Part shown: piece after piece, positions 1-32,046 of the stretch
Numbering within the stretch: position 1 is the stretch's first letter
Layout: each line of letters starts with the position of its first letter
DNA from: Myxococcales bacterium
GTDB taxonomy: Bacteria; Myxococcota_A; Polyangia; Polyangiales; Polyangiaceae
Assembly: GCA_013297655.1 (NCBI GenBank)
Contig: JAAFHV010000093.1
Location: 1-32,046 of the forward strand
Reading direction: 5' to 3'
Length of the DNA stretch: 32,046 bases
Position numbers and translations under genes: made by a program
The notes under the pieces: generated by a model
Told to the model about the DNA's origin: nothing
What the model saw: the letters and a program-made list of their open reading frames with translations, nothing else
Databases searched by the model: none

Positions 1-318
1 CCGGCCGAGATCCACCGCTACACCGTCGCCTCCGGGAAGGACGAGCTCGTCGACCGCGACGCCTTCGGGGCGACCGATTTTGCCGTCGACGACTCGTTCG
101 CGTACTGGACGGAGCCAGGGGAGAGCCCCGACTACGCAAACGGCCGCGTTCGCCGCGTCGCGCACGACAGCAAAGTAGCGGAGGAGGTCGCGGTCGCGAT
201 TCCCTATCCCGTCGCGCTCGCCGTCGAAGGCAATCACGTTTATGTCGCGTCGGCCGGTACCGTGAAGAGCTCGTTCGGCGACGGGAAAATCCTGAAGCTC
301 ACGATCTCGAACCGCTGA
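1..318 (+). CDS. C-terminal fragment of a beta-propeller-like protein (5' end outside window)
   Basis: An open frame runs from the first base to a TGA at 316-318, giving 105 residues of a protein whose start lies outside the window. The fragment has repeated short blade-like units: an IHRYTV strand, FAVDDSFAYWTE, RVRRVAHDSK and VALAVEGNHVYVAS. Alternation of 'value, then YW/VYVAS' is typical of six- or seven-bladed propellers of the kind often found in myxobacterial lipoproteins. No catalytic residues are visible. The function cannot be assigned from this fragment. It converges on pfaD. Confidence 0.75.
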   Translation, partial: PAEIHRYTVASGKDELVDRDAFGATDFAVDDSFAYWTEPGESPDYANGRVRRVAHDSKVAEEVAVAIPYPVALAVEGNHVYVASAGTVKSSFGDGKILKLTISNR

Positions 319-442
319 GCGCGGGACCGTGGCTCTAGGACACTGACATGCTGTCCGCCAGCGCCCCGAAAGCGCGCGTCGGCCTGCCCCTCGATCACCT
401 CGGATAGAGGAGATCGAGAGAACAGCGGAGACACCGACGTGG

Positions 443-473
443 CGGTATCGCATGCAAGATGCACGCGATACCG
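443..473. terminator. Hairpin between convergent genes, possible bidirectional terminator
   Basis: Perfect 9-bp inverted repeat, CGGTATCGC and GCGATACCG, with a 13-base loop that can add a GCA/TGC pair set. It sits between the 3' ends of the propeller fragment and pfaD. There is no T run on either side, so it is a structural candidate only. Confidence 0.4.
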
Positions 474-481
474 AGTCGTGA

Positions 482-2098
482 TCAGACCCGCAGCTTACGC
501 GGGCGGTAAGCCTGTGCCGCGTTCGGGGGGAGGGCCACGCCGTAACCGCGGAGCTGGTTCGCGCGGCCGACGACGACGGCGCCCTCGAGCAGGTTCAAGG
601 CGATTTGCACGGTGGTGCGCTCGCTCGGATCTTCGAGGAACGAGCCTTTCACCCACGCGTTGAACGCGCCCATCGCGGGGCCGCACCAGATTTGATAATC
701 GGCGCGGCGGGTCGGCTCGCCCTCGATCGCCCAGCGGCTCGACTTGCCGAGGTACCAGCGAAACACGAGCGCCATCTTGTGCTTGGGATCCGCTTCTGCC
801 GCGCTCACCTGCGACGGATCGCGGTGCTGCCAGAAGGCGCGCGTCTCCTCCCACACGGCCTCGATCGACGCGCCGAGGAGGCGCTTCTCTACCTTGTCGC
901 GAACGGTGGCGGGGAGCGACTCGAGGCTCTCGTAGGTGCGGTAGATCTCGTAAAGGCCATTCGCGCGATTGGGGAACATGGTGCCGCGCTTGAGCACTTG
1001 CAGCTTCACCCCGAGCTCGAACATGTCGGCGGCGGCGGCCATCGCGACGTCTGCGATTTGTGCGTCGGCGAGCATCTTTTTGCCGGCTTCGGAGAGGCCC
1101 GCTTCGATCGCGCCCTGGTTCACGGTGCCGGTGACGACGAACGCGGCGCCGAGCGCGAACGCGGCCGCGACGGCGGTGGGAGTGCCGAGCCCGCCCGCCG
1201 CGCCGACCCGAATCGACTCTTCGTAACCGTATTGCCGAGTGAGCTCGTCGCGGAGCCCGCAGATGAGCGGAAAGAGCGCGACCAACGTTTGATTGTCGGT
1301 GTGGCCGCCGCTGTCGCCCTCGACGGTGATGTCGCCCGCGACTGGCAAACGCGCCGCGAGCTCGGCCTCGGCGTGGGTCAGCTTTCCCTCGTCGACGAGC
1401 GCGCGGAGCATGTCGGCGGGGGGCGGCGACATGAACTGGGCCGCCACTTCGGGGCGTGAGATCTTGGCGAACACGTGGTGCTTGCGGACGACGCGCCCGC
1501 TCGCGTCGCGGTGAAGGCCCGAGGCCGCGATTCGCACGACCGAAGGCTGAATCGCCATGAACGCCGAGGCAGACACGTTCTTCACGCCGCGGCGAATCAA
1601 GAGCTCGGCGACACGATCTTCGAGCTCCGGCTCGGCGGGCGAGTGAATCAGGTTCACGCCATAGGGCGCGTCGCCGATCTGCGCCTCCAGCTCGTCGAGC
1701 GAGCGCTCGACCCGCTCGTACGAGAGGCCCGCCGCCCCGAAGAAGCCGAGCATGTTCGCGCGCGCCATCGCGACGCACATCGCGACCGTCGCGATGCCGT
1801 TCGCCATCTCGCCGGCGACATAGGGGAAACGAACGCCGTGCGCTTCGTTGAAGGCACGATCGCCGAGCCACTCCGGATACGAAGGGGGGAGAGTGGCGAG
1901 GAGCGCGTAATCGCCGGGGCCGTGCTGGCTCACCGGCAAGAGCTCACCCCCCACCGCGAGACCCACGCGCGAGGTGCCGGGCTCGAACACCACGTGCACC
2001 GGCTCGCGCACGCGGTGAAGCACGGAGAGCAGATCTTCCGGCGAAAAAGCGGGGGCCGAGCCAGGGCGATAGGTGCCGACGGAGGGGAGCTGAGACAT
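482..2098 (-). CDS. pfaD: PfaD-family trans-acting enoyl reductase (PUFA/polyketide synthase accessory)
   Basis: About 538 residues of an FMN-dependent TIM-barrel protein related to 2-nitropropane dioxygenases. Family signatures seen are the VSASAFMAIQPSVVR block, EGDSGGHTDN near residues 260-269, the phosphate-binding GAAGGLGTPTA near 299-309 followed by VTGTVNQ, and the C-terminal DYQIWCGPAMGAFNAW block. In known systems PfaD reduces the enoyl intermediate in trans during polyunsaturated fatty acid or polyketide assembly. I prefer the ATG at 2098 (MSQLP...); an in-frame GTG at 2116 would add six residues, and neither has a convincing ribosome binding site. No synthase gene lies on either side here: downstream is a convergent unrelated gene and upstream an unknown protein. 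It is therefore either an orphan or its synthase is elsewhere. Confidence 0.93.
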   Translation of the reverse strand: MSQLPSVGTYRPGSAPAFSPEDLLSVLHRVREPVHVVFEPGTSRVGLAVGGELLPVSQHGPGDYALLATLPPSYPEWLGDRAFNEAHGVRFPYVAGEMANGIATVAMCVAMARANMLGFFGAAGLSYERVERSLDELEAQIGDAPYGVNLIHSPAEPELEDRVAELLIRRGVKNVSASAFMAIQPSVVRIAASGLHRDASGRVVRKHHVFAKISRPEVAAQFMSPPPADMLRALVDEGKLTHAEAELAARLPVAGDITVEGDSGGHTDNQTLVALFPLICGLRDELTRQYGYEESIRVGAAGGLGTPTAVAAAFALGAAFVVTGTVNQGAIEAGLSEAGKKMLADAQIADVAMAAAADMFELGVKLQVLKRGTMFPNRANGLYEIYRTYESLESLPATVRDKVEKRLLGASIEAVWEETRAFWQHRDPSQVSAAEADPKHKMALVFRWYLGKSSRWAIEGEPTRRADYQIWCGPAMGAFNAWVKGSFLEDPSERTTVQIALNLLEGAVVVGRANQLRGYGVALPPNAAQAYRPRKLRV

Positions 2099-2240
2099 CG
2101 GACTCGGGGCTAGCACACTCGCAAGGAAGATGGGTGTCAGCGGAACGTCACCGCGCCCGAAATGCGTGCGATCTACACGGATGCGCGCATCGGCGCGTCC
2201 ACCCGTCGTCGCGCGTACCCTGCACCTATCGATCGCGCGA

Positions 2241-3056
2241 TCAGGCGGGCGCGATGGCGGTCGGCGCGTCGGTGGGGTGGGCCGCGGCGAGCGCGGGGCT
2301 GCTCGGCGGCGGGAATCGCTTCGGCGCGGGGTACACCGGCAGCTCTTTGGTGGCGTCGAAGCGGGTGCGGAGCACGAGCGCCTCGGCGGTGATCTCGTGG
2401 AAGAGCATGACCTCCGCGACGATGCCCCCGCCGGACGACGCGCGCGAGGTGCGCACGGTGAGCGTCACGTCGTTCGGATCCACCTCGCCGTCGCGCTCGA
2501 AGTCGATGTCGAGGGTGAGCTCGACCGGCGGGCGTACGTCGAGCCCGAGCCACTCGATCGCGGCGTCGATCGCGACGATGAGCGCCTCCAGATCCGAGAA
2601 GCGCGACTCGCGTTCGTGCTCGACGGCGGGGATGGCACCCACCGATCCCTGCGAGAGCGAGAGCACCAAGGTGCGCGCGGTGACGCTGCACGGCGCGCCG
2701 GTGGTGTGCACCGCCACCCGTCGCATCGCGCCGAGCCCGTGGACCTCCGCCGCGACCTGGTGCGCGATGTGATCGAAGGGGAAGAAGAAGAACGTCGGCA
2801 CGTCGACGACGCGGAACGTGGGCAGCGCGCTCACGGCCACGGGGGGTGGCTCGGGCGCGAGCTCCGGGACGGCGGCGAGCAAGACGGCGCGCCGTCGCAC
2901 ACGCGAGGCGTCGTCGGCGTTCGCGGAGGAGGGGGCCTCTGCCGTCTGAGACCAAGCGTCGTCGGGCGACGAATCGTCGTCGCGCGCGGTCGCGGTGCGC
3001 AGACCAGAGCCGAGAGCGGTGACCGAGAGAGGATCGAGAGACTGCGGGTGATGCAT
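2241..3056 (-). CDS. Hypothetical protein, 271 aa
   Basis: I do not recognise this protein. It has a polar, low-complexity first 60 residues and a compact second half. That half includes an aromatic stretch (PTFFFFPFDHIAHQVA, near 87-102), a Ser/Leu-rich strand (TLVLSLSQGSVG), an acidic LTLDIDFERDGEVDP segment that could be a metal or Ca-binding loop, and a Pro/Ala-rich tail. There is no signal peptide or membrane segment, so it is probably cytoplasmic. Coding is supported by strong GC3 bias over the second half. The ATG at 3056 has no good Shine-Dalgarno. It is in the same direction as pfaD with a 142-bp gap, so co-transcription is possible but not shown. Confidence 0.65.
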   Translation of the reverse strand: MHHPQSLDPLSVTALGSGLRTATARDDDSSPDDAWSQTAEAPSSANADDASRVRRRAVLLAAVPELAPEPPPVAVSALPTFRVVDVPTFFFFPFDHIAHQVAAEVHGLGAMRRVAVHTTGAPCSVTARTLVLSLSQGSVGAIPAVEHERESRFSDLEALIVAIDAAIEWLGLDVRPPVELTLDIDFERDGEVDPNDVTLTVRTSRASSGGGIVAEVMLFHEITAEALVLRTRFDATKELPVYPAPKRFPPPSSPALAAAHPTDAPTAIAPA

Positions 3057-3552
3057 CGTGAAAAAGCGAGGACCGTAAAGCTAAGCGCGTGCGTACCCGG
3101 AGGTGGCGCGAGGGCAGAGAGCCCCGGCCTTCGCAGTCGCGCCCCGCAAATGGTCAATCACCGGATCGCCGTTCGCGGTCGTGGCTCCGGGCACCGCGCC
3201 GACGCCCGCCGCGCCGAGCGTAGTGCGCTCGGCGAAAGGGTCGCGACGTGAGGTGGCCGGGAAGAACAACGGCGCGGAACCTAGTCCATGGTCCGCCTCC
3301 GTGGCCACTCCCACGAACACGCCCTTTGGTGATTTCACGCGGAGTTTTCCAGGCGTTCGCAGACCGACAAAGGCTTACATGGTGCGATGTTGCCGTGTCC
3401 ACCGGGCATGCGGATCGGCGCGGCGACGGCAGCGCCGCACCGAGCGATGGCCGTGCTCGATAGCGCTCGCTGGATTCGGCGAGTCCGTACGTGACAGCGC
3501 GTGAATAAGGCGCGGCGGCGCTCGTCCGAGGCAGCGCAATGGTGGCTTTCCC
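3057..3552. other. Non-coding divergent intergenic region
   Basis: About 500 bp between two divergent genes. Open frames exist on both strands but have arginine- and proline-rich shadow composition and no codon bias. It presumably carries the promoters of the two flanking genes. I see no clear promoter, operator or strong hairpin in it. Confidence 0.4.
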
Positions 3553-4053
3553 ATGTCGCGCGCTCTCCCTCTCGTGCTCGAGATCCCGCGCCGCGCCCTC
3601 GCGCGTCGCGACCTCGTGCCTACTCTCGTCGCGCGCGCGATAGCTCCGAGCCGCGCGCACGCGGCGTTCGTCACGTCCGTGTTCCACCTCTCCGAGGACG
3701 AGCTCGCCTTCGCCCGCGCGCTCCTCGAACGGAGCACGCGGTATCACCTCTTTCGCGCGAATCAGCGCGCATTTTGCGGCGATTTCGTGGTCGTCGACTG
3801 CAGCCCTCCGCGTCCACGCGATCGCCGCGCGGTGGTCCTCGACCTGAAGCTCGGCGCGAGGGCCAAGGTCGGCGGAGGTGGCGCCGGGGCACAGCTTCGC
3901 CACGCCTCGGAGGCCGTGCGCGAGGTCGCGCGGGTCTCTGGCAGCGTCGAGGTCGACGCGCCGTTCTCGCTCCTCACGGGATCACGCGAGGCCGTTCTCG
4001 CGCTCCTCACCGAGCTCCCCCGCGCCGAGGGCGGCGCACTCGCACGTTCGTGA
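3553..4053 (+). CDS. Hypothetical protein, 166 aa
   Basis: Unrecognised protein with credible composition and strong GC3. It has helices in the first half (LTVARAIAPSR-like and FHLSEDELAFARALLERSTRYHLFRANQRAF), then a strand-rich section (GDFVVVDCSPP, RAVVLDLKLG) and a Gly-rich loop (AKVGGGGAGAQ). The pattern of a conserved Arg/Asn segment (FRANQRAFCGDFVVVD) and a strand ending in D/K (VVLDLKLG) is reminiscent of compact nuclease-type folds, but no catalytic set can be assigned. The ATG at 3553 lacks a clear Shine-Dalgarno. Its 3' end overlaps a possible minus-strand small ORF at 4007-4231. Confidence 0.6.
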   Translation: MSRALPLVLEIPRRALARRDLVPTLVARAIAPSRAHAAFVTSVFHLSEDELAFARALLERSTRYHLFRANQRAFCGDFVVVDCSPPRPRDRRAVVLDLKLGARAKVGGGGAGAQLRHASEAVREVARVSGSVEVDAPFSLLTGSREAVLALLTELPRAEGGALARS

Positions 4054-4231
4054 GCCAGGTTGCGCGGTCGAGATCCGTGTCGTAGAGGAAGGCCACCATG
4101 TTCTTCGTTTTCCCGAACCGCGTCGGCTGATCGAGGGCGCGCTGCAAAAGCGCGTAGCCGACGCCACTCGTTAGGTTTCGTTCGGTTCGTTCGAGCGCCA
4201 AGGCGCGCTCGGGGACCGATGCCGCGCGCAT
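4007..4231 (-). CDS. Possible small gene, 74 aa, hidden between two plus-strand genes
   Basis: In the 200-bp gap between two plus-strand genes, the minus strand has an ATG frame (4231) ending at a TGA at 4007-4009. From about 4174 down to 4050 nearly every codon ends in G or C. The product also looks like a real protein (GYALLQRALDQPTRF, NMVAFLYDTDLDRATW), unlike the Arg-rich shadow frames common here. The last 16 codons overlap the 3' end of the 3553-4053 gene. No ribosome binding site precedes the ATG. It could be a small gene or the remnant of a longer, decayed one. Confidence 0.35.
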   Translation of the reverse strand: MRAASVPERALALERTERNLTSGVGYALLQRALDQPTRFGKTKNMVAFLYDTDLDRATWLTNVRVRRPRRGGAR

Positions 4232-4253
4232 GCGTGCGCGCCAGGAGAACGTC

Positions 4254-5504
4254 ATGGAACGCACGATGGGCGAGGTGGCCAAGCGCCGCCTCGACGAATC
4301 GATCCGTCTCGCGCGCGGGACGATCGAAGGACACGCGCTCGCTTCGTACGAGCGTTTGCTCGCCGCGGTGTGGTCACGCTCGGATTTGCTCTCGCGCCGA
4401 TACCGCTGTGGGCCGGCGGTGAACGTCGCGCTCGTCGCGCTGGCGATGAAATCGGCTTGTTTTCTGCGTGATCCAGAGAGCTTCGTTCCCTCCGGAGCGT
4501 CGCCCCACGAGGTGCTCGCGTCGCTCGCGGAGCACCTCCTCGCCGACTTCCCGATGCCGAAGCCGATGACCTCGGCGTGGGTCGAGGGCGAGCTCGGCGA
4601 GAGCCTGCCGTCGCACGAGTGGTACGTGCGGCTCGGTCGCGGAGAGAGCGTGCGTCGGATCGGGATCCCCCTCACGCTCACGCGCGCGATGGCGCACCTC
4701 TTCACGCAGGCGCCGCGCCACCTCACGGTGATCGAGGCGCTTCGTTGGGCGGAGGTGACCGCCCTCGGAGGCACGGACGCGCTCGTCGCCGCAGTGCTCG
4801 CGAGCCGTCTCGGCCGCTCTCTCGAGCACGGAGAGCTCTTGCGGCCGCTGCTCGAGCTCTTCGTTCGTCTCGAGGTCGATCCGGAGCACGTGGGGCCGAT
4901 CGTCGACTACGTGCGCGCGATCAAGCTCGAGTGGCGAGAGGGCTTTCGCGACGACGGCTCGTTCGGACCGTTGCCGCCGCCGGAGCCCGAGCTCGATCTT
5001 CGAGGGCGCACCCTCGCGTCGCTGCTTCGTCGTGTCGACGCGTGGCACCTCGCCCTCGGGCGCGCCCCCCTCGCCGACACCACCTGGCGGCCTTCGCGTT
5101 ATGCCCCTCTCCGAGTCGAGGAGCGCCGGCCACTTCCGCGTCGGGACGAGCACGACAACGCCCACGCCCGCGGCGACGACGAGCCCCGCCACGAGCTCCG
5201 CATCTTCACGATCACGGAGGTGCTCTCGAGCTACGAGCTCGCGCGCGAGGGCCGCGAAATGCGCCATTGTGTCGCGACCTACGTCGGCGAGTGCGTCGCC
5301 GGCCGCGCGTCGATCTGGTCGTTGCGGATGGAGTCCAAAGAGGGAATGCGGAGGCTCCTCACGATCGAGATCGATCCGCGCGCGGGGCGAATGCGGCAAG
5401 CGCGGCGCAAGTGCAACGCGAGGGCGGGAGAAAAGGAGCGCGCCCTCGTGACGGAGTGGGCCGCTCGCGAGGGCGTGGTCATCCCGGCGCGGGCCGTGCT
5501 TTGA
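4254..5504 (+). CDS. PcfJ-like domain protein, 416 aa
   Basis: The C-terminal part carries the signature of PcfJ-like proteins. A helix ending in ELAREGREMRHCVATYVGECVAGRASIWSLR-type sequence (MRHC at about 336-339) is followed by a strand LLTIEIDP and a basic tail RQARRKCNARAG. Proteins of this family are known from conjugative plasmids and widely as chromosomal genes; their biochemical role is not established. The N-terminal 250 residues are helical and unassigned, followed by a charged linker. I chose the ATG at 4254 because AGGAG (4243-4247) lies 6 bases before it; an upstream ATG at 4230 has no such site. It ends in a short convergent gap with the LysR gene. Confidence 0.75.
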   Translation: MERTMGEVAKRRLDESIRLARGTIEGHALASYERLLAAVWSRSDLLSRRYRCGPAVNVALVALAMKSACFLRDPESFVPSGASPHEVLASLAEHLLADFPMPKPMTSAWVEGELGESLPSHEWYVRLGRGESVRRIGIPLTLTRAMAHLFTQAPRHLTVIEALRWAEVTALGGTDALVAAVLASRLGRSLEHGELLRPLLELFVRLEVDPEHVGPIVDYVRAIKLEWREGFRDDGSFGPLPPPEPELDLRGRTLASLLRRVDAWHLALGRAPLADTTWRPSRYAPLRVEERRPLPRRDEHDNAHARGDDEPRHELRIFTITEVLSSYELAREGREMRHCVATYVGECVAGRASIWSLRMESKEGMRRLLTIEIDPRAGRMRQARRKCNARAGEKERALVTEWAAREGVVIPARAVL

Positions 5505-5555
5505 GCGCCCTCAACCCTCGATCGTCTGGCCTCGATCAGTAAATCAACGGTGCCG

Positions 5556-6503
5556 TCAAGGCGAGGGCGACGCCGGGGTCATCGCTCGATATGCCTCGTC
5601 GTGCACCGCGACGACACGTTTTCGAAACCAAGTGAATGCCGGATCGGCGTGCGACCTTGCGTGCCAAACGAGGTGGACGTCGAAGCTCGGCATCGGAAAG
5701 GGCAACGCGTGAGCTCGCACCGGCAATATGCCTTCGAAGCTCGATAGGAGCCTCATCCCGTGCGTAAGGAGGAGTCGACTTTCCGATACCAGGTGGGGTC
5801 CGAGCAAGAGCTCCGGGATGCGCACGGCGACCCGCCTCGAGTGGCCGAGCGCGGCGAGCGCGGCGTCGACGGGACTGCCCGGACGCCCACGCGGCGAGAC
5901 GAGGATATGGCCGCACGCGAGGTATGCGTCGAGCGAAAGGCCTTCTTTGCCCGCAGCTTCGTGATCCCGGTGCGCGAGGACCTTCAGCTCTTCTTTGAAG
6001 AGGACCTTTCGATGGACCTCCGGTGAGCTCCCCACGTAGCGCCCGACCATGAGATCGACGCGGCCGCTGGCGAGAGCGTCGTCGGTGTCGACGGGGAGGC
6101 GTCCGACGACGACCTCGATGCCCGGCGCTTCGCGTTCGAGCAGCGCGAGAAGGCTTGGGAGGACCATTTTTGCGCCGAAATCGGTCGTCGCGACCTTGTA
6201 CGTCGCGCTCGCGCTACGTGGGGAGAAGGCGCCCTTTGCCCCTAGCGCTTTGTCCAGCAGCGAGAGTGCTTCGCGGACGTGGCCGCCGAGCGTCTCCGCG
6301 AATGGAGTCGGCACGAGGCCTCGCGGCGTGCGGACGAACAATGGGTCACCGAGGGTCGTCCGAAGTCGCGTGAGCGCGTGGCTGGCGGCCGATGGTGTCA
6401 TCGCGAGCGCCGCCGCCGAGCGAGCGACGCTGCGTGTCTCGACGAGCTTCTCGAAGAGCACGAGGAGGTTCAGGTCGAGAGCACGGAGGTGGTCCTTGGC
6501 CAT
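5556..6503 (-). CDS. LysR-family transcriptional regulator, 315 aa
   Basis: Classic LysR layout. An N-terminal winged helix (LRALDLNLLVLFEKLVETRSVARSAA, AMTPSAASHALTRLR, then DPLFVRTPRGLVPTPFAE) covers about residues 5-65. A linker helix follows, then a LysR-substrate effector domain beginning at YKVATTDFGAKMVLP. The start is placed at the ATG at 6503 (MAKDHLRALDL), where the family normally begins and where AGGA lies just upstream; an open frame continues to 6581 but would overlap the dyad operator candidate. The gene is divergent from a lipoprotein gene, the usual arrangement for a LysR protein and its target. The effector ligand is unknown. Confidence 0.92.
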   Translation of the reverse strand: MAKDHLRALDLNLLVLFEKLVETRSVARSAAALAMTPSAASHALTRLRTTLGDPLFVRTPRGLVPTPFAETLGGHVREALSLLDKALGAKGAFSPRSASATYKVATTDFGAKMVLPSLLALLEREAPGIEVVVGRLPVDTDDALASGRVDLMVGRYVGSSPEVHRKVLFKEELKVLAHRDHEAAGKEGLSLDAYLACGHILVSPRGRPGSPVDAALAALGHSRRVAVRIPELLLGPHLVSESRLLLTHGMRLLSSFEGILPVRAHALPFPMPSFDVHLVWHARSHADPAFTWFRKRVVAVHDEAYRAMTPASPSP

Positions 6504-6565
6504 TTTCCTGAGCTTACGGTCGCGACGTGGGGCGGGATAGCTCGCGCGACTCTCTCGCACCACGT

Positions 6566-6582
6566 CGTGAAGCGGCTTCACG
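6566..6582. promoter_or_regulatory. Perfect dyad, candidate operator in LysR/lipoprotein divergent region
   Basis: CGTGAAGCGGCTTCACG is an 8-bp perfect inverted repeat around a single central G. It lies 62 bp upstream of the LysR start and about 95 bp upstream of the lipoprotein TTG. Its position and symmetry suit a protein-binding site, perhaps for the LysR protein, although classical LysR sites are usually looser T-N11-A dyads. Confidence 0.45.
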
Positions 6583-6676
6583 GAGCATCGGAAGAACGCT
6601 CACGACCGCCCCCGTGCGTCGGGCCTTAGGGTTCTCGTGTCGCCGGCACGACGTCGGTCGAACCGAAAGGACTCCC

Positions 6677-7387
6677 TTGAAAACCACCGCATTTTTCGCG
6701 AGCTTTTTCACCTCTGCCCTGATGGCGGTCTTCGTTGCCGGCTGCTCGGACGATTCCACGCCGGGCGTGGGGACCCCGTCGCCGAGCGCTTCCGCCCCCT
6801 CGCCGACTCCCACGTCGCCGGAGAGCCGTCCCGATGCGTCGGTAGCTCCCGTGGGCGACGCGTCGGTGTCACCTTCCAAGCCGAACCTGGCGGGCACGTG
6901 GCGCACGGGTTGCGCGCCTCAGCAAAATGGCACCCAAACGATCTACACCGTGAGCGAAGTGTCCGAGAAGGCGGGAACGCCGCGGTTTACCTTCACCGCA
7001 TTCGGTGACGCGGCGTGCACCGTAAAGCTCTTCTCGCTCGGCAACGAGAATCGTCGGACCCTCGGCAGTCCCGTGCCAGAGGCGCCAGGAGCGTTCGAGC
7101 TCGACGTGAGCTTCACGAAGCTCTTCGCCGTCGCGCATTCTCCCGAAGCCGCCGCGCAGCTTCGGTCGGCCTCCTGCGGAACGGGAGATTTCGTCGTCGA
7201 TCAGGAGAAGGACGTGACACAAACCGGGTGTCTGTTTTTCGAACCGATCAGCGCATGCCCAGCCGACTACGACATCGTCAAAGTCGAAGGCGACAAGCTC
7301 TACAACGGAGCTCGCGCAGGGAATCAGTGCGTGGTGGCGGGCCGGCCAAAGACCTTGAACGCTTACTTCTTCGCGAAAGTGCAGTGA
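6677..7387 (+). CDS. Lipoprotein of unknown function, 236 aa
   Basis: The start is set at TTG 6677 because AAGGA (6667-6671) lies 5 bases upstream and because it places a proper lipoprotein signal at the N-terminus. That signal is KTTAFFASFF, a hydrophobic core, and lipobox VAGC followed by Ser-Asp-Asp. A Ser/Pro-rich spacer of about 45 residues follows. The folded part begins NLAGTWRTGCAPQ and is strand-rich with Cys residues near TGC, AAC, ASC, TGC, SAC and QC. The LAGTW start resembles lipocalin-like small barrels, which is weak evidence. It is likely anchored in the outer membrane or periplasm and is divergent from the LysR gene. Confidence 0.8.
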   Translation: MKTTAFFASFFTSALMAVFVAGCSDDSTPGVGTPSPSASAPSPTPTSPESRPDASVAPVGDASVSPSKPNLAGTWRTGCAPQQNGTQTIYTVSEVSEKAGTPRFTFTAFGDAACTVKLFSLGNENRRTLGSPVPEAPGAFELDVSFTKLFAVAHSPEAAAQLRSASCGTGDFVVDQEKDVTQTGCLFFEPISACPADYDIVKVEGDKLYNGARAGNQCVVAGRPKTLNAYFFAKVQ

Positions 7388-7396
7388 CCGCGAAAG

Positions 7397-7431
7397 GCGG
7401 GCGCCGGCCCGGGCGGAAGCCGGTTTCCCGC
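7397..7431. terminator. GC-rich hairpin between convergent genes
   Basis: Nested inverted repeat: outer GCGGG with CCCGC, inner CCGGC with GCCGG. It starts ten bases after the lipoprotein stop codon. There is no T tract, but position and stem strength suggest transcription termination. Confidence 0.4.
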
Positions 7432-7521
7432 GTCGGGGAGCGCGCAGCGAGGTGGGGGGCATGACGACGGGCCAGGCCGGCCGGGTCGCCGTCCCCGGAG
7501 ACGAGCCTACCGTCCGCGCGC

Positions 7522-9261
7522 TCAACCCTCGATCGTCACCGTTTGACTCACGCTGCCGACACGACAGCTCCCGACCTCGATCTCGAGCGTGCCCGCGCCG
7601 CGCACCACGTACCGCAGCGTGGCGGTGCCGGTATTTCCGCGGCTGCGCTGGTGATAGAGCGCCCCCGAGCCGTCGTGGAGGCCGCGCCCCCAGCCATCCA
7701 AATGGCCTATCTCGCGGTGCCCCTCGTGGGCATTCAGGAGCTCTGCCCCGGTGCACGTCATGTCGGCGTGGAGCGCCTCGTTCGTCTCGATGTCACGCGC
7801 CGACGAGAGCACGTAGGTAGGCAAATACCCCACGTTTTGCACCGTGATCGTCACCTCTGTGAGACCGGGCGAGAGGCGCACGATGCGGGTCTCACCGAAC
7901 ACCACCCGCGGCGCGAGCGAGGCCACGCGCGAGAACGCGCGGCTCTGCGCCTCGCACACCTCCGGCAAGATCTCGTAGGGCGGGTTCCACAAACCGACGC
8001 GCGGGTCCACTCCGCCCACCTCGACTGGCCCGAGCTGAGGGTGCGTGACGGCGCGCCACGGGCGCACGACGCGGCTCTGGTTGTGCTCCGCGTCCCACTT
8101 CCCGAGGGCGAGCATCTCGGGTCGTCCGAGCTCCGAATAGGCGTCCACGAAGCGCTTTTTTCGCGGCATCCCGATGCGCTTGAAAAGATCCCAGAGCTCC
8201 ACCACGTAGGCGATCGCTCCTCGCTGATGATACGCGTAATCGCTGAGATCGCCGTGGAGGGGCTTGTCTGGCTCGTAGGTGAACTCCTCGAAACCGGACA
8301 CCATCGGATAGCCTGTGATCTCCTCCGACCAGGCGCCGATCTGTTTGAAGAGGGCGAGGTCGTTCGGGTCCATTTTGACGTCGGCCTTGTGGCCGAGCGG
8401 GCGGATGAACACGCCTCCGAAGGTGTGCCCGTTGAGCCAGGCGAAGATCTCCGGGTGGCGCGTGGTGTGCTCCACGATCGCGCGCGCCTCCGGCTCGGAG
8501 AGGGGGAACGCGCCGGCGCCCGCCTGCTCGTGCGGCGGTGCCCACGACCACGGGAAATTCCGGTTGAGATCGGTTTGGTTGTCGGAGAGAAAATGGGGAG
8601 TCGGGATCGAGCTGCCATCGAAGTGCTCAATCCGACCTTCGGGGTAAATCTTGTAGAAGGGTCCCTCGTCCGCGATTTGGCGCGGCAGCATGAGGCCCGC
8701 CACCTCGGGGCTCTCCACGTACTCGCCGCCCGGATCTTTGACCCGCATGAGGAGCGCGAGGCCGTCGCCGTCCACGTCCTCCGAGATCCAGCGCGGGTGG
8801 CTCTTCTTGGGCCTCTCGTCGCGCGGAACCGAACGCACGTAGCGCCCGGTGGTGAGCACCGCTTCGGCGCCATCGGGGGATATTCGCGGGAGCACCATCC
8901 ACAGCACCTCGCGGAGGGCGGCGCAGGCCACCTTCGGCAAGTCGCGGAAGGTTCCGTGTGGGCTCGCGTGGAAGGCGATCGCGTCCTCTGCCATCGCGAG
9001 GGCCATGCTCGAGCCGGCGAGCTCGCTCGCGTGCATGTTGCCGTCGACCCAAACGGTGGGCCGGCACCGATCCGGATCGTGGCCAATCGTGACGACCCAC
9101 AAATCGCGCCCTTCCGGCGTTTTCCCGATCGACACGAGCCGCACGATCTGCGGGAACGCCTCGGCCCAGGCGCGTAGCTGTGCGGTCAGCGTTTCGTAGT
9201 CGAGGTACGTGGATCGAAACCCGCGGGAGAGCTCTTCGAGTCGCCGAGTGACGTCGCTCAT
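7522..9261 (-). CDS. M14-family zinc carboxypeptidase, 579 aa, apparently cytoplasmic
   Basis: The zinc site is complete. GNMHASE gives His77 and Glu80, WLNGHTFGG gives the third ligand His279, and YVVELWDLF holds the catalytic Glu355. The substrate-binding DLNRNFPW motif is at about 231-238. An insertion of roughly 100 residues (about 140-230) lies between the HxxE and NRNF motifs. After the peptidase domain, about 130 residues form a strand-rich C-terminal domain ([18 protein letters not shown] onward), likely a beta-sandwich. I prefer the ATG at 9261 ([10 protein letters not shown]); the frame continues upstream but the family match begins here. No signal peptide is visible. It lies 40 bp downstream of the DUF423 gene and is probably co-transcribed with it. 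Confidence 0.92.
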
Positions 9262-9301
9262 GATCGCGCACGATAGCGCGGTTTCATCGCCCGCCGCGGG
9301 C

Positions 9302-9697
9302 TCAAGTGGCGGGGCGCAAACCCCAGGCGGCGACAAAAACCGCTCCCCAGCCGACCAAGAAGGCGAGCCCACCGAGGGGGGTGATCTGCCCGAGCGCACG
9401 AACGCCGGTGAGCGTCATCGTGTAGAGGCTACCGCTGAAGAGCACCGCCCCGACGATGAACGCGATCGCCGCGACCTTCACCGCGGGAGAGGTGGTGCGG
9501 GTGGCGAGGTACGCGACGAGGCCGAGCGCGAGCGCGTGTATCGCTTGGTAGTGCGCGGCGGTGCTCCACCACTCGAGCCGCTTCGCGCCATCGGCGAGAG
9601 GCTCGAGGCGTGCCTTGAGCCCGTGGGCGCCGAACGCGCCGAGGGCGACCGCGAGAAACCCGAGGGTGGACGAGGCCAAGAGAGCGAAACGTTCCAT
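9302..9697 (-). CDS. DUF423 family small membrane protein, 131 aa
   Basis: Four hydrophobic segments and the family motifs GAFGAHGLK (about residues 20-28), [24 protein letters not shown] and LGQITPLGG identify a DUF423 (YgdD-type) inner-membrane protein. The function of the family is unknown. The ATG at 9697 places the first membrane helix ([18 protein letters not shown]) at the N-terminus as expected, and the length matches the family. It is the first gene of a probable two-gene unit with the M14 peptidase. Confidence 0.93.
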
Positions 9698-9884
9698 CGC
9701 GGCCCACCATAGTCCAAACCCGATCCCCGTGCGCGTGACGGCGGGCGACCCAAATCGCGACACCTCTGACCTTTTGACCCTTGGAATCGTTGAGGAATTC
9801 GTCGCGATGAGGCTCGATCCAAATGGCCTCCAAATGGGCGCTTCGGGGGTGAAGCAGGGCGCGGGCACCCGAGTCTCACGCGCC

Positions 9885-10286
9885 ATGAAAAAAATCCACG
9901 CGGTCCTCTTCGGTGTCACGGCTCTCGCTCTCGCGTCCACCGCGTTCGCGGACAACTGCAAGACTCCGAAGGTGAAGGTCGTCAACGACAAGTCGACGAC
10001 CATCAAGGTCTCCAAGATTCAATACTTCGACGGCTGCGACAACAAGTGGCGCACCGAGGACGTGACGGCACGCGAGATTTCGGCGGGCGGCAACTTCACG
10101 TTCACCGACAACCTCGAGTACGTCGGCAACTGCCGCGTCTCCAAGTTCAAGCTCTACCGCGCGGTTCGCCAGTCCACAGGATCGGCCTACGGCTCGTACG
10201 AGTGGGGCGGCGAGCTGGTGCCCGATCAGGGCGCGAACCAGGTGTGCAACACGAACGTGACCTACACGATCCACGCCCACGACTGA
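9885..10286 (+). CDS. Small secreted protein, 133 aa
   Basis: A clear Sec signal (MKKIHAVLFGVTALALASTAFA, cleavage after AFA) precedes about 111 mature residues with four Cys (DNC, DGC, GNC, QVC). The mature part is strand-rich and basic (TPKVKVVNDKSTTIKVSKIQYFD), with NFTFTDNLEYVGNC in the middle. I recognise no family. The Cys number suggests two disulphides and an exported location. A GC-rich stretch with GGGCCC repeats follows the stop and may terminate transcription. Confidence 0.8.
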   Translation: MKKIHAVLFGVTALALASTAFADNCKTPKVKVVNDKSTTIKVSKIQYFDGCDNKWRTEDVTAREISAGGNFTFTDNLEYVGNCRVSKFKLYRAVRQSTGSAYGSYEWGGELVPDQGANQVCNTNVTYTIHAHD

Positions 10287-10410
10287 CCCGCGATCGAGGG
10301 GAGAACCAGCTCGTCGGCGCGTGGGGGGCCCTGTCTCGTTCGAGGCGGGGCCCGCGTACGCGCGCTCGCGCTTGAATGCTCGTCGGTGCGCGTGTTAGCC
10401 CATTCGAAGG

Positions 10411-11493
10411 ATGGGAGAGAGCGCGACAACGACCCGTCTCGTTCGGCGAATCTCCGCCGAGGGGCCGGTCGAGTGGTATTCCGCGAGGACGGAAGCGGGG
10501 CGCGCTTGTCTCTACGTTCGCGCGCGCCACGCGTCGTCGCTCGTGAACGCTGTGCGGGCTCACGCCACGGTGGACGCCGCCGAGTGCCCGCGACTCTTGG
10601 CCCACGCGCTCGACGACGAAACGCCTTGGATGACGCTCGACTGTGATCCCGTCGGCTCGCTCGAGGATCTCGCGAGCTTGTGGCCGAAATACAGCCTCCC
10701 CTATGCGCAGGCGATCGTCGTCACGCACACCCTCGCGCGTGTGCTCGCGGCTGCGCATCGGCGAGGCGAGCTCCTCGGTGCTCTCTCGCCATCGCAGGTC
10801 CTCGTCGATCGCGCGGGCCGGCTCTCCGTGATTGGCCTCGGGTTCGACGACGCGGCGTGGGGGCCGCGCGCCTTTCGATCGGCGCGTGTCGCGATGGGTG
10901 AAGCGCCGTGCCCCTCGAGCGACGTGAACGCGTCGCTGCTCTTCCTGCGCGCGCACATTCCTTGGGTCACGGGGATGCCGGCCGCGCTCGCCCGCATTCT
11001 GCAAGGCGATCCCGGGCCGCTCGAGCGCACCTTCGCGAAGGGGCTCTTCGGGGCAGTGAACCAGACCGCCACCATCGACGGGATCGCGGGGCTTCGCGCG
11101 ATCGAACGCTTTTGGTCGTTCTTGGGGGTGAGTCCCGATCGCGAGGGCATGGCGCATCGGCTTCGAGGGACGTTCGAGGAAGCGCAGGTTCGCCTCGCGG
11201 TGGCGCGTGATGTCTCGTGGATGGCGGTCGATGGCGGGAGTCGGCACGATCTCGTGCGACGGGAGCCGGTGCGCCGCGTGCTGCGCGCGCTCATCTCGGC
11301 GCAGGGCACGAGCCTCACGGTGGACGACTTGGTGCAGCGGGCTTGGCCGGGTGAGATGCTGGTCGGCTCGTCCGGCGCCGATCGTCTCTACGTCGCGATC
11401 TCCACGCTACGAAAGCTCGATCTCCGCGCCGCGATCGTTCGTGAGCCTACGGGATATGCCCTCCGCGCTGCGGTCGCGTACCACGAGCCTTGA
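10411..11493 (+). CDS. Pseudokinase fused to an OmpR/PhoB-type winged helix, 360 aa
   Basis: Residues about 15-240 follow the outline of a Ser/Thr kinase fold, with a VVTHTLARVLAAAHRRGELLGALSPSQVLVDR segment in the place of the catalytic loop. The HRD aspartate is replaced (GALSPSQVLVD instead of HRDLKPxNxL) and the DFG motif is replaced by GLGF at 142-145. No glycine loop or VAIK lysine is evident, so catalysis is unlikely. Residues about 280-353 match a Trans_reg_C winged helix: VRRVLRALISAQ, TVDDLVQRAWPGE, YVAISTLRKL and a final PTGYALR wing. It is probably a cytoplasmic DNA-binding regulator sensing a kinase or ligand through the pseudokinase. The start ATG at 10411 directly abuts AAGG, so a nearby alternative start is possible. 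Confidence 0.8.
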   Translation: MGESATTTRLVRRISAEGPVEWYSARTEAGRACLYVRARHASSLVNAVRAHATVDAAECPRLLAHALDDETPWMTLDCDPVGSLEDLASLWPKYSLPYAQAIVVTHTLARVLAAAHRRGELLGALSPSQVLVDRAGRLSVIGLGFDDAAWGPRAFRSARVAMGEAPCPSSDVNASLLFLRAHIPWVTGMPAALARILQGDPGPLERTFAKGLFGAVNQTATIDGIAGLRAIERFWSFLGVSPDREGMAHRLRGTFEEAQVRLAVARDVSWMAVDGGSRHDLVRREPVRRVLRALISAQGTSLTVDDLVQRAWPGEMLVGSSGADRLYVAISTLRKLDLRAAIVREPTGYALRAAVAYHEP

Positions 11494-11524
11494 GCCGCCG
11501 CCCGCGCCCGATTCGGTAAACGGC

Positions 11525-11557
11525 GAGAGGCGCGCCGGGGTTATGGGCGTGCCTCTC
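11525..11557. terminator. Strong bidirectional terminator hairpin
   Basis: GAGAGGCGCGCC pairs with GGCGTGCCTCTC over 12 bp with one G-T wobble, around a loop of about nine bases. It lies between the converging ends of the pseudokinase gene and the lipoprotein gene at 11601. A short T-rich stretch (TCTTTGG) follows on the plus strand. Confidence 0.6.
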
Positions 11558-11600
11558 TCCGGAATTCAATCTTTGGATACGTGGCGCCTGCGCCGTGCGA

Positions 11601-12266
<666 letters not shown>

Positions 12267-12355
12267 CGATCGGTCCCCTTCTGTTTCGCGCCTCGAGTCT
12301 CGAGTCTCGCTAGCTACGTAAGGGGCGCGCGGCGGGAATTCGGGTGAAACAAAAA

Positions 12356-13201
12356 TCAAAAGGGGAGCGAAGAGCACGGCGAGCCACCCGCCGCCACCAT
12401 GCCCACGAGGCCGTACGTGACACGCTCCGAGGGCAACGTGAGCTTCGGATCGAGCCAATGAATCGCCGCCTCGGCGACGAGGGCGGGCGCGGAAGGGGTG
12501 AGGGCGATGCCCACGATCGTGTCGTCGGCTGGCGCTTGAAGATTGACGGGATAGGCCGCGCCCAGAGATGCGTCGCCGACGTGGAGCTCGTAGATCACCG
12601 GCTTTACCTTGCCGCTGAGGGCAAAGAGCCTCCCGTCGATCGTGCCGGTGAGGCCGGTAACCTCCGGGATCGTGATCTTTCCGATCGGGGTACGCAGCAA
12701 GCTCGCGGGATCGATCACGACCAAGACACCGTCGACGATCGCATAGAGTTGCTCGCGCCCGAGCTTCGCGTCGACGAGGAAGCTCATCGCGGTAGCCGTG
12801 AGCGCGAGGCCGAGCGGCTTGCACGCACCGGACGGATCGACGATGACGGCCTTTCCCCCACTGAGCGCCCACACCGTTCCGTCACTCGTGAGCGCGACGG
12901 GCTCCTGCGACGCGACGAGGCAATCGGGCGGAATCGGGAGAAACTGCGCCGCTGACGCGCGATCGGCGAGGAGAGCGAGGCGCCCGTCTTTCGTACGGAC
13001 CACGATCGGAGAGCCGATCTTCGTACACTGCACGAACCCGGGTGACGGCGTTGGCGGCACCTCGGTCGGCATCGGGACCGGCGTCGACGTGGGGAGGGTG
13101 GGGGGCTCGCCCTCGTTCGGCCCGTACGCGACCACGTCTGGCGACGGTGTGCAGGCGATCGTGGCATATGCGATCGTCACGAGCGCGAGCCACCGCGTCA
13201 T
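12356..13201 (-). CDS. Lipoprotein with propeller-like repeats, 281 aa
   Basis: The signal MTRWLALVTIAYATIAC ends in a lipobox-like TIAC. A Pro/Thr-rich spacer (about residues 25-55) is followed by repeated strands such as SPIVVRTKDGRLALLAD, EPVALTSDGTVWALSGGKAVIVD, EQLYAIVDGVLVVID and GTIDGRLFALSG. These are typical of beta-propeller blades. The start overlaps the stop of the upstream anti-sigma gene by four bases (ATGA), so translation is coupled. As part of a sigma/anti-sigma operon it could be a periplasmic sensor or a regulated envelope protein; this is inference. Confidence 0.8.
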   Translation of the reverse strand: MTRWLALVTIAYATIACTPSPDVVAYGPNEGEPPTLPTSTPVPMPTEVPPTPSPGFVQCTKIGSPIVVRTKDGRLALLADRASAAQFLPIPPDCLVASQEPVALTSDGTVWALSGGKAVIVDPSGACKPLGLALTATAMSFLVDAKLGREQLYAIVDGVLVVIDPASLLRTPIGKITIPEVTGLTGTIDGRLFALSGKVKPVIYELHVGDASLGAAYPVNLQAPADDTIVGIALTPSAPALVAEAAIHWLDPKLTLPSERVTYGLVGMVAAGGSPCSSLPF

Positions 13202-14886
13202 GGACGCGCGAGCTCACCCGCGCGCGAACGGAGCGACGGCGCGAGGGTCGAATCTGGATACGTGCGGAGGAACGCGTCGATGCTCGTACGTTCGTCGTCC
13301 GCGCGACCGAGCGCACGCAGCGCGCGGACTTTGCCGAAGCTCGCTTCTTCGGAGAGCGGCCCGCCGCGAGTGAGGTAGCGCTCGAACGAGCCGAGCGCGG
13401 CGTTCGGGTCCGACGTCTTGAGCTGGATTTCGCCGTATGGAACGAGCGCGGCGTGCGCCTCCGGTGCGTTCGCGTGGAGGGAAAAGAGCTCCTTGTATGC
13501 CGCGACCGCACCAGGCGTGTCGCCGTGGCTGCGACGTTCGCGCGCGGTCGCGAGGAGATCCGCGGCGCGAGGAGCCGCCGGCGCGGCACTCGGCTCTCGC
13601 GCGCTCGGCTCTTGCGCGCTCGTCGTGAGCTCGGGTGTCGTCCTCGACGGCGCGAGGGCAGTCGTCATCGCCGCGGTCGGCACTGCCGCGACGTCGATCG
13701 TTCGGACCGGGAGCGACGCGCGCGCAGCCACGTTCGGGTCGACGTGCACCGTCGCGCGGCTCTCGGTCTCGGGAGTGCGCACGACCACGGCATGATCGCC
13801 CGGCGTAAGCAAAATGGAGAGCGGCGTCACGCCGACCACGCGATTGTCTACGATCGCCTTCGCGCCGGGCGTATGGGACACGAAGCTCACCGCCTCTGCG
13901 GCCACGGATTCGGTGAGCGAAGAGAGGGGAGCGGCGAGGGTTCGATCGCGCTCTTCTTCGTCGTTCGTGGAGGTGCGCGGCGCATCGCTTTGCATCGTGG
14001 TGCCCTGGTGGGCGCCCACGCGCTGCTCCTTGCCTTCGCGCGGCCGCACGAGCACGACGCCGTGGAGCACCCGCGTCAGCACCGGAGCGTTTCCTTCCGG
14101 CACCTCGACCGCGAACGCGGTTCCGATCGCGACCGCCGAGCCGTCACGCGTGGTCACGCCGAAGCTGGTACCGGCGGGTTGTGGATCGAGCTCCGCCACG
14201 ATGCGACCACGAAGGAGCTCCAGCCGACGCTGCGGGCCCGTGTCCGCGACGCGCACCATGCTGCCCTTCTCCAGGCACGCGCGCACCGTCGGATCGACGA
14301 CGACGCACGCGCCCCCGCTCCGCGCGAAGAGCACGGAACCCTTTGAAATACGGGCTCCCAGCTTCGCCTCGCGGCCGTCGATCTCGACCGCGCCGCCGCT
14401 CGTGAGCGAGAGCGACACCGCGACGTCGTCGCGCGGGCTCGCGTTCGGCTCCATCATCGGTGGTGTCACCGCGGCGGGTGCGAGCGTCGCCGCCGGAAGT
14501 GAAGCGGCCTCTCGTGAACCGAACGACCCCCGCATCGCGACGAGGGCGATGCTCGCCGCGACGGAGATCCCGAGCGCTGCGAACGTGAGCGCGCGTCGCG
14601 AACGTGGGTGAGCCGTCGTCGTGGGGCGCGGCTCCATCGTCGCAGTGTTGGGCAACTCGATCGTGGCCGGGGTGGGGGCGCGTGGTGCGTCCGGCTTCGG
14701 GGTGGTGAGCACCGCGGAAGGAGAATCCACCATCGATGCGAGGCTGTGCCACGTCGCAGCCTCGGCGCCGCACGCCTCGCACTCGGCGGCGTGGGTGCGG
14801 ACGAACGTGTGGTCCGCCGACGCGAGCGTCTCCCCGATCGCCTCGTCGTCCACGAGGCGCGCCCAACGTGTGCATTCTGCATTCAC
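13198..14886 (-). CDS. Membrane anti-sigma factor with zinc finger, FecR, PEGA-like and TPR-like regions, 562 aa
   Basis: The N-terminus has a ZAS-type zinc motif, H-x3-C-x2-C (HAAECEAC, residues 32-39), preceded by Cys5. This is the known sigma-binding fold of anti-sigma factors. A transmembrane helix (about 99-120, LTFAALGISVAASIALVAM) follows. The periplasmic part begins with a FecR-like domain (SLTSGGAVEIDGREAKLGARISKGSVL, ELLRGRIVAEL, GVTTRDGSAVAIGTAFAVEV). A PEGA-like segment is next (PGAKAIVDNRVVGVTPLSILLTPGDHAVVV), then an Ala/Thr-rich linker and a C-terminal TPR-like region (about 440-560) ending in the family-like AFLRTYPDSTLAPSLRSRAGEL. The start overlaps the sigma gene stop by four bases. 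It likely holds the sigma factor inactive until an envelope signal arrives. Confidence 0.88.
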   Translation of the reverse strand: MNAECTRWARLVDDEAIGETLASADHTFVRTHAAECEACGAEAATWHSLASMVDSPSAVLTTPKPDAPRAPTPATIELPNTATMEPRPTTTAHPRSRRALTFAALGISVAASIALVAMRGSFGSREAASLPAATLAPAAVTPPMMEPNASPRDDVAVSLSLTSGGAVEIDGREAKLGARISKGSVLFARSGGACVVVDPTVRACLEKGSMVRVADTGPQRRLELLRGRIVAELDPQPAGTSFGVTTRDGSAVAIGTAFAVEVPEGNAPVLTRVLHGVVLVRPREGKEQRVGAHQGTTMQSDAPRTSTNDEEERDRTLAAPLSSLTESVAAEAVSFVSHTPGAKAIVDNRVVGVTPLSILLTPGDHAVVVRTPETESRATVHVDPNVAARASLPVRTIDVAAVPTAAMTTALAPSRTTPELTTSAQEPSAREPSAAPAAPRAADLLATARERRSHGDTPGAVAAYKELFSLHANAPEAHAALVPYGEIQLKTSDPNAALGSFERYLTRGGPLSEEASFGKVRALRALGRADDERTSIDAFLRTYPDSTLAPSLRSRAGELARP

Positions 14887-15470
14887 GAGGGCCTCCTTCC
14901 CGTAGCGAGATCACGACGGACCATCTTACGAACCTGCTCGCGCGCCTCGAGGAGGCGACTCTTTACGGTATTGACCGACACGTCCGTCAACGTCGCGATT
15001 TCATCCATCGAGTACCCCATCGCGTGGCGCAGGACGAGGACGGTTCGGCGCGCCTCTGGGAGCTCGTGGAGATAGGTCTCGATCGTACGTGGCAATCCCT
15101 CGGCGAGGTCGCGACCAGAGTGACTCCCTGGCAAATCGTCCGGATCGATCCCCGTCTCCGTTCGCACCGAGGAGAGCCGCCTCGCTCGTGCGATCCGGAT
15201 CGCGGTGCGGACCACGACGCGATCACAAAAGGCCTCGAGGGTGCCTTCGCCGCGGTAGCTCGGCAGCGCGCGCAAGAGCTCCATGAGCGACACCTGCGCC
15301 GCGTCGTCCGCGTCGTGCGCGTTTCGGAGGAGCGAGCCCGCGATGCGCCGCACGCGGGGGGCGAGGCTCTCGACCACCTCCGCGTCGGTGCGCGCGCGGG
15401 TGGAGCTCGGCACGCCGGAGCGCCGCTCCTCCGTCGCTTCTTCTCCCTCTTCCGACATGGCACCGTCCAC
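14883..15470 (-). CDS. ECF-type RNA polymerase sigma factor, about 195 aa
   Basis: Region 2 is visible as LAPRVRRIAGSLLRNAHDADDAAQVSLMELLRALPSYRGEGTLEAFCDRVVVRTAI, and region 4 as LPEARRTVLVLRHAMGYSMDEIATLTDVSVNTVKSRL, with a charged linker between. The start may be GTG 15470, with AGAGG eight bases upstream, or ATG 15458. The gene overlaps the anti-sigma gene by four bases and heads an operon of at least three genes. The 131-bp gap upstream contains GAAAC and GTTTC elements in inverted orientation (about 15515-15535), which could belong to an autoregulated promoter; I could not confirm a standard ECF -35/-10 pair. Confidence 0.92.
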   Translation of the reverse strand: MDGAMSEEGEEATEERRSGVPSSTRARTDAEVVESLAPRVRRIAGSLLRNAHDADDAAQVSLMELLRALPSYRGEGTLEAFCDRVVVRTAIRIARARRLSSVRTETGIDPDDLPGSHSGRDLAEGLPRTIETYLHELPEARRTVLVLRHAMGYSMDEIATLTDVSVNTVKSRLLEAREQVRKMVRRDLATGRRPS

Positions 15471-15601
15471 GGGCTCGACCTCTTCGTCATGTAGGGTGGA
15501 AGGGAGGCGGCGAAACGGGTGGAAATAGTTTCACCGGCCGAACAATTCGCGAATCGAGGGTATTTCGTGCGTTCGCGCTGGCGTTTTGGCGGTGAGGTGG
15601 C

Positions 15602-16621
15602 TCAGAACCCGTCGAACGTGCCGCCGACGTCGAGCCGGAATCGCGCGTCGCTCGGGGCGAGCAGCGTCGTCGTCGTGGAGTCTTGGATGACGAGGGCACG
15701 ACCGCCTGGCGCGGCCTCGAACGTGGGCGCGATGTCGAGCGCGAGACCTGCGCCCTCGGGTGCGCGGAGCCTTCCGTGCGCGCGGATCGCGAACACCGGC
15801 GAGGGATGGGTCGTCGCGGCGGTGAGGCTGAAGCGCTCGTCGACGCTGGTGGAGCTTCGCAGCGTGGCGTCGACGCCGCCGCCGACGTCGATCGCGGCGG
15901 AGAGGGGGCGTCCGGTGGTCTCGAGGCCGACGAAGGCGCCCACGAAATGCCGAGTCACGCGCACGTCGACCGAGCCCGCCGACAGCGTGATTCCAGGGCT
16001 AAACGCGTAGCTTAGCCCCGCGTAGACCACGCGCGTGGCGCGGAGCGAGGCCTCGAGCCGCACCCCGTTTTGCCATGGCACCGTCGGCGCGAGCGTGTTG
16101 CCCGTGTAGTATGCACCGAAGCGGAGGGTGCCGGGCGCGAGGTGCGCAGCGAGGGGGGCGCGCTCCGTCGCCGGAGCCGCCGCGACGGTGCGCGCGGGGC
16201 CAGGGGTGGGGGCTACGAGCGGTGGCGGCGGGGCCTTCTCGGGCGCGGCGGGGGGCCGGCTCTCCGTGGTCGTCGCGACGAGGTACGCCCGCACGATCGC
16301 ACCCGCCGTGCTCGCGGTCACCTCGTCGTCCCCGGTGAGCACGCGCGGTTTTCCGAGCAGCTCGCCTTTGGGGGCCACGAGCGAGACGACCACGTCGGAC
16401 CCTGATTTTTCCAGGCGAACCACGATCGTGCGTGCGTCGCTCGTGGTCACGACGTCGGCTACGTCGGCGACCTGCGACTCGATCGCGGACGACAAACGCG
16501 CCGCAGTCTCGGCGTCGACCGTGGCCGTCGCGTCGAGCCGCACGCGAGGCCTCTCCGCCCCGCGCGCGAGCTTTGGCGCGAGCGCGACGAGCGCGACGAC
16601 GAACGGTAGGAGCCTCCTCAT
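15602..16621 (-). CDS. Exported protein, probable outer-membrane or periplasmic, 339 aa
   Basis: The ATG at 16621 gives a Sec signal (MRRLLPFVVALVALAPKLARGAE). Residues about 25-130 form a small alpha/beta domain (VRLDATATVDAETAARLSSAIESQV, TIVVRLEKSGSDVVVSLVAPKGELLG). A Pro-rich linker (about 135-170) is followed by about 170 residues of alternating strands (GTLRFGAYYTGNTLAP, VRLEASLRATRVVYAGLSYAFSPGITLS, RFRLDVGGTFDGF) ending in Phe, typical of outer-membrane barrels. This two-part layout is common in myxobacterial envelope proteins of unknown role. It lies 131 bp before the ECF sigma gene in the same direction, so the two may share regulation. Confidence 0.78.
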   Translation of the reverse strand: MRRLLPFVVALVALAPKLARGAERPRVRLDATATVDAETAARLSSAIESQVADVADVVTTSDARTIVVRLEKSGSDVVVSLVAPKGELLGKPRVLTGDDEVTASTAGAIVRAYLVATTTESRPPAAPEKAPPPPLVAPTPGPARTVAAAPATERAPLAAHLAPGTLRFGAYYTGNTLAPTVPWQNGVRLEASLRATRVVYAGLSYAFSPGITLSAGSVDVRVTRHFVGAFVGLETTGRPLSAAIDVGGGVDATLRSSTSVDERFSLTAATTHPSPVFAIRAHGRLRAPEGAGLALDIAPTFEAAPGGRALVIQDSTTTTLLAPSDARFRLDVGGTFDGF

Positions 16622-16660
16622 CCCGTGCGACGTTAGCGTGGAGCCGCGCGCGTGCAAGGT

Positions 16661-16679
16661 CTCCCGCGCCGCGTGGGAG
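16661..16679 (-). terminator. Hairpin upstream of the exported protein gene
   Basis: CTCCCGCGCCGCGTGGGAG folds into an 8-bp stem (one G-T pair) with a three-base loop. It lies 40 bp before the start of the 339-aa exported protein and 66 bp after the stop of the preceding gene. It lacks a T run, so it could equally be a 5'-UTR structure. Confidence 0.3.
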
Positions 16680-16744
16680 GAGATACGCATGTAGAGTGCA
16701 CCTTCGTACACGGTGGCCCGAGTGGGTGCGTCAGCGGATCGTGG

Positions 16745-17029
16745 TCAAAGACCGTGCCCGGCCGGCGAGGCCGCGGACGCGGGGGCGACCTTGGGGCCGA
16801 GCGATGCACGAGAATGGCGCATCGATTGAACGCCGAGGAGGGCCTGCACCACCACGCACATCGCGATGATCACGAGGGGTACGCGTACCCCTTTCGCCTT
16901 CTCGGGCTCGGGCGGCTTCGCGGCGATACGGAGCCGCTCGATCTCGGCTTTGAGGTCGCGATTGGCCTCGATCATCGCGCGCTCGCGCTCGAGCATCGCG
17001 CTCACGTTTCCGCGGAAGGGCTCGCTCAT
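16745..17029 (-). CDS. Small coiled-coil membrane protein, 94 aa
   Basis: The ATG at 17029 (MSEPFRGN) overlaps the stop of the upstream gene by four bases (ATGA). The N-terminal half is a coiled coil (SAMLERERAMIEANRDLKAEIERLRIAA). A transmembrane helix follows (VPLVIIAMCVVVQALLGV), then a short tail. It resembles its upstream neighbour in plan (coiled coil plus one membrane helix), so the two may be partners in one membrane complex. The family is not recognised. Confidence 0.7.
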   Translation of the reverse strand: MSEPFRGNVSAMLERERAMIEANRDLKAEIERLRIAAKPPEPEKAKGVRVPLVIIAMCVVVQALLGVQSMRHSRASLGPKVAPASAASPAGHGL

Positions 17030-17364
17030 AGCTGACTCGCAGCTTCTTGCGACGCCGCGTCGATGCGGGCGTTCGAGCCGCAGCTCCACGTGCAAAAGAC
17101 CATGAAGCCGGCGAGCAGCCAAAGCCAAGGGATCGTGCTCCCCTTCTTCTTTACGCGTGTCGGATCGTTCTGATTGAAGATGCGGAGCTTCTCGACCAGA
17201 TCGGCCTGCTGTACGAGGGAGTCGCGGAGGGCGACGAGCTCGACGTTCTCGCGCTCGAGGTCGCCGATGCGCCCGAGAACGGCGGCCTGATCGTCTCCTC
17301 GATCGGGCCCCGGAGCCATTCCGTGCGGTCGCGACTTGCCTGCCGGGTCGTGATTGGTCGACAC
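17026..17364 (-). CDS. Small coiled-coil membrane protein, 112 aa
   Basis: GTG start at 17364; the ribosome binding site is weak. After a polar N-terminus comes a coiled-coil helix (AVLGRIGDLERENVELVALRDSLVQQADLVEKL), then basic residues (RVKKKGS) and a Trp-rich transmembrane helix (IPWLWLLAGFMVFCTWSC). A short polar C-terminus follows. It lies 19 bp after the ElaA-like gene and overlaps the next membrane-protein gene by four bases, so the three genes form one unit. The role is unknown. Confidence 0.7.
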   Translation of the reverse strand: MSTNHDPAGKSRPHGMAPGPDRGDDQAAVLGRIGDLERENVELVALRDSLVQQADLVEKLRIFNQNDPTRVKKKGSTIPWLWLLAGFMVFCTWSCGSNARIDAASQEAASQL

Positions 17365-17383
17365 CGGTGAAAGATAGCAGCCC

Positions 17384-17833
17384 TCACTCCGCGCGCATCA
17401 CCATCTCCACGTGGGGAATGCCGTCCTCGTCGTAGGGGTCGCCCTCGGCTTCAAAGCCCATTCGTGCGTAAAAGCGCTCCAAGTAGCGTTGCGCGCCGAT
17501 GCGGATCGGCAATCCGAAGAGTCGCTTCGTGATCGCCACGGCCTCGCCGACGAGGACGGCCCCCTGGCCAGTGCGGCGTATCGAGGGGCAGGTCACGACC
17601 CTCCCGATCGCGGATTCTGTGTAATATGCACCTTTGTCGAACAGGCGGGCATAGGCGACCAGGGTACCGGATCCGTCGCGGCCGAGCAGGTGGTGGGCGA
17701 CCTTGTCTTTGCCGTCCGGATCGACGTAAGCGCACGTTTGCTCGACGACGAAGACGCGCGCCCGCAGCGCCAGGAGCTCGTAGAGCTCGTCGATCGAGAG
17801 CGACGAGAACGGCTTGCTTTCCCACGTGATCAT
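17384..17833 (-). CDS. elaA: ElaA-family GNAT acetyltransferase, 149 aa
   Basis: Length and sequence fit the ElaA family of GNAT acetyltransferases. Markers are LYELLALRARVFVVEQTCAYVDPDGKDKVAHHL near the N-terminus, then the acetyl-CoA-binding motif RRTGQGAVLVGEAV and the final FYARMGFEAEGDPYDEDGIPHVEM. These enzymes transfer acetyl groups to unknown amines and are cytoplasmic. It is the first gene of the unit with the two small membrane proteins and is divergent from the YhhN gene across a 122-bp gap. Confidence 0.92.
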   Translation of the reverse strand: MITWESKPFSSLSIDELYELLALRARVFVVEQTCAYVDPDGKDKVAHHLLGRDGSGTLVAYARLFDKGAYYTESAIGRVVTCPSIRRTGQGAVLVGEAVAITKRLFGLPIRIGAQRYLERFYARMGFEAEGDPYDEDGIPHVEMVMRAE

Positions 17834-17955
17834 CGCGCGCGACGATGCCAGAGGTGCGGCCCGCCGTCACCCGCTCCCGCGAGGGCCTCGTGTGTGGGAG
17901 GTCGCTCCCTTCGCGTCGCTCGATAGACACTCACGCGCCGTGTATCTCTCTTCTC

Positions 17956-18591
17956 ATGCTCGTCGCGCCGTGGCTCGTGATGTCCGCGCTCGTGGCGCTC
18001 CTCCTCCTCGTGCACGCGAGCGCGAAGAGGGCGCGCGCGGAGTGGGTCGTCAAGCCGGCGGCGGCGCTCACCTTCATCGTGACGTGTGCGGTCTTCGGCG
18101 ATCTCTCGAGCACGTACGGCAAGGTCGTCTTCGCGGGGCTCTGCCTCGCCGCGATCGGCGACGTGCTCCTCATCCCGAAGGGCGAAAAGACGTTCCTCGC
18201 TGGCCTCGTCTCTTTCTTGCTCGGCCACGTCGCGTATGGCGTCGCGTTCGTGGTCCGCGGGATCGCGCTCGGTCCGTTCGTCGGTGGGCTCGTGGTGGTC
18301 GCCCTCGTCGGCGTGCCGATCGTGCGGTGGCTCTGGCCGCACGTGAAGAAGCCCATGCGGGGGCCGGTCGTCGCTTACGTGATCGTGATCACCAGCATGG
18401 TCGCGCTCGCCGCGGGCGCGACCGGAAATGACGGAGCGACAGGTCCGCTCCTCGGGGCGTCGATGTTCTACGTCTCGGACCTCTCCGTCGCGCGAGACAA
18501 TTTCGTAAAGCGCGAGCTTCGGAACCGCCTATGGGGCCTCCCGCTCTACTTTTTTGCACAAATGGTGATCGCGTGGACGACACGGCGGTAG
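17956..18591 (+). CDS. YhhN/TMEM86-family membrane protein (possible lysoplasmalogenase), 211 aa
   Basis: About eight hydrophobic segments in 211 residues and the family motifs GDVLLIPKGEKTFLAGLVSFLLGHVAYG and SDLSVARDNF place this in the YhhN/TMEM86 family. Members include vertebrate lysoplasmalogenase, which cleaves the vinyl ether bond of lysoplasmalogens, and plasmalogen-type ether lipids are known from myxobacteria. The ATG at 17956 puts the first membrane helix at the N-terminus. The specific activity is inferred from the family only. Confidence 0.85.
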   Translation: MLVAPWLVMSALVALLLLVHASAKRARAEWVVKPAAALTFIVTCAVFGDLSSTYGKVVFAGLCLAAIGDVLLIPKGEKTFLAGLVSFLLGHVAYGVAFVVRGIALGPFVGGLVVVALVGVPIVRWLWPHVKKPMRGPVVAYVIVITSMVALAAGATGNDGATGPLLGASMFYVSDLSVARDNFVKRELRNRLWGLPLYFFAQMVIAWTTRR

Positions 18592-18611
18592 CGCAGAGCG
18601 CGATCGAATCG

Positions 18612-18626
18612 CGTGCATCCTGCACG
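18612..18626 (+). terminator. Short hairpin after the YhhN gene
   Basis: CGTGCATCCTGCACG is a perfect 6-bp stem with a three-base loop, 20 bp after the YhhN stop and before the next plus-strand gene. No T run follows, so it is a weak candidate. Confidence 0.25.
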
Positions 18627-18674
18627 AAGGGCGGCCCTCGCTTGCGACACCCGGTCGACGGGCGCTACGGTCTC

Positions 18675-19379
18675 GTGGTGCAGCGCTTCTTCTTGGTTAT
18701 CGCGGTCGGAGCGTCGCTCCTCGGGTGCTCGCGTCCGAACGAGACCGTGCATCTCGTGCCTCCCGCGGCCGGTCCGCCGCTCGCGACCTCGCCGAACGCC
18801 TCTTCGAGTGGGCCCAGGCTCGCGCGCGATCCGGAGGACGACACGGCACCAAAACGAGGCCACGGCGCGTTCACGGGGATGGTTCGGCCCACGAAGGGCG
18901 GATACGACGTGCACGGCGTGTTCTTCGACGACGCGCTATTCAAGAAGCGAATCGACGACAACCTGGACGGTATACCGACCGACCGCGACTGGTTCTTGGG
19001 CGCGAAGGTCCGCGTGACGGCCACGTTGGGGAGCCCGCTCGCCGACGAGCCGGAGCCGCGCTACAGAAAGGGCGCCATCGTCGAGCAGCGTCGCTACGGG
19101 GTCACGTTCGAGGTGAAGAGCCTGGACTCGGTGGAGCTCTTGAAGAACGCGGAGACGCTCGAAGGGCCGCTCGCGCGCTCGAAGGGATTTTTCGCGTTGA
19201 AGGGCCACCTGGTGACGGAAGACGATCTCGGCTGGTCGATCCGCGGCGGTGCCAAAGAGGGCGATCGCGTGCGCCTTCGTGGCCAAACGCGCATCGTCGT
19301 TTGTGAGCCCAACGCGCAGTGCCTCATGGAGGGCTCGCTCCCCTTGTTCGACGTGGGACACGGGGAGCGACTGCCGTAA
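18675..19379 (+). CDS. Lipoprotein of unknown function, about 234 aa
   Basis: The start is GTG 18675 or 18678, giving QRFFLVIAVGASLLGC with lipobox SLLGC. A Pro/Ser-rich spacer follows. The main domain (about residues 60-234) looks like an OB- or barrel-type strand-rich fold: GHGAFTGMVRPTKGGYDVHGVFFDD, FLGAKVRVTATLGSP, GVTFEVKSLDSVELLKNAETLEG, GFFALKGHLVTEDDLGW, GDRVRLRGQTRIVVCEPNAQC. No family is recognised. The stop lies nine bases from the converging copper-protein gene. Confidence 0.75.
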   Translation: MVQRFFLVIAVGASLLGCSRPNETVHLVPPAAGPPLATSPNASSSGPRLARDPEDDTAPKRGHGAFTGMVRPTKGGYDVHGVFFDDALFKKRIDDNLDGIPTDRDWFLGAKVRVTATLGSPLADEPEPRYRKGAIVEQRRYGVTFEVKSLDSVELLKNAETLEGPLARSKGFFALKGHLVTEDDLGWSIRGGAKEGDRVRLRGQTRIVVCEPNAQCLMEGSLPLFDVGHGERLP

Positions 19380-19388
19380 AGTGAGCGC

Positions 19389-19829
19389 TCAGCCCTTCTT
19401 GAGGGCGGCGACGGTGCGCGTACACGCCTCGTAACACTCTTTGCAGACGGCGTGATGCTCGGCGTGTTTTTGGCACTCTACTGCGCAGTCCTCACAATAG
19501 GCCACGAGCGCCTTGGACGTCTCCGCGAGGCGCTTTCCTCCGCGCGCCGCGAGCTTGGAGAGCGCTTCCATCGCCGCGAGCATGTCGGTCACGCTGGCGA
19601 GGCAGCCCGCCATCGAGGTGTCGCCGTTCGAGACCATGCCGATGCAATGTGCGAGGCAGGCGTTTCCGGCCTTGAGGCACGCGAGCGAAGCGTCGGCGAG
19701 TGACGCATCGCCGGTGCCGTGGGCATGCTCGGCGGTGTGGGCGACCGCGTTCTTCGCGCATGAGAGCGTGCCGAGCGCGAGCGCGGCAGTGAACGCCGAG
19801 GACCCAAAGAGAGCTTCACGTCGATTCAT
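19389..19829 (-). CDS. Csp-type four-helix-bundle copper-storage protein, 146 aa
   Basis: The N-terminus MNRREALFGSSAFTAALALG resembles a Tat signal, as in exported Csp1 proteins. The mature part has about ten Cys arranged on helices: LACLKAGNACLAHC, MAGCLASV, VAYCEDCAVECQKHAEHHAVCKECYEAC. This is typical of Csp proteins, which bind many Cu(I) ions inside a four-helix bundle. Folding as an exported, pre-assembled unit fits the Tat signal. AAGGA lies seven bases before the ATG at 19829. It follows the retron RT gene by about 190 bp in the same direction but is probably a separate unit. Confidence 0.88.
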   Translation of the reverse strand: MNRREALFGSSAFTAALALGTLSCAKNAVAHTAEHAHGTGDASLADASLACLKAGNACLAHCIGMVSNGDTSMAGCLASVTDMLAAMEALSKLAARGGKRLAETSKALVAYCEDCAVECQKHAEHHAVCKECYEACTRTVAALKKG

Positions 19830-20016
19830 GACTTCATCCTTCCGTGCGTCCCCGGTCAGGGACTTCGAAGCGTCGCGAGACTCAGGCTCGCGCCCATTGG
19901 GACCTTGTATGATGCACGTTGACGCGCGCGAGCTTCGACGACGTCTTCGGTGCGCGAGGAGGACTCGTGGGGAGTGAAGGTCCGAGGGACCACCAAGCTC
20001 ACGAACGCGTGAGCCT

Positions 20017-21648
20017 TCAAAAGAGCTTCCACCACTTCTTCTTCTCGGGCGCTCCCGGAGCCGGCGGTTCTACCGGCGCGGCAGGTGCGGGCGGTGTGAC
20101 CTGCGGGGGCGTGACCTGCGGCGGGGCCTGCACGGGGGCGGGCGTGCTCGCCGAGGCCGGATTTGCGGTGGAAGGGCCTGCCGCGGAAGGGCCGGGTGGT
20201 ACAGGCTTCTTGGGGCCTTTTCCGCCGCCTCCACCGCCACGCGGCGGAGGCCGATACCCATATTTGGCAGCGAGCGCGGCTACTTTGCCGAGGAGCGCGC
20301 GGCCCTTCGGCGGATCGACCATCGCGACGTACGAGGCGAACCCCTTTGCCGACGCGAACACGTCGGGCGAGGTGCCCCACGAGCGGCCTTCGGGGCCTTT
20401 GGTCTCGATCGCGTGGAGGAGCGCGCGAAACGCGCGGAGCCGCTCGCGCTCGATCGACGCCTTCTGATTCACGATCACGCCGGTGACGTCTTGTTGGCTG
20501 CCGCGGCGGAGGACGCGTGTCTTCTTGGGGTGCGGCGTAAAACCCTCTGCCAGCACGATGAACCGCGCCTGCGCGAGCATTTGCCCGGTGCGCTTCGAGG
20601 CCGCTTCGTCCTTCGTGGAGAAGGTGAGATCGTCGGCATAGCGCGAATACACGAATCCGAGCTTCTTCGCCGCGCCGTGGAGGCGGCGGTCGAGCCTGCG
20701 GCAAAGCACGTTCGTGACGGCGGGGCTGGTGGGCGCGCCTTGCGGCAGCTTGCGGGGGCCGTGCGCGACGTGGAACGTGCGGCCGTCGAGCTCCACCGCG
20801 AAGGTGTCCGGCTCACTGGCCACGAGCGCAAAGACCGAAGCGACGAAGTCGCCGTACCCGAGCGAGCGGAACATGCCCTTGATTCGCGGGAGGGCGATCG
20901 AAGGGAAAAAATCGAGCAGATCCATGTTCACGACCACGCGCGCGCCCACGTGCGGAGTGGCGTTGCTCACGATAGACCGGCCGGCGCGGAACCCGTGCGC
21001 CGCCTCGTGGACGGGGACCTTCTCGAGCACGTTCTCGAGGAGCCACCCTTGGAGCGACTTGAGGCGCGGCATCGGCGCCGAGATGGTGCGCACCCCGCCC
21101 GTTTTTTTGGGGATGTTGAATCGGCGATAGTGCGAAATCTTGGACGTGTTGCGGGCGTAGCTGAGAAAACGTAAATCGGGGATCGAGAGCCCCGCCGCGC
21201 GCGCGATTTCCTCTGCGGTGCGGAAGAGGGGCAATCCTTGGCGCGCGAGCTTGGTTTCGTCGCACGTGTGATCGGAGAGGCCGCCGGACACGCCGCGACC
21301 GAGGAACACGATGTCCTTGGTCTTCGCGACTTTCCACGCTTCGGCGCGGGCGACGCGCTCGCGCTCGCGGCGAACCTTGGTTTCGGCTTGTTTTGCGCGG
21401 GAAGCGGCGAGCCGCCGCTTCATGAGCTCTTTCTTGAGCGCCTCGATGTTGTGGAGACGTGACTGCTCGGTGCGGAGGGCGGCGAGCTCGCGTTCGATCT
21501 CGCCGCGCTCGCGGATCTCGTCACCCGGGTCGAGCGGCACGGTGCCGCGCGCGGGCCAAAACCCGAGGCGGATCATCTCTTCGAGCACCACCTCGTCTTT
21601 GGAGGAGGTGCGGATGCGGTCGTAGAGGGCTTGTCTGCGGTCGGACAT
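20017..21648 (-). CDS. Retron reverse transcriptase with long N-terminal extension and Pro-rich tail, 543 aa
   Basis: Both retron hallmarks are present: NATPH (NAxxH, 229-233) and DVTGVIVN (VTG, 388-390). Motif A is VNMDLLDFFPS with Asp243, motif B LPQGAPTSP (301-309), and the active site YADD (337-340). The first 165 residues form an extension with a charged coiled-coil-like helix (about 45-110), followed by IVFLGRGVSGGL. This layout resembles the large myxobacterial retron RTs such as that of Mx162 (from memory). After the thumb (to about 467) comes a tail of about 75 Pro/Ala/Gly-rich residues ending in EKKKWWKLF, an unusual addition. The ATG at 21648 lies ten bases downstream of the end of the a2 repeat. 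The RT would copy the adjacent msd RNA into msDNA. No toxin or effector domain is fused. Confidence 0.95.
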   Translation of the reverse strand: MSDRRQALYDRIRTSSKDEVVLEEMIRLGFWPARGTVPLDPGDEIRERGEIERELAALRTEQSRLHNIEALKKELMKRRLAASRAKQAETKVRRERERVARAEAWKVAKTKDIVFLGRGVSGGLSDHTCDETKLARQGLPLFRTAEEIARAAGLSIPDLRFLSYARNTSKISHYRRFNIPKKTGGVRTISAPMPRLKSLQGWLLENVLEKVPVHEAAHGFRAGRSIVSNATPHVGARVVVNMDLLDFFPSIALPRIKGMFRSLGYGDFVASVFALVASEPDTFAVELDGRTFHVAHGPRKLPQGAPTSPAVTNVLCRRLDRRLHGAAKKLGFVYSRYADDLTFSTKDEAASKRTGQMLAQARFIVLAEGFTPHPKKTRVLRRGSQQDVTGVIVNQKASIERERLRAFRALLHAIETKGPEGRSWGTSPDVFASAKGFASYVAMVDPPKGRALLGKVAALAAKYGYRPPPRGGGGGGKGPKKPVPPGPSAAGPSTANPASASTPAPVQAPPQVTPPQVTPPAPAAPVEPPAPGAPEKKKWWKLF

Positions 21649-21657
21649 GGTAACCGC

Positions 21658-21682
21658 TTCACGCGCGGCGGATTCGGGGGCC
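21658..21682 (-). repeat. Retron a2 inverted repeat
   Basis: On the plus strand this reads TTCACGCGCGGCGG, then ATTCGGGGGCC, the counterpart of a1. It ends nine bases before the RT ATG, so its last bases (GTGAAGCGG) lie in the ribosome binding region of the RT gene. Confidence 0.85.
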
Positions 21683-21720
21683 TTCGAAGATGTCTCGGGA
21701 CTGGCTCGCTCAACTCCAGC

Positions 21721-21790
21721 GGCCGTGCCTAGGTGGTGCTCGTTGAATATGTGGGATTGAACCCGGAACAGCACTACCTAGGCATCGGCC
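21721..21790 (-). other. msd hairpin of the retron
   Basis: Two arms, GGCCGATGCCTAGGTAGTGC(T) and AGCACCACCTAGGCACGGCC, pair over 19 of 20 positions with one bulged A and one A-C mismatch. The 29-nt loop includes a GGG/CCC mini-stem. Long imperfect stems of this kind are the core of msDNA. Confidence 0.8.
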
Positions 21791-21869
21791 GCACAGTCGA
21801 GAGCGGGCCAGTGATGCATGGAGGGCCAAGCTGCAAGGACGGCGAAACACCGACCAGATTGCAAGATGT

Positions 21870-21895
21870 GACCCCGAAAGCCGCCGCGCGTGAAA
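21870..21895 (-). repeat. Retron a1 inverted repeat
   Basis: Contains TTCACGCGCGGCGG followed by CTTTCGGGG. The first 14 bases are perfectly complementary to a2, and TTCGGGG pairs again after a one-base offset. It starts 33 bp after the SWIM gene stop codon. Confidence 0.85.
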
Positions 21896-21917
21896 CTCCT
21901 TTCTCCGTCGTGATGGA

Positions 21918-21941
21918 CCCCTATCGAATCAACGATAAGGG
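21918..21941 (-). promoter_or_regulatory. Hairpin spanning the SWIM gene stop codon, just upstream of the retron RNA
   Basis: CCCTTATCG and CGATAGGGG pair over nine positions (one T-G) around the six-base loop TTGATT, which contains the TGA stop of the SWIM gene. It is 23 bp upstream of a1. There is no T run. It could be a processing site or partial terminator separating the mRNA from the ncRNA, or chance. Confidence 0.4.
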
Positions 21942-23623
21942 CCTCTCGCGATGGACGACTCCTCTCGAGTGCTCGCCACGACCCTCGCGAATCGTGGCGC
22001 GCCCTCGAACAACCGTACCGCGAGCATATGCTCGCAGGGACCTTTATAAAGCTTATTTTGCTGGAAAAAATTGCACGTGCAGGTGGCCTCCGCGAGGCGC
22101 CCGTCCGCGTCGATCTGGAGCTCGGGGGTATAGGCGTGGCGGCCGTCTTTTACGGTGCCGGAGAGTATGGTCCGGGCGCCGGCTTGGCGGGTGGCGACGG
22201 TGACCGCGTTCGCGGCGAGGAACCGGTTCGCCTTTTCTTCGCGCTCGTTCGAGAAGCGGAGCTTGTCCATCGGTAGAGGGTCTTTTGCGAGCTCGCGGAC
22301 GCGGTAAACGCCCTTGTTCAAGTCGAACATCGCGCGCCCCGCTTGTGTCCACGCCCCGAGCGCACCGAGCACCGCCGGGCGCGGCAAATCCAGCTTCTTC
22401 GCGAGCGCGTCCACGTCGGAGAACCAGGTCTCTTTGAGGCCCTCGAACACGCGCCGCTTGGTGAAGTCGTCGGTCTCCACCCGCGGGGCGAGCAAGTCGA
22501 AATTGCCAGAGGTAGACCAGTCGTTGCGCGTCCACCCGGAGAGCCCGAGGGTGAACGACATATGGCCTAGATCGGCGACGTAAAACGACGGCAGCCCCTG
22601 CCCGAGGAGGTGCACGGTGAACGACTTCGCGATCGCGACGAGGCGCTCGAGGACGAGCAAACGGCGCCGCCCCCATACCCGAATTTCTTCGCGCTCTTTG
22701 CCCGTGTAGATGGACCGCGAGCACACGATCTCGAGGTTCCACGGCTCGAAAATAGCCTTCACCGGCTCGCCGGGCACGAGCACCCAGCGGAGCGCACGGG
22801 GGCCCACCTTTTCTTTTTTGCGCCGCAGCACGAAGCACAAATTGTGGATGTCCATCGGGTGGAGCACGAACGAGCGGGTGGGCAAGGTCATCGCCGAGCT
22901 CACCTGCAAGAAGCCTCGAACCCACGAGTCGGGCAGATCGATCTTCTTCTCCTCGAACGTCTCCTCGCCGGTGGTCTTCACCTCGAAGCCAGAAGGGTCT
23001 ACCTCGAAGCGGGTGGTCTTGTAGCTCCTGATTTTTTGGAACTCTTCGTAGAGGGGAGTCGAATAGTCGATGTTGGTGGTGCCGCAGGCGAAGGCGCCCA
23101 CGTTTTGGAACACGTCGAGGCTCGCGCCGAGGCGCCCGTAGGTGGACTCGTCGATGCTGAAGCACTCGAAGAACACCTCGTCCGGGTGCACGGTAATCAC
23201 CGGGTCGAGCACGATCCACGCGTCGCGATCGCTCGTGTAGAGCCAATCGAAGTAGTTTTGGCGTGCCTTGTAAAAGGGGGCCATGCGCGCCGCGCGCCTG
23301 CGGTTCGCGTCGGCGAGCTTCGTGGTGAGCTCTTGGATGCGTCGCGCGTTGCCTGCGCGTTGGCCCGCAAGCTCCACCATGTCGACGAGCTCTTGTTTCG
23401 CGACCCACTCTTTGTATGCCGTTTTGTCCTTCGGTTTGAAGCGGAGGTCCGAAACGACGATGTCGTGGAGGGCGCTGATGGCTTCGCGGAACGCGACCGC
23501 TTTTCCGAGCTCGCCGGAGAAGTAGGTGGGCTCGCGATTGGCGTCTGGCGTGAACGACATCGCCGTCTGGTCGACGCGATCGTCTACCCGCGAGGCGCGC
23601 TTGAAGGCGTATGAAAATTCCAT
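21929..23623 (-). CDS. SWIM zinc-finger protein, 564 aa
   Basis: The C-terminal part has the SWIM motif CxC...CxH: Cys515, Cys517, Cys530 and His532 (TCTCNFF and GPCEHMLA). SWIM fingers bind zinc and mediate nucleic-acid or protein contacts. Before it, LNKGVYRVRELAKDPLP and TVKDGRHAYTPELQIDADGRL are typical of the strands leading into a SWIM domain. The N-terminal 450 residues have a coiled-coil-like helix (about 75-115) and an unrecognised mixed alpha/beta domain. The ATG at 23623 is one base from the stop of the WGR-HEAT gene, with GGAGG ten bases upstream, so the two proteins are translationally coupled and probably act together. The YehI/YehQ group of enterobacteria pairs WGR and SWIM proteins in a similar way, from memory. 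Confidence 0.85.
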   Translation of the reverse strand: MEFSYAFKRASRVDDRVDQTAMSFTPDANREPTYFSGELGKAVAFREAISALHDIVVSDLRFKPKDKTAYKEWVAKQELVDMVELAGQRAGNARRIQELTTKLADANRRRAARMAPFYKARQNYFDWLYTSDRDAWIVLDPVITVHPDEVFFECFSIDESTYGRLGASLDVFQNVGAFACGTTNIDYSTPLYEEFQKIRSYKTTRFEVDPSGFEVKTTGEETFEEKKIDLPDSWVRGFLQVSSAMTLPTRSFVLHPMDIHNLCFVLRRKKEKVGPRALRWVLVPGEPVKAIFEPWNLEIVCSRSIYTGKEREEIRVWGRRRLLVLERLVAIAKSFTVHLLGQGLPSFYVADLGHMSFTLGLSGWTRNDWSTSGNFDLLAPRVETDDFTKRRVFEGLKETWFSDVDALAKKLDLPRPAVLGALGAWTQAGRAMFDLNKGVYRVRELAKDPLPMDKLRFSNEREEKANRFLAANAVTVATRQAGARTILSGTVKDGRHAYTPELQIDADGRLAEATCTCNFFQQNKLYKGPCEHMLAVRLFEGAPRFARVVASTREESSIARGPYR

Positions 23624-23624
23624 G

Positions 23625-26600
23625 TCAGGCCGTCCCTCCGGCGCGCGCGGACGGACCGGACGTGCGCGTCACGGTCGGCGGATCGAGGAAACGAATCGGG
23701 AGCGGCACCGACGGGTGGGCCTTGCCGATCGCGACCATCGTCTCGATCGCGAGGCCTCCGTCTTCGACCGCGATGGTGGCGGAGAGCCGGTGCAAAATGG
23801 CGATCACCACCTTGGCCGCCTCTGCGTCGCGGAGCCCTTCTTTGCGCAAGAACGCGAGCACACGCGACTTGGCGACGCGCCCTTGGTTCACCCGCGAGAG
23901 CACGCTCGTGAAATAAGGCACCAGCGACTCGAGACGGGAGAGATCCGCGCTCGCGAAGCGCTCCAAATAGTTCGTCGCGAAGAGCTGCACCGAACGCTGC
24001 GGGTGCTCCGAGAGGCGTAGGAGCAGCACTGGACCGTCTTCGTCTTTGAACGCGCGCGAGGCGAGCTCGCGACCGAACGCTTGCACGTCTTCCTTCACGC
24101 TGTCGATGATGGAGACGAGCACGCTCGCGGTGAAGAGATCGGGCGAAAGGCTACGAAAATAGGCGAATGCACGCGCGCGGGTGTCGGCCCAGGTGGCGTC
24201 GCAGAGGCGCGCGGCGGCGGGGAGATCGGCTTCGACGCGCGTCTTGTCGCTCTCGAACATGGTCCACGCCGCTTGGCGAACCGAGAGAATGGCGTGGCTG
24301 CCGAGCTCCACGATCTCGGGGATCTCGAGCTCGCTCGCCGGCACCCGCGCGAGCAAGATGCCACCCAGCTCCTGCGCGTGCTGCGAGCCGGAGCGAAGGA
24401 GCTTCCACACCGTGTCGCGGGACAGCTCGGTGATCACGTCGGCGAGATCGTCGCGAAGGACGGAGAGCACGTGGGTGGGCACGCCCTCGGCGAGCTTTCG
24501 TCGCAGGAGCGCTTCGACCAGGCCCTCGGCGATCGCGATCCCTATTTCGCGATGTGCACGTGCGACACGACCCACGAGCGGCCTCGCCGCGATGCGAAGA
24601 TCGGTGTTCTTGTCCGACGAGAGGTGCACCAGGATCTTGAAATTCAGCGCGATCGCGTCGTCGTGCATCTCCGCGAGGAGGCGCATGCCCACCGCGCGCA
24701 CGTTGGGGAAAGGCGACTTGAGGACCGAGAGCACGATGTCGACCGGCACGAGCCCGGAGCGCGAATCGAGGCGCGACAAAAGCTCGGCCCCTATTTCTTG
24801 CACTCCCGCGAGCGGGTGAGACAGCAAATCACGGAGCGCTGCCGGGCCCGCGCTCGCCAAATGATGACCGAGCGCCGCGCTCACCGTGCGCGCGACGTCG
24901 AGGGCAATCTCCGCGCTCGTCGCGTCGTCCGGCAACGCCATCACGAGGGCGATCACGCGCCCCACGAGCGCCGCGCCCACCTCCGGTGAGAGCGCGAGCC
25001 CACGAACCCACGTGTGCGCGAACGCACGCGCGGCGGCGTGGCGCGCGGTCACGAGGCCGGCGAGAAATGCGGTATCCGCGGAGAGCTCCGCGCGCCGCTC
25101 GTCCATCCACGAAAACGCCTGCGTTCGCCCGGGCTCGTGCGCCGACTCGGCGAGGGCGACGAGCACACGAGGGCTCGCGGGGCTCTGCGCATAACGACCG
25201 CGAACGATCGTGAACCCGAGGCGCGCGGTAGGGGCATAGGGCCTCCCGAGCACGAGCACGATGTCGTCGTCGTCGAGGTTCGCGAGGAACGCGGGACACG
25301 CCTCCAGCGCCTTCGCGGCGAACTCGTGGACCGGCGCACAAGCGCTCTCGGCGACGAGCTGCATGAGCCCCTCCGGTCGCGCCTCCCACAAGGTGGGAAA
25401 AGCCTCTTCGCGCACCGGCGGAGGAGGGGACCCGGGCCGATATCCCCCTTTGAGTCGGAACGCGACCGTGTTGCGCCGAAGCTCGTAGCGGGGGCTATTC
25501 GCATAGAGCAGGTGGTTCAGCGTGCGGTACTTGGCATACGCATCGTAGCGCGGGCGCACGGCCTCGGCGTCGGCGTCGGAGTACGACAAAAGGGTGCCCA
25601 CCGCGAGCGGCACGAAGTCGGCCTCGCCTGCCTCGCCGAGCCTACGCAGGGTGCGCCATACGCGACGACGGAGAAACTCGCGCGTCGCCGAGCCGTAGGT
25701 CTTTCGCCGGGTCTCGTAGGAATAGGGGTTCGCGCGTGTGGTCTCGAATTTGTGCACGAACACACCGAAGACGCGCGGATCGTTGCGGTACTCGGCGGCC
25801 TTGAAAATATGGCGTAGCCAGAAGAAATACGGCGCTTCCAGCTTCGCGTCGGCGAGCTCTTTCAGGAACGCGGGGCGCACGATTTCGTCGTTGACGAGGT
25901 AGACGAGGTCCATCACCGCGAACGCCTCCGGCGTGGTCGCGAGGTGGGCACGGAGCGCCGCGCCGAAGGCCTCTTCGCCGGCGGCGTATCCCGTCTTCAG
26001 CGTGGTGGGCAACGTGGCGAGGATGTCTTTGCCGAACTCGGCGCGCATCTCGGGATCGCTCAAACGAAGGAGCGCTTCGGTCGCGATGCGCTGCACGTGG
26101 CCCGGTTGTTTCGGGTCGCTCCGGAGGCGCGCGAGCGTCGGGATCGAGGCTTCCGTGCCGAGGCGCCCGAGGGCGTGGCAAATGGAATAGTTGCGAATGC
26201 CCTTGCCGCCGCCCTCTGCGTCTACGCTGGTGGCGGTGTCGACGAGGGCGAGGAGGGGTGCCTCTGCTTCGCGGATCCGAAGCTCGCCCGCGCGCCAAAT
26301 GGCACGTTCGAGGGGCCAGGTGCGGTCTGCCCCTTGTCGACGGAACCAGCGGCGCTCGGTGCCACTCTGCGCGAGGCGCTCGAGGACGATGCGCTTCCGT
26401 TCGTCGTCGCGTTGGGGGTTCGGCGCGCGTGCGCCCGTTGCAGCGACGCCGGCGGCGCGAGCCACGGGAGGAGCGGCGGCTTTGGCGCGCGCGGCGGCGG
26501 CCTCTTCCTCGCGGACATACCCCTGTTCGATCTTCGATTGAACGAGCTTCTGAAAGACCTTGTCGGCCTCGGCGCGTGACACGGGGGCGACGGTCTTCGA

Positions 26601-26744
26601 GCCGTCTTTGAGGGCCGCCCCCTTCTTGCCATATCGAAAATTGACGACGAATTTCCCGCTCCCGACCTCACAAAGGTCGACCTCGTAGACCTTCTCGCTC
26701 TTGCCCTCGACGAACGCGAGGATGGTCTGGGTGATGAGCTTCAT
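23625..26744 (-). CDS. WGR-domain and HEAT-repeat protein, 1039 aa
   Basis: Residues 1-80 form a WGR domain (KVYEVDLCEVGSGKFVVNFRYGKKGAAL, ending QSKIEQGYV), but the canonical W-G-R core is degenerate (FRYGKKG, 36-42). After an Ala-rich linker, the rest is helical with many HEAT-like units: LRIREAEAPLLALVD, NYSICHALGRLGTEASIPTLARLRSD, ALRDLLSHPLAGVQEIGAELLSRL, LSVLKSPFPNVRAVGMRLLAEM. WGR domains in PARPs contact DNA ends and neighbouring domains. The ATG at 26744 is chosen because AAAGGAAG lies just upstream and because the WGR fold begins there; a GTG at 26768 is less likely. The start overlaps the TGA of a 19-codon micro-ORF by four bases. It is large, like MolR/YehI-type proteins. Confidence 0.85.
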   Translation of the reverse strand: MKLITQTILAFVEGKSEKVYEVDLCEVGSGKFVVNFRYGKKGAALKDGSKTVAPVSRAEADKVFQKLVQSKIEQGYVREEEAAAARAKAAAPPVARAAGVAATGARAPNPQRDDERKRIVLERLAQSGTERRWFRRQGADRTWPLERAIWRAGELRIREAEAPLLALVDTATSVDAEGGGKGIRNYSICHALGRLGTEASIPTLARLRSDPKQPGHVQRIATEALLRLSDPEMRAEFGKDILATLPTTLKTGYAAGEEAFGAALRAHLATTPEAFAVMDLVYLVNDEIVRPAFLKELADAKLEAPYFFWLRHIFKAAEYRNDPRVFGVFVHKFETTRANPYSYETRRKTYGSATREFLRRRVWRTLRRLGEAGEADFVPLAVGTLLSYSDADAEAVRPRYDAYAKYRTLNHLLYANSPRYELRRNTVAFRLKGGYRPGSPPPPVREEAFPTLWEARPEGLMQLVAESACAPVHEFAAKALEACPAFLANLDDDDIVLVLGRPYAPTARLGFTIVRGRYAQSPASPRVLVALAESAHEPGRTQAFSWMDERRAELSADTAFLAGLVTARHAAARAFAHTWVRGLALSPEVGAALVGRVIALVMALPDDATSAEIALDVARTVSAALGHHLASAGPAALRDLLSHPLAGVQEIGAELLSRLDSRSGLVPVDIVLSVLKSPFPNVRAVGMRLLAEMHDDAIALNFKILVHLSSDKNTDLRIAARPLVGRVARAHREIGIAIAEGLVEALLRRKLAEGVPTHVLSVLRDDLADVITELSRDTVWKLLRSGSQHAQELGGILLARVPASELEIPEIVELGSHAILSVRQAAWTMFESDKTRVEADLPAAARLCDATWADTRARAFAYFRSLSPDLFTASVLVSIIDSVKEDVQAFGRELASRAFKDEDGPVLLLRLSEHPQRSVQLFATNYLERFASADLSRLESLVPYFTSVLSRVNQGRVAKSRVLAFLRKEGLRDAEAAKVVIAILHRLSATIAVEDGGLAIETMVAIGKAHPSVPLPIRFLDPPTVTRTSGPSARAGGTA

Positions 26745-26800
26745 GGCTTCCTTTGGCGCCACGGACAAGGCACTCGCCGTCGGCTCGTTCGCATGTTCAT
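26741..26800 (-). CDS. Micro-ORF 2, 19 aa, overlapping the WGR-HEAT start
   Basis: ATG at 26800, preceded by CAGGAAGCC, a good ribosome binding site. The product contains RTSRRRVPCPWRQ and ends in KP. Its TGA (26743-26741) overlaps the ATG of the WGR-HEAT gene (ATGA). It arises from the second copy of a 48-bp repeat. It may be a leader peptide for coupling, or a by-product of duplicated intergenic DNA. Confidence 0.45.
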   Translation of the reverse strand: MNMRTSRRRVPCPWRQRKP

Positions 26801-26869
26801 GGCTTCCTGGGTGCGCTCTGACGCCACGGACAAGGCACTCGCCGTCGGCTCGTTCGTGTGTTCATGGCT
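26757..26869. repeat. Tandem 48-bp direct repeat between two WGR genes
   Basis: Copies at 26757-26804 and 26822-26869 differ at two of 48 positions (CA versus TG). The period is 65 bp, and flanking bases (ATGGCTTCCT) are also shared. Each copy carries a micro-ORF ending in ATGA. Confidence 0.9.
26797..26865 (-). CDS. Micro-ORF 1, 22 aa, overlapping micro-ORF 2
   Basis: ATG at 26865, ten bases after the WGR-propeller stop codon. Its product shares RTSRRRVPCPWRQ with micro-ORF 2, then continues SAPRKP. Its TGA (26799-26797) overlaps the ATG of micro-ORF 2 by four bases. The chain of ATGA overlaps links the WGR-propeller gene to the WGR-HEAT gene. Confidence 0.45.
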   Translation of the reverse strand: MNTRTSRRRVPCPWRQSAPRKP

Positions 26870-26875
26870 CGACCA

Positions 26876-28297
26876 TCAGGTCACGAGGCGGCGAATTCCA
26901 CCGTGGGCGCGGTAGAAGTCGCCACGGGCGGCCTCGCGGACCTCGTCGACCACGTATTTGGCGCCCTCGTGGCGGAGATCTTTCGGAAACTGCACGAACC
27001 ACTTCTTGTTGTAGCCAGACGACACCACACGAACGCGGAGCTGGGAGCCGTCTTTGAACACCTCGACGACCACGCCGTCGGCGGAGTCGACCGTGGTCTC
27101 CACTTCGGCGCTCACCTCGGCGGCGGCGGCCTTGGGGGTCGCGATGGTCTTCGCTTTGACCACTTCGCCCTGCTCGGCGGCCTTGATCGCGGCCTCGCTC
27201 GCGTCGAGCTGGGCGAGCGTGCCATCGGTCGTCACGATGTAGAGCTTGCCGCCGAAGAACTGCATCGAGAGCGCGGAGCCGCAGCCGGTGCCGAGCTTCC
27301 AGAGGCGCTTACCCTCTTCGTCGAAGCAATAGATCGACGAGCTGTTGTCGGCGGCGAAGACGTATTTTCCGTCCTCCGCGGCGGCACAGGAGAGCACCGA
27401 GGCGTCGCAGGTGAACACCTTGAGCGGCTCGCCGCGCTTCGAGAACTTATGCACCTTGTTGCGGTTCGTCGCCGCGAAGACGCACGACTCTTCTTGCCAG
27501 CCGAAGAGCACGGAGCCCTCGGTCTTGGCGGACCACATTTCGCTGCCGTCTTCCCAGTCGTACATGGTGACGCCGTCGCTGTGGCCGTGGAAAACACCGA
27601 GCTCGTCGCAGCGGATCATCCAGCCGCTCGTGCCTTTGGATTTTTTGCGCCACTGCGATTCGTCTTCATGGTTCACGATGACCACGTTGCCGTCGGCGTC
27701 CGACACGCCGAGCACGCCGTCTTTGATGTCGATCCAGTAGATGTCGGTGTCGTCCGAGATCTCGTACGCGACGCGGGGGGCTTTGCTTCCCAGGTCGTAC
27801 ACCTTGCCGTCGTCGCAGCCGGCGTAGAGCCAGTCGTCGTCGGCGACGATGCACTTCACTCCCTCGGGGAGCTTGAACTGAGCGAGCACCGCGCCGTCGT
27901 GGCCGAGCGAGTAGATCGCGCCCGATTGGTTGCCGACCCAAGCGCGGGCCTCGTCTACGAAGATGCCGAAGGCGCCATCTTTGCCAGACGAGAATTTCCA
28001 CACGATCGGCGCCTGTTTCGCGGTCGACTTCGTGCTGGTGACCTCGCGGCGGGTGACCGTGCGCTTCTTGCGCTCGCCGATGACGGCCGCGGCGTAACCC
28101 TTCTTCGTCTTCTCGGCGATCTTCTTCTGCGCCTCGGCGCGCGCCTTCTCGGGGGAGGCGCACTCCGTCACTTTGGTTTGCCCGTTGTCGCCAATGCGGC
28201 CGTAGCGAATCGTGAGCGTTTTACCGTCGACGATGACCTCGTAAAACTTGTGGGACCCGGAATCTTCCGACAGCTCGAGGTACGTGCGCTCGCTCAT
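26876..28297 (-). CDS. WGR-domain and beta-propeller protein, 473 aa
   Basis: The WGR domain is canonical: YLELSEDSGSHKFYEVIVDGKTLTIRYGRIGDNGQ, with YGRIG at 32-36, ending KKIAEKTKKGYAAAVIG. A basic linker follows (ERKKRTVTRREV). Residues about 90-380 form a PQQ-like propeller: VWKFSSGKDGAFGIFVDEARAWVGNQSGAIYSLG, DDDWLYAGCDDGKVYDLG, DGVLGVSDADGNVVIVN, KYVFAADNSSSIYCFDEEGKRLWKLG. A final domain (about 405-473) contains GYNKKWFVQFPKDLRHEGAKYVVDEV. The ATG at 28297 fits the domain start; an upstream ATG at 28318 abuts GGAGG too closely. There is a 199-bp gap to the ligase gene and a micro-ORF chain downstream. It probably senses nucleic acid or a partner rather than being an enzyme. Confidence 0.88.
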   Translation of the reverse strand: MSERTYLELSEDSGSHKFYEVIVDGKTLTIRYGRIGDNGQTKVTECASPEKARAEAQKKIAEKTKKGYAAAVIGERKKRTVTRREVTSTKSTAKQAPIVWKFSSGKDGAFGIFVDEARAWVGNQSGAIYSLGHDGAVLAQFKLPEGVKCIVADDDWLYAGCDDGKVYDLGSKAPRVAYEISDDTDIYWIDIKDGVLGVSDADGNVVIVNHEDESQWRKKSKGTSGWMIRCDELGVFHGHSDGVTMYDWEDGSEMWSAKTEGSVLFGWQEESCVFAATNRNKVHKFSKRGEPLKVFTCDASVLSCAAAEDGKYVFAADNSSSIYCFDEEGKRLWKLGTGCGSALSMQFFGGKLYIVTTDGTLAQLDASEAAIKAAEQGEVVKAKTIATPKAAAAEVSAEVETTVDSADGVVVEVFKDGSQLRVRVVSSGYNKKWFVQFPKDLRHEGAKYVVDEVREAARGDFYRAHGGIRRLVT

Positions 28298-28496
28298 GGC
28301 CGTCGAGGCTACGCGCATCCTCCTCCATCACGGAAGCCCCTCCGCCGAGCGCGGCGATTTTTTTGGCGAGGCATGAACGCGCAGGCGAACGTGCCATGTA
28401 GGTCCATGGAGGATAACCCTCAGTCCGCGCGCCGAGAAATGCCGGCCATGGCGCGATTGACGCAGGGCATCCATCCCGATTCACACACGCGCGTCG

Positions 28497-30008
28497 TCAG
28501 GAGTCGTCCACCTCGGTGTAGCCCGCATCGAGCTTCTCGCGGACCTTACGGTCGGCGTCGCGCCAGGCCGCGACGACGGACGGGAAGCGGCTCTCCGAGG
28601 TCTCCAGGCCTCCGCCGGTGAGCACGCGCCTTACGCGGTTCACCTTACCATCGAGGGAAATTTCCCACGAAACGCCGTCTCGTTCGAAGCGCCGAAAGAG
28701 CGGACCAGCCTCTTCCACCGGAGCGGCCGCTGGCTCGGGCCGTGTGTTCGTGCTCGCGTGCGCGGTCGTTCTCGAGGCGCGCGGAGCGGAAGCGGCGGGA
28801 GGAGCAGCGGGGGCCGCGTTCGCGCGCGGCTCGGTCGCGCGACGAGGGCGGCTCGTGAAGGTCACGTCGTCGCGAATACCCACGTAGCTGGGGAAGCGCG
28901 GTACCCCGTCGTTCGAGAGCTCCTGATAACGATACGTGATGATGCTGCCGATCGGAGGAGGGTTGTTGCGCTCTTCGTCCGACAGGCCAGTACCGGCGGA
29001 GAACCGAGTGCCATCTTCCATTTCGCATTCGAGCGCGCCGAGGCGCCCCTTGTGCTTCCCCGCGCCGGGCAAATGGCCCACCACGCGCGCCTCCGCGTCG
29101 AAGAAGCTCTTCACCTTGAGGAGCGTGTGCGAGCGCCCCGATTCGTAGAGTGAGGCCGGGCGCCGCATCATGAGGCCTTCGCCACCGAGGGCCTCCACCC
29201 GCGCGAGCTCGGCGCGGAGCGAGTCGACGTTCTCGCAGCGCGCCTGTTCGTGCGCGCTCACGTGATCGACCGCGAGCTCGGCGACGAGCCGTTGGAGCTC
29301 GGTCTGGCGTGCCTCGAACGGCTCGCGGAGGGCGGGCAGATCGAAGAGCACGTATTTCACCTCGCGCCACGCGTCGCTGCGGTCTTGGCGCCTTACGGTG
29401 CTCACCGTCTTTTGGAAGTTCTTGCGCCCGCCCCAGAGCTCGCCGTCCATCGGGTGGGAGGGCAGCTTCTCGATGAACCAGTCGGGGGCGAAGAACTCGT
29501 TGCCGAGGCGGGAAAGAAGCCTCGTTCCGTCCCAATAGGCGCGTACGCCGTCGAGCTTTTCGCTCATCCACCACGACGTCAAATCGGTCACGTTGTCCCA
29601 CGGGTGGGCGAGGAGAACGGGGGGAGCGACGCCGCTCGCGGTCGCCGAGCCGCCAGTGCGTGTGGCCGCTGCCGCTCGCGCGCGTGTGTTCGAGGTGCCC
29701 ACCCGGTGCGTCTCCGCCGCGTCGCCCCTGAGCTTTCGCAGGTGTTTGCACGTGCGGTTGTCGATCGCGCCGCCCGCATTTCTCCACGCGGGGCAGGAGC
29801 ACGAGTACACGCCGCCCACGTTCTTGAGCACGTACGGATCGCGCCCCGAGCCCTGCATGGTGGTGCTCTCGCCGTCGGCGAGATCGGCGAGGGCGGCGGG
29901 GCCCGGATCAGGAGCCGAGGCGGCTTCGGTCGAGGTCGCGCGCGCGGCTTCGGGGGGCGGCGGGGCCGGCTCGGGTGCGGTCTTCCACCAGGGTTTTTCG
30001 CGTGCCAT
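28497..30008 (-). CDS. ATP-dependent DNA ligase with N-terminal SWIM and C-terminal WGR-like domains, 503 aa
   Basis: The core (about 130-390) has all nucleotidyltransferase motifs: SEKLDGVRAYW (catalytic Lys151), LLSRLGNEF, MDGELWGGRKNFQ (III), KYVLFDLP (IIIa), GEGLMMRRP (IV), LLKVKSF (V). An OB-like part follows (ARVVGHLPGAGKHKGRLGALE, GTGLSDEERNNP). This core is close to the LigE type, which is normally a small periplasmic enzyme. Here it has a Pro-rich N-terminus (REKPWWKTAPEPAPPPP) and a SWIM finger (Cys70, Cys72, Cys87, His89) instead of a signal peptide. The C-terminus, after a Pro/Ala linker, looks like a degenerate WGR domain (FRRFERDGVSWEISLDGK, ADRKVREKLDAGYTEV). It should seal nicked DNA in the cytoplasm. 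It is the first gene after a strong terminator, so likely the first of the cluster. Confidence 0.92.
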   Translation of the reverse strand: MAREKPWWKTAPEPAPPPPEAARATSTEAASAPDPGPAALADLADGESTTMQGSGRDPYVLKNVGGVYSCSCPAWRNAGGAIDNRTCKHLRKLRGDAAETHRVGTSNTRARAAAATRTGGSATASGVAPPVLLAHPWDNVTDLTSWWMSEKLDGVRAYWDGTRLLSRLGNEFFAPDWFIEKLPSHPMDGELWGGRKNFQKTVSTVRRQDRSDAWREVKYVLFDLPALREPFEARQTELQRLVAELAVDHVSAHEQARCENVDSLRAELARVEALGGEGLMMRRPASLYESGRSHTLLKVKSFFDAEARVVGHLPGAGKHKGRLGALECEMEDGTRFSAGTGLSDEERNNPPPIGSIITYRYQELSNDGVPRFPSYVGIRDDVTFTSRPRRATEPRANAAPAAPPAASAPRASRTTAHASTNTRPEPAAAPVEEAGPLFRRFERDGVSWEISLDGKVNRVRRVLTGGGLETSESRFPSVVAAWRDADRKVREKLDAGYTEVDDS

Positions 30009-30070
30009 CGCAGGTGAGGATCGCCGTCGCGCGCGCGATTGGGAAGGCCCATTTCCTTCTCTCGCACCTA

Positions 30071-30112
30071 CAAAACGGACGACGCGGCGTGCTCGTCGAG
30101 AACGCCGCGTCG
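30071..30112 (-). terminator. Rho-independent terminator after the serpin gene
   Basis: On the minus strand CGACGCGGCGT and ACGCCGCGTCG form a perfect 11-bp stem around an 11-base loop, followed at once by TCCGTTTTG. It is 30 bp after the serpin stop and about 60 bp before the ligase ATG, so it should separate the two transcripts. Confidence 0.8.
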
Positions 30113-30142
30113 GATCGGTTCGCTAGCGCGCGCCCGTGAGCG

Positions 30143-31450
30143 TCACTTCGGGGCGGCGATGCGGCCGGCGAAGAGGACCGTGTTGGTGGGGATATCGCGA
30201 ATGAAGACCATGAACGGGCGGTTCACCTCGAACACCACCGGCTCCTCCGGGATCGACGCGGTTCCGGCCATGATGACCGCGGTCGCGGCGGCGGCCTCGG
30301 TGCCCTTCTCGTCGACCCGAACGAACGCCTTGTGGAGCACGTCGGAGATGAAGAGGCGCTCGGCCTCGGGCTTCACCATGCCCGAGAAATCCGCGTCTTT
30401 CGCCGAGAACGGCGCGCTCATTCCGAGCGCCTCGAGCGGCTTACGAAGCGAGATCGCCTCCCCCGCGATCGAGAACTTGGGCAAGCTGATGCGCACGCGC
30501 TTTTCGGTCGTGAGGCCCGCCATCGTCGAGAGCAGCGCCTTGCCGTCGAACGCGGTCTCGAAGGTTTTCAGACCTTGGCGCGGGAGCACCACGACCATCG
30601 ACACCTTGTTTCCTTGATACGGCATCTCCACGACTTGCGCGGTCTCGGTGTCCGCGTACTTCATTGCCGCGGTCTGGTTCATCGTCGGCACGTTCGACTT
30701 CGAGCCGTCGAGGTTCGTGAACGACGCGTCGCGGGTCTGGTCCTTGTCGAAGGGGATGGCCCAGTCGGCGTTGAAATAAACGGCGTTCACGAGGACCATG
30801 CGCGTCGCTTCGTTGAGCGAGCCGGGTCCGAGGAGGTTCTGGATTTTCTGCTCGGTCTGCTTCTCGACCCAGGCGTTGATTTTGGTGCGCTCGGCGTCGG
30901 CTTGGTTCTTGAAGTCGGCGAGCTGCACACCGGCGCCGTAGTTCGTCGCGATGGTGTCGAGGTAGGGGGCCTCGAAGGGCACTCCTTTTTGGCCAAAGGT
31001 GGTGTTCACGGAGCGAAGGGTGAACGGCTTGCCGTCGCTCGAGGCGTCGGAGGCGCGCGAGGTGAGGGCGAGGTCGAGGGCGTTCATCGCGACGTGCAGG
31101 CGGGCCTCGGGCAGCTTGAAGGAGAGCCCAGCCGCCATCTCGGTCGCGGTCGTGCCGCGCGCGCCGGCGTAGGTCATCGAGAGCGCGCTCACCACGCTGA
31201 GCGGCGAGAAGAACGCGTTGCCTTCGCCCTTCGCCGCGGTCTGCCCGTAGAGGCGCATGGTCAGCTCGGCGTTGCCTTCCGCGAGGCTCGCCATCTCCGC
31301 CGGGGTCGCGTTCGGTGCGGTGTCCCGCGAGAGGCTCGACTTGGCCTGCTCGAACGACGGGGCATCCTCCGTAGTCGTGTCCGCCGCACAGCCGGCAGCG
31401 AGAAGTCCGAGGGTCATGGAGAGGCCAAGCGAGAGGTGAAGAGCGCGCAT
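30143..31450 (-). CDS. Serpin lipoprotein (serine protease inhibitor), 435 aa
   Basis: The signal MRALHLSLGLSMTLGLLAAGC has a lipobox (LAAGC). The ATG at 31450 is preceded by AAAGGA nine bases upstream. The serpin fold is recognisable throughout: NAFFSPLSVVSALSMTYAGARGTTATEM, VNTTFGQKGVPFEAPYLDTI, LVNAVYFNADWAIPFD, VVVLPRQGLKTFE, ISLPKFSIAGEAISLRKPLEALGM, and the C-terminal EVNRPFMVFIRDIPTNTVLFAGRI. The hinge of the reactive loop is inhibitory in type (EKGTEAAAAT). Counting from it places P1 at Thr or Ala (MAGTAS), which would favour elastase- or papain-like targets rather than trypsin-like ones. It likely sits in the outer membrane or periplasm. A terminator follows. Confidence 0.93.
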   Translation of the reverse strand: MRALHLSLGLSMTLGLLAAGCAADTTTEDAPSFEQAKSSLSRDTAPNATPAEMASLAEGNAELTMRLYGQTAAKGEGNAFFSPLSVVSALSMTYAGARGTTATEMAAGLSFKLPEARLHVAMNALDLALTSRASDASSDGKPFTLRSVNTTFGQKGVPFEAPYLDTIATNYGAGVQLADFKNQADAERTKINAWVEKQTEQKIQNLLGPGSLNEATRMVLVNAVYFNADWAIPFDKDQTRDASFTNLDGSKSNVPTMNQTAAMKYADTETAQVVEMPYQGNKVSMVVVLPRQGLKTFETAFDGKALLSTMAGLTTEKRVRISLPKFSIAGEAISLRKPLEALGMSAPFSAKDADFSGMVKPEAERLFISDVLHKAFVRVDEKGTEAAAATAVIMAGTASIPEEPVVFEVNRPFMVFIRDIPTNTVLFAGRIAAPK

Positions 31451-31635
31451 CGGAGGAGATCCTTTCGGGTTAGTGCCAATCCGTATTGCGCGATCCGTGC
31501 CATGAGCGATTTGGGGAAAAAGTTGGCAAATATGGGGTTTGCGAGCGGGTTGTGGCGCAGTCGTGGCACAGTTGGTTGCGGTGGCGCGCTTTGGCGCAGG
31601 TGCCACGTCGTGGCAGAGGCGAGACCAACCCGAGT
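31451..31635. other. Upstream region of the serpin gene
   Basis: About 185 bp before the serpin start with no convincing ORF. It is less GC-rich near 31505-31545 (AAAAAGTTGGCAAATATGGG), where the serpin promoter may lie. I found no clear -35/-10 pair. Confidence 0.35.
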
Positions 31636-32046
31636 GGTCCGACCGACGTTCGGGCGGTCCGGGCGGTCCGACCGACGTTGGCGGTAAGTGCTCGGAACCT
31701 TGGTGCGGTCCGATGGTGCGGTCCGACCGACGTTGGCGGTAAGTGCGCGGAACCTCTGCGGTCCGACCGACGTTAGCGGGACCGACGTGGCCGACCGACG
31801 TTGGCCGTAAGTGGACCGGTGCGGCTCGGCGCGACCCTGGCGACGGTCCGACCGACGTTGGCGGTAAGTGCGCGGAACCTCGGCGCGACCCTAGGGGGCC
31901 CGGTCCGACCGACGTTGGCGGTTAGGGGGCGCGCGGCGCGACCCTAGGGGGCCCGGTCCGACCGACGTTGGCGGTTAGGGGGCGCGGTCCGACCGACGTT
32001 GGCGGTAAGTGCGCGGAACCTCGGCGCGACCCTAGCGCGCGCGGCG
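31636..32046. repeat. Irregular mosaic array of a GC-rich repeat, running off the window
   Basis: The core GGTCCGACCGACGTTGGCGG or a near copy starts at 31636, 31665, 31720, 31760, 31789 (variant), 31845, 31902, 31955 and 31986. Spacings are 29 to 57 bp. Two further modules alternate between cores: AAGTGCGCGGAACCT (four copies) and CGGCGCGACCCTAG (about four). The 50 bases at 31845-31894 recur exactly at 31986-32035. The core contains CCGACGTTGG, nearly palindromic about ACGT. There is no ORF with coding bias across it. Function unknown. Confidence 0.85.

Follow-up and report, generated by a model that had tools for sequence, protein, structure and literature searches.

The DNA analyzed here (the window, 32,046 nt of a myxobacterial contig) appears to contain a complete type XIII retron on its minus strand, in the order ligase, WGR-propeller, WGR-HEAT, SWIM/clamp, ncRNA and RT. 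We put the probability of this reading at about 80%. Retrons produce a hybrid of RNA and DNA, and usually serve as a guard against viruses. The features are collected in Table 1.

An initial annotation had placed a bacterial retron at 21658-21895, and its main sequence statements all held there. The retron itself stood. The minus strand, the type (XIII), the upstream partner proteins and the fast-changing tip of the msd had all been missed.

Table 1. Features of the retron locus, in order of transcription
Feature	Position	Strand	Properties
ATP-dependent DNA ligase, 503 aa	28497..30008	minus	N-terminal SWIM, C-terminal WGR-like domain; linked to the retron in five further genomes
WGR + beta-propeller protein, 480 aa	26876..28318	minus	WGR 6e-19, PQQ_2 1e-10; retron-linked in myxobacterial relatives
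WGR-HEAT protein, 1047 aa	23625..26768	minus	N-terminal WGR domain, long alpha-solenoid; WGR_XIII E 0; model pLDDT 83
SWIM_XIII protein, 564 aa	21929..23623	minus	Predicted PCNA-like clamp fold 34-366, likely winged helix ~375-445, SWIM zinc finger 503-536; SWIM_XIII E 2e-235
a1, 5' arm of retron RNA	21872..21894	minus	Perfect 14 bp 21881-21894, inner 7 bp 21872-21878; complementarity retained in relatives
CTTGC with predicted 2'-5' branching (priming) guanosine G21862	21861..21865	minus	Invariant in 19 aligned loci, CTAGC in some other relatives; position of the priming G per PMC6868368
msr stem-loop	21837..21855	minus	Most conserved helix: 8 bp closed by a UUU loop, 99% of cells paired
Predicted RT-DNA (msDNA)	21686..21818	plus	~125-135 nt, 5' end 21686, 3' end approximate; by analogy of priming stem
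msd hairpin	21698..21813	minus	Tip 21719-21792 variable in sequence, with heavy covariation
a2, 3' arm of retron RNA	21658..21680	minus	Perfect 21658-21671, inner block 21674-21680
Retron RT, 543 aa	20017..21648	minus	N-terminal extension, RT core, Pro/Gly-rich linker, C-terminal KKKWWKLF; RT_XIII E 6e-176

Assignment to type XIII

The RT and the products of the two genes directly upstream of it matched the PADLOC models RT_XIII, SWIM_XIII and WGR_XIII over nearly their full length, and the element was therefore assigned to type XIII. The RT scored 584 bits with RT_XIII and 304 bits with the next best PADLOC model. As in other type XIII retrons, the ncRNA lies between the SWIM and RT genes. 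The order WGR-HEAT, SWIM, ncRNA and RT was identical in the relatives read. The locus differs from type XIII as modeled by PADLOC in two extra linked genes, for the WGR-beta-propeller protein and for a SWIM-ligase-WGR protein. The retron as originally noted is ordinary, one more member of type XIII, and has no Rfam family.

Structure of the retron RNA

The transcript strand is the minus strand, hence a1 is the high-coordinate arm and a2 the low-coordinate arm. The 14-bp perfect complement described in the initial annotation was found between 21894-21881 (TTCACGCGCGGCGG) and 21671-21658 (CCGCCGCGCGTGAA), as was the second block of 7 bp (21674-21680 with 21872-21878). Together, the arms are 23 nt long, 87% complementary and separated by 191 nt. 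The RT gene starts with an ATG at 21648, nine bases past a2, as had been described.

The 70-nt hairpin with 19 pairs, also described before, was present but proved to be part of a longer structure. The inner hairpin (21719-21792) stands on a further stem, and the whole msd covers approximately 21698-21813. The tip was the most variable sequence of the RNA, and also showed the strongest covariation. The msr stem-loop is likely the element recognized by the RT, judging from its role in other retrons.

The whole RNA folded at -135.1 kcal/mol, compared with -93.3 +/- 4.5 kcal/mol for shuffled sequences (z -9.3, 0/200). Perfect 14-bp inverted repeats at such spacing were estimated with a Markov model at about 0.5 per window, so the 14-mer alone is weak evidence.

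Priming site and predicted msDNA

At the inner end of a1, the sequence CTTGC (21865-21861) faces CGAAG (ending at 21682). The two are separated by exactly 187 nt in the window; 13 of 18 relatives have the same distance, and the others 185-195 nt. CTTGC was invariant in all 19 aligned loci. A compensatory variant, CTAGC opposite CGTAG, occurs in some relatives, with TAGC in L112, L117 and L118. TAGC is the commonest priming context among known retrons, and CAGC is that of Mx162 and Sa163 (PMC6868368). These contexts suggested that G21862 is likely the branching guanosine.

By the same analogy, we infer that copying of the msd by the RT would yield hairpin DNA approximately 130 nt long. The predicted msDNA, folded as DNA, formed a long hairpin (z -6.5).

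Mxa1 (Mx162), Sau1 (Sa163) and Mxa2 (Mx65) share with this retron their myxobacterial hosts, a long N-terminal extension of the RT and a long msd (PMC6868368). Their priming G, on the other hand, lies in CAGC or GAGC (PMC6868368), and in TTGC here; this comparison was made by description, not by sequence. Assignment to the Mx162/Sa163 type was rejected on the lack of the CAGC context.

Conservation and covariation of the RNA

One scan with the RT gave 18 loci, in Myxococcota, in Methylobacterium and relatives, in Pelagimonas and in Bacteroidota. All 18 carry the retron RNA immediately 5' of the RT gene. In the alignment of 19 loci (Myxococcota, Alphaproteobacteria and Bacteroidota), 33 of 48 pairs were altered on both sides, which was reached in none of 500 shuffles. 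Covariation was 0.563, compared with 0.191 after shuffling. Pairing was retained in 94.4% of the cells, compared with 36-43% when the structure was slid along the alignment.

A longer alignment that included the a1/a2 stem, folded independently, showed compensatory changes in 45 of 56 pairs. A second set of 26 loci gave 38 of 48 pairs altered on both sides and a covariation of 0.652 (0.164 for the control); these loci were aligned to the covariance model and are therefore biased towards it.

The initial annotation had named loss of a1 and a2 in close relatives as grounds against the retron. The opposite was found: the arms change in sequence yet stay complementary. Their helix (columns 22-35 with 247-261 of the longer alignment) varies on both sides, and the perfect complement is 17 bp in L003, 14 bp in L004 and L006, 18 bp in L007 and 12 bp in L005. 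This conservation strongly suggested that the retron is functional.

The same data bear on whether the inverted repeats could instead be a terminator, or a G+C-rich palindrome that arose by chance 5' of the RT gene. The expected frequency of the 14-bp repeat in the window is compatible with such an origin. On the other hand, no T run follows the stem, and the structure covaries and keeps invariant msr motifs in three phyla. We regard this explanation as refuted by the covariation, and its probability as negligible.

A covariance model built from the alignments was run on 193 genomes of the class and detected the retron RNA in 29 of them; it also detected this RNA beside more distant RT_XIII genes. 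A search against known msr-msd families, as proposed in the initial annotation, gave no Rfam retron match at gathering or permissive thresholds. The earlier statement that the msDNA sequence is probably new was a fair one, given that the RNA has no Rfam family and that the msd tip could not be aligned by sequence with distant relatives.

At six distant myxobacterial loci with RT_XIII-like genes (L044, L029, L030, L036, L045 and L031), a related RNA lies several hundred bases 5' of the RT gene. It has GAGC near the likely priming site, and these are possibly Mx65-type retrons.

The reverse transcriptase

The NAxxH and VTG motifs reported earlier lie at residues 229-233 and 388-390 of the RT, and YADD at residues 337-340. 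All three were invariant in 10 aligned RTs. The closest solved RT was that of Ec86 (PDB match, E 1.4e-50). Retron-Eco1 (Ec86) also has the order a1, msr, msd, a2 and RT. It differs in its effector, which is NDT and not SWIM and WGR proteins, and in its much shorter msd.

Nothing specific pointed to a degenerate retron, of which the RNA is no longer copied. All the ORFs were intact, as were the catalytic and retron motifs of the RT, and the RNA fold was at full strength (166.7 bits). We consider degeneration very improbable.

The C-terminus of the RT (20017-20340, minus strand) is a flexible Pro/Gly-rich linker followed by a conserved aromatic tail. RTs of the myxobacterial clade end in such a linker and K-W-W-[KQ]-[LIV]-F, those of Bacteroidota in KPWWNVV, and those of Alphaproteobacteria in hydrophobic helices. 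Tails of the forms KKKWWKLF, KKKKWWQIF and DKPWWNVV, or hydrophobic helices, were seen at L003-L006, L084-L087, L013, L018, L020, L007, L009, L015 and L016. The tethered aromatic tail is reminiscent of clamp-binding peptides. This is only a hypothesis, because the RTs of more distant myxobacterial loci (L024-L050) have no tail at all.

The same genome encodes a second retron-type RT (L002, G000 contig 15, 24214-25095), with RT_other as its best PADLOC match (1.6e-122). The type XIII RNA model found nothing beside it.

The SWIM_XIII protein

An AlphaFold2 model of the SWIM_XIII protein was computed with 28 homologues; its mean pLDDT was 73.5, and residues 60-140 were a weak part. Residues 34-366 of the model resembled the PCNA and 9-1-1 clamps, with a VIA Z score of up to 16.6 (220 aligned residues, rmsd 2.9 A). 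The VIA matches shown had 213-231 aligned residues and rmsd of 2.6-3.3 A, and Foldseek gave E values of about 1e-7. A search of a viral structure library returned clamps once more.

The clamp region is followed by three helices (386-399, 404-411 and 415-427) and two strands, the elements of a likely winged helix. The profile of the protein against PDB sequences gave only two weak matches, both to winged helices (E 0.64 and 0.75).

The helices predicted to line the channel (42-56, 189-200, 232-245 and 319-328) each carry conserved arginine. Among the 28 sequences, R46, R319, R321 and R327 were present in all, R199 in 27 and R236 in 26, with lysine in one more.

The predicted fold is shared with PCNA and 9-1-1 clamps. 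The protein differs from them in its sequence (about 10% identity), in a helical insertion at about 60-140, and in the fused winged helix and SWIM finger. At E <= 10, the PCNA profile PF00705 matched nothing in the genome as a whole, and PCNA was absent from the Pfam matches of SWIM_XIII at E <= 5. We therefore describe residues 34-366 as 'folded like a clamp' and not as a member of the PCNA family. The clamp assignment is based on a single AlphaFold model.

SWIM_XIII is rare on plasmids. A Diaphorobacter plasmid (L067, 7752-14085) encodes a distant relative; no RT accompanies it, and two DUF6493 genes come next. The SWIM protein may therefore have partners of another kind when it occurs apart from retrons.

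The ligase and WGR-propeller genes

Upstream of the SWIM gene lies that of the WGR-HEAT protein, for which structure searches returned only generic alpha-solenoids at low TM-scores. Two further genes precede it. The ligase matched PF14743 (2.7e-30) and PF01068 (2.4e-10) and contained an OB domain, and its motif I, KLDG (K-x-D-G), was invariant. So was its N-terminal SWIM motif (C70, C72, C87 and H89). The C-terminal WGR domain was above the Pfam cut-off in the relative L086 and weak in L090. With the PADLOC type XIII models, the ligase gave no match and the propeller protein a match of 0.00034; the propeller protein of L004 gave none.

The propeller gene adjoins the WGR-HEAT gene also in L003-L006 and L064. 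Linkage of both genes to the retron was also seen in five further genomes, which belong to two other families and show two gene orders. The order of the window (ligase, propeller, WGR-HEAT, SWIM, ncRNA, RT) was found in two genomes of one other family (L084 and L085), and partially in L083. In two genomes of a further family (L086 and L087), the order was WGR-HEAT, SWIM, ncRNA, RT, propeller, ligase, with the two genes downstream of the RT. That the two genes have come to adjoin the retron again at another place speaks for a functional connection. An earlier judgment that the ligase is unlinked, drawn from the nearest relatives and Archangium, was overturned by the wider search at the class level.

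The alternative is an ordinary three-protein type XIII retron, with the ligase and WGR-propeller genes as passengers brought there by a shared neighborhood, a defence island or chance. Archangium, Hyalangium and many other loci have no ligase next to the retron, and in Archangium and Hyalangium the ligase is elsewhere in the genome. Paralogues of the WGR-propeller protein also occur alone (L062, L059 and L076-L082). Against this, adjacency of the two genes to those of the retron was seen in six genomes from three families, and their place was either ahead of WGR-HEAT or behind the RT. A close RT was present in 4 of 59 close relatives, and the ligase in all four of these, compared with 6 of the 59 overall (hypergeometric 3e-5, uncorrected for phylogeny). 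SWIM and WGR modules are also common to the ligase and the retron proteins. We take the passenger explanation as a serious one, to which we give clearly less than even weight.

Neither gene was present in many type XIII loci (L007-L020 and L108-L120), so the propeller and the ligase cannot be essential to the type. The hosts examined from Methylobacterium, Pelagimonas and Bacteroidota had no ligase. The two genes seem to form a module that one subgroup of myxobacteria carries as an option.

Other genes were also noted. A second, unlinked WGR-propeller copy (about 60% identical) is present in the same genome (L062/L063, G000 contig 198, 9486-10916), and solo copies occur in other myxobacteria. 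A bacterial serpin gene (30143-31606, minus strand; Pfam PF00079, 3.6e-111) lies beside the ligase gene. Downstream of the RT gene is that of a Csp1-family copper storage protein (19389-19829, minus strand; NCBIfam TIGR04401, 3.6e-34).

Possible mode of action

In the literature searched, which did not take in the type definition (Mestre 2020) or the retron census, no mechanism was found for type XIII retrons, and no retron tied to a clamp, a ligase or a SWIM/WGR partner; parts of this may already be in print.

We propose that the type XIII RT is coupled to a dedicated sliding-clamp-like protein, docking perhaps via the C-terminal KWW[KQ][LIV]F, and, in the myxobacterial subgroup, to the DNA ligase and the WGR-propeller protein. 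We rate this coupling as rather doubtful. The following steps belong to the preferred reading of the locus. The RT would bind the msr stem-loop, start synthesis at the 2'-OH of G21862, which faces the a2 sequence CGAAG, and copy the msd into the hairpin DNA. By analogy with studied retrons, the RT-msDNA complex would restrain its partners, the clamp-like SWIM protein and the WGR-HEAT scaffold. Disturbance of the msDNA or of host DNA metabolism by a phage would then release them to act on DNA. The clamp-fold protein would encircle or grip the DNA, the WGR domains would bind broken or nicked ends, and the ligase, in the subgroup that has it, would seal or mark these ends.

The element may instead be a host device for DNA repair or stress that was built on a retron, and not an anti-phage system. 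Its parts are repair-like (clamp fold, ligase and WGR), and no relative of SWIM_XIII was found among 50,697 phage records. Myxobacterial retrons are reported to be very common and vertically inherited (PMC6868368), which would also fit a host function. On the other hand, the other retron types of tested function are anti-phage, and the distribution of this RNA in the class is patchy. We consider a repair or stress device unlikely, and retain the anti-phage retron as the preferred reading.

The RNA alignment, in which the msd tip covaries strongly and the length is nearly fixed, yields a covariance model for retron finding where Rfam offers none. The recurrent ligase-propeller module widens the known parts list of type XIII retrons. 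For the SWIM protein, the hallmark of the type, the predicted clamp fold suggests a function that is specific enough to be tested. If the proposed coupling is true, these retrons would amount to a compact assembly, like those of replication or repair, that acts on DNA ends, and not to a simple toxin released by msDNA.

Follow-up and report, generated by a model that had tools for sequence, protein, structure and literature searches.

A predicted SWIM-LigE-WGR DNA ligase beside a type XIII retron in a Myxococcales genome

The locus described here raises the question of why a DNA ligase with a LigE-like core should be fused to a SWIM finger and a WGR-like domain, and be encoded next to further WGR and SWIM proteins. 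The gene lies within a window of 32,046 nucleotides, by which we mean the whole stretch of DNA that was analysed. The original prediction, made from this DNA without database searches, saw in it a LigE-like ligase, of a kind usually small and exported, that had been turned into a cytoplasmic fusion, with two additional domains that might direct it either to specific DNA ends or to the neighbouring WGR/SWIM proteins.

Domain organisation and relatives of the ligase

The predicted gene is real, and its strand, left unstated in the prediction, can be given. A 1512-bp open reading frame on the minus strand (28497..30008, with its ATG start at 30008) encodes a SWIM-LigE-WGR ATP-dependent DNA ligase of 503 aa, and contains both of the ligase motifs quoted for it. 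Profile and structure matches define a LigE-type catalytic core, made up of nucleotidyltransferase and OB domains, at about residues 121-381 (28866..29648, minus strand). The LigE-type NCBIfam model PRK09125 matches these residues with 344 bits (4e-103, cut-off 200 bits), and the closest solved structures are all LigE enzymes (4d05, 2e-68; 8u6x, 2e-54; 6gdr, 3e-52). The predicted structure of the ligase (mean pLDDT 85.8) has the same three entries as its top PDB matches, in agreement with the sequence search. Pfam finds DNA_ligase_A_M and DNA_ligase_OB_2 in the protein, and nothing else. The nucleophile K151, within SEKLDG, is accompanied by the core motifs DGEL, EGLM and LLKVK, and both K151 and the remaining catalytic motifs are unchanged in 38/38 aligned relatives. 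Nick-sealing activity is predicted for the window ligase from these intact motifs.

The absence of a signal peptide was also correctly foreseen. There is no hydrophobic leader: over the first 50 residues, hydropathy in 11-residue stretches peaks at 0.49, against 2.77 in an exported LigE control. The candidate reading as an exported enzyme was dropped on this ground, and the missing leader places the window ligase in a LigE-core group of its own rather than with classical LigE. The N-terminus carries a SWIM-type zinc finger segment, C70xC72...C87xH89, at about residues 43-100 (29709..29882, minus strand), which was delimited by family alignment and is modelled with a pLDDT of about 93. Phage and bacterial relatives have this segment in common, with 15 invariant columns across 11 family sequences. 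The proposed SWIM finger is thus borne out by a CxC...CxH motif (C70, C72, C87, H89) that is present and conserved in the family, though the Pfam SWIM model stays below threshold in the window ligase and gives borderline matches in relatives (E 0.034 in L127, the nearest relative, and 0.98 in L082).

The C-terminal domain (residues 436-503; 28500..28703, minus strand) has a WGR fold without the W-G-R signature, as seen by profile-profile and fold comparison. Pfam gives no match for the C-terminal 68 residues of the window ligase, yet an hhalign comparison between a profile of five relatives' C-termini and canonical WGR domains gives a probability of 98%, and Pfam does match WGR in the C-terminus of L127 (E 0.039). 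Folded alone, the isolated domain is predicted with a pLDDT of 92.4. Its sole Foldseek match under 0.001 is 2ra8, a WGR protein, and VIA-align has WGR domains in each of its first six places (Z 11.5 to 8.2). Based on the hhalign probability and the fold matches, we dropped the possibility that the C-terminus is unrelated to WGR. Independent evidence comes from the Pfam, hhalign and fold results, and not from the scores of a local WGR profile, which was built partly on family members.

The WGR-like C-terminus of the original prediction is therefore upheld as a fold and fails at the signature, whose columns read RRVLTG in the alignment. The signature is likewise missing from L082, L084 and L088. 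Across the ligase family, [WYF]G[RK] is kept in 49/61 WGR domains and lost in 12/61. Since the signature residues are lost, the suggestion that the WGR domain targets the ligase to specific DNA ends is doubtful.

The fusion is not unique. Judged from sequence, SWIM-LigE proteins, often with WGR or BRCT domains, form a large group distinct from exported LigE, with hosts that include Myxococcota, Planctomycetota, Verrucomicrobiota and phages in a viral-contig scan and the best 80 of 118 loci from a genome scan. The genome scan used the SWIM segment as its seed and retained the best 80 of 118 loci, so the proportion of SWIM fusions in it should not be read as a frequency. Among 185 loci with a LigE-type ORF, including those of the viral and SWIM-seeded genome scans, there are 53 SWIM-LIG and 46 SWIM-LIG-WGR architectures, with rarer forms such as WGR-SWIM-LIG, BRCT-SWIM-LIG and one with five WGR domains. 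A sample that was not SWIM-seeded, comprising 25 LigE genes in 377 Myxococcota genomes, has SWIM in 20/25, WGR in 16/25 and BRCT in 4/25.

A tree of 115 cores places the exported LigE enzymes outside the SWIM-LigE rows. This is a quick tree with long outgroup branches; it takes in only 10 of the SWIM-less viral rows and omits 11 truncated loci, L301 (a duplicate of L146) and L025 (a near-copy of L007). Together with PRK09125 and the structure matches, it gives no grouping of the core with non-LigE ligases, and so agrees with the assignment first made. The many relatives that carry SWIM-LigE, and the separation on the tree, led us to abandon the one-off conversion of an exported LigE enzyme.

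Several members of the group are of interest in their own right. On phage contigs, SWIM-LigE was found in 11/80 fetched viral-contig loci (L002-L008, L010, L025, L066 and L077) as well as in L320, and no WGR domain was found in any of these phage ligases. Neighbouring genes on these contigs gave a profile match to terminase (L066) and to phage nicotinamide phosphoribosyl transferase (L002). BRCT-SWIM-LigE fusions occur in Myxococcota (L301/L146, L306, L309 and L311; Pfam BRCT 1e-9 in L306), and an Obscuribacterales MAG has a single ORF in which five WGR domains come after SWIM-LigE (L154:9827-13495). In six planctomycete loci (L118, L156 and L158-L161) a same-strand neighbour family, exemplified by a 510-aa protein, lies beside the ligase. 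The ligase of L123, recorded as Comamonas sp. KCTC 72670, falls inside Myxococcaceae on the tree, and that genome is probably mislabelled. In L317 (G032) the SWIM-LigE frame is broken within the OB domain, possibly through a sequencing error or as a pseudogene.

The neighbouring type XIII retron

Retrons are reverse-transcriptase systems of a kind used against viruses, and are understood to consist of a reverse transcriptase (RT), a non-coding RNA (ncRNA) and a toxic effector. Downstream of the ligase, on the same minus strand, lie genes for a 480-aa WGR and beta-propeller (PQQ/BamB-like) protein (26876..28318; Pfam WGR 6e-19, PQQ_2 1e-10), a WGR-HEAT protein matching PADLOC WGR_XIII (23625..26768; 1032.7 bits), a SWIM protein matching SWIM_XIII (21929..23623; 780.1 bits, Pfam SWIM 4e-7) and then a 543-aa RT matching RT_XIII (20017..21648; 585.1 bits). 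A gap of 178 bp (28318 to 28497) separates the ligase from the WGR-propeller gene. By their PADLOC assignments, the ligase's WGR/SWIM neighbours are a type XIII retron (RT_XIII, SWIM_XIII and WGR_XIII). The original prediction was likely right to connect the ligase with them; their identity as a retron escaped it. PADLOC gives no match to a dedicated model for either the ligase or the WGR-propeller protein. The WGR-propeller protein is also found beside type XIII retrons that have no ligase (L204, L205), as a second optional accessory. Just upstream of the ligase, again on the minus strand, is a serpin gene (30143-31606; Pfam 4e-111).

The gap between SWIM and RT holds a retron ncRNA (msr-msd), recognised by structure (21649..21900, minus strand) and conserved over 15 loci (the window, L082, L084, L200-L205 and L207-L212). 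Inverted repeats mark its two ends, and it also contains an invariant stem-loop and a long hairpin in which the sequence varies but the pairing is kept. Compensatory changes are seen in 21/35 predicted pairs across the 15 loci, and the window copy has a predicted fold of -135 kcal/mol (z -9.3). Rfam gave no match anywhere in the window, this ncRNA included. From its structure and covariation, the ncRNA directly 5' of the RT is most likely msr-msd-like. This anatomy makes the ATG at 21648, which was taken from the alignment, the most likely RT start; the mechanical RT ORF extends to 21774, into the ncRNA.

Recurrence of the linkage and the role of the ligase

Besides the window, SWIM_XIII occurs at 74 places in the 377 Myxococcota genomes. 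Of their 74 neighbourhoods, several of which stop at contig ends, four contain the ligase (L202, L264, L270 and L206, which comes from the same record as L084). In total, seven loci place the ligase next to type XIII retron genes (the window, L082, L084, L088, L202, L264 and L270), and SWIM and RT are seen in six of these. The order in the window, L082 and L084 is ligase, WGR-propeller, WGR-HEAT, SWIM and RT. L088 has the first three genes of this order, ligase first, and its contig ends inside WGR-HEAT; a search of its genome gave no SWIM_XIII match, which counts against linkage there. In L202 the ligase comes last, after the WGR-propeller gene (HEAT, SWIM, RT, WGR-propeller, ligase). The abutting genes of L264 and L270, where RT_XIII was confirmed, run SWIM, RT, WGR and ligase, so that the ligase follows a WGR gene behind the RT.

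Random placement of the 25 Myxococcota LigE genes within their own genomes would be expected to put 0.049 of them within 12.5 kb of SWIM_XIII, and five are found that close. Because three of the five linked genomes (G085, G286 and G333) have the same genus code, we counted the three gene orders as independent, for a Poisson P of about 2e-5. Mapping the linked ligases onto the tree takes 4 changes, of which starred branches force at least 2. Linkage is nevertheless the exception, with 20/25 LigE genes not adjacent to SWIM_XIII. The association of the ligase with type XIII retrons is recurrent but optional, and most type XIII loci have no ligase. Seven linked loci in three gene orders, together with the excess of nearby LigE genes over expectation, suggest that these retrons probably have the DNA ligase as an optional accessory.

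A search of 392 planctomycete genomes (LigE in 14, SWIM_XIII in 23) found no operonic ligase-retron case. The only near pair, L113 in the centre genome, was not counted, as its ligase is encoded on the opposite strand and separated from the retron gene by other genes. At the level of whole genomes, SWIM_XIII occurs in 14/25 Myxococcota genomes with LigE and 44/352 others (9/20 LigE genomes once the adjacent cases are removed), and in planctomycetes, without the centre genome G377, in 6/13 LigE genomes and 16/378 others. We dropped this co-occurrence as proof of a link, since the counts are not corrected for genome size or kinship, and regard it as suggestive at most.

A serious but less probable rival explanation makes the ligase a DNA-repair enzyme in its own right, residing in a shared repair and defence island, so that its adjacency to the retron reflects hitch-hiking with no common function. 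The 20 non-adjacent Myxococcota LigE genes are consistent with this, as are the BRCT and canonical WGR fusions, which resemble generic end repair, and the 178-bp gap after the window ligase. The same can be said of L127, whose ligase stands alone, and whose genome has the same type of retron, with a WGR-propeller gene, on a different contig. Chance company is harder to reconcile with the recurrence of three gene orders, the abutting genes of L202, L264 and L270, and five LigE genes near SWIM_XIII where 0.05 would be expected. Moreover, the retron genes apart, few of the neighbour families in 96 SWIM-LigE loci recur beyond single lineages.

We tentatively prefer to see the window protein as a cytoplasmic, nick-sealing SWIM-LigE ligase that type XIII retrons have recruited, in several Myxococcota, as an optional accessory. 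Ligase and retron proteins have the same types of accessory domain, and the simplest reading of this is a nick sealer drawn to the DNA or complex that the retron proteins occupy. Through its SWIM and signature-less WGR domains, the ligase would reach the DNA or protein assembly at which the retron's SWIM and WGR proteins are located, and would there seal nicks or join breaks. Its simplest purpose would be to repair or limit damage around retron action, and the direction of benefit is a guess, with host protection, the set-point of the system or msDNA processing as candidates.

The shared SWIM and WGR domain types would also suit a catalytically idle ligase, adenylylated and able to bind DNA, that acts within the retron complex as a scaffold or sensor. 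We consider this very unlikely, given that the catalytic lysine and other motifs are invariant in all 38 aligned sequences.

The ligase could also act on the retron DNA itself, by circularising msDNA or by joining it to DNA ends in cell or phage DNA. This appears unlikely, even with a DNA-joining enzyme encoded alongside a system whose product is DNA with free ends. The [WYF]G[RK] motif is not kept in any of the six WGR domains found in retron-linked ligases, and is missing from 6/55 others (Fisher 2e-5, relatedness ignored), as if the linked domains were adapted to a different partner; the L202 ligase is cut by a contig end, which makes the absence of WGR there uninformative. However, L127 departs from the motif in the same way and is not adjacent to a retron, so the change may follow clade. 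Most type XIII loci manage without a ligase, and LigE enzymes favour nicks in duplex DNA. As the inferred function of the ligase, we favour nick sealing, for repair or self-protection, over a reaction that joins retron DNA. A retron equipped with a ligase, whose reverse-transcribed DNA would be joined to itself or to the DNA ends of an infected cell, is improbable. Were retron DNA joined by the SWIM-LigE-WGR protein, the retron product would be covalently installed DNA, and more than a sensor.

Comparison with known systems

The available text of PMC11953036 names 'retron type XIII' as a PADLOC call. The window cluster resembles this type in its RT, SWIM and WGR-HEAT proteins (585, 780 and 1033 bits) and in the ncRNA directly 5' of the RT, and differs from it by the addition of a DNA ligase and a WGR-propeller protein. 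The portions of PMC8565338, PMC12548924 and PMC7159879 available to us contain nothing on a ligase-retron system. Within the titles, abstract openings and text portions covered by our literature search, there was no report of retron XIII with WGR/SWIM or of a SWIM/WGR DNA ligase. The recurrence of a DNA-joining enzyme with one retron type suggests that sealing or joining DNA may belong to the working of that type.

The C-terminal domain is close to the WGR family (PF05406), with 2ra8 at Z 11.5 (rmsd 1.8 over 67 residues) and PARP1/2/3 at Z 8.2-8.8. It departs from these proteins in the W-G-R signature, which is missing in the window, L082, L084 and L088. The SWIM-LigE proteins of large phage contigs share the SWIM finger and LigE core of the window ligase, and lack its WGR domain.

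With LigE itself the window ligase has its core in common, at 44%, 39% and 37% identity to 4d05, 8u6x and 6gdr (over about 250-260 columns) and with all motifs. According to the available portion of PMC10799422, LigE has an N-terminal leader predicted for the periplasm and is restricted to proteobacteria. Compared with the enzyme as described there, the window ligase has no leader, carries SWIM and WGR domains, and belongs to a group that spans wider phyla. LigE-type ligases would therefore include, beyond the exported enzymes studied so far, a large and apparently cytoplasmic branch decorated with SWIM, WGR and BRCT domains.
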